A DNA stretch of 64,000 nt from Novosphingobium sp. (GTDB lineage: Bacteria > Pseudomonadota > Alphaproteobacteria > Sphingomonadales > Sphingomonadaceae): the NCBI GenBank assembly GCA_004211435.1, contig SECS01000001.1, positions 1-64,000 of the forward strand, given 5' to 3'. This document shows positions 1 through 64,000 of the stretch, piece after piece (position 1 is the stretch's first letter; each line of letters opens with the position of its first letter). Both the position numbers and the translations under genes were made by a program. The notes beneath the pieces are model-generated. The model was not told the origin of the DNA, did no database searches, and was given only the letters and a program-made list of their open reading frames with translations.

Positions 1-162
1 GTTCACGATTTTCTCCACTTCCAACCCCGGCCGCAGGGCTTTGGCGCCTCGCGTTCCGCATCACAAACGTGCCTGCCGTCCTATCGCAGATCGCCCGTCG
101 AGGAAACCGACGAGCGGCCTTTTCACGGCCCGGCAGGCCCGATGAGCCGCTTGTACCTCAAT

Positions 163-182
163 AAGAATGAACGGTCATTCTT
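163..182. promoter_or_regulatory. Inverted repeat, possible TetR-type operator
   Basis: A perfect 8-base inverted repeat AAGAATGA around ACGG is followed on the plus strand by a run of T. The half-site resembles operators of TetR-family repressors. The stem is too AT-rich to be a convincing intrinsic terminator, although the T run allows that reading. It lies in the gene-free first 233 bases, so any gene it controls would be outside the window to the left. I see no gene in bases 1-233. Confidence 0.35.
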
Positions 183-233
183 TTTTTAACAAGGCGATCC
201 GGGGCGCTCTCAGAGGCAGCGCCCCGGACCCGA

Positions 234-2078
234 TCAGTCGGCCAGCACCTTGCTCCGCACGCTGAGCCCTTCGAGATCGCCCTTGTCGCGCCAAGCCTGG
301 AGCATGGCCTGGAAATCGTGCCAGCCCGGGCCCCACTGGCGGAACAGCGCCCACTTGGGCTTGGCCTCGCCCTCATTGTTGAAATAGCTCGGCGTGCATT
401 CGAGCGCGAAGGCCGAATTATCGGGCTCCATCGATTCGAACCGCGCGACATAGGCATCCTGCGCCTCCCGGGTGGTCTCGACCACGTCGGCGCCGCGCGC
501 CAGAGCGGTGGCGACGATATGGGCGATGTGCTCGCCCTGGCGGCCGATCATCTCGGTCACGCTCGAATTCAGACCGCCCTGGATGTAGCCCATGAAGAAC
601 TGGTTCGGGAAACCGCTGGTCATCGTGCCGTGCAGGGTCAGCGGGCCATCACGCCAGTGATCGTAGAGCGACTGGCCGTTCTGCCCCGCGATCACCGGGA
701 TGCCCCAGCGACGCTCGAGATCGCTGGTCACCTCGAAGCCCGAGGCGAAGATCATGCAGTCGACTTCTATCTCCTCCCCGTTGTGGAGGAAGCCCTTCTC
801 GGTCATCGCCTCGAGCCCCTGGGTGGCCGAGACGTCGATCAGCTTGACGTTGGGCTGGTTGAACGCGGGATAGTATTCGTCGTTCGACAGCGGCCGCTTG
901 CAGAGGAAGCGGAACCAGGGCTTGAGCGCCTCGGCCGTATCCTTGTCGGTCACGATCGATTCCACGCGCTGGCGCATTCGCTCCATCACGCGATAGTCCA
1001 TCACCTCGCGGCGGGCCATGAACTCCTCGAGGCTGAGTTCGGGATAGCCCTCGGCATCGAGCTCGGCCTGCATGTTGCGCGCGATCTCGGTCCAGATGTC
1101 GCAGATCAGGTCGGGCTCGCCAGGCGCGAAGAACTCCATCGCCGCGCGGTGGAAATTGTCCTGGCGCGCGCGCTGCCAGCCGGGTTCGAGCGAGGCCGCC
1201 CATTCCTGGTCGGTCAGCGGATTCGAACGCTCGTCGATGTTCGAGGGCGTGCGCTGGATGACGTAGAGCTGCTTGGCGTACTTCGCGAGGTAGGGCACCG
1301 CCTGGACCGCGGTCGCGCCCGTGCCGAGGATGGCGACGCGCTTGTCCTTGAGCTTGTCGAGCACGGGCGCTGCGTGGCTGCCGCCAGTGTAGTCGTAGTC
1401 CCATCGCGCGGTGTGGAACATCTTGCCCTTGAAGCTGTCGATGCCCTTGATCCCGGGCAGCTTGGGCATGTTGAGCACGCCGCAGGCCATGACCACGAAG
1501 CGCGGAAGGAACTCGTCGCCGCGGTTGGTGCCCACGCGCCAGCGGCCGATCGCATCGTCCCACTTGAGCGAGGTGATCAGCGTGTGGAACACGCCCTTGT
1601 CGGCGAAGCCGAAAGTCTCGGCGATGCGCTTGCAGTGGGCATAGATCTCTGCGCCGTCGGAGAACTTCTTCGAGGGCATCCAGCCGGTCTCTTCGAGCAG
1701 CGGCAGGTAGCAATAGGCATCGTTGTCGCACTGGATGCCGGGATAGCGGTTCCAGTACCAGACCCCGCCGAAGTCACCGGCGTGGTCGATGTTGCGGAAG
1801 TTCGTCACGCCCTGCTGGGTCAGGTGATAGGCCGCGAGCAGCCCCGAGAAGCCGCCGCCGAGGATCAGCACGTCGAGCTCGTCGAACATCGGCTCGCGCG
1901 GTTCGATGTCGCGGTGCGGGTCGGTCGCGTAGAGATCCTGCATCTCGCCCGAGACCTTGACGTATTGCTCCTGCCCGCGGGTCTGCATGCGCTTGTCGCG
2001 CTCGGCCGCATACTTTTCACGGAGCGCAGGGATGTCGAGCGTGGCGGCGTCAGGGACGTTGGTTTTCAGACAGGTCAT
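234..2078 (-). CDS. Baeyer-Villiger-type flavin monooxygenase (cyclohexanone/steroid monooxygenase-like)
   Basis: This 614-residue cytosolic protein should insert one oxygen atom next to a ketone using FAD and NADPH, giving an ester or lactone. An N-terminal FAD Rossmann motif, LILGGGFSG, sits near residues 71-79. The family fingerprint FxGxxxHxxxW is present as FKGKMFHTARW near 216-226, and a second Rossmann motif, AILGTGATAVQ, follows near 250. The length is that of the longer cyclohexanone or phenylacetone monooxygenase class. The ATG at 2078 was chosen because GGGAG lies five bases upstream; upstream ATGs at 2090 and 2111 lack this. A small unknown gene is divergent. The SMP-30-like lactonase gene to the right could open a lactone product, but that link is inference. 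The substrate is unknown. Confidence 0.9.
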   Translation of the reverse strand: MTCLKTNVPDAATLDIPALREKYAAERDKRMQTRGQEQYVKVSGEMQDLYATDPHRDIEPREPMFDELDVLILGGGFSGLLAAYHLTQQGVTNFRNIDHAGDFGGVWYWNRYPGIQCDNDAYCYLPLLEETGWMPSKKFSDGAEIYAHCKRIAETFGFADKGVFHTLITSLKWDDAIGRWRVGTNRGDEFLPRFVVMACGVLNMPKLPGIKGIDSFKGKMFHTARWDYDYTGGSHAAPVLDKLKDKRVAILGTGATAVQAVPYLAKYAKQLYVIQRTPSNIDERSNPLTDQEWAASLEPGWQRARQDNFHRAAMEFFAPGEPDLICDIWTEIARNMQAELDAEGYPELSLEEFMARREVMDYRVMERMRQRVESIVTDKDTAEALKPWFRFLCKRPLSNDEYYPAFNQPNVKLIDVSATQGLEAMTEKGFLHNGEEIEVDCMIFASGFEVTSDLERRWGIPVIAGQNGQSLYDHWRDGPLTLHGTMTSGFPNQFFMGYIQGGLNSSVTEMIGRQGEHIAHIVATALARGADVVETTREAQDAYVARFESMEPDNSAFALECTPSYFNNEGEAKPKWALFRQWGPGWHDFQAMLQAWRDKGDLEGLSVRSKVLAD

Positions 2079-2112
2079 GTTCGCTCCCATTGATTGGCTC
2101 GCGAACGGCATA

Positions 2113-2142
2113 TCTTATAATCAACAGTGATGTCTATTATAA
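2113..2142. promoter_or_regulatory. AT-rich divergent promoter/operator region
   Basis: In the 253-base gap between the monooxygenase and the divergent small gene, TTATAAT at 2115-2121 and ATTATAA at 2136-2142 form an inverted repeat. Each arm contains a TATAAT-like -10 box on one strand. The AT richness stands out against the GC-rich surroundings. It is probably the promoter of the monooxygenase gene with a regulator site. No clear -35 box is visible. Confidence 0.35.
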
Positions 2143-2331
2143 ATATTGTATCCATATCGACCCTTGTCGCCGCGCGGCCGCCACATTCGGCATCGCGTCA
2201 AGCCGAGTACGGACCGGAACCGATCCATCGCGCGGCGACGGGCCGCGACTTCGGGCAGAAATTGTCGCGGCCTCGGCGCATGCGGCGGCCGCTGCTGTCC
2301 CGCAGGCATCACGCAAGACAGGGGAACCAGC

Positions 2332-2682
2332 ATGACGATCAACTTTGCGCCCGAGGCCGTCCAAGCAGCCGCTAGCCCGGAAGAAGCGGCGCTTGTCTTC
2401 AAGGAGGCCGTGGCTCGTGGCATGGCCAAGGTCATGTCCGATGCGCTCGCGAAGGCGCTGGCGACGCGCTCGTTCGAAGGCAATCCGCGCCTCGCCGGCT
2501 GGCAGACCTTCGTTCAGGGATTCCACGCCGATCTGGCCTGGGCGAAACCCGCGCTCGAGAGCGTTCGCGCCCTGACGCAGATCGCCACCTATTCGCCCCT
2601 CGACATGGCCGCGGTCGGCGACGACGCCTCTGCGCAACTGCTGGGTATCGAGGTGGGCGTCAGCATCCGCGCCACCTTCTGA
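2332..2682 (+). CDS. Hypothetical protein (116 aa)
   Basis: I do not recognise a family. The protein is 116 residues, mostly predicted helical, with an alanine-rich amphipathic stretch (VFKEAVARGMAKVM) near residues 22-35. It has no signal peptide or membrane segment. The start is the ATG at 2332, with GGGGAA seven bases upstream. It is divergent from the Baeyer-Villiger monooxygenase and convergent with the SMP-30-like gene. The codon pattern looks like real coding sequence of this genome, but function is unknown. Confidence 0.6.
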   Translation: MTINFAPEAVQAAASPEEAALVFKEAVARGMAKVMSDALAKALATRSFEGNPRLAGWQTFVQGFHADLAWAKPALESVRALTQIATYSPLDMAAVGDDASAQLLGIEVGVSIRATF

Positions 2683-2733
2683 TCTTCGCGGCGTGCTTTC
2701 GGACACCTCCGGAGGCACGCCGCCCCAATGTGG

Positions 2734-3642
2734 TCAGAGCAAACGGCGCCCCGCCACCGGCACCTCGGCCTTGAGCACGGTCCCGCTCGACGATTCCGTG
2801 AAGTAGATCGTGCGGTTGTCGGGTCCGCCATAGGCGAGGTTCGTGGTCATCCGGCCCTTGGGCGACTTGATCCGCAAGGTCGGCTCGCCCCAGGCGTCGA
2901 ACAGCCAGACCGAGCCCATGCCGACGTGGCAGACGGCCAGGCCGTCGTTCTCGTCGATCGTGATGCCGTCTGGGCCGTGGCCGCCCGAGAGCTGGATGAA
3001 CAGACCGACCTTGCCCGTCGAGCCATCGGCGTTGAAGTTGATCTTCCAGATCGCATTGGCGCGCGTGACCGCGAGATAGAGCGCGTTTTCGGCCTTGTTG
3101 AGAACGAGGCCGTTGGGGCTCGGAATCTTGTCGAGCACGAGGTCGAGCTTACCCGTCGCGGCGCGCAGGCAATAGACCCGGCCATAGGCGTCGGCGAGGC
3201 TCGATTGCGCCTGGTCGGTGAAATAGACGTCGCCATTCCGGGCGACGCAGAGGTCGTTGCAGCCGCGGAACGGTTCGAGCAGGCGGCGTGTCAGATAAGG
3301 CTCGACCGTACCCTTGGCCGGATCGAACTTCATCAGGCCGTTCTTGAGATCGGCGATCAGCGCCGTGCCGTCGGCGAGGAACTTGAGCCCGTTGGGATAG
3401 CCGTCGTACTCGGCTCCGACCGAAACCGTGCCGTCCCGTGCGATCTTGAGAACGCGCCCCCAGGGAATATCGGTGACCCAGAGATCGCCGGCGGCATCGA
3501 AGCACGGTCCCTCCAGGAAGGTCGGCGTGGCATTGCCATGCACCTGGACCGAGGCCCAGTCCGACTTTCGGCTTCCATAGCTGAGCGCCTCGGGGATTTC
3601 GGCAAAAACCTCGGCGTCGACGCTCGGGGGAATAGGATACAT
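2734..3642 (-). CDS. SMP-30/gluconolactonase/LRE family protein
   Basis: This is a 302-residue six-bladed beta-propeller of the SMP-30 family, whose members are metal-dependent lactonases or esterases. Typical blade motifs are visible: FLEGPCFDAAGDLWVTD (metal-binding Glu, about residue 43), PNGLKF, a central PNGLVLN, and GPDGITIDENDGLAV with the likely catalytic Asp. The ATG at 3642 follows AGGAGAGG at good spacing; an upstream ATG at 3720 would add 26 residues without support. It is divergent from the LLM monooxygenase operon and near a Baeyer-Villiger monooxygenase, so hydrolysis of a lactone intermediate is an attractive but unproven role. Confidence 0.85.
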   Translation of the reverse strand: MYPIPPSVDAEVFAEIPEALSYGSRKSDWASVQVHGNATPTFLEGPCFDAAGDLWVTDIPWGRVLKIARDGTVSVGAEYDGYPNGLKFLADGTALIADLKNGLMKFDPAKGTVEPYLTRRLLEPFRGCNDLCVARNGDVYFTDQAQSSLADAYGRVYCLRAATGKLDLVLDKIPSPNGLVLNKAENALYLAVTRANAIWKINFNADGSTGKVGLFIQLSGGHGPDGITIDENDGLAVCHVGMGSVWLFDAWGEPTLRIKSPKGRMTTNLAYGGPDNRTIYFTESSSGTVLKAEVPVAGRRLL

Positions 3643-3824
3643 TTTTACCTCTCCTGTCACAAAAGGGATGCACACGGCCTTGCTGCAGCCTATAGGCACC
3701 ACCAGTGATTCTTGTCGCATACGGCGCTTATTATGAGTTGCCCGGCGGTGGAAGAGCTTTCAAGCCCCGGCTAGAACCGGGCACGGATCGGATACGTTCG
3801 GCCACTCGGGCGAGAGGACAGGCA

Positions 3825-5135
3825 ATGGGCAAATACATTCATCTGGTCAGTTTCCAGATCAATTCCCCGATCAACCACACCGTACTGTCCTGGGCGCACC
3901 CAGACGACAATCGACTCAAGGCACTGGGCGACATGAGCCTGTGGATCGACATGGCCAGGACGCTCGAGCGCGGCCTGTTCGACGCGATCTTCTTCGCCGA
4001 CACGCCGGGCGTGTTCGACCGCTACGAGGATCGGATGGACGACGCGATCCGCTATGGCGTCTGCTGGCCGACGATGGACCCGGTGACCCTGCTCGGCGCG
4101 ATCGCCGGAGCGACCACACAGCTCGGCCTTGCCGCCACGGTCTCCACTGGACCCCATCACCCCTATTCGGTGGTCCGCCAGCTCTCGACGCTCGACTACA
4201 TGAGCGGCGGCCGCGTCGGCTGGAATATCGTCACCGGTCACCTGCGCGGCGAGCACCGCGCCTATGGCCTGACCGAACTGCCGCACGACGAACGCTACGA
4301 CCGTGCCGAAGAGTATATGGAGATCTGCTACGCGCTGTGGAACAGCGTGGGCGAAGGCGCGGTGATCGCCGACAAGGCCAGCGGCGTCTTCGCCGATCCG
4401 AGCAAGGTCGCGAAGATCGCCCACCAGGGCAAATACTTCAATTGCAACACCGTTGCGCCCGCCCTGCCCTCGCCCCAGGGCCGCCCCGTGTTGTTCCAGG
4501 CCGGCTCGTCGGGCCGCGGCCAGGCCTTCGCGATGAAGCATGCCGATGTGGTTTTTGCGATCCAGCCGAACATTCCGGGCATGAAGAAGTTCATGACCGA
4601 CTTCAATGCCACCGCCGCCTCGCTCGGCCGCCAGCCGGCACCAGGCGTCACTTTCGGCATTCAGCCGGTGATCGCGGGGACCGAGGAAGAGGCCAGGAAG
4701 AAGCTGAACGACATCGTCGAGCGCATCCCCCTGGAGGGCGCGATCGCGCGGCTTTCGGGCACGATGGGCGTCGACTTCAGCGGCATGGAGCTCGACCAGC
4801 CGCTGGCCGAGATGCAGACGCAGGGCTCGCAGGGACTGATGAAGGCCTTCTCGAACATCGTCGGCGAGAAGCCGCTGACCCTGCGCGATGTCGCGATCCG
4901 CTGGGGTCTCGCCGTGGGCATGCCGCAGCTCGTCGGCAGCCCCGAACAGGTCGCCGATCAGATCGAGACGATCTGGCGCGAAACGGGTTGCCACGGCTTC
5001 AACGTCACCCCCAACATCATGCCCGTGTCGGTCGACGACTTCGTCAACGAGGTCGTGCCGATCCTGCAGAAGCGCGGCGTCTATCCGACCGAATACCTCG
5101 GCAAGACGCTGCGCGAGAAGCTGGAGTTGGCGTGA
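3825..5135 (+). CDS. LLM-class FMN-dependent monooxygenase (NtaA/SnaA/DszA type)
   Basis: This 436-residue luciferase-like TIM-barrel protein belongs to the NtaA/SnaA/DszA branch, two-component enzymes that use FMNH2 from a separate reductase. Typical segments are the N-terminal DAIFFADTPG, STGPHHPYSVVRQLSTLDYMS, GRVGWNIVTG and a C-terminal GSPEQVADQIE. The ATG at 3825 has AGAGGA about ten bases upstream. It is the first gene of a four-gene operon; the next gene starts two bases after its stop. No flavin reductase gene is visible nearby, so the reductase must be elsewhere. Members of this branch oxidise chelators, sulfones or other organic compounds; the substrate here cannot be read from sequence. 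Confidence 0.88.
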   Translation: MGKYIHLVSFQINSPINHTVLSWAHPDDNRLKALGDMSLWIDMARTLERGLFDAIFFADTPGVFDRYEDRMDDAIRYGVCWPTMDPVTLLGAIAGATTQLGLAATVSTGPHHPYSVVRQLSTLDYMSGGRVGWNIVTGHLRGEHRAYGLTELPHDERYDRAEEYMEICYALWNSVGEGAVIADKASGVFADPSKVAKIAHQGKYFNCNTVAPALPSPQGRPVLFQAGSSGRGQAFAMKHADVVFAIQPNIPGMKKFMTDFNATAASLGRQPAPGVTFGIQPVIAGTEEEARKKLNDIVERIPLEGAIARLSGTMGVDFSGMELDQPLAEMQTQGSQGLMKAFSNIVGEKPLTLRDVAIRWGLAVGMPQLVGSPEQVADQIETIWRETGCHGFNVTPNIMPVSVDDFVNEVVPILQKRGVYPTEYLGKTLREKLELA

Positions 5136-5137
5136 CC

Positions 5138-6094
5138 ATGTCGGGAGAAATCGTCTACATCCTCGATCCGATCCATCCTGCGGGCACCGAGGCCATCAGC
5201 GCCAAGCACGATGTCATCACCCCGGAACAGGGTGTGACGGATCCGCGCATCGAGGACACCAGCTTCATCGTCATTCGCACGACCGAGCTGCCCGAGGGGC
5301 TGATCGCGCGAATGCCCAGGCTCAAGGCGATCGTGAAGCACGGCGCGGGGGTCGACAACATCCCGATCCCGTTCGCGAGCCAGCGCGGCGTCCTCGTCTG
5401 CAACACGCCGGGCGGCAACAATTCGACCGCCGTCGCCGAAGGCGCGGTGACCCTGATGCTCGCCGTGCTGCGCCGCGTGCGCGAGATGGACGCGGTCGTG
5501 CGCGAGGATCGCTGGAACGAGCGCTGGAAAACGCGGCTGGGGGACCTGACCGAAGCCCGCGTCGGCCTGATCGGCTTCGGCCGGATCGCGCGCTTCACCG
5601 CGAAGATTTGCGGCGCCGGCTTCGGCGCCGAGCTCGGCGTCTACGACCCGATGCTCTCGGCCGAGGACGTCACCTCGGCTGGCGCCACGCCGATGGCCCT
5701 CGACGAACTGCTAGCCTGGGCCGACGTCATTTCGATCCACGTGCCGCTGACCGATGGCACGCGCAACCTGATCGGCGCCGACCAGCTCGCGAAGATGAAG
5801 CCCGGCGCGGTAATCGTGAACACCAGCCGAGGCGGCATCATCGACGAGTCCGCGCTCGCCGATGCGCTCAAGGCCGGCACGATCGGCGGCGCGGGGATCG
5901 ACGTGTTCGAAGCCGAGCCGCCGCCGGCCGATCATCCGCTGTTCGCGCTCGACAACATCGTACTCGGCCCGCATGTCGCCGGCGTGACCGAGGCAAGCAT
6001 GAAGCACATGGCGCTGCATTGCGCGCAAGTAATCGAAACGATCCTGAGCGGCGAGCGCCCTGCGACGCTGCTGAATCCGGAGGCCCTCTCGTGA
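5138..6094 (+). CDS. D-isomer-specific 2-hydroxyacid dehydrogenase
   Basis: This 318-residue NAD-dependent dehydrogenase belongs to the phosphoglycerate/glyoxylate reductase family. The nucleotide-binding motif GLIGFGRIAR lies near residue 145. The three catalytic positions are intact: Arg in NTSRGG, Glu in DVFEAEP and His in GPHVAG. It should interconvert a 2-oxoacid and a D-2-hydroxyacid in the cytosol. The gene lies two bases after the LLM monooxygenase, and its TGA overlaps the GTG start of the next gene. The operon also encodes an FMN hydroxyacid oxidase and an aldolase-like protein, so a dedicated catabolic 2-hydroxy/2-oxo acid is more likely than serine biosynthesis. It lacks the ACT domain of full-length SerA. 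Confidence 0.88.
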   Translation: MSGEIVYILDPIHPAGTEAISAKHDVITPEQGVTDPRIEDTSFIVIRTTELPEGLIARMPRLKAIVKHGAGVDNIPIPFASQRGVLVCNTPGGNNSTAVAEGAVTLMLAVLRRVREMDAVVREDRWNERWKTRLGDLTEARVGLIGFGRIARFTAKICGAGFGAELGVYDPMLSAEDVTSAGATPMALDELLAWADVISIHVPLTDGTRNLIGADQLAKMKPGAVIVNTSRGGIIDESALADALKAGTIGGAGIDVFEAEPPPADHPLFALDNIVLGPHVAGVTEASMKHMALHCAQVIETILSGERPATLLNPEALS

Positions 6095-6813
6095 AGCCGC
6101 AAAAGTCCGTCATTTATCGCCAGATACCCCGCCCGGATCCGGCACTGCTCGCGCGCGCGGCCGAATTTGGCGTCGCCGATCTCCACGGCGCGCTGGGCCT
6201 CGTTGCGGGTCGGATGAGCCTGATGAGTCCGGCCATGAACCCGATCGCCCCCGGCCAGAAGCTCTGCGGCCCCGCAATCACGGCGTGGAACTTCCCCGGC
6301 GACAACCTCGCGATTCATATCGCGCTCGACACCGCCCAGGCCGGCGACGTGCTGGTCTTCACCAATGGCGGCGGCCATCAGGGCGCGCTCTGGGGCGACG
6401 TCGCCTGCGGCTTCGCGGTCAAGAAGGGCGTCGCCGGCGCCGTGGTTCACGGCGCCTGCCGCGACACCGATGCGATCCGCGAACTGGGCTTCCCCGTCTG
6501 GTCGACCCACGTCTCGGTCGAACAGCCCGAAAAGCGCGGCCCCGCCGCGGTCAACGTGCCCGTGGTGGCCGACGGCGTGCTGGTCGAGCCGGGCGATATC
6601 GTCTGTGGCGATGCCGACGGCGTCGTCGTGATCCCGCTGGCGCTGCTGGCCGCGACCGTGGCCGGCGCAGAGGCGCGCGCCGCCAACGAGGTCAAGATTC
6701 GCGCGCGCATCGCCGCGGGCGAGCTGCCACTCGACATCCTGGGCATCCGCAATACGATCGAGACGCTCGGCATCGAGCAGATCGAAGGCACCTGGCAGGA
6801 CGGCCAAGGCTGA
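6091..6813 (+). CDS. RraA-family protein, 4-hydroxy-4-methyl-2-oxoglutarate aldolase-like
   Basis: This 240-residue protein has the RraA/HMG-CHA aldolase fold. GGGHQGALWGD near residues 92-102 and GAVVHGACRDTDAI near 114-127 contain the Asp and Arg-Asp residues that bind pyruvate enolate and divalent metal in class II aldolases of this family. The start is GTG at 6091, inside the GTGA overlap with the dehydrogenase gene, which indicates translational coupling. Family members either cleave 4-hydroxy-2-oxo acids to pyruvate or regulate RNase E. The operon context favours an aldolase that releases pyruvate or a related oxoacid from a degradation product. Confidence 0.82.
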   Translation: MKPQKSVIYRQIPRPDPALLARAAEFGVADLHGALGLVAGRMSLMSPAMNPIAPGQKLCGPAITAWNFPGDNLAIHIALDTAQAGDVLVFTNGGGHQGALWGDVACGFAVKKGVAGAVVHGACRDTDAIRELGFPVWSTHVSVEQPEKRGPAAVNVPVVADGVLVEPGDIVCGDADGVVVIPLALLAATVAGAEARAANEVKIRARIAAGELPLDILGIRNTIETLGIEQIEGTWQDGQG

Positions 6814-6837
6814 TCGCGACCGAGGGGGGATGACAGC

Positions 6838-7989
6838 GTGAAGCCGGCCTACAACATCTGGGACCTGCGCGATCAGGCCAAGCGCAATCTCCCCAAGGCG
6901 ATCTGGGAGTTCATCGAGCGCGGCACCGAGGACGACATCCTCACCGCGCACAACAACGCTGCGCTGCGCGCGATCAAGTTCGATCCGCGCACCCTGCGCG
7001 ACGTCTCGACACGCGACCTGTCGATCGAGCTGTTCGGCAAGAAACGCCCCTCGCCGCTGATCATTGCGCCGACGGGCATCGCCGATCTTGCCTGCTTCCG
7101 CGGAGAGAGCGCGATAGCCGGCGCGGCCGCGGCGGCGGGCCTGCCGTTCAGTCTCGCGACCAGTTCGACGACGAGCGTTCAGACGATCGCCGACATCACC
7201 CGGTCGGGCGCCGGCTTCTGGCAGCAGATGTACCTCTGGGAACGCCGTGACCTGTCATGGCAGGTGGTCGACCGCGCGGCGCAGCTCGGCGCCGAGGCAC
7301 TGATCATCACGGTCGACACGCCGATCTGGCCGAACCGCGAATTCAACAAGCGCAACGGCATGGCCAATCCGATCAAGGCCAATCCGCTGCTCGCCTGGTC
7401 GATCATGCAGAAGCCCGGCTGGATGACCACCGTGCTCGGTCGTTACATGTTGAACGGCGGCCTGCCCAAGTTCGCCAACTATCCTGCGGAAGTCGCCGCC
7501 AGCGGCGGGCGCGTGACCAATTCGCCGTCGGTGAGCTGGGACGACGTGGCCGAACTCAAGCGCCGCTTCCCCGGCAAGCTGCTGCTCAAAGGCATGCTCA
7601 ATGTCGACGATGTCATCGCGGCAGCCGATCACGGGGTCGATGGCGTGATCGTCTCCAACCACGGCGGCCGCACCTTCGACGCCTCGCCCGCCTCGATCGA
7701 GGTGCTCGCCGGAATCGTCGATGCCGTCGGCACCCGCATGACCGTGATCTTCGACAGCGGCGTGCGCCGTGGCAGCGACGTGCTCAAGGCCATGGCGATC
7801 GGCGCGCATGCGGTGATGATCGGCCGGGCGACGCTCTACGGCGCGGGCGCGGGCGGCCAGGCCGGCGCCGCGCGCGCGATCGAAATCCTCAAGGAAGAGA
7901 TCAGCACCGCCATGGCCATGGTCGGGGTGACCAACCTTGGCGAACTCGACCGCAGCTTCCTGCGGCGCCAGACCGTACCCGGCCTCTAA
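6838..7989 (+). CDS. FMN-dependent alpha-hydroxyacid oxidase/dehydrogenase
   Basis: This 383-residue FMN TIM-barrel protein is of the glycolate oxidase/L-lactate dehydrogenase/mandelate dehydrogenase family. SNHGGRTFDASPAS near residue 277 carries the catalytic His and substrate-binding Arg. ATSSTTSV, QMYLWERR and FDSGVRRGSDVLKAMAIGA are the usual FMN and phosphate contacts. The start is GTG at 6838 after GAGGGGGG. It is the last gene of the operon and ends in a four-base overlap with the convergent Crp/Fnr gene. Its role would be to oxidise an L-2-hydroxyacid to the 2-oxoacid. With the D-specific dehydrogenase two genes upstream, the operon could handle both enantiomers or invert one; that is inference. 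Confidence 0.88.
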   Translation: MKPAYNIWDLRDQAKRNLPKAIWEFIERGTEDDILTAHNNAALRAIKFDPRTLRDVSTRDLSIELFGKKRPSPLIIAPTGIADLACFRGESAIAGAAAAAGLPFSLATSSTTSVQTIADITRSGAGFWQQMYLWERRDLSWQVVDRAAQLGAEALIITVDTPIWPNREFNKRNGMANPIKANPLLAWSIMQKPGWMTTVLGRYMLNGGLPKFANYPAEVAASGGRVTNSPSVSWDDVAELKRRFPGKLLLKGMLNVDDVIAAADHGVDGVIVSNHGGRTFDASPASIEVLAGIVDAVGTRMTVIFDSGVRRGSDVLKAMAIGAHAVMIGRATLYGAGAGGQAGAARAIEILKEEISTAMAMVGVTNLGELDRSFLRRQTVPGL

Positions 7990-8696
7990 CCCTCGGGATA
8001 TACGCCAGCCAGCACGGCTTCGAAGTGCTCCTTGACCAGTTCGTTGCACTGGCAGGCACGCGCGCGCAAGGCCTCTGGCTGGAGCACTTTGAGGCCGCCT
8101 CGACGCGTCTGGATGATGGCATCGGCCTTGAACCGCTGCACGACGCGGCTGGCATAGGATCGCCCGATGCCCATCATCGCCGCGAGCTGTTCCTGAGTCA
8201 TCGTGATCTCGGACTCGCCGGTGCGTTCCATCGCCGCGCTCAGCCACTTGGCCGCGCGCTGCTCGATCGTGTGCGTGGCGTTGCAGGCAACCGCCTGGAA
8301 GACCTGCGCCATCATGCAATCGGCATAGCGCGCGAAGAGCTGGCGGATCTGCGGCGACTGCTCCTTGAGCTGCGCGAGATCGGACGAGGCGATGCGATAG
8401 AAGCTGCCCTCGTGCATCACGCAGGACCTCGCATAGCTGGGCACCCGTCCCTGGCTGACGATGCCGCCGAGCGCACCTTCGCGCCCGACCATCGTCGTTT
8501 CGACGACTTCGCCGTTTTCCATAGTCACGAGAAACACCGCGAGCGCCGCATCGCGCGGAAAATAGGCGTGACGCACGACTTCACCGGGCTCGTAAATCGA
8601 TTCGCCTGCAGAAAGCTGAACCTCGGTAACGAACGGTTTGAGCAGGGCGCGATCCTTTTGCCGCAATGCACCCAGCAGATTGCTGCCCTCCAGCAT
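7986..8696 (-). CDS. Crp/Fnr-family transcriptional regulator
   Basis: This 236-residue DNA-binding protein has an N-terminal cyclic-nucleotide-type sensor barrel (about residues 15-125), a dimer helix and a C-terminal winged helix. The recognition region TQEQLAAMMGIGRSYASRVV is near 170-190. There is no N-terminal Cys cluster of the Fnr type, so the effector is unknown. Similar regulators in alphaproteobacteria respond to stress or redox signals. A perfect GGAAC-N16-CGTT promoter lies 43 bases upstream of the ATG, placing the gene under EcfG control by sequence. The stop overlaps the hydroxyacid oxidase stop by four bases. Confidence 0.88.
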   Translation of the reverse strand: MLEGSNLLGALRQKDRALLKPFVTEVQLSAGESIYEPGEVVRHAYFPRDAALAVFLVTMENGEVVETTMVGREGALGGIVSQGRVPSYARSCVMHEGSFYRIASSDLAQLKEQSPQIRQLFARYADCMMAQVFQAVACNATHTIEQRAAKWLSAAMERTGESEITMTQEQLAAMMGIGRSYASRVVQRFKADAIIQTRRGGLKVLQPEALRARACQCNELVKEHFEAVLAGVYPEG

Positions 8697-8738
8697 CCCC
8701 TAACCTCTTCACGCCAAACTAAAACCCCATCTCGGGCG

Positions 8739-8763
8739 AACGGCACAGCCAAGGAAAAGTTCC
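8739..8763 (-). promoter_or_regulatory. EcfG-type promoter of the Crp/Fnr gene
   Basis: On the minus strand the sequence reads GGAAC, 16 bases, CGTT, an exact match to the alphaproteobacterial general-stress sigma factor consensus. It ends 43 bases before the ATG at 8696. The stretch 8697-9014 is otherwise gene-free. It also holds an inverted repeat CTATGT/ACATAG at 8798-8819 of unknown meaning. Confidence 0.75.
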
Positions 8764-9014
8764 AGAAAATGCACACAAGTGGACAGACAGCGCATAACTA
8801 TGTGCTATGGTGAACATAGGCAAAGGTGCCACCCGAGCGGGGGCGCCATAGGCCTGCGGGCATCCTGATCGCCGCAAAATGTCGCACGCCCAGGGTGTGA
8901 TTGGTTCGCCAGCGGGGTATCCACCGCCGATCGCACGAATCGCGCTTTCTGCCGCATTGTGAACTTTTCTTGCGGTCTAAGATGAGAAATATAGTTCGAT
9001 CGGGTACGGGACAG

Positions 9015-9374
9015 ATGACAGAAATTCCGCGGACGGCGCTCGTCGTCGAAGATAACATGATCATCGCCATGGAGGCCGAGGAAATCCTGCGCGACCTCGG
9101 CTATGACGATTGTCATGTCTGCGGCTCGGTTCGAAGTGCGCTCAAACTGATCGCCGACCATCCAATTACTTTCGCACTGCTCGACATCGATTTGGGCAGC
9201 GAGACCAGCGAGGAAATCGCGACGACGCTTCTGTCCCGCGGAACGCCGTTTATCTTCGCGAGTGGCTATAACGAATTTCCGGAACTCGCCAAGGATCTGG
9301 TCGAGGTGCCGGTGGTGACCAAGCCCTATACCGCGAGCGACGTTGCCGGCGTGATCCGGAAGCTCGGCCTCTAA
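9015..9374 (+). CDS. Single-domain response regulator
   Basis: This 119-residue stand-alone receiver domain has the acidic pocket Glu12-Asp13, the phosphoacceptor Asp57 in LLDIDLG, a Ser in FASGYNE and the conserved Lys in TKPY. There is no output domain, so it probably acts by phosphotransfer or protein-protein contact, as many receivers paired with HWE kinases do in this group. The ATG at 9015 was chosen because upstream codons extend into intergenic sequence. The gene ends in a four-base overlap with the convergent topoisomerase gene. The kinase partner is unknown; HWE kinases at 14.2 and 33.7 kb are candidates by proximity only. Confidence 0.85.
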   Translation: MTEIPRTALVVEDNMIIAMEAEEILRDLGYDDCHVCGSVRSALKLIADHPITFALLDIDLGSETSEEIATTLLSRGTPFIFASGYNEFPELAKDLVEVPVVTKPYTASDVAGVIRKLGL

Positions 9375-10393
9375 CTCGCCGTCAGCGCGGCCATCGCGCG
9401 CGGGCTTTCCAGAAAATCGAGCAATCCACGCTCGACCCGGCTCAACCACTGCGTCTTGCGCGGCAGCTGCGGGGGCAGCTCGGCAATCGGCGCCTCGCCC
9501 TTGGCCGCAGCGGTAACGGCCGGGTGGATGTAGGACTTGCGTACGATCGCCGGCGTGTTGCCCAGCCGTTCGGACACCGCGGCAAGCATGGTCTTGAGCG
9601 GAACGTCGGGCTCTTCCACCAGCATTCCGAACGCCAGAGCCGAGGCCGTCCAGGTGCGGAAGTTCCGCGCGGTGAACTCCTCACCCATCGTTTCGCGCAG
9701 GTAGTCGTTGACCTCGGCACTATCGACCGGAACCGCGCTGCCGTCTTCGGGATCGACATATTGGAACAGGTGCTGCCCCGGCAGGTCCTGCATCTTGCGT
9801 ACGCAGCGTACCAGCGCAGCGTCGGTGCAGGCGATCTCCTGCTGCTTGCCCGACTTGCCGCGGAAACGCAGCCGCAGCAGCCGGCCCTCGATCCGGGCAT
9901 GGCGATTGCGCAAGGTCGTGGCGCCGTAGCTCTTGTTCTCGCGCACGTAGCACTCGTTGCCAACGCGGATCATGCCCGTGTCGAGCAAGGCGATGACCGA
10001 GGCAACGGCGCGGTCGCGCGTCAGGCCGCGGATCGCCAGATCCTCTGCCACCCGCGCGCGCAGCCTGGGCAAAGCCCGCCCGAAAGGCGCGCAAAGCTCG
10101 AACTTGCGCGCCTCGCGCTCCTGCCGATAGTCCGGGTGATAGCGATACTGCTTGCGCCCGCGCGCATCGAATCCCGTCGCCTGCAAATGGGCATTCGGCT
10201 TGGGCGCATACCAGGCATCCCGATAGGCTGGCGGCAGCGCGATCCGGCTGAGCCGCGCCACCTCATCGGGATCGTTGATGCGCTCACCCAGCGGATCGAA
10301 ATAGACCCACTTCCCGCGCAGCAGGCGTCGGGTGATGCCCGGCGCGCTGTCATCGACGAAGGTCAGGCGCGGTCGCGAAACTCTGTCCAGCAT
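9371..10393 (-). CDS. DNA topoisomerase IB
   Basis: This 340-residue bacterial type IB topoisomerase of the poxvirus-like class relaxes supercoils through a 3'-phosphotyrosine. The catalytic domain is recognisable by VGNECYVRENKSYGATTLRNRHA (given here as start VGNEC, end RNRHA) near residues 155-180, ARNFRTWTA with a catalytic Arg, and the active Tyr in RKSYIHP near residue 295. The ATG at 10393 gives MLDRVSRPRL. An ATG at 10408 would add five residues and neither has a strong ribosome site. The gene is divergent from the radical SAM gene. The reading frame stays open far upstream, antisense to that gene, which I treat as chance. Confidence 0.88.
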   Translation of the reverse strand: MLDRVSRPRLTFVDDSAPGITRRLLRGKWVYFDPLGERINDPDEVARLSRIALPPAYRDAWYAPKPNAHLQATGFDARGRKQYRYHPDYRQEREARKFELCAPFGRALPRLRARVAEDLAIRGLTRDRAVASVIALLDTGMIRVGNECYVRENKSYGATTLRNRHARIEGRLLRLRFRGKSGKQQEIACTDAALVRCVRKMQDLPGQHLFQYVDPEDGSAVPVDSAEVNDYLRETMGEEFTARNFRTWTASALAFGMLVEEPDVPLKTMLAAVSERLGNTPAIVRKSYIHPAVTAAAKGEAPIAELPPQLPRKTQWLSRVERGLLDFLESPRAMAALTAS

Positions 10394-10468
10394 GAGGCTG
10401 CAACGCATGGACGAGGAAAGAGTTGTCAGCCGCTGGACAAAAGGCCGACAGGAACATATGAAGAACCA

Positions 10469-11707
10469 ATGGCCCATATGTCTTTGAAACAGAAGCTGGA
10501 AGTTCTGGCCGACGCGGCCAAGTACGATGCTTCCTGCGCCTCCTCCGGCACGGCCAAACGCGATTCGCGCGGCGGTGGTATCGGTTCGACCGAAGGCATG
10601 GGCATCTGCCACGCCTATGCACCCGACGGTCGCTGCATCTCGCTGCTCAAGATCCTGCTGACCAACGTCTGCGTGTTCGATTGCCACTATTGCATCAACC
10701 GCAAGAGTTCGAACGTTCGCCGCGCGCGCTTTACCGTCGAAGAGGTCGTCCAGCTTACGCTCGGCTTCTACCGACGCAACTATATCGAGGGGCTGTTCCT
10801 GTCCTCGGGCATCATCAAATCGTCCGACTACACGATGGAGCAGATCGTCGAAGTGGCGAGGCTGCTGCGCGAGGAGCACCAGTTCCACGGTTATATCCAC
10901 CTCAAGACGATCCCCGACGCCGATCCCGCGCTGATCGAGGCCGCGGGTCGCTATGCCGATCGCATCTCGATCAATGTCGAATTGCCGACCGTGGCCGGGC
11001 TCAAGCGGCTCGCACCCGAGAAGTCGGCGACGCGGATCAGCACGGCCATGGCGGGGATGAAATCGGCAATCGTCGATGCGCACGATGCCAGCCGACGGTA
11101 CAAGTCGGCGCCGCGTTACGCGCCCGCCGGCCAGTCCACGCAAATGATCGTCGGCGCCGATGCTGCGACGGACTGCCAGATCATCACCAGCGCCTCGGGA
11201 CTCTACGACAGCTTCGGCATGCGCCGCGTCTACTATTCGGCCTTCTCGCCGATCCCCGACGCCAGCGCCGTGCTGCCGCTCAAGCGCCCGCCGCTGCTGC
11301 GCGAGCATCGGCTCTACCAGTCCGACTGGCTGATGCGGTTTTACGGCTTTCGCGCCGAGGAGGTGGGCGCCGCGACCGAGGGCGGCATGCTACCGCTCGA
11401 CATCGATCCCAAGCTTGCCTGGGCGCTCAAGTTCCGCGACAGCTTCCCGGTCGACGTCAATCGCGCCGACAAGGAACGCCTGCTGCGCGTCCCCGGGCTC
11501 GGCACCAAGGCGGTCAAGACGATCCTGTCGGCCCGGCGTCACCGCCAGTTGCGGCTCGAGGACGTCGGCCGGCTGACGCAGTCGATTGCCAAGGTCCGGC
11601 CTTTCATCACGGCCGCAGACTGGCGCCCCGTTGCGCTGGTCGACCGCGCCGACCTGCGCACGCGGCTCGCGCCGCCCGCCGAGCAGCTCGAACTTTTCGC
11701 CGCCTGA
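10469..11707 (+). CDS. Radical SAM protein, putative DNA modification/repair family
   Basis: This 412-residue radical SAM enzyme has the cluster motif Cx3Cx2C at Cys68, Cys72 and Cys75 (NVCVFDCHYCINR). A C-terminal helix-hairpin-helix region, VNRADKERLLRVPGLGTKAVKTI (start VNRAD, end AVKTI), sits near residues 330-352 and suggests DNA binding. The combination matches the family annotated as putative DNA modification/repair radical SAM protein, which is usually encoded next to a DUF4130/uracil-DNA-glycosylase-type protein. Here that partner is two genes downstream with a hemerythrin gene between. The start is uncertain; ATG at 10469 or 10478. The reaction is unknown. Confidence 0.85.
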   Translation: MAHMSLKQKLEVLADAAKYDASCASSGTAKRDSRGGGIGSTEGMGICHAYAPDGRCISLLKILLTNVCVFDCHYCINRKSSNVRRARFTVEEVVQLTLGFYRRNYIEGLFLSSGIIKSSDYTMEQIVEVARLLREEHQFHGYIHLKTIPDADPALIEAAGRYADRISINVELPTVAGLKRLAPEKSATRISTAMAGMKSAIVDAHDASRRYKSAPRYAPAGQSTQMIVGADAATDCQIITSASGLYDSFGMRRVYYSAFSPIPDASAVLPLKRPPLLREHRLYQSDWLMRFYGFRAEEVGAATEGGMLPLDIDPKLAWALKFRDSFPVDVNRADKERLLRVPGLGTKAVKTILSARRHRQLRLEDVGRLTQSIAKVRPFITAADWRPVALVDRADLRTRLAPPAEQLELFAA

Positions 11708-11713
11708 TCCGTT
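11689..11713 (+). promoter_or_regulatory. EcfG-type promoter of the hemerythrin gene
   Basis: CGAAC, 16 bases, CGTT: one mismatch from GGAAC-N16-CGTT. It overlaps the end of the radical SAM gene and lies 44 bases upstream of the hemerythrin ATG, the same distance as at the other EcfG-type promoters here. Confidence 0.5.
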
Positions 11714-11756
11714 GATCCCAGCAAAGCTCGCATGAGCCGAGTTCAGGAGAAAAGTC

Positions 11757-12239
11757 ATGGCCGAAGCCCGTATCTTTGCCGATCTCAAGAAAGACCACGA
11801 CCGCCAGCGCAAGTTGCTCGAGGATCTGGGCGAGACCCAGGGTGCGAGCGACGACCGCAAGACGCTGTTCGAGACGCTGCGCCAGGAGCTGCAGGCGCAT
11901 GCCGCGGCGGAGGAGGAGTCGCTCTACGCGACGATGCTCGGTCTGCCCGACCTGCGCGAGGATGCACGCCATTCGGTCAGCGAACACAAGGAGGTCGACG
12001 ACATGCTCGGCGAACTCGTCGAGATGGACATGAGCTCGAGCGGCTGGCTCGTGAAGTTCAAGGAGATGCGCCACCGCTATCTCCACCACATCGACGAGGA
12101 AGAGGAAGAGATGTTTCCCTCCGCGGCCAAGGGCCTGACCAAGGAGGCCGAGGACCGCATCGCCAAGGTGTTCGAGACGCGCAAGCCACGCGAGCTCGAG
12201 CGCGCTGCCGCAGAAATGCCCGGTGACGCCCGCGAGTAA
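11757..12239 (+). CDS. Hemerythrin HHE-domain protein
   Basis: This 160-residue four-helix protein has the di-iron pattern of hemerythrins: His in KKDHDRQRK (about 14), His and Glu in AHAAAEEESLY (about 47-52), His in SVSEHKEVD (about 80) and HHIDEEEEEMFP (about 111-122). Such proteins bind oxygen or nitric oxide, or buffer iron during oxidative stress. AGGAG precedes the ATG. A near-consensus EcfG promoter lies upstream, consistent with a stress role. Its 3' end overlaps the UdgX gene by 17 bases, so the two are likely co-transcribed, which would place the repair protein under stress control too. Confidence 0.88.
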   Translation: MAEARIFADLKKDHDRQRKLLEDLGETQGASDDRKTLFETLRQELQAHAAAEEESLYATMLGLPDLREDARHSVSEHKEVDDMLGELVEMDMSSSGWLVKFKEMRHRYLHHIDEEEEEMFPSAAKGLTKEAEDRIAKVFETRKPRELERAAAEMPGDARE

Positions 12240-13632
12240 ACCCGCTCCCGCCAGCCGTGCGCGTTTCCTGACCGTGCGGCTGGCGGCCGAGGATGATTTC
12301 GACGGCTGGCGCGATGCCGCGCGCCGCCTTGCCGGCGCGGATGTGTCGCCCGATGTGGTGATATGGCAGGTCGGCGAACATGTCGGAGAGCTTTTCGCCG
12401 ATGCTCTCCCCCTGCCCCCGCCGCCCGTCAGCGATTTGCGCGTTTCGCGGGCTTTCGTAGAGCTGGCACGAGCCGCCGCGCTCCACCGCGATCCCGAGCG
12501 CTTCGCGCTGCTCTATCGCCTGCTCGTGCGGCTGAGCGCCAAGCCGGGGCTGATCGAGGATCACGCCGATCCGCTCGTCCGCCGGATCGAGATGCTGGCC
12601 AAGGCCGTGCGCCGTGACATTCACAAGATGCGCGCCTTCGTGCGCTTTCGCGAGCTGGACGGCGCCTTCGTCGCCTGGTTCGAGCCCGAGCATCACATCG
12701 TCCGCGCCAATGCCGGCTTCTTCGTCCGCCGCTTCGCGGCGATGCGCTGGTCGATCCTGACGCCCGATGTCTCGCTGCACTGGGACGGAGCGAACCTGCA
12801 GGAAGGACCCGGCGCCGATCGTTCGCAGGCTCCCGACGGCGACGTCCTCGAAGAGGTGTGGAAGGCCTACTATGCGTCGATCTTCAATCCGGCGCGTCTC
12901 AAGGTTGGCACCATGCTCAAGGAAATGCCGCGCAAGTATTGGAAGAACATGCCCGAGGCAGAGCTTATCGCGCCGCTGATCGCCGGTGCCCAGGCGCGCG
13001 AGGCGACCATGACCGCGCAGGTCGTGGCCGAGCCTGAGCGCGCGATCACCCTGTCCGGCCTGCGCGAGGAGGCCCAGGCCTGCCGTCGCTGTCCGTTGTA
13101 CCAAGACGCAACGCAATGCGTGTTCGGCGAAGGACCCAGCGATGCGCGGATCATGATCGTCGGCGAGCAACCCGGCGACGAGGAGGACAGACAGGGTCAT
13201 CCTTTCGTGGGTCCTGCCGGCCAGGTGCTGGAACGCGCCATGGCCGAGGCGGAGATCGATCGAGGAAGGATCTGGCTGACCAATGCGGTCAAGCATTTCA
13301 AATTCGTCCAGCGCGGCAAGCGGCGTATCCACCAGTCGCCCACCGCGGGCGAGATCACGGCCTGCAAGTGGTGGCTCGATCAGGAGATCAGCCTGCTGCG
13401 TCCCAAGGCCACGGTCATGCTCGGCGCCAGCGCGATCCGCGGCGTGACCGGCAAAGCGGGCGCGGTCGGCGCTCTGCGCGAGCAGGCGCTGCCGTTGGCA
13501 CACGGCCTGGGGATCGCCTCCTACCATCCGTCCTACATCCTGCGGCAGCCCGATCGCGAGGCGGCCGATCAAGCCTATGCCGCGCTCGTCACCGATCTGC
13601 GCCGGGCCGTGTCGGAAGCTGGTTCAGACTGA
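12223..13632 (+). CDS. udgX: DUF4130-UdgX fusion, uracil-DNA-binding glycosylase family protein
   Basis: This 469-residue two-domain protein carries an N-terminal DUF4130-type domain of unknown function (about 1-240) fused to a C-terminal UdgX-type uracil-DNA glycosylase (about 275-469). The UdgX hallmarks are GEQPGDEED at 314-322 and the R-loop KRRIH with His370. In mycobacterial UdgX the equivalent His forms a covalent bond to DNA after uracil removal. Cys pairs, including CRRCPLY, fit the iron-sulfur cluster of this family. The start is GTG at 12223, overlapping the hemerythrin gene. DUF4130 proteins normally pair with the radical SAM repair protein found upstream. The covalent chemistry is inferred from motifs. 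Confidence 0.88.
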   Translation: MTPASKPAPASRARFLTVRLAAEDDFDGWRDAARRLAGADVSPDVVIWQVGEHVGELFADALPLPPPPVSDLRVSRAFVELARAAALHRDPERFALLYRLLVRLSAKPGLIEDHADPLVRRIEMLAKAVRRDIHKMRAFVRFRELDGAFVAWFEPEHHIVRANAGFFVRRFAAMRWSILTPDVSLHWDGANLQEGPGADRSQAPDGDVLEEVWKAYYASIFNPARLKVGTMLKEMPRKYWKNMPEAELIAPLIAGAQAREATMTAQVVAEPERAITLSGLREEAQACRRCPLYQDATQCVFGEGPSDARIMIVGEQPGDEEDRQGHPFVGPAGQVLERAMAEAEIDRGRIWLTNAVKHFKFVQRGKRRIHQSPTAGEITACKWWLDQEISLLRPKATVMLGASAIRGVTGKAGAVGALREQALPLAHGLGIASYHPSYILRQPDREAADQAYAALVTDLRRAVSEAGSD

Positions 13633-13661
13633 GACCTCTCGCGGAAATACGGCGAATTGCC

Positions 13662-13686
13662 GGAACGAGCCCACGGTCCCCGCGTT
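13662..13686 (+). promoter_or_regulatory. EcfG-type promoter of the GSP26-like gene
   Basis: An exact GGAAC-N16-CGTT match lies 30 bases after the udgX stop and 50 bases before the ATG at 13736. It should drive the general-stress-protein-26-like gene and, by read-through, the HWE kinase gene behind it. Confidence 0.75.
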
Positions 13687-13735
13687 GATCCTGCACAAAC
13701 GCCCGAGGCGTCCCCAAAAAAGCAGGAGAGATCCG

Positions 13736-14200
13736 ATGAAAAAGGAACTGCGCGAGGAATTCTGGCACGCGTTCGAAAAGAGCCCGTTCATCATGCTGCG
13801 GCTCGAAGACAACGGCGGCCATGCCGAACCGATGACTGCCCAGCTGGACAAGGAAGCAATCCATACGATCTGGTTCTTCACCTCGAAGGACAATCGCATC
13901 GCCGTTGGCGGCCGCGCCATGGGGCAGTTCTCGGCCAAGGGCCACGATGTCTTCGCCTGCCTCGCAGGCACGCTCGTCGAGGAGACCGACCAGGCGCGGA
14001 TCGACAAGCACTGGTCGAAGGAGGTTGAAGCCTGGTTCCCCGAGGGTCGTAACGATCCCAATCTCAAGATGCTGCGCTATGAAATCGACGACGCCGAGGT
14101 CTGGACCGTCGAACTCGGCCTGTTCGGCACGTTCAAGATGCTGACGGGACAAGAGGTCAAGTCGAGCGAGATGGGCCAGCACGCCACCGGCCTGGTCTGA
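13736..14200 (+). CDS. Pyridoxamine 5'-phosphate oxidase-fold protein, general stress protein 26-like
   Basis: This 154-residue split-barrel flavin-binding fold protein resembles Bacillus general stress protein 26. Landmarks are EPMTAQLDKEAIHTIWFFTSKDN (start EPMTA, end TSKDN) near 34-56, VFACLAGTLVEETDQ near 78-92 and W in EAWFPEG near 109-115. Members bind FMN or FAD; an enzymatic role is usually not known. AGGAGAG precedes the ATG. A consensus EcfG promoter upstream and a sensor kinase gene 21 bases downstream support a place in the general stress response. Confidence 0.85.
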   Translation: MKKELREEFWHAFEKSPFIMLRLEDNGGHAEPMTAQLDKEAIHTIWFFTSKDNRIAVGGRAMGQFSAKGHDVFACLAGTLVEETDQARIDKHWSKEVEAWFPEGRNDPNLKMLRYEIDDAEVWTVELGLFGTFKMLTGQEVKSSEMGQHATGLV

Positions 14201-14221
14201 GGAGTAAAGGGGTAGCGAGAC

Positions 14222-15742
14222 GTGAGTGAAAACTGGGCGACCGCGGGGGCCGAAGCTCGGCGGTTGGCCATCCTCCGCTCCTACCCCGTCGATCGCGCGG
14301 GGATATCCGAGCAACTCGATAGGCTGGCGGCGCTTGCCGCCAAACTTTGCGACACGCCGATCGGCCTCGTCAGCCTCGTCGAGGCCGATCGCCAGCGTTT
14401 CGTCGGCCGCAGCGGCATGGAACTGACCGAGACCGCGCGCGAGCATGCCTTCTGTGATCTCGGCCGCTTGGCCGATTTTGGCATGGTCGTGCCCGACGCC
14501 CGTGAGGACGCTCGCTTCAGCGGCAATCCGTTGGTGACGGGTGCGCCGGGCATTCGGCTGTACGCGAGCCAGCCGCTGCGCTCGCTCGAAGGCGCGCCGC
14601 TCGGCACCCTTTGCGTGATAGATACTCGACCGCGGCCAGATCTGTCGCGAGACCAGATCGAAGCGCTGCGCACGCTGGCCGACGCCGCGATGGGACTGCT
14701 CGAGCGCTGGCGACTCGATGGTCGCCGAAAAACCGAAGCCGCGCGTTCTAAGACGACGCTCTATGACCTCGAGCAGCGCTTCCAGATCCTGGCGGATGTC
14801 ATGCCGCAGATGGTCTGGTCGAGTCTTTCCAGCGGCCGCTCCGACTATTTCAACCGCCTCTGGTGCGACTATACCGGGGCGCCCGTCGAGACGAGTCTGG
14901 GCGACGGCTGGATGCAGTTCCTCCACCCGGACGACGTGGATCAGGTCAGCGCCACCTGGCAGGAGGCCGTGCGCAGCGGCGGCAGCTATGACCTCGAATA
15001 TCGCCTGCGCCGCGCCGACGGCGTCTATCACTGGATGCTCGTGCGCGGCATGCCGATGTGTGACGAGGAGGGTACGGTCTATCGCTGGCTAGGCACCTGC
15101 ACCGACATTCACGACCAGAAGCTGGCCGCCGATCAGCACGCTCTGCTGACGCGCGAACTCAGCCACCGGATCAAGAACATCTTCGCGGTGATCAGCGGTC
15201 TGATCACGCTGTCGCTGCGCCGCAATCCGACCTTCGAGGCAGTCGGCGGCGATCTTCAGAAGCGCGTGCTCGCCCTGGGCCGCGCGCACGATTTCGTGCG
15301 GCCGCATAGTGAGCAGTCGCGATCGGCGCATTCGCACAACAGCCTGTTCGGGATGCTCGAAAGCCTGCTGGGCGCCTATCAGGCGGCCCCGGGAGAGCGT
15401 GTGACGGTGTTCGGCGACGACGTGCGCATCGACGATCGCTCGGCGACACCGCTGGCACTGTTCTTCCACGAACTGGCGACCAACGCCGCCAAATACGGCG
15501 CACTGGCGGCAAGTGACGGCCACGTCACGATCACCGTCGCACCCGATGGCGAGGACCACGTCCTGCTCGTCTGGGACGAGGCCGGCGGCCCGGCGGTCGC
15601 ACCCCATCCGGCCTCTGGCTTCGGTTCGCATCTGATCGATATGAGTATCACGCGTCAGCTGGGCGGCACCCTGCGACACGACTGGCGCGACGAGGGTCTG
15701 CGCGTCGAGGCGCGCGTTCCCAAGCCGATGATGGCGCGCTGA
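14222..15742 (+). CDS. GAF-PAS HWE-family sensor histidine kinase
   Basis: This 506-residue cytosolic kinase has no membrane segment. An N-terminal GAF domain (about 20-165) contains the CDTPIGLVSLVEADRQRF and LRSLEGAPLGTLCVID signatures. A PAS domain (about 190-300) ends in DIHDQKLAADQ. The H-box LTRELSHRIKN carries His315, and the ATPase domain has HELATNAAKYGAL and the WxE-type VWDEAGG that give HWE kinases their name. The start is GTG at 14222. It lies 21 bases after a gene with an EcfG promoter, so the stress sigma factor probably drives it, a feed-forward arrangement. Likely targets are PhyR or the stand-alone receivers. Confidence 0.88.
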   Translation: MSENWATAGAEARRLAILRSYPVDRAGISEQLDRLAALAAKLCDTPIGLVSLVEADRQRFVGRSGMELTETAREHAFCDLGRLADFGMVVPDAREDARFSGNPLVTGAPGIRLYASQPLRSLEGAPLGTLCVIDTRPRPDLSRDQIEALRTLADAAMGLLERWRLDGRRKTEAARSKTTLYDLEQRFQILADVMPQMVWSSLSSGRSDYFNRLWCDYTGAPVETSLGDGWMQFLHPDDVDQVSATWQEAVRSGGSYDLEYRLRRADGVYHWMLVRGMPMCDEEGTVYRWLGTCTDIHDQKLAADQHALLTRELSHRIKNIFAVISGLITLSLRRNPTFEAVGGDLQKRVLALGRAHDFVRPHSEQSRSAHSHNSLFGMLESLLGAYQAAPGERVTVFGDDVRIDDRSATPLALFFHELATNAAKYGALAASDGHVTITVAPDGEDHVLLVWDEAGGPAVAPHPASGFGSHLIDMSITRQLGGTLRHDWRDEGLRVEARVPKPMMAR

Positions 15743-15746
15743 TGCC

Positions 15747-17087
15747 TCACCCCAGCGAGGCGATCAGTTCCTCGATCCCGACCGTCGCGAAGCCGATCGC
15801 GCTGTCCGAGATGCCGTAAGGCATGAACAGCGTCTCGCCGACCTTCATCGCGCCGCAGGTGTAGACGACATTGGGCACGTAGCCCTCGCGGTCGCTGTCC
15901 TTGGGCGAGAGGATCGGCTTCTCGCTGCGCGCGAGCACTTTCGACGGAATGTGCCGGTCGAGAAGCAGCGCGCCGATCGAATACTTGCGCATCGCGCCAA
16001 CGCCATGGGTCAGCACCAGCCAGCCGTGATCGGTCAGGATCGGGCTGCCGCAATTGCCGATCTGGATGAATTCCCAGGGGAACTTCGGCTCGAGCAGCAG
16101 CACGCCATCGTCGTCCCAGCGGTCGATCTTGTCGGAAGACAGCAGGTAGAGGTTCTTCCCGTCCTGTCGGCCGATCATGTAGTAGCTGCCACCGAGCTTC
16201 TCGGGGAACAGCGCCAGACCCTTGTTGCGTCCGGCCTTGCCTTCGATCGGTCCGAGCGTGAAGTTGCGGAAATCCCGCGTATGGAGAATCTCCGAGCGGA
16301 TCTCGCGGCCGTTGAAGGCGGTATAGGTGCCGACCCATTCGAAATCGCCGTTGTCATCGACGAACCGGACCAGGCGTAGATCCTCGAGCCCATTGCTCTG
16401 CTGCTCGGTGATCGGGAAGATCACCGAGCCCGACAGCGTGGACTCGGGGTGACGACAGATTGCCACTTCGCTTTTCGAATCGATCTGGCTCTTGTCGATC
16501 AGCGAGAAGGCCGTCGCGACATTCGGCTGCGGCCAGAGGTCGAACGAACCGTCGGGCTCGACGATACCCTCACGAAAGGCGATCGAACTGATGTGCCCCT
16601 CGCCCACCGAACGCAACGACATGACGAAGCGGACCGCGCCGCCAGTCAGTCCCGACTGATCGGGATGCTCGACCACGCTGGGATTCATCAGCGCCGCGGC
16701 GGCGTAGGAATATTCGTGGCAGAAATAGGCTCCGATCAGCCGGCGCCGCTCTTCCGACAGGTTCTTCGGCAGGCGCACGGTTTCCGCGACTTCCTTCGCG
16801 CGTTCGTCGAACACGCGTTCGGTCTGCCAATGGCGTTCCGAGAAGTCCGACAGGATCGCGCGGTATTCCTCGTGAACCTGTTCATCGCTGAGCGCGAGAA
16901 TGTCGGACACGAGCCGGCCGGCCCGCGATGAGCTGTGCCCCGAGGCCTGCCAACCCAGGTGGAACGGCCGGATCACGACGCGCGAAGGCGCAGCCATCAG
17001 CTTGCGCTCGTGCAGTTTCAGCAGACCACCTCCAGAACCGGGCTCTGGCGTGGTCTCCATCTCGTCCTTAATGGCTCTGAGCCGCAT
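15747..17087 (-). CDS. Glycoside hydrolase family 130-type phosphorylase/hydrolase
   Basis: This 446-residue five-bladed propeller protein resembles GH130, whose members phosphorolyse or hydrolyse beta-mannosides. Supporting segments are GLEDLRLVRF with the conserved Glu-Asp-Arg, TAFNGREIRSEI, GRNKGLALFPEK, GNCGSPILTDHGWLVLTHG and YGISDSAIGFATV. The ATG at 17087 has GGAGGG four bases upstream and overlaps the end of the glycosyltransferase gene by 20 bases, so the two are translationally coupled. A making-and-breaking pair acting on a mannose-containing glycan or compatible solute is the simplest reading, but the sugar cannot be assigned from sequence. Confidence 0.8.
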   Translation of the reverse strand: MRLRAIKDEMETTPEPGSGGGLLKLHERKLMAAPSRVVIRPFHLGWQASGHSSSRAGRLVSDILALSDEQVHEEYRAILSDFSERHWQTERVFDERAKEVAETVRLPKNLSEERRRLIGAYFCHEYSYAAAALMNPSVVEHPDQSGLTGGAVRFVMSLRSVGEGHISSIAFREGIVEPDGSFDLWPQPNVATAFSLIDKSQIDSKSEVAICRHPESTLSGSVIFPITEQQSNGLEDLRLVRFVDDNGDFEWVGTYTAFNGREIRSEILHTRDFRNFTLGPIEGKAGRNKGLALFPEKLGGSYYMIGRQDGKNLYLLSSDKIDRWDDDGVLLLEPKFPWEFIQIGNCGSPILTDHGWLVLTHGVGAMRKYSIGALLLDRHIPSKVLARSEKPILSPKDSDREGYVPNVVYTCGAMKVGETLFMPYGISDSAIGFATVGIEELIASLG

Positions 17088-19392
17088 CTTCCCTCCAATC
17101 GGGGGCACATCCCAGCAACTGCTCGAAACCATAATAGGCCAATTGAAACGCCAGCAAAGATTCCGCGCCGACATTCTGGTTCGCGCCGAGCGGCGTGACG
17201 CCGTCCATGCACGAACCGAGTTGCAGGTCGGCCAGCGGTACGTTGCGATCGTTCTCGCCCAAAAACCAGCGATAAGCCCGGCGCCCGTGTTCGAGCCAAA
17301 GCGACGATGCCGGATCGCAGCGCCGTGCCGTCACGCAGGCGTCGATCGCCGCCCAGGCTTCGAGCGGCTGCTGGTCGAATGGCAGGATATCGCCGGTTCG
17401 GCCGAAGCTTTCGGACCCGACAGGGCGGAACTGGCCCGAGGCGCCACATTGATTGGCCATGACCCAGCGCAGGCTGTCGATCCCGGCTTCGATCCAGTCC
17501 GGCCGCCCGCTCACCCGTCCGCATTCGATGAGCGCTTGCGACAGGCGCGGATTGTCGTAGCCGATGATAGTCTCGAACCACGTCCAGTCTGGCCGACGCG
17601 TGCCGCAGAGCAGCTTGTCGAGCAGATCGCCGCATCGCTCGACGATCGCGCGGGCCGTACGGTTGCCGGCATCCACTTCGAGCAATGCGGCCGCCCCGAG
17701 CGCGGCGAAAGCGATGGCGCGCGGCGCCTCGAACTCGAAGGCGATCTCGGCATGCGAGGCGAAGCCGTGCGCCGCCCAGTTGCGCATGCCGGCCAGGCGC
17801 GAGTTCGCCGCGGTATCGCCGAGCGCCCAGATCGTCCGGCCATTGCTGTCTTCCGATCCGATGTCTTCGCACCAGGAGCGGTCGTAGTTCATGAAGTTGC
17901 GGAAGCGCTTTGCATCCGGGTTCCACGCGTATTGCAGGAACGATGCGAAGGTGCTGGCCCGGCGCAGTTCCTCGCCGGGGCTGCGCCAAGGCACGCGGTT
18001 CACCAGCATCAGCGCACGCACGTTGTCGTCGAGACAATAGCCGTGGTGGCGGTTGGGCACGGCATAGTGCCCGTGCTGGAGCATGCCGGTACCGTCGCAG
18101 AGCGCGTCGAAGGCCGCCAGTCCCGGCGCCACGCGCTCGACCGCGGCGGGCACGGCGCGGCCCGGGGCGACGGCGGACTCGAGCATGGCCTTGGCATTGG
18201 CGGCGAAATGCCGCCAGATGGTCTGCCGCCCGCGACGATAGGTGCGAAGCTGCAGCGCCTCGAGCTCCGCCGGATGATCGAGCAGCCGCGCGACGGCCTG
18301 GGCGATTGCCTCGGAGTCGTTGGGCTCGACGAGCATCCCGCCGGTGTCTGACAGCAGTTCTCGTGCGTGGATATAGGGGGTCGAGACAATCGCCCGGCCC
18401 AGCGCGACGGCATAGCTCAGTGTCCCGGAGGTCGCCTGCTGAAGGTTGAGATAGGGCGTCATGTAGATGTCGCAGTCCTCCAGCATCGCGACGAGTTCGT
18501 CGGCATCGAGGAAGCGGTTCACCCACTCGATATGATCGCCCACGCCAAGGCTCTTGGCGAGCGCCTCGAGGCTCTGACGATAGGCCTCGCCATGACGGCG
18601 CAATTCGTTGGGATGCGAGACGCCGACGATGCGATAGACCACGTCGGGATGGCGCGCGACGATGGCGGGCAAAGCCTCGATCGCGGTTTCGAGCCCTTTG
18701 CCAGGCCCCAGCAGACCGAAAGTCATCAGCTTGCGCGGAGTGTGCTTTTCTTCCGCGTGCGAGAGGCGCAGCGGCCGATCGGGCGCGCCGTGCTCGATTA
18801 CACTGACGCGGTCGCTCTGCGCGCCGTAACGCTCGATCAACAGCCGGCGCCCGGTCTGGCACATGACCATGATATGACTTGCGCGCGCCACGAGGCGGCG
18901 CGTGATGACGTCCTGCTTCTTCGAAGGTTGGGACAAGACCGTGTGGAGGGTCACGATCAGCGGCGCCGCGATCCGCTCGACCAGACCGAGAACATGTTCG
19001 CCGCTGTCGCCGCCGAAGATACCGAACTCATGCTGAAGCCAGACCGCATCGACCCCATCTTCATTCATGCGGCGCGCGGCTTCGGCGTAGGAAGCGCGCT
19101 CTGAACGCAGGATTTCAGCATGGGCCTGATCGTGGTCGACCGGATCGTCGAGGTCCTGAAGCGCATAGACGTCGAGCCGGGTCTCGGGCTGGAAAATGCC
19201 GAGTTGATCGACGATGTCGGTGGTGAAGGTTGCGATACCGCATTTGCGCGGGGCGAAATTGCCCACCAACGCCACGCGCATCGATCGCGCAGACCTGTAC
19301 GAAGCGAGAGCCCTGGGTTCGAGTGAAACGACCGCCAAGGCAGGATCGCAGGCCGGCCGATCGCCATCACTCCCCAGAAGCACGTTCTCCAT
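17068..19392 (-). CDS. GT4-like glycosyltransferase fused to a helical C-terminal domain
   Basis: This 774-residue protein has an N-terminal GT-B glycosyltransferase (about 40-410). It begins with GNFAPRKCGIATFT and contains VIEHGAPD, KLMTFGLLGPGKGLETAIEALP and the donor-site region YLNLQQATSGTLSYAVALG. The C-terminal half (about 420-774) is helical and Trp-rich, with HHGYCLDDNVRAL and CEDIGSEDSNGRTIWALG, and resembles an alpha/alpha-barrel glycan-active domain. The ATG at 19392 follows GAAGGG; upstream codons lack support. It is the first gene of an operon with the GH130-like gene. An upstream GAAAC-N16-CGTT box suggests EcfG control. The acceptor is unknown. Confidence 0.82.
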   Translation of the reverse strand: MENVLLGSDGDRPACDPALAVVSLEPRALASYRSARSMRVALVGNFAPRKCGIATFTTDIVDQLGIFQPETRLDVYALQDLDDPVDHDQAHAEILRSERASYAEAARRMNEDGVDAVWLQHEFGIFGGDSGEHVLGLVERIAAPLIVTLHTVLSQPSKKQDVITRRLVARASHIMVMCQTGRRLLIERYGAQSDRVSVIEHGAPDRPLRLSHAEEKHTPRKLMTFGLLGPGKGLETAIEALPAIVARHPDVVYRIVGVSHPNELRRHGEAYRQSLEALAKSLGVGDHIEWVNRFLDADELVAMLEDCDIYMTPYLNLQQATSGTLSYAVALGRAIVSTPYIHARELLSDTGGMLVEPNDSEAIAQAVARLLDHPAELEALQLRTYRRGRQTIWRHFAANAKAMLESAVAPGRAVPAAVERVAPGLAAFDALCDGTGMLQHGHYAVPNRHHGYCLDDNVRALMLVNRVPWRSPGEELRRASTFASFLQYAWNPDAKRFRNFMNYDRSWCEDIGSEDSNGRTIWALGDTAANSRLAGMRNWAAHGFASHAEIAFEFEAPRAIAFAALGAAALLEVDAGNRTARAIVERCGDLLDKLLCGTRRPDWTWFETIIGYDNPRLSQALIECGRVSGRPDWIEAGIDSLRWVMANQCGASGQFRPVGSESFGRTGDILPFDQQPLEAWAAIDACVTARRCDPASSLWLEHGRRAYRWFLGENDRNVPLADLQLGSCMDGVTPLGANQNVGAESLLAFQLAYYGFEQLLGCAPDWREDAAQSH

Positions 19393-19446
19393 GATTGACC
19401 CTTCTCGATTGCAGACGCACGTCCGCCCGCACGCCGCTGACCATTC

Positions 19447-19471
19447 AACGACCTGCGTCGGGGAAGGTTTC
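19447..19471 (-). promoter_or_regulatory. Possible EcfG-type promoter of the glycosyltransferase-GH130 operon
   Basis: The minus strand reads GAAAC, 16 bases, CGTT, one mismatch from consensus in the -35 box, 55 bases upstream of the ATG at 19392. Confidence 0.45.
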
Positions 19472-19580
19472 TTGCACTGCACAATTTTCGGACGAAGTGA
19501 TGGCGCGGATCGCCGAATGCTCGACCCGGGTGGGGAGCACTCCGGAATGCCCCCAGCCGATATCGATGGCGACGTTCCGA

Positions 19581-19880
19581 TCAGGCGACGGGCGCGGGCT
19601 CATGCGGGCGATCGCCCGCCGCATCCTTGCGGTGCGGAGACAGCAAGTAGCGCCAGACGCCGACCCCGTTGATGACCAGAAGGACCACGTTCTGCATGCC
19701 GATGCCCTCGCTATCGGGCTGGAGAAAACCCCAGGCGATCAGCGCCAGCGAGGACGTCACGAACACCACCATGGCATAGCCGGTCCATCGCCGACCGAGA
19801 TCGAGCGAGACCAGGAGAGCCGCGATCGTCGCCGCGATCGCGCCGTAATATTGCAGCCCGGTGAGGACAGCTTCGTTCAT
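19581..19880 (-). CDS. Small membrane protein (99 aa)
   Basis: This 99-residue protein has three predicted transmembrane helices (about residues 10-25, 33-52 and 62-78) and a charged His-rich tail. I do not recognise a family beyond a general likeness to small inner-membrane proteins of unknown function. It is the third gene of a run on the minus strand behind an EcfG-type sigma gene and a receiver gene, with a 24-base gap, so it is likely in the same stress operon. Function unknown. Confidence 0.65.
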   Translation of the reverse strand: MNEAVLTGLQYYGAIAATIAALLVSLDLGRRWTGYAMVVFVTSSLALIAWGFLQPDSEGIGMQNVVLLVINGVGVWRYLLSPHRKDAAGDRPHEPAPVA

Positions 19881-19904
19881 GGCGCCACCGTCAAAATAGA
19901 GAGT

Positions 19905-20327
19905 TCAACTGGCCGCGCGAAAGCAGAGATTGAGTTCTGGCGGCACGTTCTCGGCCTCACCGTTCAACGCCATCGACACGGCCGCCAGAATCGCGTGGTG
20001 CGAAAACGGTTTCTGCACCACGCCCAGCGCAGTGGGTGCCGGCGTACCGATCTGTGCAGGGTTCGCCGTGACATAGACGATCACCGTGCCATAGCGCTCT
20101 GCAAGCTGTTGCGCGATCGTCAGACCCGACGGCCCGTCACGCAGATTGAGATCGACGAGCGCCACTTCGGGCCATTCGTCGAGTGCATGCGCGGAAGCCT
20201 GATCCGGAACGATGCCGACCACCTTGTGGCCAGCATCGGTAAGGATGTCTTCGAGTTGGAGCGCCACCAGAAACTCGTCCTCGACGATAAGGACGTTGGC
20301 GCTCGTACGGGTCGTCGTTTGCAGCAT
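19905..20327 (-). CDS. Single-domain response regulator, PhyR-receiver-like
   Basis: This 140-residue receiver domain has Glu16-Asp17, phosphoacceptor Asp59 in ALVDLNLRDGPSG, Thr in VYVTANPAQ and Lys in VQKPF. The ADGxSG/TAxPxx-type pattern is close to the receiver half of PhyR encoded at 35.6 kb, suggesting it is served by the same HWE kinases. It starts eight bases after the stop of the EcfG-like sigma gene, so both are co-expressed. No output domain is present. It may compete with PhyR for phosphate or relay it; that is inference. Confidence 0.85.
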   Translation of the reverse strand: MLQTTTRTSANVLIVEDEFLVALQLEDILTDAGHKVVGIVPDQASAHALDEWPEVALVDLNLRDGPSGLTIAQQLAERYGTVIVYVTANPAQIGTPAPTALGVVQKPFSHHAILAAVSMALNGEAENVPPELNLCFRAAS

Positions 20328-20335
20328 CTGCTTTT

Positions 20336-20986
20336 TCAGGCCGCCCTGGCTTCCAGAGCCTGGGGGTTGGCGATCCGCGCCAGTTCGTCAAAGAACGCGC
20401 CGACCGCATCGCCCGACAGGACGAAGTTGTGACGGAAGTCCGGCAACTTGCCCGAAGCGAGAACATGGCTCAGCATTGCGCGAGCGCGACAGATCCGGCT
20501 CTTCACCGTACCCAACGCGATTCCACAGATATCGGCAATTTCCTCATAGGAAAGGCTGCCGATGGCGACCAGGATAAGGGCTTCGCGATAAGTGTCGGGA
20601 ACGACGGCCAGCGCGCGCAGCACGTCCGAGAGCTCGACCGCGCTTTCCTGCGAGGCGGGTGCGCGCAGCACGCGCTCGGCAACGCCCTCGTCGTAATCAC
20701 CATGAAAGCGAGCACGGCGCGCTTCGCTGTAGAAGTGGTTGCGCAAGATCGTGAAGGTCCATGCCTTGAAGTTGGTGCCCGCGCGATAACGCTCACGTGC
20801 AGCCCAGGCACGCAGCAGCGCTTCCTGAGCCAAGTCGTCCGCCCGATCGCGACATCCGCAAAGCCCGCGAGCAAAAGCACGAAGATGGGGTGCGACTTCA
20901 GTGAGCGCGCGCTTGAAATCCCTGTCGCTCAGGGGGGCGAATTCGCGCTCGGCCGTATCAGCCGCCTCATTCATCTCCACCGCCAT
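20336..20986 (-). CDS. EcfG-type ECF sigma factor, second paralogue
   Basis: This 216-residue sigma factor of the EcfG (ECF15-type) group has region 2 with FARGLCGCRDRADDLAQEALLRAW (start FARGL, end LLRAW) near 38-60 and NFKAWTFTILRNHFYSEARR, and region 4 with LSYEEIADICGIALGTVKSR near 144-163. It carries a C-terminal tail of about 40 residues beyond the 181-residue EcfG at 32.8 kb. No anti-sigma factor gene is adjacent, so NepR at 33.4 kb may control both. The ATG at 20986 has GGAGG at ideal spacing. A degenerate EcfG promoter upstream suggests it is activated by, or activates, the general stress cascade. Confidence 0.88.
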   Translation of the reverse strand: MAVEMNEAADTAEREFAPLSDRDFKRALTEVAPHLRAFARGLCGCRDRADDLAQEALLRAWAARERYRAGTNFKAWTFTILRNHFYSEARRARFHGDYDEGVAERVLRAPASQESAVELSDVLRALAVVPDTYREALILVAIGSLSYEEIADICGIALGTVKSRICRARAMLSHVLASGKLPDFRHNFVLSGDAVGAFFDELARIANPQALEARAA

Positions 20987-21021
20987 GCGATAACCTCCGC
21001 TTGTTAATCCTTGACCCCGTT

Positions 21022-21047
21022 AACTGTTCTCGATGCGCGATGGTTCC
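21022..21047 (-). promoter_or_regulatory. Degenerate EcfG-type promoter of the second sigma gene
   Basis: The minus strand reads GGAAC, 17 bases, AGTT, 36 bases upstream of the ATG at 20986. The same AGTT variant occurs upstream of nepR-ecfG, which supports it as a functional -10 box. Confidence 0.45.
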
Positions 21048-21093
21048 CGAGTGCGCAATTTTACACGGAAGCTCATGATCTCGACGATCGCCG

Positions 21094-21119
21094 GGAACCG
21101 CTTTCGCATGCGTCACGTT
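21094..21119 (+). promoter_or_regulatory. EcfG-type promoter of the 103-aa stress gene
   Basis: GGAAC, 17 bases, CGTT, 46 bases upstream of the ATG at 21165. It is divergent from and adjacent to the minus-strand promoter of the sigma gene. Confidence 0.6.
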
Positions 21120-21164
21120 CTTCCCTCACCGGCCCGAAAGTGGCCGTGAGCACAGGAGATCATC

Positions 21165-21476
21165 ATGAGTGACATCGCCGAAACCGCGCCAGCGCAGGCC
21201 GTCACCAGCGACGCCGCGTCGGACAGGGCGCCCGATCCGCGCCGCCACTATTCGAGCCCGGAAGAACTGCGCGAGGACATTGCGCTCGATCTCGACACCC
21301 GCGAGGAACTGTTGCGCCAGTGGCAGAAGGATCTCGATCAGCGGCTCGAGGCAGAGTCCGAAGGAATGAGCGCGTCAGATCCGATTTCGGAAGAGCAGGA
21401 ATCGAAGCTCGCAAGCGAACATCGTCGCGTCAGCAAGGCTCTCGAAAACATCGCCGCGGAACGCCAGCGCATCTAG
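21165..21476 (+). CDS. Small hypothetical stress-associated protein (103 aa)
   Basis: This 103-residue acidic, hydrophilic protein has a disordered N-terminus of about 30 residues rich in Ala, Ser, Asp and Pro. Two helical segments follow, near 33-65 (REDIALDLDTREELLRQWQK) and 80-103. It lacks a signal peptide and membrane segments. Similar short charged proteins are common beside EcfG genes in sphingomonads. I cannot name its function. A near-consensus EcfG promoter, a good ribosome site (AGGAG) and the divergent sigma gene make it a likely stress-regulon member. Confidence 0.7.
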   Translation: MSDIAETAPAQAVTSDAASDRAPDPRRHYSSPEELREDIALDLDTREELLRQWQKDLDQRLEAESEGMSASDPISEEQESKLASEHRRVSKALENIAAERQRI

Positions 21477-21501
21477 CCTGCGTCCGCTCCCCATCCCAGG
21501 T

Positions 21502-21528
21502 GCGCCCCCGCTGGCAAAGCGGGGGCGC
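21502..21528 (+). terminator. GC-rich hairpin after the 103-aa gene
   Basis: A perfect 10-base stem GCGCCCCCGC with a seven-base loop lies 26 bases after the stop. No U tract follows, so termination would be inefficient or Rho-assisted. The remainder of the gap to 21676 shows nothing else. Confidence 0.45.
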
Positions 21529-21676
21529 GGGTCTACTGGGGCCGGCCGCAGTGCCCTTCGCACGACGGCTGACAATCCCTGTTTGGGCGAAATGCCTTGT
21601 AGTGAGCTTTACCGGACTGGTTGCCAAACGACCTTGCCACTTTGCTAACCCGCCTCGGCCGCTTCAAGGCAAGTGC

Positions 21677-22621
21677 TTATAAATCCTTGATCGGTGCCAC
21701 GATCGTTTCTGCGAATTCGGCAAATTTGGCCTTAATACCCGCCTGTTCGCGCGGAAGCTCGCCGCTCGAAGCGAGGTTGAATTCGGTGACACCGGCGTCG
21801 CGATAGCGCTTGAGATCGTCGAGCGATGCATTGCTGTAGACGATCTTGATGATCCGCAGCGCCTCCGGATCACGGCCGGCCTCACGCGTCATCGCCTTGA
21901 GCTCGGCGATTGCGGCAGGCGCCTGATCCACGGGCAGGTTGTAGGGCAGCCAGCCGTCGGCCAACCACGCGACGCGGCGCATGGCGGGCTTGCTCTCGCC
22001 GCCGATCAGGATCGGCACGCCGCCCGGGCGCCTGGGCTTGGGGAAGGAATAAGCATCGGCGAAGGCGAAGTGATCGCCCTGATAGCTCGACCTTTCGTCG
22101 CGCCAAAGGCGGCGCAGCGCGACGATCGCCTCGTCGGTGCGCTTGCCGCGCGTGTGAAAGTCGAGCCCGAGCGCGTCGAACTCTTCCTTGGCCCAGCCGA
22201 CGCCGACGCCGAGCACCACGCGACCGCCGCAGAACGAGTCCAGCGAGGCCAGTTCCTTGGCGAGGGATAGCGGATTGCGCTGCGGCAGGACCAGGATGTT
22301 GCTGCCCACCTCGATCTTCGAGGTCGCTGCCGCGGCCCAGGCCATGCCCATCACCGGATCGACCAGCGGCGCGCGCACGTCGGCCATGGCATAGGTGTCG
22401 TCGCCCCATTGCAGCGGCGCATCGTCCGACTGTTCGGGCATGTCCTGCCCCGAACCCGCGGCATAGGGGTAGGCGCTGTCGGGATAGGCGGCGAACTGGA
22501 CGACATGCTCGGGCAGCCAGTAATGCGCGAAACCCGCCTCCTCGGCGGCGCGCGCCGAATGCCGGATGAAATGGCCATCAGCATAAGGGCCGATGCCGCC
22601 GCAGGTGATGCCCACCTTCAT
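21677..22621 (-). CDS. LLM-class F420-dependent oxidoreductase-like protein
   Basis: This 314-residue luciferase-like barrel belongs to the branch usually annotated as TIGR03619 F420-dependent oxidoreductase. Key parts are HYWLPEHVV near 32-40, SNILVLPQRNPLSLAKELASLD (start SNILV, end LASLD), GVGVGWAKEEFDALG and GGESKPAMRRVAWLADGWLP. Whether this organism makes F420 cannot be seen here; FMN is an alternative cofactor. The gene is divergent from a TetR regulator and a catabolic operon, and may be controlled by that regulator. The ATG is at 22621; substrate unknown. Confidence 0.82.
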   Translation of the reverse strand: MKVGITCGGIGPYADGHFIRHSARAAEEAGFAHYWLPEHVVQFAAYPDSAYPYAAGSGQDMPEQSDDAPLQWGDDTYAMADVRAPLVDPVMGMAWAAAATSKIEVGSNILVLPQRNPLSLAKELASLDSFCGGRVVLGVGVGWAKEEFDALGLDFHTRGKRTDEAIVALRRLWRDERSSYQGDHFAFADAYSFPKPRRPGGVPILIGGESKPAMRRVAWLADGWLPYNLPVDQAPAAIAELKAMTREAGRDPEALRIIKIVYSNASLDDLKRYRDAGVTEFNLASSGELPREQAGIKAKFAEFAETIVAPIKDL

Positions 22622-22724
22622 CGCACACGCTCCTCGTTGCCGCCGCTGACAGACGAACGGCTTGGCAAGGCGCCAAACCTGTCCTAATCCTTACGAATTA
22701 TCAAGCGAGCGGACGGACTGCAGG

Positions 22725-23402
22725 TTGACCGAGAAGGCAAGGCGAATTTCCGAGGCCGCGAGTGGCGGCGAGACCGCGCTGATCCTGGCGGCCGAGCGCC
22801 TGTTTGCCGAGCGCGGGATCGAGGCCGTGGCGTTGCGCCATGTCAACCAAGCGGCGAACCAGCGCAACATGTCGGCCGCACATTACCACTTCGGCTCGCG
22901 TGAGGGACTGGTCCATGCCGTGCTGATGTACCGCTGGCCAGACCTCGATCGGCGCCGCGGCGCCATGCTCGAGGAACGATCGGGCAAGCGCGATCTGCGC
23001 TTCTACCTCGAGGCTTTCATCATGCCGCTGGCAGAGGAGCTGCACCCGCGCGACGGGGGCAATTTCTACATTCGCTTCATGCAGCAATACGAGCGGTTCC
23101 GGCAGGACTACAGCACCGCGCGCCAGTTGACGCCGTTCAGCGTCGAGATCTACGATCATATCGAGCGGCTGATCGGCTATCTGCCCGAGGCCGTCCGCCG
23201 GCTGCGCATCGGCTATCTGATCAACATGATCCATTCGGTCCTGGCGATCGCCGAAGAGCGGCTGGGCCAGGACAAGGTCGCGCCCGCCGAGATCGCGCTG
23301 ATCGCCGCCAACCTGATCGACATGTGCGCGAGCGCGCTGACTGCGCCGCTGTCGATCGACACGCAGGATCTGCTTCCCGGCGAGCCAAGCACACTGCCCT
23401 GA
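22725..23402 (+). CDS. TetR-family transcriptional regulator
   Basis: This regulator of about 225 residues has an N-terminal TetR helix-turn-helix: ILAAERLFAERGIEAVALRHV leads into NQAANQRNMSAAHYHFGSREGL, with the typical HYHFGSRE recognition end (near 45-55). The C-terminal ligand domain is helical and unassigned. The start is uncertain: TTG at 22725 gives MTEKARRISE, and no ATG is available before the DNA-binding domain. It probably controls the SDR-sulfotransferase operon 70 bases downstream and perhaps the divergent LLM gene. Confidence 0.82.
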   Translation: MTEKARRISEAASGGETALILAAERLFAERGIEAVALRHVNQAANQRNMSAAHYHFGSREGLVHAVLMYRWPDLDRRRGAMLEERSGKRDLRFYLEAFIMPLAEELHPRDGGNFYIRFMQQYERFRQDYSTARQLTPFSVEIYDHIERLIGYLPEAVRRLRIGYLINMIHSVLAIAEERLGQDKVAPAEIALIAANLIDMCASALTAPLSIDTQDLLPGEPSTLP

Positions 23403-23472
23403 CGGTCAAGCGCGGCTCGCTTGACCGTAAACTCTAATTCCCTCAGATTAACATATGAGAGGGAGAGTCGCG

Positions 23473-24237
23473 ATGGGCATGCTCGAAGGCAAGGTCGCGC
23501 TGATCACCGGCGCAGGCACCGGAATCGGCAAGGGCACGGCGCTGATGTTCGCCGAGGAGGGCGCCAAGGTCGTCATCGCCGCGCGACGCGAAGCGCCCTT
23601 GCAGGCGGTTTCTGCACTCGCGCCCGCCAGCATCAGCTACGTGCAGATGGACCTGACCAGCGCCGAAGATCGCGCCCGCGCACTGCAGACCGTGATCGAT
23701 CGCCACGGCCGGCTCGACGTGCTTGTCAGCAATGCCGGCGCCCAGCTGTGGAAGAGCTTCGCCGAGACCAGCGACGACGAGATCGAGGATATCTTCGCCA
23801 CCAACCTCGCCGCGACCACGCGCTTCTTTAAGCAGGCGCTGCCCTACCTCGAAGCGAGCCGCGGCAATGTCGTCGTCGTCTCGTCGACAGCCTCGCACTA
23901 CACCTTGGTGCCGACGCAGAAGCTTTCGGTCTACGGCGCCTCGAAGGCCGGGCTCAACCAGCTGACGCGCACGCTGGCGCCCGAGCTCGGGCCGCTCGGC
24001 ATTCGCATCAATGCGGTCGCGCCGGGGCTGACCCGCGGTGAATATTCCGGCGAGAGCCTCGACCTCGAGGCCGACCAGGCGACGCGCGACTGGATTGCCT
24101 CGGTCACCGCGCTTGGCCGCATGGGCGAACCGCGCGACATCGCCGAAGCCATCACCTGGCTCGCCAGCGATCGCGCCGCCTGGATAACCGGCCAGGTCAT
24201 CGATGCGAGCGGCGGCTGGCAGATCGGGCCACGGTGA
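23473..24237 (+). CDS. SDR-family oxidoreductase
   Basis: This 254-residue classical short-chain dehydrogenase has the cofactor motif TGAGTGIGKG at about 10-19, SNAGA near 86-90, catalytic Ser in VVSSTAS, and YGASK with catalytic Tyr and Lys near 153-157. All catalytic residues are intact. The ATG at 23473 has GAGGGAGAG upstream; an ATG 18 bases earlier overlaps that site. It starts a five-gene operon (SDR, SDR, DUF1214-like, sulfotransferase-like, VOC) with 10-13 base gaps. It likely oxidises or reduces a hydroxyl/keto group on the operon's unknown substrate. Confidence 0.88.
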   Translation: MGMLEGKVALITGAGTGIGKGTALMFAEEGAKVVIAARREAPLQAVSALAPASISYVQMDLTSAEDRARALQTVIDRHGRLDVLVSNAGAQLWKSFAETSDDEIEDIFATNLAATTRFFKQALPYLEASRGNVVVVSSTASHYTLVPTQKLSVYGASKAGLNQLTRTLAPELGPLGIRINAVAPGLTRGEYSGESLDLEADQATRDWIASVTALGRMGEPRDIAEAITWLASDRAAWITGQVIDASGGWQIGPR

Positions 24238-24250
24238 GGGGAGACGGATC

Positions 24251-25063
24251 ATGAGCGAAGGCAAGAGCATAGTCGTCACCGGCGCCGCCGGCGGCATCGG
24301 CCGGGCGACCTGCGAGCGACTGGCCAAGGCCGGCTGGCGGGTGCTGGCGACCGATCACGATGCCGGCAAGCTCGCCTGGGCCGAAGGGCTGGCAGGCATC
24401 ACCCCGCTGGCGATCGACGTCTCGTCTGAGGACGACAACCGACGCATGGCGTCCGAGGCCGAAGCCCGTTTCGGCGGGCTCGACGCGGCCGTGTTCAACG
24501 CCGGCATCGGCGGTGGCGGCTCGATCGACGACCTGCCCTTCGTGCAGTTCCAGCGCGTGCTCGGGGTGAACCTCGTGGGTCCCGTACTGGGCATTCGCGC
24601 GGTGCTGCCCCTGCTGCGCCGAAACGGCGGCGGCGCGATCGCCATCACCTCCTCGACGATGGGCGTGGGTGGCGAGGCGGAGAACTGGGCCTATTCGATG
24701 ACCAAGCACGCGCTGATCGGCCTGGTACAGAGCCTGTCGCGCGAGATCGGCTGGGAAGGCATCCGCATCAACGCGCTCTGCCCCGGGCCGACCCGAACCG
24801 CAATCGCCGGCATGGAAGGTCAGGACGGCGTTGCCGAGGCCGATCTGCCGCCGCACTATCATTCGCTGAAGCGCCAGGTGCCGCTGCAGCGCTGGGCCGA
24901 TCCTGACGAGATGGCCTCGGTGCTCGAATTCCTCGTCTCCCCGGCATCGTCCTACGTCAACGGTCACGCGCTCGTCGCCGACGGCGGCGCTGTGGTCGGC
25001 ACGGGGTTGACCCTGCCCAAGACCGGCGCGGCGCGTACCTACCCCCTCGACGACAAGCATTGA
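24251..25063 (+). CDS. SDR-family oxidoreductase
   Basis: This 270-residue classical SDR has TGAAGGIGRA near 10-19, FNAGIGGGG near 82-90, ITSSTMG with the catalytic Ser, and YSMTKHA with Tyr and Lys near 154-158. It has a longer C-terminal tail than its neighbour, ending LPKTGAARTYPLDDKH. The ATG at 24251 follows GGGGAGA. It lies 13 bases after the first SDR gene. Two different SDRs in one operon suggest sequential oxidation steps or opposite stereochemistry; that is inference. Confidence 0.88.
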   Translation: MSEGKSIVVTGAAGGIGRATCERLAKAGWRVLATDHDAGKLAWAEGLAGITPLAIDVSSEDDNRRMASEAEARFGGLDAAVFNAGIGGGGSIDDLPFVQFQRVLGVNLVGPVLGIRAVLPLLRRNGGGAIAITSSTMGVGGEAENWAYSMTKHALIGLVQSLSREIGWEGIRINALCPGPTRTAIAGMEGQDGVAEADLPPHYHSLKRQVPLQRWADPDEMASVLEFLVSPASSYVNGHALVADGGAVVGTGLTLPKTGAARTYPLDDKH

Positions 25064-25073
25064 GGCAACACCC

Positions 25074-26363
25074 ATGACCGACAATTCGAGTGGCATGTCG
25101 CAGGACAATTTCGTGCCTGTCGTCGATAGCGCCGAGCGCGCGCCCGCCGACTTCTCGTCGGACGAGGGCGCGCTGGCCTATGCCTATGGCGAGATCGACA
25201 AGCTCGTCCAATCGATGCGCTATTCGCTGAAGAAGCAGATTGTCGGCTGGCCCGCGGAAGACCGCGAGATCAACACCTACGAGGCGCTGCGCCACCTGCT
25301 GCGCAACATGAGCTTCGGCCACGCCGCGCATGTCGAGGGCGACTACGGCAACCCGACGCTGACCAAGATGGGCGGCACCAACCGCATCCAGTTCCAGCTG
25401 CAGTCGACCGATTGCAACTACCATTCGGCGATCCTCCACGGCGCCCACACCTATCGCCTCAAGGGCCATCGCGGCTCCTGCGCGGTGTTTCAGATCAGCA
25501 CCTACAACAGCCATTCGTGCGACTTCGTCGGCGGCTGGAAGATGATCGGCAACGCCAACAACGTCGACACGCCGCAATTCGCCGCGGGCCAGGACATCGA
25601 CGTTGTGCTGAGCCACAAGCGGCCCGCGGACCTCGGCCCCGGCCAGGTCTGGCTCGAACTGCCCGAGGGCCGCTGCGAGATGCATATCCGCCAGTATTAT
25701 GCCGACTGGTTCACCGAGCAGCCCGCCAATCTGATGCTGACCTGCGAGAACCAGGTCTTCCCCGCGCCGCTGCTCACGCGCGAGAGTTCGGAAGAGCGGT
25801 TCAAGCGCCTCGTCGACCTGCTGCGCGTCCACGCCGATTTCTGCGAGGCTGGCGTCAAGGGCCACCTCGCGTCGCCACCCGACCGGATCGCGCGCTTCGT
25901 CGTCCCCGGGGCTTTCGCCGGCACCGACTATTTCTCGGGCGCCTTCCGCTGCCGGCCCGACGAGGCGGTGATCATCGAGGTCGACAAGCCCGACTGCGAA
26001 TACTGGAACGTCGAGCTGACCCAGCTCCAGTGGGAGCCCGGCGACTGGTGGGCGCGGCTCCTCAACTACAACCTCGCACAGGTCCACTACGAGGCCGACG
26101 GCAAGGTGCGCTTCATCGCCAGCTGGAACGATCCGGGGCTGCCCAACTGGTTCGACTGCTCGGGCCGCACCACGCACCTCGTCGGCTTCCGCTTCTTCGA
26201 GACCAAGAGCGAGCAGGCCGAGCCGCGGGTCAAGGTGGTGCCGCTGGCCGAGCTCGCACAGCACATTTCCGCCGACATGCCGCGGATCAGCCCGGCCGAG
26301 CGGCAGGCGCAGATGGAGGCGCGGCTGGTCTCGGTCTACCGGAGGCGTTTCCATGACTTCTGA
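25074..26363 (+). CDS. DUF1214-like conserved hypothetical protein
   Basis: This 429-residue protein has no signal peptide or membrane helix. The C-terminal third has a pattern I associate with DUF1214 proteins: EYWNVELTQLQW near 306-317, then WNDPGLPNWFDCSGRTTHLV near 345-364. The N-terminal part, with YGEIDKLVQSM and HLLRNMSFGHAAH, is not assigned. Such proteins are often encoded in steroid, terpenoid or alkyl-chain degradation loci beside SDR and sulfotransferase-like genes, as here. No reaction is established. Its stop overlaps the next ATG by 11 bases, indicating coupling. Confidence 0.65.
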   Translation: MTDNSSGMSQDNFVPVVDSAERAPADFSSDEGALAYAYGEIDKLVQSMRYSLKKQIVGWPAEDREINTYEALRHLLRNMSFGHAAHVEGDYGNPTLTKMGGTNRIQFQLQSTDCNYHSAILHGAHTYRLKGHRGSCAVFQISTYNSHSCDFVGGWKMIGNANNVDTPQFAAGQDIDVVLSHKRPADLGPGQVWLELPEGRCEMHIRQYYADWFTEQPANLMLTCENQVFPAPLLTRESSEERFKRLVDLLRVHADFCEAGVKGHLASPPDRIARFVVPGAFAGTDYFSGAFRCRPDEAVIIEVDKPDCEYWNVELTQLQWEPGDWWARLLNYNLAQVHYEADGKVRFIASWNDPGLPNWFDCSGRTTHLVGFRFFETKSEQAEPRVKVVPLAELAQHISADMPRISPAERQAQMEARLVSVYRRRFHDF

Positions 26364-27537
26364 ACTCGATCAGGCCAAGCAGGCCTTTGCCTTCGAGCCG
26401 CTGCTCGACCAGGCCTTCGCCGAGGCCGGCACGGGTGCCAGTTCGTTCCGCGACGAAAGCTTCTTCGAGGGCCTGCATCGCGTCCTGGCGATCCCGCACA
26501 ACATCGCCATCTCGCTGAGCGGGGTGCAGATCATGCACGCGAACTCGCTGCGCTTCCTGGTCAACCGGCTGCGCTGGGAAGCCGACGTCGAGCGGCATCC
26601 CGAGATCCTCGACGAGGACGTCGACGATCCGATCGTCGTGCTCGGCCTGCCGCGCTCGGGCACGACCAAGCTGCAGCGCTTCCTCTCGGCCGATCCGGCG
26701 CTGCAGGCGACCCCGGCCTGGGCGATGTGGAACCCCGCGCCGTTCCCCGGCGAGATGCGTGGCGATCCCTCGCCCCGCCGCGAATGGGCCGCGCGGATGA
26801 TGAACGCGGTGACCAACACCGGCGAGACCTATCAGAAGATGCACGAGTTCGCCGCCGACGAGGCCGAGGAATCGAGCTTCATCCCGATCGCCAATTTCGA
26901 CAACATCGGCCAGTTCATCACCGCGCCCGACTATTCCTATCTCGACTGGCTGCGCTCGCGCAGCCGCGTGCCGTCGCAGGCGTACCTCAAGCAACAGCTC
27001 AAGTACCTGCAGTGGCAGAACGGCGGCAAGAACGACCGACCCTGGCTGCTCAAGAACCCCTGCAACACCGGCGAATTCCTCGAAGTTCTCGAGGTCTTCC
27101 CGCGCGCGACCTTCGTGATCTCGCGACGCGACATCTACAAGACGATGGGCTCGTCGATGCGCATGGGCACCGAAATCCTGCAGAACACCTTCGACCCGCT
27201 CGATCCGAAATTCGTCGGCCAGTACACTGTCGACATCTGGGCCTATGAGGCGAAGCGTTGTCTCGAACAGCGCCAGGCCAAGGGTTCCGAGGTGCGGCTG
27301 ATCGAGGCAGACTACCGGACTTGCGTGACCGATGGCATCAGCGTCGCACGCGAGGTCTATGCGGCGCACGGCCTGCCCTGGACCGCGCGGGGCGAGGCCG
27401 CGATGCGCCAATGGGACATCGACAACCCGCGTCACAAGCTCGGCTCCTACGGTTACGAGCTCGAGGACTACGGCTGGTCCGAGGAAAAGATCGCCGAGGC
27501 CTTCGGCCCAATCGCCGAAGATTGGCGCGGCAAGTAA
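26353..27537 (+). CDS. Sulfotransferase-family protein
   Basis: This 394-residue protein of the sulfotransferase fold has the 5'-phosphosulfate loop GLPRSGTTKLQRFL near 98-111 and the 3'-phosphate-binding region FVISRRDIYKTMGSS near 256-270. Bacterial members of this branch occur in many catabolic clusters, and their PAPS dependence is mostly untested. The start ATG overlaps the previous gene and follows GGAGG. No PAPS-synthesis genes are nearby. A second, more distant member lies at 58.5 kb. A role in tagging or activating a hydroxylated substrate is a guess. Confidence 0.8.
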   Translation: MTSELDQAKQAFAFEPLLDQAFAEAGTGASSFRDESFFEGLHRVLAIPHNIAISLSGVQIMHANSLRFLVNRLRWEADVERHPEILDEDVDDPIVVLGLPRSGTTKLQRFLSADPALQATPAWAMWNPAPFPGEMRGDPSPRREWAARMMNAVTNTGETYQKMHEFAADEAEESSFIPIANFDNIGQFITAPDYSYLDWLRSRSRVPSQAYLKQQLKYLQWQNGGKNDRPWLLKNPCNTGEFLEVLEVFPRATFVISRRDIYKTMGSSMRMGTEILQNTFDPLDPKFVGQYTVDIWAYEAKRCLEQRQAKGSEVRLIEADYRTCVTDGISVAREVYAAHGLPWTARGEAAMRQWDIDNPRHKLGSYGYELEDYGWSEEKIAEAFGPIAEDWRGK

Positions 27538-27549
27538 GGGAGAGATACA

Positions 27550-28059
27550 ATGATGTTCCTGCGCGGACACATGCAGAATGCCTATGTCACGCACGATCTC
27601 GACAAGGCGATCGAGATCATCGGCAACCAGTATGACATGGAGCCGTTTCAGCGGATCGATCCCGTGCTGACGATCAAGACGCCAAAGGGCAATCAGCCGA
27701 TGGCGAACCGCGTGGCGTCCTACTGGGCCGGCGGGCTCAACATCGAGATCATCCAGCCCGTTTCAGGCTATGTCGATGATTACCTGGCGATGCTGCCGAG
27801 CGATAAGACCGACTGCGTGCCGCGCTTCCACCACATCTCGCTGCGCCGAGACGACGAGGCCGAGATGCGCAAGGAGATCGCCGCGCTGGGCCTGCCGCTC
27901 GCTTTCGAGGGGCCGCTGACCAGCGAGGCCGATATCCCGCCGCTGATCTTCGTCTATCTCGACGGCCGCAAGTCGCTTGGCCACTACGTCGAGTTCACCT
28001 GGAAGAGCCCCGAGGCTTGGCAGTTCGTAGGTTGGCCAGAGGGTCGGCCGGTCTGGTAA
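27550..28059 (+). CDS. VOC-superfamily protein
   Basis: This 169-residue protein has the paired beta-alpha-beta-beta-beta units of the vicinal-oxygen-chelate (glyoxalase/dioxygenase) fold. NAYVTHDLDKAI near 10-21, IEIIQPVSGY near 59-68, FHHISLRRDDEAEM near 98-111 and GHYVEF near 153-158 supply likely metal-ligand His and Glu residues. It is the last gene of the SDR operon and a clear paralogue of the VOC protein encoded on the opposite strand at 28.1 kb. Activity could be isomerase, epimerase or ring cleavage. Confidence 0.85.
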   Translation: MMFLRGHMQNAYVTHDLDKAIEIIGNQYDMEPFQRIDPVLTIKTPKGNQPMANRVASYWAGGLNIEIIQPVSGYVDDYLAMLPSDKTDCVPRFHHISLRRDDEAEMRKEIAALGLPLAFEGPLTSEADIPPLIFVYLDGRKSLGHYVEFTWKSPEAWQFVGWPEGRPVW

Positions 28060-28065
28060 AGCGGC

Positions 28066-28085
28066 GGCCCGGGTAAGCCCGGGCC
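28066..28085. terminator. Perfect GC hairpin between convergent VOC genes
   Basis: GGCCCGGG, loop TAAG, CCCGGGCC. It sits between two convergent genes and could stop transcription from both sides; no U tract is present. Confidence 0.45.
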
Positions 28086-28092
28086 ACTCGCC

Positions 28093-28584
28093 TCAGGCCT
28101 TCACCGCTTTGCCCTCGGGCCAGCCCTGGCCTTTCCAGCCCTCGGCATCGGCCCAGACATATTCGAAGAAGTGCCCGAGGCTTTCGCGCGCGTCGAGATA
28201 GACGAAGACGAGGCCCGGCACCGAACCCTCGAACACGACCGGCAGCCCCAGGTCGGCGATCTCCTGGCGCATCTGCGCCTCGTCGTCGCGGCGCACGGCC
28301 ACGTGGTGGAAGACGGGTGTCGGATCCGATCTGTCGGCGCCGAGCACGCAGGCATAGGGATCGGTCCAGCCCTTGACCGGCTGGATCAACTCTATCTGCA
28401 CGTCGTCGCACCAGCCGAGCGCCACGCGCACGCTGGCCTCCTTGTCGCCCGTAGGCGTGGCCAGCACCATGTCGGGCTCGAAGCGGATCCAGTCCTTCAC
28501 ACCCCAGCGATCGCTGACGAGCGTCATCGCCGCTTCGAGATCATGCGTGATGTAAGCGTTCTGGTAGTGGTTCCTCAGGAACAT
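28093..28584 (-). CDS. VOC-superfamily protein, paralogue of the neighbouring VOC gene
   Basis: This 163-residue VOC-fold protein shares its layout with the convergent gene: MFLRNHYQNAYITHDLEAA at the start, IELIQPVKGW near 66, FHHVAVRRDDEAQM near 92-105 and GHFFEYVW near 141. The ATG at 28584 has GGAGGATC upstream; the frame is open further but unsupported. It appears to be an inverted-duplication product of the 27.5-kb gene. Transcription is separate from the operon. Confidence 0.85.
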   Translation of the reverse strand: MFLRNHYQNAYITHDLEAAMTLVSDRWGVKDWIRFEPDMVLATPTGDKEASVRVALGWCDDVQIELIQPVKGWTDPYACVLGADRSDPTPVFHHVAVRRDDEAQMRQEIADLGLPVVFEGSVPGLVFVYLDARESLGHFFEYVWADAEGWKGQGWPEGKAVKA

Positions 28585-28802
28585 GCGCCGATCCTCCGCC
28601 CGATTTCCTCGAAAGGTGCGGGGCGCACTTCGGGTCGTCAAGCGCGGCGACGGGCCGGTCAAGCACCTCTGCCGCCCCGGCCAATCCCCGCTCACCGGGC
28701 CGAAACAGGCTTAGCGAAATCTCAACCAAAACCGGTCCAAGAGCATGCGGACTTGGAAAAATGGTGGCCTGACCAGGGCAGGCAATAGGAAACCGAACGA
28801 GC

Positions 28803-31382
28803 ATGGAGCGCTTCCAGTCCCTGATTGCTCGCCTTAAAGGCACGCGGCGCACGCAGGCAGCGATCTTCGTCTGCGCCGCGCTGGCGATTGCCATGGGCCT
28901 GCTCGGCATGTCGGGCTGGGTCTTTGCCAGCGACGTCCTCCGCGTCCAACTGATCGAATACACGACCCTCAATCCGGCGACGGCCATCGGGCTCATTCTG
29001 GCTGGCACCTCGGTTGCCTTTACCGCGCTACGCCAGCGGCCCTGGGCCATGGGCGCTGCGCTGCTGGTGATCGCCATTGCCGCCGCGAAGATTGCAGACA
29101 TCGTGATCGGCGGAATCCCGGTCGATCGCCTGATCTTCACCGACCTGCTCGACAGCGGCATCGTTCCGCGCCCGAGCCGGATGGCACCGAACACCGCCGT
29201 CGCGCTCATGTGCGCAGGACTGGCGCTCTGCCTGCTCCAGACCCGCGGACGTCTGACGCGCCAGGGCGCGCAACTCCTGGCGATGTGGGTCATGCTCGGC
29301 GCGTCCTTCGTGCTGGTCGGCCACACCTTCAGCCTGTTCTACTTCAACCGTTTCGGAACCTATCTGCCGATGGCCAAGCCCACGGCGATCGGTCTCCAGG
29401 CGATCGGCTTCGCGGTCATGGCGCTGTCGCGCGACATCGGCCTCATGCTGGTGCTGCGCGACCGCGGTCCTTCGGGCGCCATGTTCCGGATCACCCTGCC
29501 GCTGATCATCGTCATCCCGCTGACCGTGGGCGTGCTCCGCATCCTGGGCGAGCGCAATGGGCTCTACGGCCGAGAGGCGGGGATGGCACTGCAGGTCATG
29601 GGCAATGTCATGGTCACTTCGACCCTGCTTCTGGCCTGCGCGATCGTGCTCTACCGCAGCGACATCGCGCGACGCCAGCAGGAGATCGAACTGCGCAACA
29701 GCGAACAGTTCAGCCGGCTGGTGGCTTCGGCCAACCCCGATTGCATCTCGCTGCTCGACGAAGACCACACCGTGCTCTTCGCCAACGAAGCGCTGCTGCG
29801 TGCTTACAGGCTCGACAACGTATCGCAGATCATCGGCAAGCCGTATGGCCATCTGCTCGACAACGGCACTCGGGCAGATCGCGACGCCGCCCTGGTTGCG
29901 GCGCGCGACGAGGGCAGCGGTCGCTTCACGCTGTGCTATCCCGACGCGGCGGGCAAGCCCCGCTGGTTCGACTCGATCATCTCGCGGCTGCCGGACGACC
30001 ACAATTGGCCGTTCCGCTACATGGTGATCTCGCGCGACGTCTCGGAAAAGCGCGAGATCGAGGACAAGGTTCGCTGGAAGGCATCGCACGACGACCTTAC
30101 CAAACTGCCGAACCGCGCCCAGTTCCAGACCCATCTCGATCGCCATGTCCGCCAGGCCGGGCAGGAAGGCTTTGCGCTCTTCGCGCTCGACATCGACAAC
30201 TTCAAGACGGTCAACGACACGCTCGGACACGACGCCGGGGATCGGCTGCTGAAGACCGTTGCCGAGCGCATCAGCCGCGCCGTCCGCCAGGGCGACGTCG
30301 TCGCCCGCCTGGCGGGCGACGAATTCGCGGTCATCGCGCGCAACGTGCGCACGGAGCCGGGCGCGGTGGCGTTGGCCGAGCGGATCTTCGACAGCCTGCG
30401 CGAGCCATGGCTCTACGAGGGCCGGCCGCACGAATGCCGTGTGAGCATCGGCGCGTCGCTCGCGCCGCGCCATGGCGATGGCGCCGAGGAACTTTTCAAG
30501 CACGCCGACATCGCGCTCTACGAGGCGAAGGCGCGCGGCAAGGGGCAGATCGCGGTCTTCCGTCAGACCATGAAATCGGCGGTCGAGAAGCGCAGCCGCC
30601 AGCTTTCGCTGGCCCGTCATGCGCTCAGCAGCGATTTCATCGTGCCCTATTACCAGCCCAAGGTCGAACTCAGCACGGGGCGCGTCGCCGGCTTCGAAGC
30701 ACTGCTGCGCTGGCGGCACCCGACCCAGGGCGTGCAGATGCCGGGCACGATCGCTGCCGCTTTCGAAGACCTGGAACTCGCGCATGAGATCACCGATCGC
30801 ATGCTCGGCCAGATCCTGATCGACATGCGTCGCTGGCTCGATCGCGGCCTGCCGTTCGGCCATGTCGCGATGAATGTCACCGCGTCGGATCTGCGCCAGG
30901 AGAATTTCTCCGATCGGCTGCTCACCAGCCTGGCCGAGCTGTCGTTGCCGCACGATTGCCTGCAGGTGGAGGTCACCGAAACCGTGTTCCTTGGCCGCGG
31001 CGCCGAATATGTCGAGCGGGCGCTACGGCAGCTTCACGATGCCGGCATCCGCGTTGCGCTCGACGACTTCGGCACGGGCTACGCCTCGTTGTCGCACCTC
31101 AAGCAGTTCCCGGTCGACATCGTGAAGATCGACCGTTCGTTCCTGCACGACTTCGCGCTTGATCCGCAGAACCAGGCGATCATCAACACGGTGATCAACT
31201 TGGGGCACAGCCTCGACATCGAGATCGTCGCCGAAGGGATCGAGACTCGCGAGCAGGAGCGGCATCTGCTGTCGCGCAATTGCACCTATGGACAGGGCTA
31301 TCTCTACGGCAAGGCGATGCCGGCGCTGCGTGTGCCGCGGCTGCTGACCACGTTCCAGAGCGAGTTTCAGCGCGCCGCCTGA
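28803..31382 (+). CDS. Membrane PAS-GGDEF-EAL cyclic-di-GMP protein
   Basis: This 859-residue protein has about eight predicted membrane helices in the first 285 residues, a PAS domain (about 300-415), GGDEF (about 420-580) and EAL (about 600-845). The diguanylate cyclase signature is AGDEF near 503 instead of GGDEF, with the inhibitory-site pattern RQGD just upstream. The phosphodiesterase motif FEALLRW near 631 and VEVTETVFL, LDDFGTGYASL and KIDRSF are intact. The enzyme is therefore probably an active c-di-GMP phosphodiesterase; cyclase activity is less certain. The sensor region is of unknown ligand. It stands alone between the VOC gene and a candidate RNA gene. Confidence 0.88.
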   Translation: MERFQSLIARLKGTRRTQAAIFVCAALAIAMGLLGMSGWVFASDVLRVQLIEYTTLNPATAIGLILAGTSVAFTALRQRPWAMGAALLVIAIAAAKIADIVIGGIPVDRLIFTDLLDSGIVPRPSRMAPNTAVALMCAGLALCLLQTRGRLTRQGAQLLAMWVMLGASFVLVGHTFSLFYFNRFGTYLPMAKPTAIGLQAIGFAVMALSRDIGLMLVLRDRGPSGAMFRITLPLIIVIPLTVGVLRILGERNGLYGREAGMALQVMGNVMVTSTLLLACAIVLYRSDIARRQQEIELRNSEQFSRLVASANPDCISLLDEDHTVLFANEALLRAYRLDNVSQIIGKPYGHLLDNGTRADRDAALVAARDEGSGRFTLCYPDAAGKPRWFDSIISRLPDDHNWPFRYMVISRDVSEKREIEDKVRWKASHDDLTKLPNRAQFQTHLDRHVRQAGQEGFALFALDIDNFKTVNDTLGHDAGDRLLKTVAERISRAVRQGDVVARLAGDEFAVIARNVRTEPGAVALAERIFDSLREPWLYEGRPHECRVSIGASLAPRHGDGAEELFKHADIALYEAKARGKGQIAVFRQTMKSAVEKRSRQLSLARHALSSDFIVPYYQPKVELSTGRVAGFEALLRWRHPTQGVQMPGTIAAAFEDLELAHEITDRMLGQILIDMRRWLDRGLPFGHVAMNVTASDLRQENFSDRLLTSLAELSLPHDCLQVEVTETVFLGRGAEYVERALRQLHDAGIRVALDDFGTGYASLSHLKQFPVDIVKIDRSFLHDFALDPQNQAIINTVINLGHSLDIEIVAEGIETREQERHLLSRNCTYGQGYLYGKAMPALRVPRLLTTFQSEFQRAA

Positions 31383-31401
31383 GGTCTCAGAGGCTTAACA
31401 C

Positions 31402-31427
31402 AAAAAAGCCCCCGCCGGAGCGGGGGC
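31402..31427 (-). terminator. Intrinsic terminator, minus strand
   Basis: GCCCCCGC, four-base loop, GCGGGGGC. On the minus strand it is followed by six T. The orientation rules out the upstream plus-strand GGDEF-EAL gene and points to a minus-strand transcript from the right, where no protein gene lies. Confidence 0.7.
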
Positions 31428-31590
31428 AAGACAGTCGTGTTTTTCGAGATCTGCCACCCGTGGTCATGGGCGGCGGACTCGACCGTCTTACAACGCCGGA
31501 GCTCCCTTGTCTCGCCCTTTGCCGGGCACTGTTTCAAAGCGGGACAAGCACTTAGCCGCGAAATCGAGCCACCCCGCCGACACTGCCCAA
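31428..31590 (-). ncRNA. Candidate structured non-coding RNA
   Basis: There is no protein gene in 31383-31709. On the minus strand this stretch folds as an outer stem (31564-31578 with 31470-31482, including CTCGA/TCGAG), an asymmetric internal bubble, and an apical stem (CTTGTC/GACAAG and CTTTG/CAAAG, 31506-31548). A strong intrinsic terminator follows at the 3' end. The overall shape, two stems around a large bubble, recalls 6S RNA, but I cannot show sequence homology. Boundaries are approximate. Confidence 0.45.
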
Positions 31591-31651
31591 ATACCGCCAT
31601 CGCGCCACGCCAGGCCGCCCGCGCCACCGGTGGGCGCCGCCCGGCGCAACG

Positions 31652-31676
31652 GGAACAAATTCCGAACCCTGTCGTT
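31652..31676 (+). promoter_or_regulatory. EcfG-type promoter of the GlsB-like gene
   Basis: An exact GGAAC-N16-CGTT match lies 34 bases upstream of the ATG at 31710. Confidence 0.75.
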
Positions 31677-31709
31677 AGGTTCTACACATCTGACAGGAGT
31701 TTGCGTGCC

Positions 31710-31979
31710 ATGACTCTCATACTCGTACTCGTCGTCGGCGGCGTCATCGGCTGGCTTGCCAGCATCGTCATGCGCACCGACGCCCAGCAGGGCATCCTGC
31801 TCAACATCGTCGTCGGCATCGTCGGCGCGCTCATCGCGGGCGTGCTGATCACCCCGCTTATCGGCGGCGCGCCGATCACCAGCGGCGCCTTCGACTTCAT
31901 GTCGCTGCTCGCCTCGTTCCTCGGCGCGGTGGTCCTGCTGGCGATCATCAATCTGTTTCGTCGCGGCTCGACGCGTTAA
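31710..31979 (+). CDS. GlsB/YeaQ/YmgE-family stress membrane protein
   Basis: This 89-residue protein has three predicted membrane helices (about 2-20, 27-48, 59-80). It carries the family's Gly-rich pattern GGVIGWLASIVMRTDAQQG and NIVVGIVGALIAG. This small transglycosylase-associated family is a frequent general-stress target in alphaproteobacteria. AGGAG precedes the ATG, an exact EcfG promoter lies upstream and a strong intrinsic terminator follows, so it is a monocistronic stress gene. The biochemical function is unknown. Confidence 0.88.
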   Translation: MTLILVLVVGGVIGWLASIVMRTDAQQGILLNIVVGIVGALIAGVLITPLIGGAPITSGAFDFMSLLASFLGAVVLLAIINLFRRGSTR

Positions 31980-32002
31980 GCCATAGACCTACGATACAAG
32001 AG

Positions 32003-32034
32003 GATGACGGGCCGATGTGCCCGTCATCTTTTTT
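32003..32034 (+). terminator. Intrinsic terminator of the GlsB-like gene
   Basis: A perfect 10-base stem GATGACGGGC with a six-base loop is followed by six T, 24 bases after the stop. Confidence 0.85.
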
Positions 32035-32110
32035 GCACGTCCGGGCTGGGCGCAGAAACCAGCCAAGGGCACGAGGGGTTTGAAGGGCAAGCATCATAGG
32101 AACCTGATCC

Positions 32111-32761
32111 ATGACCATTTCGCTCATTCCCCTGCCCTATCCCGCCGACGCCCTCGAACCGCATATCTCGAAGCGGACGCTCGACCTGCATCACGGCGCT
32201 CATCACAAGACCTATGTCGACAAGACAAACGACGCGATCGCCGGCACCAAGCTCGCCGACGCTGAACTCAACGACTTGGTCAAGGCCGCGAAGGACGATC
32301 CCAAGCTGTTCAACAACGCCGCGCAGGTGTGGAACCATGGCTTCTACTGGCACAGCCTGACTCCGGAGACGACGACGCCCAATGGGGCGCTCGCGAAGGC
32401 GATCGATCGCGACTTCGGATCGCTCGACGGGCTCAAGGAAAAGCTCGAAGCCGAGGCTGTCGGACATTTCGGTTCGGGCTGGGCGTGGCTGGTGGCCAAG
32501 GGCGACACCCTCGAGGTCGTGTCGACACACGACGCCCATTCGCCGTTCAGCGAGGACAGCGGCATTCCACTGCTGACGATCGACGTCTGGGAGCACGCCT
32601 ATTACCTCGACGTGCAGAACAAGCGCCCCGCCTATATCAAGGCGGTGCTCGACAAGCTGATCAACTGGCGCTTCGCTTCGGAGAATTTCGAGCGCGGCAG
32701 CGTCTGGCGCTATCCGAGCGAGGTCGAGCAGGCGACGGGCAAGCTCGAAAACGCGAGCTGA
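32111..32761 (+). CDS. sodB: Superoxide dismutase, Fe type
   Basis: This 216-residue cytosolic Fe/Mn superoxide dismutase has metal ligands in LHHGAHHKTYVDKTN (first His near 27), NHGFYWHSL (His near 75) and DVWEHAYYLDVQNKRP (Asp and His near 158-162). NHGFYWHS and the Gln/Ala pattern around it favour iron. It disproportionates superoxide to peroxide and oxygen. It ends in a bidirectional terminator shared with the convergent ecfG gene. I see no EcfG-type promoter upstream, although it sits within the stress locus. Confidence 0.92.
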   Translation: MTISLIPLPYPADALEPHISKRTLDLHHGAHHKTYVDKTNDAIAGTKLADAELNDLVKAAKDDPKLFNNAAQVWNHGFYWHSLTPETTTPNGALAKAIDRDFGSLDGLKEKLEAEAVGHFGSGWAWLVAKGDTLEVVSTHDAHSPFSEDSGIPLLTIDVWEHAYYLDVQNKRPAYIKAVLDKLINWRFASENFERGSVWRYPSEVEQATGKLENAS

Positions 32762-32781
32762 TCCAAAGCTGAAATCAAAAG

Positions 32782-32808
32782 AACGGCCCGCCAGATCGGC
32801 GGGCCGTT
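32782..32808. terminator. Bidirectional terminator between sodB and ecfG
   Basis: AACGGCCCGCC pairs with GGCGGGCCGTT over 11 bases with a five-base loop. T-rich sequence follows on both strands. Confidence 0.8.
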
Positions 32809-32820
32809 TGGTTTGTGGCG

Positions 32821-33366
32821 TCAGACCTTCTCGGGCTCGACGATGATCGTGTCGCGCTCGGGGTCGAGCAATCGCGCGAGCTGATCGCGGGCGCGGGCGA
32901 CGCGGCTCTTCATCGTACCGACCGCGCAATCGCTGATCTTGGCCGCTTCCTCGTACGTGAAGCCGCCGGCGCCGACGAGAAGCAACGCTTCGCGCCGTTC
33001 GGGCGAAAGCTTCATCAGCGCCACTTCCATGTCCGAGAGATGCAGCGGCGCTTCCTGATCGGCGTCCATCACCAGCAGGCGCTCGGCCGAATCCGGATCG
33101 TAGTCGGCCTGATGGCGGTTGCGGCGGAGTTCGCTGAGGAAATGATTGCGCAGGATCGCGAAGGTCCAGGCACGCATGTTGGTCCCGGGCGTGAAACGCT
33201 CGCGCGCGGTCCAGGCCTTGATCGCGGTTTCCTGCACAAGGTCGTCGGCAAAGTCGGGACGGCCGCAAAGGCCGCGCGCGAAGGCGCGAAGGTGCGGCAG
33301 AACGGCGAGCAGATCGCGCTTGAAGACCTCGTCGTCGTGAGCGATCGAGCCGTCAGTCACGCTCAT
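32821..33366 (-). CDS. ecfG: General stress response ECF sigma factor EcfG
   Basis: This 181-residue sigma factor directs RNA polymerase to GGAAC/CGTT promoters. Region 2 contains LRAFARGLCGRPDFADDLVQ near 26-45 and NMRAWTFAILRNHFLSELRR; region 4 contains FTYEEAAKISDCAVGTMKSR near 135-154. The ATG at 33366 overlaps nepR by 14 bases, so anti-sigma and sigma are translationally coupled. The neighbours nepR, sensor kinase and phyR make the assignment firm. In unstressed cells NepR holds it inactive; phospho-PhyR releases it. An EcfG-like promoter in front of nepR suggests autoregulation. Confidence 0.93.
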   Translation of the reverse strand: MSVTDGSIAHDDEVFKRDLLAVLPHLRAFARGLCGRPDFADDLVQETAIKAWTARERFTPGTNMRAWTFAILRNHFLSELRRNRHQADYDPDSAERLLVMDADQEAPLHLSDMEVALMKLSPERREALLLVGAGGFTYEEAAKISDCAVGTMKSRVARARDQLARLLDPERDTIIVEPEKV

Positions 33367-33556
33367 TTTTCGCCCGGTCGAGCTTTTTGAGCAGATCGTC
33401 AAAGCTGTCGGGCAGGGGTTCGTGCACGACGGAGTTGTAGAGCTGCCTCAGGCCATCGGCCCAGCCCGGCTCCGCGCGATCGCGTGCCGGTTCCGAACGC
33501 ACCTGACTAGGCTTCCGGTCATTCATTCCCGGTGGCTGGCTCAAAACAAACTCCAT
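33353..33556 (-). CDS. nepR: Anti-sigma factor NepR
   Basis: This 67-residue protein has the NepR core GLRQLYNSVVHEPLPDSF near 37-54, then DDLLKKLD, the two helices that wrap around EcfG or the sigma-like domain of PhyR. The N-terminus is disordered. The ATG at 33556 was chosen (AGGA nine bases upstream); ATG at 33526 is an alternative. Earlier codons would run into the promoter. It overlaps ecfG downstream. Confidence 0.9.
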   Translation of the reverse strand: MEFVLSQPPGMNDRKPSQVRSEPARDRAEPGWADGLRQLYNSVVHEPLPDSFDDLLKKLDRAKNERD

Positions 33557-33626
33557 CTTGCAAGGTCCTATTTCCTTCCAATCCGCCGGAGCGTCAAGCA
33601 CACCGCTCATTGCGACAGTCAGCAAT

Positions 33627-33651
33627 GGAACTTTCGACACTGGACATGGTT
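33627..33651 (+). promoter_or_regulatory. EcfG-type promoter of the CHASE/HWE kinase gene
   Basis: GGAAC, 16 bases, GGTT on the plus strand, 88 bases upstream of the kinase ATG. It overlaps the minus-strand box almost exactly. Confidence 0.5.
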
Positions 33652-33653
33652 CC
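33629..33653 (-). promoter_or_regulatory. EcfG-type promoter of nepR-ecfG
   Basis: GGAAC, 16 bases, AGTT on the minus strand, 73 bases upstream of the nepR ATG. It differs from consensus only in the first -10 base. Its -35 box is the complement of the plus-strand -10 region. Confidence 0.55.
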
Positions 33654-33738
33654 ATTGCCGACGAAAGCTTGCCAAGTAGTCGAAGGGGGGCACTTGCGCA
33701 GGTCCGTGACCGTCATCCCCATTTGTATTTGAGGCGTC

Positions 33739-35394
33739 ATGGATAAAGCGCTGCTCGCCCGTGTCGAAAAACAGGCGTGGTTTCACCGCTACCCACGCGG
33801 CTGGCCGCTCCTCCTGTTCCTGCTCGTCGCCGCGGGTACGCTTCTCAGCGTCATGGCCATAGAGCGCGCTGAGGCCGAGCGCCGCCAGATCGAGCTCGAC
33901 CGCAACGTCACCGAGCTCGCATCCGGTCTGCAGCGTCGCGCCTCTGAGAACATCGCCATCCTGCGCGCGGGCGCGGCGCTTTTCACCGCCAACGACCGCG
34001 TGTCTCCCGAAGCCTTCGAGGAGATCGCCAAGGGCCTCTACAGCGACAATGACTACCACGGCTCGATGGGCATCGCCTGGGCCCGCTGGACCCCGGCAGA
34101 CGACTTCGCGCGCTTCGAAAAGGCAGTCCAGGATGTCGTGGACCCCGCTTACCACGTAAAGCCGGGGGTCCAGCCAGGGCGCGGAGTCTATGTGCCGATC
34201 GTCTATGTCGAACCCAAGACCGACGCCAACCGTGCCGCGGTCGGCTTCGACATGTATTCGGAGCCTGTCCGCCGCGAAGCGATGAACCTCGCCGCCGCGC
34301 TGGGGCAGCCGGTGGCTTCGGGCCTCGTCCACCTGGTGCAGGATCGCGGTGCGCCCGAAGCCAAGGGATTTCTGATCTACATGCCGGTCTTTGCCGGGCA
34401 AGGCGTAGAGCGCCGCGTGCGCGGCTTCGTCTACAGTCCCTTCCGCGCGCGCGAGTTCCTCGGCTCGGCGGTCGAGTTGGTGCGCGATCGAGGCGTCGAG
34501 ATTGCAATCTACGATGGCATGCGCCGGCCCGACCGGCTGCTCGCAGCGCGACTGATCGATGGCGACAATGCGGTCTCGCTCGATCGGCGGATCGTCGTTG
34601 CCAACCGGCCCTGGATCGTCAGCGTCAGCTTCAAGCGCGCACGGACCTTGTCGGCGCTGTCGCGCGCGACCCTGGTGTTCGGCGCCGTGCTCGGCGTGTT
34701 GGTCATGTTCATCGCGCGGCTGATCACCAAGCGCTCGGCCGAGGACCGGATCGTGCTCGAATGGTTCAGCGACCAGTCGGCGATCCGCAACTCGCTGACC
34801 CGCGAACTCAATCACCGCGTGAAGAACACGCTGGCCAATGTCCTGTCGATCGTCGCGCTGACGCGGCGGCGATCGGTTGACCTCGACGATTTCGCCGAGA
34901 GCCTGACCGGCCGTATCCGCGCCCTTTCGGCAACGCACGACCTGCTGTCGCAGAGCGACTGGACCGACGCGCCGGTTGCCGAGATCGTCCGCAGCGAACT
35001 CGCGCCTTACATGGGCGAGAAGGACGGACACATCGACATGGCCGGGCCGGCGATCGACCTCGCGCCCAACGACGCGATGTCACTGGGGTTGGCGATCCAT
35101 GAACTGGCGACGAACGCCGCGAAATACGGCGCGCTGAGCACGTCGGAGGGGCGCGTTTATATCGAATGGCGGCTGATTGCGCCCGATGTCGCCGAACTGC
35201 ACTGGCGCGAGGCTGGCGGCCCGCCCGTGATCGCGCCGAAGAAGCGCGGCTTCGGCCGTGATCTGCTCGAGAAGATCGTGGCCCACGAACTCGGATCGAA
35301 GGTCGACCTGCGCTTCGATCCCGAAGGTGTCGAATGCACGCTGCAGGTCCCCGTGCGCAAGCTGACGAGCTTCGCGCTCCGCTCGACGCGATAG
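33739..35394 (+). CDS. CHASE-domain HWE/HisKA_2 sensor histidine kinase of the general stress response
   Basis: This 551-residue inner-membrane kinase has a membrane helix at about 23-40, a periplasmic CHASE-type sensor domain (about 75-250, with the YHGSMGIAWARWTPA and GFVYSPFRAREF patterns) and a second helix at about 305-325. The cytosolic kinase core has His359 in LTRELNHRVKN, HELATNAAKYGAL, the HWE-type WREAGG and GFGRDLLEKIV. It lies divergent from nepR-ecfG and convergent with phyR, the position of the PhyR kinase or phosphatase in related genomes (PhyK/PhyP type). All kinase residues look intact, so net kinase activity is possible; direction cannot be settled by sequence. The ligand is unknown. 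Confidence 0.88.
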   Translation: MDKALLARVEKQAWFHRYPRGWPLLLFLLVAAGTLLSVMAIERAEAERRQIELDRNVTELASGLQRRASENIAILRAGAALFTANDRVSPEAFEEIAKGLYSDNDYHGSMGIAWARWTPADDFARFEKAVQDVVDPAYHVKPGVQPGRGVYVPIVYVEPKTDANRAAVGFDMYSEPVRREAMNLAAALGQPVASGLVHLVQDRGAPEAKGFLIYMPVFAGQGVERRVRGFVYSPFRAREFLGSAVELVRDRGVEIAIYDGMRRPDRLLAARLIDGDNAVSLDRRIVVANRPWIVSVSFKRARTLSALSRATLVFGAVLGVLVMFIARLITKRSAEDRIVLEWFSDQSAIRNSLTRELNHRVKNTLANVLSIVALTRRRSVDLDDFAESLTGRIRALSATHDLLSQSDWTDAPVAEIVRSELAPYMGEKDGHIDMAGPAIDLAPNDAMSLGLAIHELATNAAKYGALSTSEGRVYIEWRLIAPDVAELHWREAGGPPVIAPKKRGFGRDLLEKIVAHELGSKVDLRFDPEGVECTLQVPVRKLTSFALRSTR

Positions 35395-35416
35395 AGGAAG
35401 CCGCCCGAAGCCGGTC

Positions 35417-35480
35417 GTGCTGAGCCGGTCGAAGCACCAGGCGCAACCATTGCGCCAACACCCTGCGACACGCTCAGGGT
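35417..35480. repeat. Cluster of three REP-like palindromes
   Basis: Three adjacent hairpins lie after the kinase gene: GTGC...GCAC at 35417-35437 around CTGAGCCGGTCGAAG, GGCGCAA/TTGCGCC at 35440-35456, and ACCCTG...CAGGGT at 35460-35480 around GCGACACGCTC. The first and third contain opposite-facing CTGAGC/GCTCAG cores, as in REP-type intergenic repeats of sphingomonads. Confidence 0.6.
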
Positions 35481-35525
35481 GAGCGGGTTTCGGTTACGAA
35501 GCGGGCAAAGCAAGGTCCCCAAAGC

Positions 35526-35552
35526 AAAACACCCTCCCGTTAGGGAGGGTGT
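35526..35552 (-). terminator. Intrinsic terminator of phyR
   Basis: ACACCCTCCC pairs with GGGAGGGTGT around a four-base loop; on the minus strand TTTT follows. It lies 30 bases after the phyR stop. Confidence 0.8.
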
Positions 35553-35581
35553 GAAGCGAAGCCGAGCGTGCCGGAACGAAG

Positions 35582-36379
35582 TCAGCCCAGCGGGCGGCTC
35601 GTACCGAAGAACAGCGCCTGGCTGATCGCGGTGCGCACCGTCGATTCCTGGAAAGGCTTGGTAACCAGGTAGGTCGGCTCGGGCCGCTCACCGGTCAACA
35701 GCTTTTCGGGATAGGCGGTGATGAAGATCACCGGCAGGTCACCGAACTTGAGCAGATCCTCGACAGCGTCGATACCCGAGCTGCCGTCGGCAAGCTGGAT
35801 GTCGGCAAGAACGAGCCCGGCGGGATGCTCGGAGAAAATCTCAAGCGCCTGGCTGCGCGTGGCAGCCGTACCGATGACGCGATGGCCGAGATCCGTGACG
35901 AGGTTTTCGAGCTGCATCGAGATCAAAGGTTCGTCCTCGATGATCAGGACGTCGGTCGCAGTCTCGCTCTCGATTTCGTTGATCGCCTGGACGACCATAG
36001 CGTCGACCTTGTCGACCGATGAGTCGAGGATGATCGCAGCTTCCTCCGAGGTGAAATCCTCGAGCGTCGTCAGCAGCAGCGCCTGGCGATGTGCCGGCGT
36101 GACATGCGACAGACGAGTCTGCGCAAGCTGTTCATGTGCGCCGCCTTCATCCACCTCGGCCACGGCAGCCTCGACATGGCCGGTCGACCAGATGCGGTTG
36201 AACGCCGCGTAGAGCGAAACGCGGCTCTCGCCGATCTGGTCGAGCAGGTCCTTGTCCGCCAACGCCGCCTCGAGCGTGGCGCGCACATAGGTGTCGCCCG
36301 AAGTCTGTGATCCGGTCAGCGCGCGTGCATAGCGGCGCAGGTAGGGAAGTTGGACCGCAATCTGGTCAGCCATCGACAT
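35582..36379 (-). CDS. phyR: General stress response regulator PhyR
   Basis: This 265-residue protein has an N-terminal EcfG-mimicking sigma-like domain (about 1-135; LPYLRRYARALTGSQTSGD and LTTLEDFTSEEAAIIL) followed by a receiver domain (about 142-260). The receiver has Glu148/Asp149, phosphoacceptor Asp193 in VLADIQLADGSSG, Thr in FITAYPEKLLTG and Lys241 in TKPF. Phosphorylation exposes the sigma-like domain, which binds NepR and frees EcfG. The DNA-binding surface is not used. The ATG at 36379 has GAGG six bases upstream. A minus-strand GGAAC-N16-CGTC box lies 105 bases upstream, and an intrinsic terminator follows the gene. Confidence 0.94.
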   Translation of the reverse strand: MSMADQIAVQLPYLRRYARALTGSQTSGDTYVRATLEAALADKDLLDQIGESRVSLYAAFNRIWSTGHVEAAVAEVDEGGAHEQLAQTRLSHVTPAHRQALLLTTLEDFTSEEAAIILDSSVDKVDAMVVQAINEIESETATDVLIIEDEPLISMQLENLVTDLGHRVIGTAATRSQALEIFSEHPAGLVLADIQLADGSSGIDAVEDLLKFGDLPVIFITAYPEKLLTGERPEPTYLVTKPFQESTVRTAISQALFFGTSRPLG

Positions 36380-36483
36380 GGAATACCTCAACAAGAATAC
36401 ACGGGTTTAGAAAGGTATAGTCAAAGAGCACCGGCCATTTGGGCTGTTCACTGGCGCGTTTGGCATCCTCTCCTAAATCCCTT

Positions 36484-36508
36484 GACGTCCTAACACAGCG
36501 TCTGTTCC
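36484..36508 (-). promoter_or_regulatory. Possible EcfG-type promoter of phyR
   Basis: GGAAC, 16 bases, CGTC on the minus strand, one mismatch in the -10 box, 105 bases upstream of the phyR ATG. Confidence 0.4.
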
Positions 36509-36538
36509 GCGCCTCGCGAAATATTTTTCGCCCGTCGC

Positions 36539-36563
36539 GGAACCAAAGGCCTGGGATCGGGTT
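36539..36563 (+). promoter_or_regulatory. Possible EcfG-type promoter facing away from phyR
   Basis: GGAAC, 16 bases, GGTT on the plus strand, the same -10 variant as the sensor-kinase promoter. No plus-strand protein gene follows: the next gene lies on the opposite strand, ending at 36846. It may drive the candidate small RNA described next. Confidence 0.4.
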
Positions 36564-36569
36564 TTGCCA

Positions 36570-36660
36570 GTATCACCACTGGCCCTCCCGTACCCACCCC
36601 CCGCAAACCGGTGGTGACCCGATCCCGAGGCCTCCGTTCTCCACCGAGTGCGGAGGCCTC
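36570..36660 (+). ncRNA. Candidate EcfG-dependent small RNA with C-rich loop
   Basis: The 466-base gap 36380-36845 has no credible protein gene. Downstream of the plus-strand EcfG-type promoter the sequence folds into TCACCAC/GTGGTGA (36573-36579 with 36611-36617), whose loop contains CCCTCCCGTACCCACCCCCC. A perfect 10-base hairpin GAGGCCTCCG/CGGAGGCCTC follows at 36627-36660. An exposed C-rich loop could pair with Shine-Dalgarno sequences, as shown for the Caulobacter stress RNA GsrN. Homology is not demonstrated, and no U tract is seen. Confidence 0.35.
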
Positions 36661-36845
36661 AAGGATTCTGAGGCCATGGCCATCGCTCCAAGCGTTCGCG
36701 GATCGGGTAAAATCATCTCGCTCTTCGTACCGATATCGGGCGCCATCATGGCGCTTCCGATCAGGCTGCAAAACGCCTGAACGAGCGGTCGGTTCCGATT
36801 GCGCTTTGTTTTCAGCGCAGGAATGTCACGAGCGAGCGAAAGCCC

Positions 36846-37391
36846 CTATGGGATGTTGCGCGCGCGCAGGTTGGTGAGCGGTCGGCGGTAGGACGGATCC
36901 GATCCGTCGCGCGCCGGTGCGCCGTTGCCGTAAAGATCGGGTACTTCGGCGAAGGGAATCGGAATGCTGGGCAGCAGTCCCGCCCATTCGATCGCATTGG
37001 TGCGCAATGCGATCTTCCATGAATCGCCGCGCCGCTCGAACCTGTCGATGTAGCGTCCGCCCGCCTGGACGAGGCTCTCGTCCTTGTTGCGCGCGACAAA
37101 GAGGTAATAGGTTTCGACGTGCGCCGTATCGCCATCGAGGTCGATGGTCGTGTTGAGCAGCGCATGGTGCGTCAGGATCTGCCCCTGCTCGTGCATCGGA
37201 AAGGCCCAGTCGGCGCATTCCGACGCGAGCCCGACGAAAGGCCCCGCCGCCATTTCGGCGTCTTCGTGGAAGGCCGAGAGGTAGAGCGCGCGATCGAGCC
37301 GGTCCATGCCGCGACTGAATCGCGCAAGCGCCTCGGAAATGTCCTGCTTGTCGAGCAGCGCCGCGAGCTTAGCGTCCATTGCCATATCCAT
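36846..37391 (-). CDS. SnoaL-like (NTF2-fold) protein
   Basis: This 181-residue protein has the SnoaL_4/NTF2 layout: helical start DAKLAALLDKQDISEALARF, MDRLDRALYLSAFHEDAEM near 29-47, then a cone-shaped sheet with GGRYIDRFERRGDSWKIALR near 111-130. Such folds act as isomerases, hydratases or dehydratases or as small ring-hydroxylating beta subunits. It overlaps the SDR gene by 23 bases, and is the last of three co-directional genes SnoaL-SDR-SnoaL. The start is uncertain among ATGs at 37391, 37385 and 37379. Confidence 0.75.
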   Translation of the reverse strand: MDMAMDAKLAALLDKQDISEALARFSRGMDRLDRALYLSAFHEDAEMAAGPFVGLASECADWAFPMHEQGQILTHHALLNTTIDLDGDTAHVETYYLFVARNKDESLVQAGGRYIDRFERRGDSWKIALRTNAIEWAGLLPSIPIPFAEVPDLYGNGAPARDGSDPSYRRPLTNLRARNIP

Positions 37392-38268
37392 GCGCCCGGA
37401 TCGGTTGCCAGATCGGCGAGCCGCGCTCGGCCCGCAACGAAGGGATCGTCCGCCCGTCGGTGTCGGTCACGCCATAAAGCTGCGCCGCCTCGGCAGTGAT
37501 GAAAGTGCCGCCCGAAAGGCGCATGATCTTGTCATCGGCGGCCATCGCCGCGATCACCCGCCCGGGATGTTCGACCGAGGAACCGATGTCGGGATTGGTG
37601 ACCGTGCTGCCCTTCATGTCGGGATTGGCGTTGAGGTTGTAATGCGCCTTCTCGGTGAAGGTGAGCCCCTGCCACAACGAGACGGAGGCGACATCGTGCG
37701 GCTCGAGCTCGATCGCCATGTCGCGCGCCATGCGGTCGACCGCGGACTTGGCCGTCCCGAAGACGACGCCGAAGGTATAGGAGACCGCCGCATAGCCACC
37801 GATCGCCACGATCAGTCCCGACTTCTGCGGGACCATGATCTTCGCCGCGTGCCAGGCCGCGACGAAGCTGGACTTCACCCCGACCTGCCACATCTCGAGG
37901 TTCGAAAGCGGCTTTTCCCAGAACGGCTGCTTGACGATCAGATCGTCCGAAAGCTGGAAGGCGTTGTTGACGAGCAGGTCGAGCCGGCCTTGTTCGGCAT
38001 TCACACGTTCGAACAGAGCCGCGACCTGTGCGTCGTCGCCGTGATCACAGGCGACGGCAATGCCCTTGCCGCCCTCGGCCGCGCCGCGCTCGGTGCATAG
38101 CGCCGCGGTCTCGCCGACCGTGCCCGGCAGGTAGTATTCGCCCGGGGTCACCGTGCGGCCGGTCACGTAGACCGTCGCGCCCTGCTCGGCCAGCACGAGG
38201 GCAATGCCCTTGCCGATGCCGCGGCTGGCGCCGGTAACGACCGCGACCTTGCCCGTGAGTGCGCCCAT
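37369..38268 (-). CDS. SDR-family oxidoreductase (DHRS1-like)
   Basis: This 299-residue short-chain dehydrogenase has TGASRGIGKG near 12-21 and LLVNNAFQ near 99-106, in which NNA is followed by Phe rather than the usual Gly, as in DHRS1-type SDRs. YTFGVVFGTAKSAVDR holds the active-site region near 163-178. The usual YxxxK is not cleanly spaced: FGTAKSA supplies the Lys and Phe replaces the Tyr, so activity should be checked. The ATG at 38268 overlaps the upstream stop in a TGATG junction. It sits in an operon between two SnoaL-like genes. Confidence 0.82.
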   Translation of the reverse strand: MGALTGKVAVVTGASRGIGKGIALVLAEQGATVYVTGRTVTPGEYYLPGTVGETAALCTERGAAEGGKGIAVACDHGDDAQVAALFERVNAEQGRLDLLVNNAFQLSDDLIVKQPFWEKPLSNLEMWQVGVKSSFVAAWHAAKIMVPQKSGLIVAIGGYAAVSYTFGVVFGTAKSAVDRMARDMAIELEPHDVASVSLWQGLTFTEKAHYNLNANPDMKGSTVTNPDIGSSVEHPGRVIAAMAADDKIMRLSGGTFITAEAAQLYGVTDTDGRTIPSLRAERGSPIWQPIRAHGYGNGR

Positions 38269-38804
38269 CAATTCGATCCCTTGAAGAAGTCTACGCTACG
38301 ATCGCCATTGGCGCGGCCCGAGAACCATTCCTGGCTGAAGGGCATGCCCATGACGCCCTGCGACCAGTCGATCGACTGCCCCCAGTCCTGATACCAGTCG
38401 TAGAGCATCGTCCGGCCGGCGATCCGCCATTCGCCGTCGCGCTTTTCGAAGAGATCGAGATAGCGCCCGCCGATCACGGTATCGCGCTCCTCGGTGCCCA
38501 TGTCGACGCGGTGGTAGGAAACGACGTGGGTCTCGACCCGGGCGCTGTCGCCGTCGAGCTCGGTGTAGGACTGGCCGAGCACGTGCTGGGTGTTGGTGAT
38601 CGCGTCGCTGCCGGGGATCACCCAGGCGTAATAGGCATCGAAGTCGCCCTGGAACACGCCGTAGTCGGTGACCGAGTCGGGCCAGTAGGCGGCCTTGATC
38701 ATCGCCCCGTCGCGCCGGTCCTCGCCACGCGCCAGGCGCTCGATGCACTGGCGAATGCGATCCCGATCTAACAGCGCGCGCAGGTCCTCGCTGGTGGCAT
38801 CCAT
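38268..38804 (-). CDS. SnoaL-like (NTF2-fold) protein
   Basis: This 178-residue SnoaL_4-type protein starts with DRDRIRQCIERLARGEDRRD and contains HVVSYHRVDMGTEERDTV and GGRYLDLFEKRDGEWRIAGR near 112-131. It is a homologue of the third gene in the same operon. The first gene of the SnoaL-SDR-SnoaL operon, it is divergent from an AraC-type regulator that probably controls it. A His and Asp inside the cone could act as acid/base, so isomerisation, hydration or cyclisation of a ketone is plausible. Confidence 0.78.
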   Translation of the reverse strand: MDATSEDLRALLDRDRIRQCIERLARGEDRRDGAMIKAAYWPDSVTDYGVFQGDFDAYYAWVIPGSDAITNTQHVLGQSYTELDGDSARVETHVVSYHRVDMGTEERDTVIGGRYLDLFEKRDGEWRIAGRTMLYDWYQDWGQSIDWSQGVMGMPFSQEWFSGRANGDRSVDFFKGSN

Positions 38805-38934
38805 TATGTGTCTCTCCCAAGCGTCGGCACCGACTCCGGACCGCGACGTCGCGAGAGCTTACGCGCAGCCGCACAGGCAACGCTTGACCGATTTGGACAA
38901 ATCGGCTCGGACAGCGGCGAGGATGCCCCCTGTG

Positions 38935-39945
38935 ATGCCTGCCACCGTGACCGACCTGTTCGACACCGTCCACGCGCAGATGCTGCGCCATTTCCCCGAG
39001 CTCGTCACCGAGCTCGGCGGGGATCCGCAGGATCTGCTACGCCGCGCCGGCATCGCCGCGCCCGAGGCGACCTATCGCCAGGCGATCCACCTGCTCGAGC
39101 TTGCCGCCACTGAGCTGCGCTGCCCCGACCTCGGCCTGCGGCTCGCGCACCGGCAGGGCGGCGGTGGCATGTTCGGGCCGCTGGGCCTGGCGATGAAGAA
39201 CTCGCGCACGTTCGGCGAGGCGCTGACCTATGTCAGCGAGCACGCCTATGCCCACAGCCTCGCCGCGCGGATCCGGGTGACACGGCTTGCGGACGGCGGC
39301 CTGTTCTCGGCGCACGACATCCTGCTCGAAGGCGTGCCGGTCAAGACCCAGCTCGTCGAGCAGATCATCCTCATCGGCCATCTCGCCGCACTGGAAATCA
39401 CCGGTGGCCATGCGCGCGTGCGCCGCGTCCATTTCCGCCACCAGCCGCTGCTGCCGCTGCGCGCCTATCGCCGCCATTTCGGCTGCGAGGTGCGCTTCGG
39501 CCAGAACGAGGACGGCGTTCGCTTCTCCGCCGCCGATCTCGCCGCGCCCGTGGTCGAGCCCGATGCCGAAGCCTTCGCACGCGTCGCCGCCTTCATCGAC
39601 AGTGCTTTCCCGCGCCAGCATCCGCCCCTCCACGCCGAAGTGCGCGGGCTGGTCATGCAGCACCTGGGCACGGGCCTCTGCACCAACGAGTCGATCGCCG
39701 CCGCGCTGCACCTGCATCCGCGCACCCTGCACCGCAAGCTGCGCGCCGAGGGCACCGCGTTCCAGAAGATCAAGGACGAGGTGCGCCGCGACATGATGCT
39801 CTATTATCTGCAGCAGACGCGGCTCGACTTCCTGCGGGTGTCCGAGCGGCTGGGTTTCGCCGAGCAGTCGGTGATGGCGCGCAGTTGCCAGCGCTGGTTC
39901 GCCGCCTCGCCGACGCGGATGCGTCAGGATGCGACAGCAGGCTGA
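38935..39945 (+). CDS. AraC-family transcriptional regulator
   Basis: This 336-residue regulator has an N-terminal ligand domain of the arabinose-binding/OruR-ArgR type (about 20-200; FGPLGLAMKNSRTFGEALTY). Its C-terminal AraC double helix-turn-helix (about 235-330) includes NESIAAALHLHPRTLHRKLR and RVSERLGFAEQSVMARSCQRW (start RVSER, end CQRW). The start is uncertain between ATG 38923 and 38935; GAGG lies upstream of the second. It is divergent from the SnoaL-SDR-SnoaL operon, its likely target. Confidence 0.85.
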   Translation: MPATVTDLFDTVHAQMLRHFPELVTELGGDPQDLLRRAGIAAPEATYRQAIHLLELAATELRCPDLGLRLAHRQGGGGMFGPLGLAMKNSRTFGEALTYVSEHAYAHSLAARIRVTRLADGGLFSAHDILLEGVPVKTQLVEQIILIGHLAALEITGGHARVRRVHFRHQPLLPLRAYRRHFGCEVRFGQNEDGVRFSAADLAAPVVEPDAEAFARVAAFIDSAFPRQHPPLHAEVRGLVMQHLGTGLCTNESIAAALHLHPRTLHRKLRAEGTAFQKIKDEVRRDMMLYYLQQTRLDFLRVSERLGFAEQSVMARSCQRWFAASPTRMRQDATAG

Positions 39946-40015
39946 GCCTGACGCTTTCCCGTCACCCCATTCCCCGATAGACGGCTCCGCACATTTCCTT
40001 GCTGAGGAGCACTCC

Positions 40016-40846
40016 ATGTCTTCGAGCCCCTGGTCCCATCACAGCCGCAACGCCAATGTCTCGGACGATATCGATTTCGAGATCAAGGGCCAGGAGCTCC
40101 AGTTCCTCGAGATCGAACTCGATCCCGGCGAGAGCGCCGTGGCCGAGGCCGGCGCCATGGTCTGGAAGGACGCTTCGGTCGCCATGACCACGGTGTTCGG
40201 CGACGGCCGCGCGCAGGAAGGCGGCTTCATGGGCAAGCTGCTCGGCGCGGGCAAGCGACTGGTCACGGGCGAGAGCCTGTTCACCACGGTCTTCACGCAC
40301 CAGGGCCAGGGCAAGGCGCGCGTCGCCTTTTCGGCCCCGGTCCCCGGCGCGATCCTGCCGATCAAGCTGTCCGACTACGGCGGCACCCTGATCTGCCAGA
40401 AGGACTCGTTCCTTGCCGCGGCCAAGGGCGTGTCGATCGGCATCCACTTCCAGCGCAAGATCCTGACCGGCCTGTTCGGCGGCGAAGGCTTCATCATGCA
40501 GAAGCTCGAAGGCGACGGCTGGGTCTTCGTCCAGATGGGCGGCACGATCGTCGAGCGCGAGCTGGCGCCGGGCGAGGAGCTCCACGTCGACACCGGTTGC
40601 ATCGCCGCGTTCACGCCCTCGGTCGACTTCGACGTGATCGGCGCGGGCGGCGTGCGCTCGATGCTGTTCGGTGGCGAGGGCCTGTTCTTCGCGCGGCTGC
40701 GCGGCCCGGGCAAGGTCTGGATCCAGTCGCTGCCCTTCGCGCGCCTGGCCGGCCGCATGCTCGCCGCCGCCGGCTCGAGCGGAGGCCAGAACCGCGGCGA
40801 GGGTTCGATCCTCGGCGGTCTCGGCAACCTGCTCGACGGGGATTGA
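40016..40846 (+). CDS. TIGR00266/AIM24-family protein
   Basis: This 276-residue beta-rich protein of the AIM24 family has repeated Gly-rich segments: LEIELDPGESAVAEAGAMVW near 34-53, FQRKILTGLFGGEGFIMQKL near 146-165 and SMLFGGEGLFFARLRGPGKV near 221-240. The C-terminal Gly/Ser tail ends in GGLGNLLDGD. The family is widespread and structurally related to the tryptophan-RNA-binding-like barrel; its function in bacteria is unknown. GAGGAG precedes the ATG. The stop abuts the convergent nitroreductase stop with no gap. Confidence 0.85.
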   Translation: MSSSPWSHHSRNANVSDDIDFEIKGQELQFLEIELDPGESAVAEAGAMVWKDASVAMTTVFGDGRAQEGGFMGKLLGAGKRLVTGESLFTTVFTHQGQGKARVAFSAPVPGAILPIKLSDYGGTLICQKDSFLAAAKGVSIGIHFQRKILTGLFGGEGFIMQKLEGDGWVFVQMGGTIVERELAPGEELHVDTGCIAAFTPSVDFDVIGAGGVRSMLFGGEGLFFARLRGPGKVWIQSLPFARLAGRMLAAAGSSGGQNRGEGSILGGLGNLLDGD

Positions 40847-41431
40847 TCAGCCGGCCGGCGGCACCCATTCCGACACGACGTCGGCGAACTCAGGCCGCGG
40901 GCGTTCTTGCAACTCACGCCCCGGCGTGCCGAGGAACAGGAACCCGGCGATCCGCCCACCGGGCGAAAATGCCACGCGCACCGTATCGGAAAAGGCCGGC
41001 CAATCGGTCAGCCAGCTGCCGACGAAGCCCTCGGCATGGGCGGCGTTGAGCAGGTTCATGCAGACCGCGCCGGCGGACAGCTCCTGCTCCCAGAGGGGAA
41101 TCTTCGAACCCACATCGGGCACCGAGACCGCGACCACCAGCACCGGTGCCTGCCTCGCGAACTCCTCGGCCGCGGCAATCTCGCGCTCGCTGGGATCGGG
41201 CTTGGCTTCGCGCAGCGCGCGCTGGAGCAGCGCGGCGAAAGCGTCTCGCTTGTCGGGGCCGATCACGACGAGCCGCCAGGGCGCGAGCTTGCCGTGATCG
41301 GGCACGCGCGTCGCGGCGGCGAGGATGCGGTGCAGTTGCGCCGCATCGGGCCCGGGCGCGATCATGTCGCGCGGCTTGCCCGAACGGCGGGTGGCGAAGA
41401 AGGCGGGGAGCGAGGAGAGATCGTTGAACAT
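40847..41431 (-). CDS. Nitroreductase-family protein (YdjA-like)
   Basis: This 194-residue FMN-dependent protein has FFATRRSGKPRDMIAPGPD near 11-29 and AAATRVPDHGKLAPWRLVV near 39-57, typical of the short YdjA-type nitroreductases. GFVGSWLTDWPA near 138 and FLFLGTPGRELQERPRP near 165-181 complete the fold. It would reduce nitro or quinone substrates with NAD(P)H. The ATG at 41431 follows GAGGGC; upstream codons lack support. Confidence 0.85.
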   Translation of the reverse strand: MFNDLSSLPAFFATRRSGKPRDMIAPGPDAAQLHRILAAATRVPDHGKLAPWRLVVIGPDKRDAFAALLQRALREAKPDPSEREIAAAEEFARQAPVLVVAVSVPDVGSKIPLWEQELSAGAVCMNLLNAAHAEGFVGSWLTDWPAFSDTVRVAFSPGGRIAGFLFLGTPGRELQERPRPEFADVVSEWVPPAG

Positions 41432-41503
41432 CGGCCCTCTATAGGCATTGCGAGCGGCTCGCAAAAGAGGCGAGGAGCCCATTGACGCTTCCTCAACCCA
41501 GCC

Positions 41504-41641
41504 CGTCACCCTGAACCCGTTTCCGGGTCCATCGCGCGGAAAGCGCAGGCAGGTCGGAGATCCTGTGCGGCACGGCCTTGCTGCCGAGTAGCGCTCCGAT
41601 CTCGACCGGGAAATGGCCCCTGAAACATCTTCAGGGTGACG
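41504..41641. repeat. Intergenic element with 11-base terminal inverted repeats
   Basis: CGTCACCCTGA at 41504-41514 is matched in inverse by TCAGGGTGACG at 41631-41641, with an internal ACCCG/CGGGT hairpin next to the left end. It fills the gap between convergently flanked minus-strand genes and looks like a small repetitive intergenic element. No coding potential. Confidence 0.4.
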
Positions 41642-41657
41642 ACGAAGGGATCAAAAA

Positions 41658-42557
41658 CTACCCCGTCGGGTTGAGCAGCATCGCGCCGTGGGGATTGGCC
41701 TCGGGCATGCCGTGCTCGTCCTCCCAGGCCTGGGTCGCGTCGTAGCAGGCCTCGACCACGTCCGAATAAGTGCTGCGGAAATGCACACGCTGTTCGGGAT
41801 GGTCGAAAGCGAAGGCACGATTGTGCTTCACCGCATCGAGCACGATCGGCGCCACGGCCTCGGGCGTGTAGAATGGCTGGCTCGCGGCGACGTCGGTCGA
41901 TTCCTGGCTGACATGGACCTCGCCCTCACCCGGCCCGCCGAACTTGGCCGGACGATACTTGGCGTTGTTGACCTTCATCCCCGTGGCGACGCCGCCGGGG
42001 CAATAGGAGGTCGTATGAATGCCGTGTTCCTTGAGTTCGAGCGACAGGTTCATCATCAGGCCGATGATTCCCGCCTTCGCCGCCGAGTAGGGCGCGTGGG
42101 TCGGGATCCAGCCGGGCAGCAGCCCCGCCATCGAGGCCGTAGCGCAGACATGCCCGCCGCCCGCCGCGATCATGTCGGGCAGGAAGGCGCGGGTCGTGCG
42201 CATCACGCCCATCAGGTTGACGTCGACGATCCACTCGATGTCGTCCTCTGACATCTCGACCAGCGGATCGAACGAGGTCGCGCCGGCATTGGCGAAGACG
42301 AGCTGGATCGGCCCGAAGGCGGCATTGGCCTGGTCCTTCAGGCGGCGGATCGAGTCGCGGTCGGTAACGTCGCACTCGATCGCCACGGCCTTACCGCCCG
42401 CGGCCTTGATCGCCTCGGCAACCGTCTCGGCATTCGTCAGAATGATGTCCGCGATCACGACGGAAGCGCCCTGCCTCGCCAGTTCCTTGGCCAGTCCCAT
42501 GCCGATGCCGCTGCCGCCGCCGGTGACCACTGCCGCCTTGCCGCTGATATCCGTCAT
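41658..42557 (-). CDS. SDR-family oxidoreductase
   Basis: This 299-residue classical SDR has TGGGSGIGMG near 13-22, FANAGA near 90-95, an ATASMAG segment with the Ser, and YSAAKAGI with Tyr and Lys near 158-165. It is longer than average and has a C-terminal segment ending ANPHGAMLLNPTG. The ATG at 42557 has GAGAGGA eight bases upstream. It stands alone, and its substrate is unknown. Confidence 0.87.
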   Translation of the reverse strand: MTDISGKAAVVTGGGSGIGMGLAKELARQGASVVIADIILTNAETVAEAIKAAGGKAVAIECDVTDRDSIRRLKDQANAAFGPIQLVFANAGATSFDPLVEMSEDDIEWIVDVNLMGVMRTTRAFLPDMIAAGGGHVCATASMAGLLPGWIPTHAPYSAAKAGIIGLMMNLSLELKEHGIHTTSYCPGGVATGMKVNNAKYRPAKFGGPGEGEVHVSQESTDVAASQPFYTPEAVAPIVLDAVKHNRAFAFDHPEQRVHFRSTYSDVVEACYDATQAWEDEHGMPEANPHGAMLLNPTG

Positions 42558-42687
42558 TGCCCGCATCCTCTCGCTTTATGATACGCATACGACCTTTAAT
42601 CGGTCACACGCGCATGTCCATCGTCGCGGATCAGGATGGGCAGAAACGCGGAATCGCACAATGCCCGTATCGTGCGAAAGCTTGCCT

Positions 42688-43110
42688 CTAGCCGAGGTTG
42701 GCCGGACCGAAGGCGTGCGGCAGCAGGTCCGACAGGCGCAGTTCGAGCACCTCCGCCCCGCCCGCGCACCAGATCACGGGATCGGTGCCGCCAAGTTGCG
42801 CGAGTTCGTTGAGCACCTGGCGGCAGCGACCGCAGGGCGTGACCGTGGCCGGCGCACCGCCCGGCTTGCCGCCGATCACCGCGACCGCGACGAGGCCGCC
42901 GCGCGTGCCGGCATTCATCGCGCTCGCCACGGCCACCGTCTCGGCACAGAGCGCGAGGCCGTAGCTGGCATTCTCGACATTGCTGCCGGTGACCACCGAG
43001 CCGTCGGCAAAGGCCAGCGCCGCGCCGACGTGGAAGTCCGAATAGGGCGCATAGGCCCGGGTCGCGGCGTCGCGCGCTGCGGCGATCAGCGTGTTCTGGT
43101 TCGGCGTCAC
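42688..43110 (-). CDS. cdd: Cytidine deaminase
   Basis: This 140-residue zinc enzyme of pyrimidine salvage converts cytidine or deoxycytidine to uridine. The CAETVAVASAM segment near 53-63 carries the zinc Cys and catalytic Glu, and PCGRCRQVL near 89-97 supplies the other two Cys. NVENASYGL binds the nucleoside. The start is probably the GTG at 43110, which forms a GTGA overlap with the upstream stop; ATG at 43128 is an alternative that adds six residues. It is co-transcribed with the GH25-like gene. Confidence 0.88.
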   Translation of the reverse strand: MTPNQNTLIAAARDAATRAYAPYSDFHVGAALAFADGSVVTGSNVENASYGLALCAETVAVASAMNAGTRGGLVAVAVIGGKPGGAPATVTPCGRCRQVLNELAQLGGTDPVIWCAGGAEVLELRLSDLLPHAFGPANLG

Positions 43111-43805
43111 GGTTGCAGTACCACCCATCGCAAATCGGCTCCGCTGGCCTCGTTGGAGAAGGCGTCGTTCGCGGTCCACAAGGCCCACGGCCGCCCGGCA
43201 TAGTCGGGTTGGAAGCGGTTGCGCACCAGCCAGACGTTGCGGTCGATCGTGTTGGCGACCTGATAACGCGTCTCGAACCGCTCGGTAAGCTTGAGCAGCG
43301 AGGGTTTGCCCGTATGCGTCTCGACTTGGTTGAGGAAGGTCGTCAGCTCGCTCTGAATCGCGGCATCGCTGACCTTGACCGGGCAATCGTCGGCCAGCCG
43401 ATCGAGCTCGACCGCGGGGGGCAGCATCGTCGGATCGCGCGGCACGACGGTGACGAAGTTCGCCGCCTGGCGATCGGCCGGCTGACAGGGATCGTAGCGG
43501 TGGAGCGCGCCGACCTGCAGCTTGGCGCCGCGCGCGCCGGTCAGGTTGCGCGTGAAGGCGGGATCACGCGCAAAGGCGCTGGCGCTGGCATCGATATAGA
43601 CGAAGTCGGCGCCGATCGCCTTGATCGCGCGCCAATCGACCTCACCGTCGTCAACGCCGATCTCGACGCCCTGGACGCGGTAGATCGACCGCTCGGGGCG
43701 CCAGTGATGCAGATGCCACCAGCCATAGAGGCCGCCGACCAATGCGATCAGTATGAGCGCGCCCAGCACCCGCAACTGCGTGCGGCTGCTCGCCTTCCTG
43801 GCCAT
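43107..43805 (-). CDS. GH25-like (lysozyme-type) membrane-anchored protein
   Basis: This 232-residue protein has one N-terminal membrane helix at about 13-31 and a GH25-like barrel outside the membrane. VQGVEIGVDDGEVDWRAIKA near 44-63 and GADFVYIDASAS near 65-76 match GH25 strands. The first catalytic Asp position is Glu (GVEIG), and the usual KATEG strand is DASAS, so muramidase activity is doubtful. LPPAVELD near 127 replaces the canonical Asp-x-Glu with Glu-x-Asp. It may bind peptidoglycan rather than cut it. The next gene downstream is cytidine deaminase. Confidence 0.75.
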   Translation of the reverse strand: MARKASSRTQLRVLGALILIALVGGLYGWWHLHHWRPERSIYRVQGVEIGVDDGEVDWRAIKAIGADFVYIDASASAFARDPAFTRNLTGARGAKLQVGALHRYDPCQPADRQAANFVTVVPRDPTMLPPAVELDRLADDCPVKVSDAAIQSELTTFLNQVETHTGKPSLLKLTERFETRYQVANTIDRNVWLVRNRFQPDYAGRPWALWTANDAFSNEASGADLRWVVLQP

Positions 43806-43827
43806 TCTAACGTCCCGTATTCGATCC

Positions 43828-44304
43828 CTAACCCCTGATATGCAGGACGCAGATCAGGGTAAAGAGGCGTCGGGCGGTGGCGAAGTCGGTTTCCACCTTT
43901 CCATCGAGCCGTTCGAGCAGCATCTCGGCCGCCTCGTTGTGGATGCCGCGGCGAGCCATGTCGATCGTCTCGATCTCGGTCGCGGTCGCCTTGCGGATCG
44001 CCTGGTAGTAGGAATCGCAGATCGCGAAGTATTCGCGGATCGGCCGGCGGAAGCGACCGAGGCCGAGTACCAGCGTCTCGATCGGCAGGCCCTGCTCGTT
44101 CGAGATCTCAAGCACCAGCCGCCCGTCATTGACCGAAAGCCGCAAGCGATAGGGCCCCTCCTGCCCCGCGGCATGGGCACGCAAGGGCCGAAAAACGTTC
44201 TCTTCCTTGAGATCGAAGATCGCGATCCGCCGTTCCTGCTCGATATCGGCGTTGCGCCACAGGATCGTGGCCTCGTCGAGTTCGATGTGCGTGATGCGCG
44301 TCAT
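43828..44304 (-). CDS. UPF0262-family protein
   Basis: This 158-residue protein matches UPF0262, a conserved alphaproteobacterial family of unknown function. The pattern includes ITHIELDEATI, RIAIFDLKEENVFRP near 27-41 and YRLRLSVNDGRLVLEI near 52-67. A long helical region with YFAICDSYYQAI follows, ending RRLFTLICVLHIRG. The ATG at 44304 was chosen; an upstream start at 44343 would add 13 unsupported residues. It precedes the GH25-like gene by 22 bases on the same strand and is divergent from dnaB. Confidence 0.82.
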   Translation of the reverse strand: MTRITHIELDEATILWRNADIEQERRIAIFDLKEENVFRPLRAHAAGQEGPYRLRLSVNDGRLVLEISNEQGLPIETLVLGLGRFRRPIREYFAICDSYYQAIRKATATEIETIDMARRGIHNEAAEMLLERLDGKVETDFATARRLFTLICVLHIRG

Positions 44305-44460
44305 TCCACGCGCAGCATTCGCAAATGCAGCAAGGCGCGGCAAGAGTGCGCTTCATCGGGACGGCATGAAGCCTGTCATGGTTTTGCACAGGGCTATCCC
44401 GCGTGGCCTGCAATGCCCCCACTTGCCCGCGAGTCAGCAAGAGCGCATTGACGGCGGCTT

Positions 44461-45978
44461 ATGACCGACCTGGCGACCCTGACCCGCGAACCCGATGCGG
44501 CGCTACGCACGCTGCCCGCGAACATCGAAGCAGAGGCCGCCTTCCTCGGCGCTGTGCTCATCGACAACCGCGTGATGGAAGAGCTGCCGGTGCAGATCAG
44601 CCCGGCGCATTTCTTCGAGCCCGCGCACGCACGCATCTTCGAGCGGATCACCCAGCTGATGGATCGCGCCGCCATCGTCACCCCGGTGACGCTGCGGCCC
44701 TATTTCGAATCGGACGAGGGGCTCAAGGAGCTCGGCGGCCTCTCCTATCTCGCGCGATTGACCGCCGACGGCCAGGGTCTGCTCGCACCCCGGGAACTGG
44801 CCGAGCAGATCTATGATCTCGCCCTGTTGCGCGAACTGGTCTCGGTGGGGCGCGGGCTGGTCGAAGGCGCGATGGACACGTCTGAATCGGTCGCGCCGAT
44901 GGAGCAGATCGAGCGGGCCGAAGCCTCGCTCTACAAGGTCGCAGAGGGCGCGGGTACGAGCAACGAGGCCAAGGGCTTCGCCACGGCCACCCGCGTTGCC
45001 ATCGCCGGCATCGAAAAGGCGCTCAATTCGGGCGGCCATGTCTCGGGCAAGACCACGGGCCTCACCTCGATCAACCAGAAGATCGGCGGCCTGCACGATT
45101 CCGACCTTATCATCCTCGCGGGTCGTCCGGGCATGGGCAAGACCTCGCTCGCCACCAACATCGCCTTCAACGCCGCCGACCGCATGCGGCGCGATCGCGC
45201 AGACGGCATTGACGACGAAAAATCGATCGGCGCGGCCACGGCCTTCTTCAGCCTGGAAATGAGCGCCGACCAGCTCGCCACGCGTATCCTGGCCGAGCAA
45301 TCGGGCATCAGCTCCGAAGCGCTGCGCATGGGCAAGATCAGCCGTGAGGACTTCCAGCAGCTGTCCTATGCCAGCCAGCGGCTCGCCGAACTGCCGCTGT
45401 TCATCGACGACACCCCGGCGCTGACGATCGCGGGCCTGCGCACGCGTGCACGCCGGCTCAAGCGTCGGCACAACATCGGCCTGATCGTGGTCGACTACCT
45501 CCAGCTGCTCCAGGGCACGGGCCGCGCCAACGACAACCGCGTCAACGAGATCTCGGAAATCAGCCGCGGCCTGAAAACGCTGGCCAAGGAGCTGTCCTGT
45601 CCGGTGATCGCGCTGTCGCAGCTCAGCCGAGCGGTCGAGCAGCGCGAAGACAAGCGGCCGATGCTCTCGGATCTTCGCGAATCGGGCTCGATCGAGCAGG
45701 ACGCCGACATGGTCTGGTTCGTGTTCCGCGAGGACTACTACGTCAACGCGACCGAGCCGAAGTATCCGGCTGAAACCGATCCGCCCGACGTTCACGCGAA
45801 ATGGGAAGAATGGCGCGCGAAGATGGAGCAGGTCACCGGCCTTGCCGAACTGATCGTGGCCAAGCAGCGCCACGGTTCGACCGGTCGTGTGCGCATGCGC
45901 TTCGAAGCGCGGATCACCCGCTTCTCCGACCTCGCGCCCGACGACATGCGCGGACAGGTGCAGGACGATGGTGACTGA
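44461..45978 (+). CDS. dnaB: Replicative DNA helicase DnaB
   Basis: This 505-residue hexameric replicative helicase has an N-terminal primase-interacting domain (about 15-120; NIEAEAAFLGAVLIDNRVME) and a RecA-type motor. Walker A AGRPGMGKTSLA lies near 219-230, the Walker B region IGLIVVDYLQLL near 339-350, and DKRPMLSDLRESGSIEQDAD near 397-416. It unwinds DNA at the replication fork. Nothing unusual in length or motifs. Its stop overlaps the start of a degenerate SDR gene by 11 bases. Confidence 0.94.
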   Translation: MTDLATLTREPDAALRTLPANIEAEAAFLGAVLIDNRVMEELPVQISPAHFFEPAHARIFERITQLMDRAAIVTPVTLRPYFESDEGLKELGGLSYLARLTADGQGLLAPRELAEQIYDLALLRELVSVGRGLVEGAMDTSESVAPMEQIERAEASLYKVAEGAGTSNEAKGFATATRVAIAGIEKALNSGGHVSGKTTGLTSINQKIGGLHDSDLIILAGRPGMGKTSLATNIAFNAADRMRRDRADGIDDEKSIGAATAFFSLEMSADQLATRILAEQSGISSEALRMGKISREDFQQLSYASQRLAELPLFIDDTPALTIAGLRTRARRLKRRHNIGLIVVDYLQLLQGTGRANDNRVNEISEISRGLKTLAKELSCPVIALSQLSRAVEQREDKRPMLSDLRESGSIEQDADMVWFVFREDYYVNATEPKYPAETDPPDVHAKWEEWRAKMEQVTGLAELIVAKQRHGSTGRVRMRFEARITRFSDLAPDDMRGQVQDDGD

Positions 45979-46726
45979 GCCCCTGTCGCGCCCGGTCATG
46001 CTCGTGACCGGCGGCACCGGCTCGGTTGGTGAAGCGATCGCACGCGAAGCGGCTGCGCAGGGCTGGACCGTGGTGATCCAGGGTCGCGACGCCGCGAAGC
46101 TCGCCGCGTTCGCCACCTCGCTGCAGCACGTCACGGCGGCGGACTTTGTCGCCAAGGACGTGACGACGGCTGATGCCGCGGCGCGGATCGTTGCCGAAGC
46201 CAAGGCGCGGTTCGGGCGGCTCGACGCGGTGGTCGACTGCGTCTCGACCGGGCCGCGCGAAGGCCGGCTGACCGGGCTGTTCAAGGACACGACGCCCGAG
46301 CACTTCACCGCCTTCTACGACCTCTCGGCCGCCTGGTTCCAGCGCCTGGCCCATGCTGCCTATCCCGCTCTCGCCGAGCGCGGCGGCACCTTGATCGGTT
46401 TCATCTCCGACGCCGGCAAGTTCGCCGCGCCACGCCAGACGATCATAGGGGCCGCGCGGGCGGCGGAGATTGGCTTCGTCCGCAACCTCGCGGTCGAAGC
46501 CGCGCGCGATCTCATCCGTGTTCACGCGATCGCGCCGAGCTACGTGCTCGAAAGCCGCGCCGCCGAACTGATGGGTTCCGAACGGATGGAATCCGCGGCC
46601 AAGCGCGCGGGTCTGGGTCTGCCGACGCCGGCCGACATCGCGCCGATGGCGGTGTTCCTCTGCGGCCCGGGCGCGGCGAAGATCACCGGCCAGATCATCA
46701 GCATCAACGGCGGGCTCAACGCCTGA
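45968..46726 (+). CDS. SDR-fold protein with degenerate active site
   Basis: This 252-residue Rossmann protein of the SDR superfamily has the cofactor motif TGGTGSVGEA near 14-23 and a C-terminal GQIISINGGLNA that is typical of fatty-acid-type SDRs. The catalytic YxxxK is absent: the equivalent stretch reads TIIGAARAAEIG near 160-171, with neither Tyr nor Lys. VDCVSTG replaces NNAG. It may bind NAD(P) without classical catalysis. The ATG overlaps the dnaB stop by 11 bases, so it is co-translated with the helicase; any functional link is unknown. Confidence 0.8.
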   Translation: MVTEPLSRPVMLVTGGTGSVGEAIAREAAAQGWTVVIQGRDAAKLAAFATSLQHVTAADFVAKDVTTADAAARIVAEAKARFGRLDAVVDCVSTGPREGRLTGLFKDTTPEHFTAFYDLSAAWFQRLAHAAYPALAERGGTLIGFISDAGKFAAPRQTIIGAARAAEIGFVRNLAVEAARDLIRVHAIAPSYVLESRAAELMGSERMESAAKRAGLGLPTPADIAPMAVFLCGPGAAKITGQIISINGGLNA

Positions 46727-46730
46727 TCGG

Positions 46731-46919
46731 CTAGTGCCGGCAGCCGGGTCCGTGCACGTGACCACCGCCGCTCGAGGACTGGATCGCCGGTGCGGAAACC
46801 TGCTTTTCCACGCTTTCGCGGCCACAGGCCGGGCATTGCCGCGGCGCAGGGTCGCTCAGCTTCTGCAGCACCTCGAACCGGTGATCGCACGACAGGCAGC
46901 TATAGTCGTAGAAAGGCAT
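46731..46919 (-). CDS. FmdB-family zinc ribbon protein
   Basis: This 62-residue protein begins MPFYDYSCLSCDHRFEVLQK and continues with CPACG, forming a CxxC...CxxC zinc ribbon of the FmdB putative regulatory family. The tail is Ser/Gly/His-rich and ends GPGCRH. It ends four bases from the convergent SDR stop. The function is unknown; it may regulate or chaperone. Confidence 0.85.
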   Translation of the reverse strand: MPFYDYSCLSCDHRFEVLQKLSDPAPRQCPACGRESVEKQVSAPAIQSSSGGGHVHGPGCRH

Positions 46920-46949
46920 GTTTCGCTCCTGCCGCCGGGATCGGACTGA

Positions 46950-47381
46950 CTATTTCACGGCTCGCAGCCGACCCAGACCCAGTTTCGCATCGCTCGCCGA
47001 CGCTCCGTCGAGCGCCTCCTCCATCTTCCGCACGCCTTGGGCGGAAAGATTGAGGAAGGTGCGCCGCCGGTCCTTGGGATCGCGCGAACGCGTGACCAGG
47101 TCTCGGCTCTCGAGGATGCTGATCCACCGCAGCGCCGTCGTCGCGGGTACGCTCGAAGCGATGCAGGCATCGCTGATCGTTCCGCGCACGTCCTGGGCAT
47201 GACAGATGTAGAGATCGAGCAAGATGTCCCAGGCGGGATCGGCGAACAGCGAAGAATCGAGAACCCGATTTCTGGCCTGCCGCGCAGCGACCCAAGCCAA
47301 GGCAATGGTCAAGCGAGACGGCGTCGGATCATTGCCGGGCGTGTCCGCATCGACACTCGCCCCGTAAGCGACCTCCCTCAT
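46950..47381 (-). CDS. MarR-type winged-helix regulator
   Basis: This 143-residue protein has a winged-helix core: ISDACIASSVPATTALRWIS near 69-88 is the recognition region, followed by RDPKDRRRTFLNLSAQG near 99-115, the wing typical of MarR proteins. The N-terminal 25 residues are disordered. AGAGGA lies directly before the ATG at 47381. It is upstream of and co-directional with the FmdB-like gene. Targets and ligand are unknown. Confidence 0.8.
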   Translation of the reverse strand: MREVAYGASVDADTPGNDPTPSRLTIALAWVAARQARNRVLDSSLFADPAWDILLDLYICHAQDVRGTISDACIASSVPATTALRWISILESRDLVTRSRDPKDRRRTFLNLSAQGVRKMEEALDGASASDAKLGLGRLRAVK

Positions 47382-47454
47382 TCCTCTGTACGCCCCCTTC
47401 TGTCGGGATTTCCGGCTAGGAAGCTATTGTAAATCTTGCCCACGCGCCAGCGCC

Positions 47455-48642
47455 TTAACCCTGTTTTGCGACGAGTTCGCGCCGGAAGGTCGCCAGCCGC
47501 TCGACGGCCGCGTCGAGCACGGCATCGGGCTTGGTGAAGCAGAACCGCACGACATGCCGCGGTCCGCCGAGAGCGCCGACGTCATCGAACAGCGCGGAGA
47601 CCGGGATCGAGGCGACGCCCGCCTCGCGCACCGCGCGCTCGCTGAAGGTCCGATCGTCGAGCATCACGCCCGAAGCCGCCAGATCGACGCAGAGGAACCA
47701 GGTCGCGACACTGGGCAGGACGGCATAGCCCGCCGCCGTCAGACCTACCTTCAGCCGTTCGCGCGACGCGGCCCAGGTTTGGTTCTGCGGGGCAAACCAG
47801 TCGTCGGGCTTCGTCAGGCCCTCGGCCACGGCCCATTGCAGCGCCGGTGGCGACGTGAAGGTCAGGAACTGATGTGCACGCGCCAGGGCAAGTGTGAGGT
47901 CGCCGCGGGCGCACATCCAGCCGATCTTCCAGCCGGTGAGCCCGAAGATCTTGCCGGCCGAACCGATCTTTACCGCGCGTTCGCCCATACCCGGAAAATC
48001 GAGCAGCGAGCGATGCCGCACACCGTCGAAGCGGACGTCCTCCCAAACCTCGTCGCAGATCGCGTAGAGATCGTATCGCCCACAGAGCTCTGCAATGGCA
48101 GCGAGCTCTGCCTCGCTGGCCGCAGATCCCGCCGGATTCAGCGGATCGTTGAGAATCAGGAGGCGTGTCCGCTCCGTTAATGTCTCCTCAAGCTTGGCCG
48201 CATCATAGGCCCAGGCGGGCGGGGTCAAAGCCACCGAGACCGGCACCCCGCCCGCCCTTTCGACCAGCGGCGCATAGGCATCGTAGGCGGGCTGGAACAG
48301 CACGACCTCGTCCCCTGGCCGCACCAGCGCGAACAGAGCCGCCGCCAGCGCCTCGGTCGCGCCCGAAGTCACGATCACCTCGTCCCGGCGCAGCACCAGA
48401 CCCTGCCGCCGTGCATAGAACGCGGTCACGGCGTCGCGCAGTTCGGGGAGGCCGGGGCTCGGCGGATACTGGTTCGATTTCTCGGCCAAGGCCCGCGCCG
48501 CGGCCGCGATCAGATCGGGCGAGCCGGGCTCGTCCGGGAAGCCCTGCCCGAGATTGATCGCGCCCAGTTCGCGCGACAGGCCCGACATCTGCTCGAAGAT
48601 CGTCGTGCCCATGGCGGCATAGACGGGGTGGATCGGAATCAC
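47455..48642 (-). CDS. Pyridoxal-phosphate aminotransferase, class I/II
   Basis: This 395-residue fold-type I aminotransferase is similar to the kynurenine/methionine aminotransferase (YbdL) branch. GQGFPDEPGSPDL near 33-45 starts the fold, TSGATEALAAALFAL near 91-105 binds PLP phosphate, NDPLNPAG near 165-172 contains the conserved Asn, and SAGKIFGLTGWKIGW near 230-244 holds the Schiff-base Lys. FCFTKPD near the end has the carboxylate-binding region, where the usual Arg precedes in VVRF. The start is GTG at 48642 with AGGAG eight bases upstream. The amino donor is not assignable. Confidence 0.87.
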   Translation of the reverse strand: MIPIHPVYAAMGTTIFEQMSGLSRELGAINLGQGFPDEPGSPDLIAAAARALAEKSNQYPPSPGLPELRDAVTAFYARRQGLVLRRDEVIVTSGATEALAAALFALVRPGDEVVLFQPAYDAYAPLVERAGGVPVSVALTPPAWAYDAAKLEETLTERTRLLILNDPLNPAGSAASEAELAAIAELCGRYDLYAICDEVWEDVRFDGVRHRSLLDFPGMGERAVKIGSAGKIFGLTGWKIGWMCARGDLTLALARAHQFLTFTSPPALQWAVAEGLTKPDDWFAPQNQTWAASRERLKVGLTAAGYAVLPSVATWFLCVDLAASGVMLDDRTFSERAVREAGVASIPVSALFDDVGALGGPRHVVRFCFTKPDAVLDAAVERLATFRRELVAKQG

Positions 48643-48794
48643 GCGGCGCTTCTCCTGTCTGTCGCGGAGCCATAACCCACGACTTCACAATCTGCCTATC
48701 GCGCCGCGCGCTCTGTCGAGAATGCGCCCCGCGTGGTAGCTATTCGCCGGGAATAACCGTGGCGTGAAGCGCCCGGGAGAGAGGATCACACGCC

Positions 48795-50624
48795 ATGTCC
48801 TACGAGCTCAATCGAAAGCTTGCCGCCAAGCGCGACCCGCTGCCGACCGCGGTGACGATCGATCAGGTCACCGCCGACATCATCCGCGGCGCGTTCGAGA
48901 CCGTCTGCTTCGAGTCCGCGACCTTCCTAGGCCGCGCCGCCTCTTCGCCGATCATCAACCAGTCGAACGAGCGCAACGCTGCAATCGTCGACGCGAACGG
49001 CCGCCTGGCGATGGGCGCGGTGGGGACCCCGCACCTCACCTTCGTCAACCAGATGGAGACGCGCTGGGGCCTGATGAACCAGGACCGCTACGACTGGGGC
49101 CCGGGCGACATCTTCGTAGCCAACGACCCCGATCACGGCGGCGGCCACCTGCCCGACTATTGCGTCTATGGCCCGGTCTACGACGACACGGGCGAGCTGA
49201 TCTGCATCCAGACCCTGCAGGCGCACCAGGGCGACACCGGCGGCAAGGATCCGGGCGGCTTCTCGCTCGACGCCAAGGACATCTTCACCGAAGGCCTGGT
49301 CCTGCCCTGCCTCAAGCTGGTCCACCGCGGTGAACTACGCCGCGACGTGTTCGACATGGTCACGCGCAACAACCGCTTCGCGACCTTCGCGGGCGACCTC
49401 GCGGCGATGATCGGTGGCGTCCAATATGCCAACCGCATGCTGCAGGAACTGATCGGCAAGTGGGGCTCGGACACGATCAAGGCGGCGATCAACCACTCGA
49501 TCGAGCACACCGAGAAGCGCGTGCGCGAAGAGGTGACGAAGTGGGCCGACGGGTCCTACGAGGCCACCGTGCTGATCGACCACGACACCGCCGGCACCAA
49601 GGACATCAAGGTCCACGTCACCTGCACGATCAAGGGTGACCAGCTCACCGTCGACCTGACGGGCACCGACGACCGTCAGGACCTGATCGGCGTGTGGAAC
49701 ACCTTCGCCAACAGCCGCTCCTACGTGATGACCCAGGTCGTCGCGGCGATGGACCCGACGATCGTCAAGAACGAAGGCTTCTTCGACGCGGTCGAGATCG
49801 TCATTCCCGAGGGCTGCATCGCCCAGCCGCCGCCGAACAAGCCGGCCGCGCTCGGCTCTTTCCACCCGGCCTGCGAGATCACCGAGGCGGTCTGCCTGGC
49901 GCTGAGCAACGTCGCGCCCGAGCGCTCGCAGCCGCAGCTCTACAAGATCGGCATGCCCAACGCCGTGATCGGCTTCGACGACGACGGCATGATGTGGATG
50001 GACCAGGGCGTCGACTGCCGCTCGATGGACGTCTCGGCCGTACAGGGCATCGACGGCTGGGGCTCATGCCCCAATGCGCTCGGTAGCCTGATCCTGTCCG
50101 AGGCCGAGGACGCCGAGAGCCGCTTCCCGATTCTCAACATCAGCCGCGAGATGACCACCGACGGCGGCGGCGCCGGCCAGTGGCGCGGCCAGGCGGGCAG
50201 CCTCAACGTCAAGCAGGTGCTCAAGCCCACTTCGGCGATGGCTTGGATGGTCTCGGCCGATCACCCGCTGCGCGGCATGTGCGGCGGCGACGATGCGATC
50301 CCCTATTCGAACCACTTCGAGGTCGGTTCGGCGAACGAGCGCAAGATCGAGCACACGGCGCAGGACCTGCTGCCGACGGGCGCGGTCATCGCCTACCAGC
50401 ACGGTGGCGGCGCCGGCTTCGGCCATGCCCTGCTGCGCGACCCCGAGCAGGTGAAGGAAGACGTGCTCGACGAGTACGTTTCGGTCGAGGCCGCGCGCGC
50501 CAAGTATGGCGTCGTGCTGACGGGTTCGCTGGCGGAATATACGCTGGAGGTCGACTGGGACGCCACCGCGGCGCTGCGCCGCAAGATGGGTGTGGACGAT
50601 CTGCTGCCGCAGGCGGCCGAGTAA
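48795..50624 (+). CDS. Hydantoinase B/oxoprolinase-family subunit
   Basis: This 609-residue large protein of the HyuB family has FETVCFESATFLGRAASSPI near 34-53, VANDPDHGGGHLPDYCVYGP near 108-127 with the His/Asp metal site, GIDGWGSCPNALG near 418 and the C-terminal EYTLEVDW. It partners with HyuA-type proteins in ATP-dependent hydrolysis of cyclic amides such as hydantoin or 5-oxoproline, or in acetone/acetophenone carboxylation. The HyuA-like partner is the next gene, but a 133-base palindromic repeat separates them. GAGGA precedes the ATG. Confidence 0.88.
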   Translation: MSYELNRKLAAKRDPLPTAVTIDQVTADIIRGAFETVCFESATFLGRAASSPIINQSNERNAAIVDANGRLAMGAVGTPHLTFVNQMETRWGLMNQDRYDWGPGDIFVANDPDHGGGHLPDYCVYGPVYDDTGELICIQTLQAHQGDTGGKDPGGFSLDAKDIFTEGLVLPCLKLVHRGELRRDVFDMVTRNNRFATFAGDLAAMIGGVQYANRMLQELIGKWGSDTIKAAINHSIEHTEKRVREEVTKWADGSYEATVLIDHDTAGTKDIKVHVTCTIKGDQLTVDLTGTDDRQDLIGVWNTFANSRSYVMTQVVAAMDPTIVKNEGFFDAVEIVIPEGCIAQPPPNKPAALGSFHPACEITEAVCLALSNVAPERSQPQLYKIGMPNAVIGFDDDGMMWMDQGVDCRSMDVSAVQGIDGWGSCPNALGSLILSEAEDAESRFPILNISREMTTDGGGAGQWRGQAGSLNVKQVLKPTSAMAWMVSADHPLRGMCGGDDAIPYSNHFEVGSANERKIEHTAQDLLPTGAVIAYQHGGGAGFGHALLRDPEQVKEDVLDEYVSVEAARAKYGVVLTGSLAEYTLEVDWDATAALRRKMGVDDLLPQAAE

Positions 50625-50630
50625 TAATTA

Positions 50631-50763
50631 TCCTCCCCGGCACGGGGAGGGGGACCATCCGCAGGATGGTGGAGGGGGTTGGCAGGCGGGCGCCGCATTT
50701 CGCGGAAAGCCCCCTCCACCACGCTGCTGCGCAGCGCGGTCCCCCTCCCCGTTCCGGGGAGGA
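50631..50763. repeat. Palindromic intergenic repeat between hydantoinase subunit genes
   Basis: The ends TCCTCCCCGG and CCGGGGAGGA begin a 26-base inverted repeat with one mismatch (50631-50656 against 50738-50763). A further inner match GGTGGAGGGGG/CCCCCTCCACC lies on either side of a GC-rich centre. It is a non-coding, REP/MITE-like sequence inserted in the operon. It would form a very stable RNA hairpin between the two cistrons. Confidence 0.75.
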
Positions 50764-50782
50764 TCAGGGGTAAGGGAATACA

Positions 50783-52855
50783 ATGAGCTATCGCGTTGGC
50801 ATCGACATCGGCGGCACCTTCACCGACTTCGCGCTCCTGAAGGGCACGGAAGTCATCCTCCACAAGAACCTGTCGACGCCCGAAGACCGGTCGGTCGGCG
50901 TTCTCGAAGGCCTCGGCAAGCTGGCCGAGAAGGAAGGCCTGTCGCTGCGCGATTTCCTTGGGGCATGCGAGGCGATCGTCCACGGCACGACCGTGGCCGA
51001 CAACACGCTGATCGAGATGAACGGCGCGCTGACCGGCCTGATCACCACCGAGGGCTTCCGCGACGAGATCGAATACCGCCGGGGCTTCAAGGAAGACATC
51101 TGGGACGTGCGTCTGGCGCCGCCCAAGCAGATCACCCCGCGTCGCCGCCGCCTTACCGTGCCCGAGCGCATTCTCCACGACGGCTCGATCCACCAGGCGC
51201 TCGACGAGGACGCGCTGCGCGAACAGTGCCGCAAGTTACGCCTCCAGGGTGTCGAGGCCGTCGCGATCTCGTTCCTGTTCTCCTTCGTCAATCCCGAGCA
51301 CGAGAAGCGCGCCAAGGAGATCGTCACCCAGGAGATCCAGAACGCCTACATCTCGGCGAGCCACGAGGTCCTGCCGCGCGCGCCCGAGTACGATCGCACC
51401 TCGACGACGATCGTCAACGCCTACTGCGGCCCGCGCGTCACCGCCTATCTCGAGCGGCTGGTCACGCGCCTCGCCGAGGGCGGCTACAAGAACCAGCTGA
51501 TGGTCATGCAGGCTTCGGGCGGCGTGATGACCAAGGAATACATCGACGGCGCGCCGATCCGCGTGCTGGCTTCTGGTCCTGCGGGCGGCGTCATCGGCTC
51601 TGCCCACGCGGGCCTGGCCAAAGGCCACGAGAACCTGCTCTGCGTCGACATGGGCGGCACATCCTACGACATGTCGGTCGTGGTCGGGGGACAGGCCCCA
51701 GCCGAGGCCGGCTGGAACATGCACCACCGCTACCTGATCGGCGTGCCGATGGTGAAGGTGGAGACGCTCGGCGCGGGTGGCGGCTCTATCGTCAACGTCA
51801 ACAACGGCGCGCTCCAGGTCGGCCCGAAGTCGGCCGGCTCCGAACCCGGCCCGATCTGCTACGGCCGCGGCGGCACGAGCCCGACCGTGACCGACGCTCT
51901 GGTCATGCTCGGCATCCTTTCGACCGATGAAGGCTTCGCCGGCGGCTCGTTCCGTCTCAAGCGCGACGGCGTGGAAGAAGCCTTCGCCCAGCTCGGCGCC
52001 GAGATGGGCTATGGCGCCGAGGACGCGGCCTTCGACGCCTGGCGCGTGGTCAATGCCAACATGAGCCAGGGCGTACGCCGCACCACGGCGGGCAAGGGCA
52101 TCGATCCCAAGGATCTCGTCATGCTCGCCTATGGCGGCAACGGTCCGGCCTTCGCCGCCATCCAGGCCGAGGACCTGGGCATCAACAAGGTACTCGTTCC
52201 CAAGGCCTCGCCGACCTTCTCGGCGCTCGGCACGCTCGTCGCCAATCCGACGATCGACGAGGAACGCTCTTACATCGCCAAGGCCACCGAGCTCGATCTC
52301 GACAAGGTCCGCACGCTGTGGACCGACGTCGCCAAGCGCGCCGATCACTATTTCCGCGGCGCCGGCTTCGATCCGGCCGACCTGACGATCCAGTACCAGC
52401 TCAACATGCGCTATCCGGGGCAGAACTTCTCGCTGACTTTCGACTACAAGGCCGAGGGTAAGCTTCACGACCTGTCGTTCATCGACGAGGGCTTCGGCGC
52501 GCAGGCGATCGAGCTGTTCAACCAGCGCCACATGGCTGAGTATAATCACATCCGCGAGCACGAGGTGCCCGAGATCTCGGGCGTGCGTCTGGTCGCGCAG
52601 ATAGCGACGCCCTCGCCGCAGGCCAAAGGTGGCTTCACCCCTTCTGGCGCCACCCCCAGGCCCGCCAAGACCCGTCGCGCGAATCTCGGCCAGGGCTTTG
52701 CCGAGACGCCGATCTACCTCGGCTCGGACCTTGCCCCGGGCACCGAGGTCGCCAGCCCGGCGATCATCGAGGAAACCTTCACCACGATCGTCGTCTACCC
52801 GGGCTGGAAGGCCCGCGTCGACGATGCCGGGGATTACGAGCTGATCAAGGCCTAA
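50783..52855 (+). CDS. Hydantoinase A/oxoprolinase-family subunit
   Basis: This 690-residue ASKHA-fold ATP-binding protein of the HyuA family starts with the phosphate-1 motif GIDIGGTFTDFAL near 6-18 and has VHGTTVADNTLIEMNG near 69-84. LASGPAGGVIGSAHAGLAKG near 256-275, VDMGGTSYDMSV near 284-295, GAGGGSIVNVNNGALQVGP near 327-345 and YGGNGPAFA near 451 complete the ATPase and substrate regions. It should activate a cyclic amide or ketone carbonyl by phosphorylation and form a complex with the upstream HyuB-like subunit. The stop overlaps the convergent EthD-like stop by four bases. Confidence 0.9.
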   Translation: MSYRVGIDIGGTFTDFALLKGTEVILHKNLSTPEDRSVGVLEGLGKLAEKEGLSLRDFLGACEAIVHGTTVADNTLIEMNGALTGLITTEGFRDEIEYRRGFKEDIWDVRLAPPKQITPRRRRLTVPERILHDGSIHQALDEDALREQCRKLRLQGVEAVAISFLFSFVNPEHEKRAKEIVTQEIQNAYISASHEVLPRAPEYDRTSTTIVNAYCGPRVTAYLERLVTRLAEGGYKNQLMVMQASGGVMTKEYIDGAPIRVLASGPAGGVIGSAHAGLAKGHENLLCVDMGGTSYDMSVVVGGQAPAEAGWNMHHRYLIGVPMVKVETLGAGGGSIVNVNNGALQVGPKSAGSEPGPICYGRGGTSPTVTDALVMLGILSTDEGFAGGSFRLKRDGVEEAFAQLGAEMGYGAEDAAFDAWRVVNANMSQGVRRTTAGKGIDPKDLVMLAYGGNGPAFAAIQAEDLGINKVLVPKASPTFSALGTLVANPTIDEERSYIAKATELDLDKVRTLWTDVAKRADHYFRGAGFDPADLTIQYQLNMRYPGQNFSLTFDYKAEGKLHDLSFIDEGFGAQAIELFNQRHMAEYNHIREHEVPEISGVRLVAQIATPSPQAKGGFTPSGATPRPAKTRRANLGQGFAETPIYLGSDLAPGTEVASPAIIEETFTTIVVYPGWKARVDDAGDYELIKA

Positions 52856-53235
52856 GCGGCGGGGTGCAGGTCTTCCACAACGGTCTCGCACCCCACCAGC
52901 CAACAGCGCGTCTGCTCGAACCAGCGGGCCTCGTCCTCCTTGATCCGGTCATGGTTAGCCAGGGCGATCCGGCCCATTTCTTCAAGCGCCGCCGCATCGC
53001 GCAGGACGAATTCGGAGACGGCATCGAAACCGATCTCCTCGGGCCCGCCCGTTCCGTCACCGCTTCCCGGCTCGAAGCTGTAGCCGCTCGTGAGGTAGTT
53101 GCGCCGATATTCGAGCCATAGGTGGCCGAACAGTTCGACGGCGATGCGCGAATGGCTGTTCTCGTAGCCCTCGCGGAACTGATCGGGCGTGAGGCCTTGC
53201 TTGCGCTTGACCATGACGATCCTCTTGATGGACAT
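52852..53235 (-). CDS. EthD-domain-like dimeric alpha-beta barrel protein
   Basis: This 127-residue ferredoxin-like-fold protein starts IKRIVMVKRKQGLTPDQFRE, with YENSHSRIAVELFG near 25-38, resembling EthD-type proteins where a small dimeric barrel supports degradation of ethers or polyketide cyclisation. DAVSEFVLRDAAALEEM near 70-86 and FEQTRCWLVGCETVV near 105-119 fit the second half. GAGGGG lies before the ATG. It follows a SnoaL-like gene by 12 bases on the same strand, forming a two-gene operon. Confidence 0.75.
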   Translation of the reverse strand: MSIKRIVMVKRKQGLTPDQFREGYENSHSRIAVELFGHLWLEYRRNYLTSGYSFEPGSGDGTGGPEEIGFDAVSEFVLRDAAALEEMGRIALANHDRIKEDEARWFEQTRCWLVGCETVVEDLHPAA

Positions 53236-53247
53236 CCGCGAGTCCCC

Positions 53248-53649
53248 TCAGGCTACCAGCATCGCCGAATCCTGTCGCTGGATCAGCCAGCCCTCGCCGC
53301 TGCGCACCAGTTGCGCTTTCGACATGGCCATGACCGTCATCTTTGCACCGTCGGCCCAGTTGGTGACGTAGTTGTAATAGCTGGCGTGCACCCTATCGCG
53401 ACCGCCCTGGTAGTCGCACATGAGGTTCGCGGCGACGTGGCGCGTCTTGCCCGGACCGCTGGCCTGTCCCATCCGCACGATCTGGCGCAGCGCCTCACGG
53501 CCTTGTACGGGTTCGGGCGTGACACCCGCGAAGACCGCGTCCTCAGCCCAGAGCGCGATCCAGCCTTCTTCGTTCCCCTCGTCGACGTGCCAGCAATAGC
53601 GCGCGAGGTGATCGGCGATGGCGACGTAGTCCTCGGTCGTTACCGGCAT
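53248..53649 (-). CDS. SnoaL-like (NTF2-fold) protein
   Basis: This 133-residue SnoaL_4-type protein has YVAIADHLARYCWHVDEGNE near 8-27, WIALWAEDAVFAGVTPEPVQG near 30-50 (start WIALW, end EPVQG), NLMCDYQGG and LVRSGEGWLIQRQDSAM near 115-131. The conserved His-Asp pair is in YCWHVDEG. The ATG at 53649 was selected because GGGAGAG lies upstream. It is co-transcribed with the EthD-like gene. It is the third SnoaL-like gene in this window. Confidence 0.8.
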   Translation of the reverse strand: MPVTTEDYVAIADHLARYCWHVDEGNEEGWIALWAEDAVFAGVTPEPVQGREALRQIVRMGQASGPGKTRHVAANLMCDYQGGRDRVHASYYNYVTNWADGAKMTVMAMSKAQLVRSGEGWLIQRQDSAMLVA

Positions 53650-53813
53650 CAGGCGCTCTCCCTTCGTGTTTCCGCCAGAATAGCGCCGGCCACAGACGCT
53701 GTCTCGCTTCGCCCCGATCATTCGCCCGGACGATGACACTGATCGCCCCGCGCTAACTTGCCATTCAGTCCTTGTGGCCTACATTGGGACACGAAAAGGA
53801 TTCCACGCGCATC

Positions 53814-55745
<1,932 letters not shown>

Positions 55746-55770
55746 GCCTCCCGAACCTGAAGGCCCAATC

Positions 55771-55805
55771 AAAAAGGGCTCTGGATCGCTCCGGAGCCCT
55801 TTTTC
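55771..55805. terminator. Bidirectional terminator between ftsH and rpoZ
   Basis: AGGGCTCTGG pairs with CCGGAGCCCT around a six-base loop, flanked by AAAA on the left and TTTT on the right, so it serves both convergent genes. Confidence 0.85.
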
Positions 55806-55826
55806 GTATCAGGACGGACAGTCGGC

Positions 55827-56171
55827 TCAGCCGTCGTAGTCGCCGCCGATCGAGGTGTTGCGCACCGGTGCCGCAGCGGTGATACGCAGCGCTTCGGCCG
55901 ACTGGCTGAGCGAGCCGATCTCATCGACCTCGTCGTCGTCGTCGGGCAGGACGCGCTGGAGCGAACCGATCAGCGTCTCATGCAGATGCGTCGGACGCAC
56001 GGTCTCGTCCGCGATCTCACGCAGGGCGACGACCGGGTTCTTGTCGCGGTCGCGATCGATGGTCAGTTCGGCGCCGCCCGAGATCTCACGCGCACGCTGT
56101 GCGGCAAGCAGGACGAGATCGAAACGGTTGGGAATCTTGTCGACGCAATCTTCGACGGTAACGCGCGCCAT
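55827..56171 (-). CDS. rpoZ: DNA-directed RNA polymerase omega subunit
   Basis: This 114-residue protein carries the omega signature [20 protein letters not shown] at its start, then [18 protein letters not shown] near 21-38 and [14 protein letters not shown] near 45-58. The C-terminal tail is acidic ([10 protein letters not shown]). It assists RNA polymerase assembly and ppGpp response. The ATG at 56171 is preceded by GTGGAG. The tail is longer than in E. coli, as is usual in alphaproteobacteria. Nothing else unusual. Confidence 0.92.
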
Positions 56172-56260
56172 GGGCACTCCACTGGCAAGAATCTGCGGAA
56201 GACAGGCGAGCTAGGCACTGGCCGGGTTAAAGTCAAGGAAACTCGCGCCGGTCGGTCGTC

Positions 56261-56581
56261 TCAGCCCTGGCTTGCCGGGGTGCGGACCACCAGGCCATCG
56301 AGATCGGGCGTCACCACGATCTGGCACGACAGCCGCACGCCGGGCGTCTCATCGCCCGAGGCTTCGATCATCGGCAGCTCGATGTCACCTGCTTCGCCCA
56401 GCCTGCCCTGCCAGTCCGCATCGACGTAGACCCGGCATGTGCCGCAATAGGCATTGCCGCTGCACACGGCCTCGATCGCCTCGATCCCGTTGCCGACGGC
56501 GTTTTCCATCAGCGAGAGATCTTCGGACGCGTCGATCGTCCGCTCCGCGCCGTCCGCGGCGATGAATGTTATCGCGACCAT
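56261..56581 (-). CDS. [2Fe-2S] ferredoxin, adrenodoxin/putidaredoxin type
   Basis: This 106-residue ferredoxin has the cluster Cys pattern C40, C46, C49 (CSGNAYCGTC) and C86 (RLSCQ), as in putidaredoxin and other P450 electron donors. It starts eight bases after the P450 gene on the same strand, so it is almost certainly that enzyme's redox partner, taking electrons from a ferredoxin reductase that is not encoded here. The acidic patch DLSLMENAVGNGIEAIE fits reductase and P450 docking. Confidence 0.9.
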   Translation of the reverse strand: MVAITFIAADGAERTIDASEDLSLMENAVGNGIEAIEAVCSGNAYCGTCRVYVDADWQGRLGEAGDIELPMIEASGDETPGVRLSCQIVVTPDLDGLVVRTPASQG

Positions 56582-56589
56582 GGCTGGCG

Positions 56590-57795
56590 TCAGGCAGGAT
56601 CGCAGGCGACGACGCAGCCGCGCAGTTCGTAGCCCTGGATCTGCGGGCTCCACAGGATTTCCGGCTCGCGCTCCATGCGGATACCCGGCAGGCGGAACAA
56701 CGTATCGAGGAAGATTCGCGTCTCGTGCAACGCCACCTGCGCGCCGGGGCAGCGGTGCGGGCCGTCGCTGAAGCTCATGTAGGGGCCGACGACCTTCATC
56801 CGCTTGGCCCGATCGGGATCGAGCTCGAACGGGCACGGGCCGGTGATCGCCTCGTCGGTGTTGGCATCGCGGATCGACACGGCGACGACCTCGCCCTTCT
56901 TCACCGAGGCTCCGTCCTTTGTCTCGATGTCCTCGGCCGCGCGGCGGTGGATCAGCGAAGCCACCGGCTCGAGCCGCAGGATCTCCTCGAGAATGGCGAA
57001 CTGATCCGCTTCCTCGCCGGTGAGGAAGCGCTCGCGCAGATCGGGTTTCTCGAACAGGTGCCAGGCGCACATGACGATGAATTCGCGCGTGGTCATCATC
57101 CCGGCGCCGCCATAGCTGAGCGCCTCCATGATCATGCCCTTCTTCGAATAGTTCTCCTTCACCATGTAGGAGATCACGTCGTCCTTGGGCTCCACGCGTC
57201 GCGCGGCGATCGCGGGGACCATGTCCTTCTTCCAGAAGCGGCCGACGCGCGTCAGCATCTGGATCATGAAGACCACCTTGCCGAGCGGACCACGGCTCTT
57301 GCTCAGCGACGAATCGAGCACGGCCTTGACGCGGTTGGCGAGATTCTCGGTGCTGTCGCTGTCGGTCAGGCCGATGATGTCGGCGGCGACGACCACGGCC
57401 ATGTGCCAGGACAGTTCGTCGAGCGGGGCCGAGCCCGTGGCGCGTAGCTTGGCGACAATGTCGTCCATCGTGCTGGTCATCACCGCCTGGTGGCGCGTGA
57501 CGATCGTCTTGGGCGCGAAAAGGCCGGCGACCGCGGCGCGGCGCTTGCGGTGCTCCTCACCGTCGAGGAAGAAGAACGAGACCTCGCCGGGGTTCTTGAT
57601 CTCGGCATCGTCGGTCGGCGAGCCTGCGGGACCCGCCTGGCGCACCTTGGGCGAACGCAGGAGATCGCGCGACAGGCCGAAGGTTCCGACCGGACGCGCA
57701 CCGTGCTGCGGCGCGAGATTGGCCTCGGCGATCTTCGCCGATTTGCGATCGTCGCGCCCTTGGTGAACCGGGCATCCCTGCGCCACTGCGGTCAT
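56590..57795 (-). CDS. Cytochrome P450
   Basis: This 401-residue soluble class I P450 has the I-helix oxygen-binding motif AGMMTT at 231-236, ExxR at Glu271-Arg274, and the haem motif FSDGPHRCPG with Cys349. The family cannot be named from sequence alone. It is followed by its ferredoxin gene and divergent from a TetR regulator across a perfect palindrome, so expression is probably induced by the substrate through that repressor. AGAGGA precedes the ATG. Hydroxylation of a terpenoid, steroid or alkyl substrate is likely. Confidence 0.92.
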   Translation of the reverse strand: MTAVAQGCPVHQGRDDRKSAKIAEANLAPQHGARPVGTFGLSRDLLRSPKVRQAGPAGSPTDDAEIKNPGEVSFFFLDGEEHRKRRAAVAGLFAPKTIVTRHQAVMTSTMDDIVAKLRATGSAPLDELSWHMAVVVAADIIGLTDSDSTENLANRVKAVLDSSLSKSRGPLGKVVFMIQMLTRVGRFWKKDMVPAIAARRVEPKDDVISYMVKENYSKKGMIMEALSYGGAGMMTTREFIVMCAWHLFEKPDLRERFLTGEEADQFAILEEILRLEPVASLIHRRAAEDIETKDGASVKKGEVVAVSIRDANTDEAITGPCPFELDPDRAKRMKVVGPYMSFSDGPHRCPGAQVALHETRIFLDTLFRLPGIRMEREPEILWSPQIQGYELRGCVVACDPA

Positions 57796-57857
57796 TCGGC
57801 ATTCCTCTGTTTCGTGGTCGGTCGGCGTTTGTTCACGGGACCATACCGTGCTAGCTT

Positions 57858-57883
57858 ATGATCCATGATATATCATGGATCAT
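57858..57883. promoter_or_regulatory. Perfect 26-base palindromic operator
   Basis: ATGATCCATGATA is followed directly by its exact reverse complement. The site lies between the divergent P450 and TetR genes, seven bases from the TetR start codon, and covers its ribosome-binding region. It is the likely binding site of that TetR protein, controlling both directions. Confidence 0.85.
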
Positions 57884-57889
57884 TGATAA

Positions 57890-58483
57890 ATGACTAGCGC
57901 AATTCGTCTTTCGGGCGACACCCGCAAGCGCAAGACGCGCGAAGCGCTCTGCGCGGCCATGCTCGACCTGCTGGCGGAGAAGCCGTTCGACGAGATCCAG
58001 ATCCTCGAACTGACCGTCCGCGCCGGGGTCGGTTACGCCACCTTCTTCCGCCACTATGCGCAGCCAGTCGAGGTGCTCGACGAGGTGGCGGGCGAGCTCA
58101 TCCGCGAACTGCTCGCCATGACCGTGCCCGCCTTCGAGCGGACCGACAGCGCCGCCGGCCTGCGCTCGCTCTGCTCCTACGTATTCGAACGCCGCGCGCT
58201 CTGGCACACGCTGCTCACCGGCGGCGCCGGCTACCGCGTGCGCGCCGAATTCGTGCGCCAGGCGCGCGAGTGGAGCCGGCACGGCGACGGCGGACCAACG
58301 TCGGTGCCGGTCGATCTCGGCACGGTCTGCGCCGCGGGATCCGCGATCGACGCGCTCGCCTGGTGGCTCGACCAGGGCGAGGCCTATTCGGCCGAGGAAA
58401 TGGCCGATTTCATCGACCGGCTGATCATCTCGCCCTTCGTCGGGCGGATGGCCGCGGATCAGAGCGCGAAACGCTCGACGTAG
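57890..58483 (+). CDS. TetR-family transcriptional regulator
   Basis: This 197-residue protein has an N-terminal helix-turn-helix (about 10-55): KRKTREALCAAMLDLLAEKP then LELTVRAGVGYATFFRHYAQ, the recognition end with FFRHY typical of TetR proteins. The C-terminal ligand domain is unassigned. The ATG at 57890 immediately follows the palindromic operator, so the gene is probably autorepressed. There is no good Shine-Dalgarno sequence, because the operator takes its place; translation may be weak or near-leaderless. Its end overlaps the convergent sulfotransferase-like gene by 25 bases. Confidence 0.87.
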   Translation: MTSAIRLSGDTRKRKTREALCAAMLDLLAEKPFDEIQILELTVRAGVGYATFFRHYAQPVEVLDEVAGELIRELLAMTVPAFERTDSAAGLRSLCSYVFERRALWHTLLTGGAGYRVRAEFVRQAREWSRHGDGGPTSVPVDLGTVCAAGSAIDALAWWLDQGEAYSAEEMADFIDRLIISPFVGRMAADQSAKRST

Positions 58484-59610
58484 TCCTTGAACTCGGCGCG
58501 GATCGACGCGTCGGTCAGGCCGTACTCCTCGGCCGTATAGCGGTGCGCCCCGAAATTGCCCGGCGCGTTGCGGCTGTTGTAGTCGTCGAGCCGCGCGCGC
58601 AGCGCGGGGTTCAGATCCATGCCGAGATGGTCGTAGATTCGCTCGAAGGTCTCGATCGGGCGCTGGACCACCTCGTCGTTGCGCACGTCGACGAAGCGGT
58701 GCTCGCCGATCTCGGCGCGTGCGGCCAGGGCACGACGCATGCCCTCGGCCCAGATCGCCAGATGGCGCGGGCCTACCGCCTTGCGATCGATCGTGCCGGG
58801 CAGGCAGCGCTCCTCGTGCAGCGCCGAATGCAGGCTCGCGACCGAAGCGATCACCTTGCGCGGATCGCGGTGCGTCATGACGAACCTGGCCTTGGGATAG
58901 CGCGCCGCGATCTCCTTGAGGCGGAACAGATGCGGCGGCGACTTGAGCAGCCAGAGGCCGGGCTTGCGTCGCGACTGCAGCAGCTTGAGCAGGCGTTCGT
59001 GCAAGGCGTAGAACGAGGTGAAATCGGCATGGAGCCACCAGGCGACGTAGTCGTCGGGCATCGGCAAGACGCCGTGATAGGACTTCATGTCGAAGCCCGC
59101 GAGGATCGCGAGATCCTCCTCGGGTCCGTCGACGTCGCGGATGTGCATGTGCGCCATCGTGTAGTCGACCGCGCCGCGCGCTGCGACGACGCGCGGGTCC
59201 GTGTCTTCCTCGTCCGCCACGGGCGGCGGGATCGGGCTCGCGCCCTCCCAGGCGCGCAGAAAGCGAAAGCGCTCGTCGAGCGCCATCATGCCGACCATGG
59301 CCGTGGTGCCCGTGCGCGGGAGGCCGACGACGAAGACCTGACCGTCGAGCTGCTCGTCGGCGGTCTCGGGATGATCCTGATACCACTGCTCGATCTTCAG
59401 CCGCATGACGAGATCGTGGACCAGCTTGCCATGCTGGGTGGCCAGTGCCTCTTGTGTCATCGGCACGCGCGCGAAACCTGCCAGCGAACGCGCCAGCCCC
59501 TCCTGCCAGCCATCCGCGCCGAAGTCGTCCGAGCCCGCGACTTCGATGGCCCGCGCAACGATCTGCTCGGATGAAACGCCGTGCTCCATATGCTTTCGCG
59601 CGTTAGCCAT
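58459..59610 (-). CDS. Sulfotransferase-family protein
   Basis: This 383-residue sulfotransferase-fold protein has the PAPS-loop GLPRTGTTAMVGMM near 97-110 and a 3'-phosphate motif FVMTHRDPRKVIASVASLHS near 244-263. LLKSPPHLFRL near 224-234 is typical of the bacterial branch found in degradation clusters. It overlaps the upstream hypothetical gene by eight bases and is convergent with the P450-cluster TetR gene. It is only distantly like the 26.4-kb member. A catabolic role with a hydroxylated substrate is inference. Confidence 0.82.
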   Translation of the reverse strand: MANARKHMEHGVSSEQIVARAIEVAGSDDFGADGWQEGLARSLAGFARVPMTQEALATQHGKLVHDLVMRLKIEQWYQDHPETADEQLDGQVFVVGLPRTGTTAMVGMMALDERFRFLRAWEGASPIPPPVADEEDTDPRVVAARGAVDYTMAHMHIRDVDGPEEDLAILAGFDMKSYHGVLPMPDDYVAWWLHADFTSFYALHERLLKLLQSRRKPGLWLLKSPPHLFRLKEIAARYPKARFVMTHRDPRKVIASVASLHSALHEERCLPGTIDRKAVGPRHLAIWAEGMRRALAARAEIGEHRFVDVRNDEVVQRPIETFERIYDHLGMDLNPALRARLDDYNSRNAPGNFGAHRYTAEEYGLTDASIRAEFKDYVERFAL

Positions 59611-60634
59611 CGCGCCCAACCACCGAAGTCGAGGAGCGCTCGACCATGCCTCGCGCGACCACGCCGTCCCAGGTGTAGCGCGCGCCGCTCTGGCTGAGCG
59701 CCAAACCCCAGAGATGGCCGCGCGCGACCTGGAATGTGGTCAGTTCGGTCACGCCTTCGATGCGCGTCGTGCCGAGTTCGGATTCGAGTTCGAACGAGAC
59801 GTCGTCGCCGCTCTCGCGCAAATGCGTGAGCCAGGGCACTTTCGTGGCCTTGGCCGGATACATCTTGCCGTCTTGGTAGACGAAGCCCTCGTTCCACGGC
59901 TCGTTGCCGTCATCGTGCACGGGCCGCGCCTCGTAGCCGGCGGCGCGCCCGTCTGGAAAGACCACCGCTTGCCAGGCATGACCGCGCAGGAACAGACCGT
60001 CGGTGCGCACGCTGCGCCGCTTGATGCGGCTGCCGTTGACCCTCGCGGTGAATTTCGTGCCGTCGACCTCGACCACGCCTTCGCCGCGCAACATCTGCTC
60101 GAAGCGCCAGCCGAGCCCGACCGAGGCGGCGTCGCGCTGCTTGCCCTTGCCCCAGGTGAAGAACTTTTCGGGCGAGATGTCCTGCTCGTTCGGCGGCACG
60201 ACCATGTCGAGTTCGAACTCGTACTTGAGCGGGATGAGCCTCTCTGGATCGACGGTCTGAGCGATCTGATGCGACACGTGGGTATCGGCGACCATGCCGT
60301 CGAACTGGACGAGCCAGCGCTTGAACGGCTCGATGCAGCGATAGGTCAACGGACCGGCGCCCATGATCGCCGGACGCCCCTCTGCATCGAGCGTCGGCAC
60401 GGCCGTGCCGCTGCCCGAACGCTGAAGCACGCGGCCGTCGGGAAAGGCGAAATTGGCCTGGAAGCGACGGCTGTCCCAATTGTGCGGCTCCGCCTCGACG
60501 CCATTGCGTGGGATACCGAACGCGCCGTTCTCCTCGAACAGCCAATAGGACGTGCCCTCGCGAACCCAGTCGAACGGCGCCGGCGGCGGCGACTCGAACA
60601 TCAGGTCAGCCTCGATCGGCAAAGAGCCCAGCAT
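59603..60634 (-). CDS. Conserved hypothetical protein, lipocalin/AttH-like pattern
   Basis: This 343-residue protein lacks a signal peptide. The sequence alternates beta strands rich in Trp, Phe and Gly with HAWQAVVFPDGRAAGYEARP near 228-247 and FQVARGHLWGLALSQSGARY near 302-321. That resembles the two-barrel, lipocalin-like proteins of the AttH/hydroxyneurosporene-synthase relationship and the DUF7064/7065 type, which occur in terpenoid and steroid catabolic regions. The assignment is tentative. GAGGAG precedes the ATG at 60634. It is co-transcribed with the sulfotransferase-like gene and divergent from an IclR regulator. Confidence 0.6.
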   Translation of the reverse strand: MLGSLPIEADLMFESPPPAPFDWVREGTSYWLFEENGAFGIPRNGVEAEPHNWDSRRFQANFAFPDGRVLQRSGSGTAVPTLDAEGRPAIMGAGPLTYRCIEPFKRWLVQFDGMVADTHVSHQIAQTVDPERLIPLKYEFELDMVVPPNEQDISPEKFFTWGKGKQRDAASVGLGWRFEQMLRGEGVVEVDGTKFTARVNGSRIKRRSVRTDGLFLRGHAWQAVVFPDGRAAGYEARPVHDDGNEPWNEGFVYQDGKMYPAKATKVPWLTHLRESGDDVSFELESELGTTRIEGVTELTTFQVARGHLWGLALSQSGARYTWDGVVARGMVERSSTSVVGRDG

Positions 60635-60685
60635 CTCCAACTCCTCGTGATTATGGACGGAGAATAGGACCGACGGAATTGGTTC

Positions 60686-60717
60686 GCAATTGCAAACGAT
60701 AATTTGTATATGCAAAC
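60686..60717. promoter_or_regulatory. Divergent operator region of the IclR regulator
   Basis: GCAATTGC at 60686-60693 and TTTGTATATGCAAA at 60703-60716 are palindromic, and TGCAAAC is repeated at 60691 and 60711. They fill the short divergent gap in front of the IclR-type gene and are plausible IclR binding sites. Confidence 0.45.
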
Positions 60718-60719
60718 TC

Positions 60720-61556
60720 ATGGCCAGACCGTCACCAGGCACCCAGCGTGTTGTCGCCCTGCTCGATCTTCTCGCCAGCAATGCCGGCCGTGCCTTTTCG
60801 CTGACCGATCTGATCACCGCGCTGAAGATGAACCGCGCGACCTGCCACGCTCTGGTCAACGAACTGGTCGAGGCCGGCTATCTCTACCGCACGCGCGACA
60901 AGCTTTACGTCCTGGGACCGGCTGCAGCGGCGCTGGCCCGGGCGGCGAGCCTCGGCACGACCGCGCTCGACCTCGCGCTGCCCGAGATGAAGGTCCTGGC
61001 GCATCGCCACGACGCGGTCTGCGCCGCGATCTTCCGCGATGGCGGCGACGTCGTGCTGCGTGAGCGCGCGATCTCGAGCTCGCACACCAACCGGCTGGCC
61101 AATCGCGAGACGCGCTGGCCGCTGCGCCCACCCTTCGGTTCGGTATTCCTCGCCTGGTCGACCGAACGCCAGGTCAGCGCCTGGTTCGAATCGCTCGACC
61201 CGCGGCCGAGCCTCGAAGAGCAGGAGCGCACACGCGAGGGCATGGCTTTCGCGCGCGAGAACCGCTTCCAGTTCGTGGTCCACCGCTTCCCCGATACCCG
61301 TCTGGATGGTGGCATCGACTGGCTCTACGTCCGCGATCCGACGCAGCGGCCGCTCGAGATCGAGACCGCGCTCGACCCGCAAGGCTCCTACTGGATGACC
61401 TCGATGTCCTCGCCCGTCTTCGACAGGCAGGAGCGCGTGGCCTTCGTCCTCTCGCTGATGGGATTCTCCGGGCCCATCGCCGGCGAGCGCGTCATCGCCG
61501 TGGCGCAGGAACTCAAGGACGCCTGCGCGCGCATCGGCGCGGCGGCGGTGTTCTAG
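60720..61556 (+). CDS. IclR-family transcriptional regulator
   Basis: This 278-residue protein has an N-terminal winged helix (about 5-65): QRVVALLDLLASNAGRAFSL then TDLITALKMNRATCHALVNE and GYLYRTRDKLYVLGP. The C-terminal effector domain (about 80-275) has AAIFRDGGDVVLRERA and RPPFGSVFLAWS. The ATG at 60720 gives MARPSPGTQRVV; no Shine-Dalgarno sequence is apparent, and the start overlaps operator-like repeats. It is divergent from the hypothetical/sulfotransferase operon, its probable target. Confidence 0.85.
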   Translation: MARPSPGTQRVVALLDLLASNAGRAFSLTDLITALKMNRATCHALVNELVEAGYLYRTRDKLYVLGPAAAALARAASLGTTALDLALPEMKVLAHRHDAVCAAIFRDGGDVVLRERAISSSHTNRLANRETRWPLRPPFGSVFLAWSTERQVSAWFESLDPRPSLEEQERTREGMAFARENRFQFVVHRFPDTRLDGGIDWLYVRDPTQRPLEIETALDPQGSYWMTSMSSPVFDRQERVAFVLSLMGFSGPIAGERVIAVAQELKDACARIGAAAVF

Positions 61557-61559
61557 GCC

Positions 61560-62513
61560 TCAGAACCGCTTAATCGACAGCACGTCGAAGGTCTGCCGCA
61601 GCGCATCGGTCGAGCGGTCGTAGTCGGCCAGGGCGAGCGCCGCGATCAGCGCGTCGATCACGCAGAGTTGCGCGATGCGGCTGGCCATGGCCTCGGTGCG
61701 AAAGCGGGTTTCGCGCGCCATCGTGAACAGGACCGTATCGGCATAGGCCTGGATCGGCGAGCGTCCGAAATTGGTGATGACGATCGTCTTCGCGCCGGCT
61801 TCGCGCGCGAGCCGCGTCGAAGCGACGGTCTCGTTGGTAGCGCCCGAATGCGAGATCGTCAGCACGGCGACCTCGGAAGTGCAGCGCGAGGCCGAGATCG
61901 CCTGGACGTGACTGTCGATGACCACGCGCGCATCGAGACCGATGCGCAGCATGCGGTAATGCGTGTCCTCGGCGATCGGCGCCGACGAGCCGATGCCGTA
62001 AATCTCGACGCGCCTGGCCGCGCGAATCGTCTCGACCGCCTGGGCCAGCGCCGACGGATCGAGCACCGAAAGCGTGTCGCTGAGCGCCTGGATGCCCGAA
62101 TGGAACACCTTGCGGCAGACCGTACCGGTGGCGTCGTCGCGATCAAGGTCTTCGTGAATGAACTGAACCGGCTGGACGATTTCCTGAGCCAAGCTCAATT
62201 TCAGCTGCTGAAATCCGCTGAGCCCGATTCCCCGGCAGAAATTGATCACGCTGCCTTCGCTGGCATCGACGGCATCGGCCAGCTCGGTGATCGACATGCC
62301 GACCACGTCCCGCGGATGGGCCAGGACATACTCGGCGACTCGCGTCGCGATCTTCGACATTTGCGGCAAGGAAGTGCGGATTCTCGCGAGCGCGTTCTCC
62401 ACCGGGCGATGGCCCGTGGCCGGTTCGAGCGGCACGATCTGGCTATCAATCGACACTGTTTCCGAAGACCTTTCCCGTGCAGCACCCGCGCCCTCAACGA
62501 GGCCATGCAGCAT
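61560..62513 (-). CDS. RpiR/MurR-family transcriptional regulator
   Basis: This 317-residue protein has an N-terminal RpiR helix-turn-helix (about 40-115): RIRTSLPQMSKIATRVAEYV, then SITELADAVDASEGSVINFC with the recognition helix. A C-terminal SIS sugar-phosphate domain (about 145-300) has VEIYGIGSSAPIAEDTHYRM and TISHSGATNETV. The ATG at 62513 is the longest start; GTG at 62456 would give 298 residues. The divergent neighbour is a TonB-dependent receptor gene, suggesting uptake of a phosphorylated-sugar-linked or other ligand is controlled here. Confidence 0.85.
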   Translation of the reverse strand: MLHGLVEGAGAARERSSETVSIDSQIVPLEPATGHRPVENALARIRTSLPQMSKIATRVAEYVLAHPRDVVGMSITELADAVDASEGSVINFCRGIGLSGFQQLKLSLAQEIVQPVQFIHEDLDRDDATGTVCRKVFHSGIQALSDTLSVLDPSALAQAVETIRAARRVEIYGIGSSAPIAEDTHYRMLRIGLDARVVIDSHVQAISASRCTSEVAVLTISHSGATNETVASTRLAREAGAKTIVITNFGRSPIQAYADTVLFTMARETRFRTEAMASRIAQLCVIDALIAALALADYDRSTDALRQTFDVLSIKRF

Positions 62514-62561
62514 AGCTTTGTGTCAGGATAGTGAAAACAGCGGTACGACAAGGTTAGAAAT

Positions 62562-62589
62562 ATGAAACTCAAAAATGAGTGAATTTCAT
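62562..62589. promoter_or_regulatory. Imperfect inverted repeat upstream of the TonB-dependent receptor gene
   Basis: ATGAAA-CTCA, four A, then TGAG, four bases, TTTCAT. The inner CTCA/TGAG arms are perfect and the outer arms are offset by four bases. It lies in the 180-base divergent gap between the RpiR regulator and the receptor gene and is a plausible RpiR binding site. Confidence 0.4.
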
Positions 62590-62693
62590 TCATCCGTCAC
62601 AATCGCTCCCTAGGTCGCACTCCGACAGCGGCGAACGAGCACCCTCGGATCGGGCGGCCGCCGCTGAAACAACGGAAACGGGGACTAGAGACC

Positions 62694-64000
62694 ATGAAGA
62701 CGCCAAACCTGCGTTTGACGGCGCTTGCGCTGTTGCTTTCCACCAGCCTGCTGCCGGCCGTGGCCCATGCGACCGCCGATGAGGCCGATGCCGCTGCAGA
62801 TGCCGCGGCCGACGACCAGGGTCGCGAGAGCATCGTCGTGACCGGCCTGCGCGAGAAGGCCACGCAACAGGCGGCCGAGGCGATCACCTTCGGCAACAAC
62901 GTCCAGATCGTCGACCGCGCAGCGATCGAGGCCACCGGCGCGACCAACTTCGCCGAGATCGCCCAGTTCCTGATCAAGGGCGCCAACGTCGGCTATTCGC
63001 CCGATGAAGGCGAATACACGATCCGCCTCGACGGCGGCGGTGACCGCGACACGCTCGTCGTGCTCGACGGCGTGCCGCTCTACGATCGCGGCCCCGCGCT
63101 CGAGGACATCTGGGGCACGACGACGATCGATCCGCACATGATCGAACGCGCCGAGGTCTATCGCGGCGGCAACAGCCTGTTCTTCGGCTCTAACGGCGGC
63201 ATCGGCGTGATCAGCCTGGTCACCAAGCGCCCCGACGGCACCGATCGCGTCGAGCTCGGCGCGCAATACGGCGAATTCAACACGCGCGAGATCTGGGGCA
63301 ACGCCCGCTTCGCGATCGATGCCGACAAGCGCCACAGCTTCATGGTCTATGGCAGTTCGATCCAGACCGATGGCCCGCGCATTTTTCGTCCGCAGGACAT
63401 CATCGACAACGTCGCGGCATCGGGCGGCATCCAGAAGTATCCGCTCAACCGCGGCAACGTGGGCGTGAAGTACCTGTTCCAGCCCGACGAGAAGACCCAG
63501 TTCCGCGTCAATGCCCAGTACACCCAGATCGAGTTCCAGGATCCGTTCCCCGACACCGAGACCTTCTCGCCCAACCGCGTGCGCTATCCGATCGTCGATT
63601 TCACCTTCGAACGTCGCTGGTCGGACAAGCTGTTCACCGAACTGGCCGGCTACTGGTCGAACCCAAAACTCAACAACACCGAAACCTTCCCCGAAATCTG
63701 CATGATCCGCACGGGCTGCGTCGATCCGACCAACGCCGCGCGCACCGTGCAGTTCGGCTTCTCGACCGGCCGCTCGGTACCATTCCCCAACAAGGGTTTC
63801 GGCGAGGCCTCCAAGGTCGGCGGCTTCCGCGAGATGGGCCTCAACTTCCGCAACACGATCAACCTGCCCAACGCGCTCGAAGTCGTCGCCGGCGTTCAGG
63901 TCGTTTCCTACAAGGACGATTCCGACCCGGTCTTTCGGATCGGCAGCGAAAGCCAGACGGTGACCGGCCTTTACGCCGATTTCCGGCCGGTTATCCCGTT
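62694..64000 (+). CDS. TonB-dependent receptor (3' end cut by the window edge)
   Basis: The first 435 codons are present with no stop; the gene runs off the right end. An N-terminal signal peptide of about 27 residues, LRLTALALLLSTSLLPAVAH, precedes the TonB-box-like SIVVTGLRE near 47-55. The plug domain is recognisable by NNVQIVDRAAIEATGATNFA near 69-88, DTLVVLDGVPLYDRGP near 120-135 and ERAEVYRGGNSLFFGSNGGI near 149-168. The beta-barrel begins near 185. Full members are 700-900 residues. It imports a ligand across the outer membrane using TonB energy. The divergent RpiR regulator may control it. The ATG follows a weak GGGGA. Confidence 0.9.
   Translation, partial: MKTPNLRLTALALLLSTSLLPAVAHATADEADAAADAAADDQGRESIVVTGLREKATQQAAEAITFGNNVQIVDRAAIEATGATNFAEIAQFLIKGANVGYSPDEGEYTIRLDGGGDRDTLVVLDGVPLYDRGPALEDIWGTTTIDPHMIERAEVYRGGNSLFFGSNGGIGVISLVTKRPDGTDRVELGAQYGEFNTREIWGNARFAIDADKRHSFMVYGSSIQTDGPRIFRPQDIIDNVAASGGIQKYPLNRGNVGVKYLFQPDEKTQFRVNAQYTQIEFQDPFPDTETFSPNRVRYPIVDFTFERRWSDKLFTELAGYWSNPKLNNTETFPEICMIRTGCVDPTNAARTVQFGFSTGRSVPFPNKGFGEASKVGGFREMGLNFRNTINLPNALEVVAGVQVVSYKDDSDPVFRIGSESQTVTGLYADFRPVIP

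Follow-up and report, generated by a model that had tools for sequence, protein, structure and literature searches.

A conserved RNA gene with a C-rich loop beside phyR in Novosphingobium and related genera, a candidate EcfG-driven small RNA

The general stress response locus of the Novosphingobium genome studied here lies inside the 64,000-nucleotide stretch of DNA that was analysed (the window; positions 1 to 64,000 of contig SECS01000001.1), and consists of genes for an EcfG-type sigma factor, NepR, a histidine kinase and PhyR. The gap between phyR and the next gene raises the question of whether it houses an RNA belonging to the same stress response. The genes concerned are as follows.

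32821-33402, minus strand: ecfG-type sigma factor gene (Pfam Sigma70_r2 and Sigma70_r4_2; position beside nepR)
33353-33655, minus strand: nepR, anti-sigma factor (Pfam NepR)
33739-35394, plus strand: CHASE-HWE histidine kinase gene
35582-36379, minus strand, start at about 36379: phyR, anti-anti-sigma response regulator of the general stress response (Pfam PhyR_sigma2, PhyR_sigma-like and Response_reg)
36846-37391, minus strand, stop end at 36846: SnoaL-like gene

The original prediction rested on a plus-strand GGAAC-N16-GGTT motif facing no gene. The motif is present, with GGAAC at 36539-36543, a 16-base spacer and GGTT at 36560-36563, and no gene faces it because phyR and the SnoaL-like gene are both on the minus strand. 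Such motifs are not rare in the window, where GGAAC-N15-18-SGTT has 9 matches compared with 2.8 expected and 8 in the richest shuffle, and the case therefore rests on conservation of the motif rather than on its mere presence. A further GGAAC-N16-GGTT site (33627-33651, plus strand) faces the CHASE-HWE histidine kinase gene at 33739, and six other EcfG-type sites are located at 8739, 13662, 21094, 22233, 31652 and 63456. Downstream of the motif in the gap, an RNA starting at 36570 folds into two hairpins (-47.2 kcal/mol, z -6.2, with none of 200 shuffles as stable), in agreement with the two stable hairpins that had been proposed. CCCTCCC (36583-36589) and a run of six C residues (36597-36602) both fall within the first loop, again as predicted. 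The element had been placed at 36539-36660; the promoter and hairpins do lie there, but the conserved RNA begins only at about 36570. The gap contains the following elements.

36539-36669, plus strand: sRNA locus including its predicted promoter
36539-36563, plus strand: EcfG-type promoter GGAAC-N16-GGTT of the sRNA (motif match; conserved place in relatives)
36570-36669, plus strand: sRNA gene, with a predicted start at about 36570 and a predicted end at 36660-36669 (covariance models and two-hairpin fold)
36573-36617, plus strand: 5' hairpin, in which the arm UCACCACUGG (36573-36582) pairs with CCGGUGGUGA (36608-36617)
36583-36607, plus strand: C-rich loop CCCUCCCGUACCCACCCCCCGCAAA, 25 nt, unpaired in the ensemble; proposed seed
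36618-36626, plus strand: linker CCCGAUCCC, 9 nt, between the hairpins
36627-36660, plus strand: terminator-like hairpin GAGGCCUCCG...CGGAGGCCUC

A hairpin folded from 36539 was rejected: promoter bases pair in it, and its upstream arm GGGATCGGG is not kept in aligned relatives. The terminator-like hairpin of the window has no U tract behind it; by our reading of the sequences such a tract follows the hairpin in 22 of 28 loci from other genera.

Conservation of the element was assessed at increasing taxonomic depth. In a BLAST search with 36500-36720, 56 of the 195 genus genomes gave a match, and 38 of the 56 begin at query positions corresponding to 36558-36573, near the predicted transcript start. 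Two covariance models were then used: R1, derived from the 30 best Novosphingobium RNAs with the promoter left out (alignment A1), and R2, derived from 58 RNAs comprising these 30 and 28 from other genera (alignment A2). The window's RNA (36570-36668), which contributed to both models, scores E 2.0e-19 with R1 and 7.3e-15 with R2. R1 matches 116 of the 195 genus genomes and 151 of 397 family genomes, representing 40 of 96 genera. R2 matches 145 of 396 order genomes of unspecified family makeup, all 145 in family f1, and 12 of 385 class genomes, four of them in f1; across these 385 genomes, with about 10 candidates scored in each, nothing was found beside PhyR outside f1. Absences from the whole-genome model searches are soft because only 10-21 candidates were scored per genome (about 10 in the class search). 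A pattern scan yielded at least 80 named loci. Among the matches listed, 68 fit R2 at E 6.3e-11 or better, while 12 of 80 fail R2 and were taken as chance. The 68 include Novosphingobium, Erythrobacter, Qipengyuania, Porphyrobacter, Croceicoccus, Altererythrobacter and Tsuneonella, with some metagenome bins and a few records named only to order or phylum. No Rfam 15 family matches the window at the gathering threshold; at E up to 10 there are five sub-threshold matches, to unlike families (E 0.1 to 7.8). The plasmid collection held no match to the element.

Several matches lying apart from this set were discarded. The eight class genomes outside the family that match R2 (E 2e-5 to 0.04) have no PhyR in the locus and no GGAAC within 60 nt upstream, and several look like bare terminators. 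Two of the model matches outside the family, L271:1501-1583 and L272:1501-1578 (both plus strand), display C-rich-loop hairpins (CCCCCCCUCCC in L272) and terminators, with neither GGAAC upstream nor PhyR nearby; C-rich-loop hairpins thus also occur apart from the stress system, and these two are perhaps unrelated C-loop sRNAs. In L197 a second match proved to be a terminator downstream of a gene taken, from the look of its product, for a superoxide dismutase.

The promoter motif is retained together with the RNA. GGAAC-N16/17-NGTT lies exactly 9 nt before TCAC(C/T) in 30 of the 30 best Novosphingobium loci. GGAAC occupies the matching place in all 28 of the best loci from other genera, where the -10 element is CATT, and stands at -29 to -33 in each of the 68 R2-matching named loci among the matches listed. 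It is also present 28-38 nt upstream in 43 of 46 further model matches, a set from which 16 secondary rows were left out.

The stem pairing and the C-rich loop, whose conservation in relatives had been put forward as a check on the element, held when covariance models and alignments were applied. In A2, 96.9% of pair cells (58 RNAs) form a base pair compared with 88.5% after shuffling, and sliding the partners lowers pairing to 32-50%. A2 was aligned without regard to structure, and the structure evaluated was its RNAalifold consensus plus one pair; the slide control leans in the structure's favour because the structure was named from the same alignment. Two-sided changes are found in 14 of 24 pairs, against a shuffled mean of 8.7. 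Most of this covariation is carried by helix 2, the terminator-like hairpin, with two-sided changes in 12 of 15 pairs; helix 1 is less variable (2 of 9 pairs) and is paired in 98.6% of cells. Many linker columns are invariant or nearly invariant in A1 and A2, and the linker CCCGAUCCC is a possible second seed. In 152 distinct RNAs (L351, L363 and L364, two terminator-only matches and one eroded copy, were left out) positions 9-60 contain CUCCC in 149, CCCUCCC in 127 and C6 in 146. The most C-rich 10-mer has a median unpaired probability of 0.90 and a lowest value of 0.80 across 169 RNAs.

Sequence forms of the RNA were compared in 28 tabulated loci of the 68 named, which display two main forms. 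Seven of the 28, all Novosphingobium, have the window's form, with a loop lacking CCCGUCC and mostly a CCUCA tail without a U tract at the stem. The remaining 21 carry CCCUCCCGUCC in the loop and a U tract; they comprise all 13 loci from other genera and 8 of the 15 from Novosphingobium, so the split between forms runs through Novosphingobium. A further form was revealed by an anatomy scan that gave no match among 49 control loci and 6 among 460 shuffled ones. It occurs in five genomes of the genus that have PhyR and lack an R1 match, about 1.5 kb from phyR, on the plus strand in each case.

L350:1550-1641, plus strand: RNA of the further form
L353:1614-1703, plus strand: RNA of the further form
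L354:1626-1715, plus strand: RNA of the further form
L355:1521-1619, plus strand: RNA of the further form
L360:1580-1678, plus strand: RNA of the further form, one stem base different

The stem of this form, GUGCAA(C/U)GG...CCUUGCACGUG, is unlike that of the first form. As the promoter, the loop core CCCCUCCCGCCCCCCCG and the terminator are kept with an unrelated stem, the loop persists while the stem changes. Unlike stems around one C-rich loop core make a natural experiment on which loop features are indispensable. A looser version of the anatomy scan (8 C in 12) matched 7 of 21 class PhyR loci and 1 of 49 controls; it was set aside as evidence, most of the seven being unconvincing and one, L430, being the RNA described here.

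The RNA is closely associated with phyR. PhyR is present in all 30 of the best Novosphingobium loci and all 28 of the best from other genera, and is divergent upstream of the RNA in 59 of the 68 named loci listed; the sequence of the other nine loci breaks off 76-889 nt upstream of the RNA. Where RNA and PhyR share a contig, 109 of 112 pairs are divergent, with a median gap of 210 nt. Among the 195 genomes of the genus, 114 have both, 2 the RNA only, 26 PhyR only and 53 neither (Fisher p 2.3e-25, kinship ignored; six weak second R1 matches were left out). Of the two genomes scored as having only the RNA, G183 seems to owe its match to a terminator alone. The other, G010, has a copy at a contig end (L363:1503-1605, minus strand) with GGAAC and the 5' arm eroded, and no PhyR at E 1e-40. 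Upstream of PhyR in 21 of the 26 PhyR-only genomes, re-examination revealed the RNA by R2 in four and the further form in five (G018 and G035 were checked separately; G086, G174 and G180 were left out). Ten PhyR loci of other clades had no model match below E 0.05 and no anatomy match, and the RNA was not found there. The arrangement is not uniform: in L073 a Crp-family regulator gene (585-1400, plus strand), which has no counterpart in the window, lies between phyR and the RNA, and L374 is arranged similarly.

Anatomy, conservation, covariation, position and co-occurrence with PhyR are thus matters of observation, and that the gap holds a real, conserved RNA gene beside phyR is, in our judgement, almost certain. 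What kind of product it makes is a separate issue. A promoter followed by a terminator-like hairpin is also what a transcribed leader or attenuator of a plus-strand gene would present, rather than an independent RNA. Against such a leader, the gene following the element in the window lies on the minus strand, and L073, the only locus from another genus inspected in this respect, likewise has an opposite-strand gene behind the RNA. The terminator-like hairpin is also present in all 58 aligned RNAs, although this last count is no surprise because the model includes the hairpin. We consider a leader or attenuator very unlikely. Still harder to credit is a small protein, despite a plus-strand open frame (36439-36780) that covers the element in the window: none of the three frames is open across the 152 distinct RNAs, RNA lengths fall in all classes modulo 3, and the sequence changes keep base pairs.

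A more substantial alternative arises from the opposite strand, where the window has a second promoter-like site past the RNA.

36772-36796, minus strand: EcfG-type promoter-like site GGAAC-N16-CGTT, reading antisense through the sRNA toward phyR

If this site drives phyR, the phyR leader, predicted at about 388 nt, would contain the complement of the whole sRNA, and may therefore be antisense to it. The RNA would then serve mainly as a cis-antisense partner to the phyR leader, the duplex limiting phyR in a negative feedback or the leader soaking up the sRNA. Minus-strand GGAAC-N15-18-NNTT sites within 170 nt of the RNA are indeed frequent in the relatives closest to the window, being present in 23 of 30 loci (shuffled mean 0.7, largest 4), and in 19 of these 30 loci a minus-strand GGAAC lies 17-18 nt past the RNA. 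The intervening sequence varies: in the 18 loci with GGAAC at exactly 17 nt the spacer has a mean identity of 0.50 over 12 nt. The site of the window is farther from its RNA than the 17-18 nt seen in these relatives. In 16 of the 19 sites the -10 element reads CTTT, which is off consensus and overlaps the tail CCTCAAAG, and 7 of the 30 loci also have a site nearer phyR, in six of them the sRNA promoter region read backwards. Among the 28 of 68 named loci tabulated, GGAAC is found at +17 in five of the seven of the window's form, but within 30 nt past the RNA in none of the 21 of the other form; nor do any of the 28 loci from other genera have a minus-strand site within 170 nt. Yet the RNA and its loop are conserved in both of these latter groups. 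A primarily cis-antisense role is consequently judged improbable.

Our preferred reading is an EcfG-driven, trans-acting sRNA of the GsrN type operating through its C-rich loop, and we hold it with good, though not full, confidence. In the proposed mechanism stress would free sigma EcfG via PhyR and NepR, and EcfG would start the RNA from GGAAC-N16-GGTT to yield a product of about 95-100 nt. This RNA is predicted to fold into a 5' hairpin presenting the C-rich loop, with a terminator hairpin at its end. A short seed in the loop would pair with G-rich stretches, in Shine-Dalgarno regions or leaders, of several mRNAs, altering their translation or stability, and the stress response would thereby gain a post-transcriptional arm such as GsrN provides in Caulobacter. 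Transcription, EcfG dependence, mRNA pairing and the direction of regulation are what we infer from comparative evidence. If correct, the mechanism equips sphingomonads and erythrobacters with such an arm of their general stress response; the available part of the 2018 survey, with Erythrobacter litoralis as its outgroup, showed none for them. For the window's Novosphingobium group we tentatively suggest an extension of this trans-acting role, one that would leave the sRNA and the phyR messenger as an overlapping antisense pair, both started by EcfG. Besides acting in trans on stress mRNAs, the C-loop RNA might target the phyR leader in cis, such that one locus both extends and damps the stress response. 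The lack of a U tract, at the place where most relatives in this group have the antisense -10, might be a trace of this arrangement. Feedback on phyR could be tested directly through the antisense promoter.

The RNA resembles GsrN in anatomy and position; orthology is unsupported by detected sequence relatedness, no model match to GsrN being found in a comparison that did not include GsrN's own sequence. In the available part of their report, Tien et al. 2018 (PMC5869019) describe GsrN in the Caulobacteraceae and GsrN-like RNAs in rhizobia. As described there, GsrN and the RNA reported here share a 5' exposed loop with six tandem C residues, a 3' terminator and a length of about 100 nt. A near-consensus EcfG-type promoter lies directly upstream of the window's RNA and its relatives; dependence on an EcfG-type sigma factor is shown for GsrN in that account and predicted here. 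The RNA also has the GsrN-like trait of closeness to the phyR/nepR/ecfG locus, a position near general stress response genes that, according to the same text, is typical of the Caulobacteraceae and not of C. crescentus itself. The RNA described here differs in its loop core, CCCUCCC(G), which contains a U in most members, and in that it may, in the window's group, overlap the phyR leader in antisense. The same source reports that GsrN is processed to a stable 5' isoform and that its full-length form is Hfq-dependent. By their description in the available text, the rhizobial GsrN-like RNAs exhibit the same signs (an EcfG site, a position at the stress response locus and a C-rich 5' loop), and several have transcriptome evidence, whereas the RNA described here is known from comparative evidence.

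In the portion of PMC5869019 available, GsrN is reported to act on katG, the first seven nucleotides of whose mRNA are complementary to the loop. A katG-type domain is encoded in 12 of 21 genomes, including the window's own, where the katG-type gene (G000:C45:82905-84818) lies on the window's contig but outside the window, about 46 kb past the sRNA. Pairing with katG is without support here: 17 katG regions, with unmapped transcript starts and with each gene taken to begin at the earliest start codon of its open frame (for some genes too far upstream), contained no consistent complementary site. A wider search for complements of 15-mers of the loop, which cannot judge seeds as short as seven bases, found 75 sites with up to 3 mismatches in the window's own genome (the RNA itself included) versus 69 for the reversed pattern; with up to 2 mismatches, counts exceeded the reversed pattern in 4 of 59 family genomes and not in 55. 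The CUCCC core could pair with sites of the kind described for SisA-D of Caulobacter (PMC12559287) and NfeR1 of rhizobia (PMC10746234), although these are other sRNAs with other genes and promoters.

The literature searched, mostly without subscription papers, contained no report of this RNA, and the available part of a review of ECF sigma factors (PMC8103513) makes no mention of one of this kind. According to the accessible text of PMC5869019, no gsrN-like gene is apparent in E. litoralis; the RNA described here is present in records titled E. vulgaris and E. sanguineus (the latter a bin). In a different family (f70), the phyR locus L432 has on its plus strand, from 2301, an EcfG-type promoter and then a hairpin exposing GACGCCCCCCCGACA, a near complement of the GsrN target motifs listed in the available part of PMC5869019, and this hairpin is perhaps a GsrN relative.
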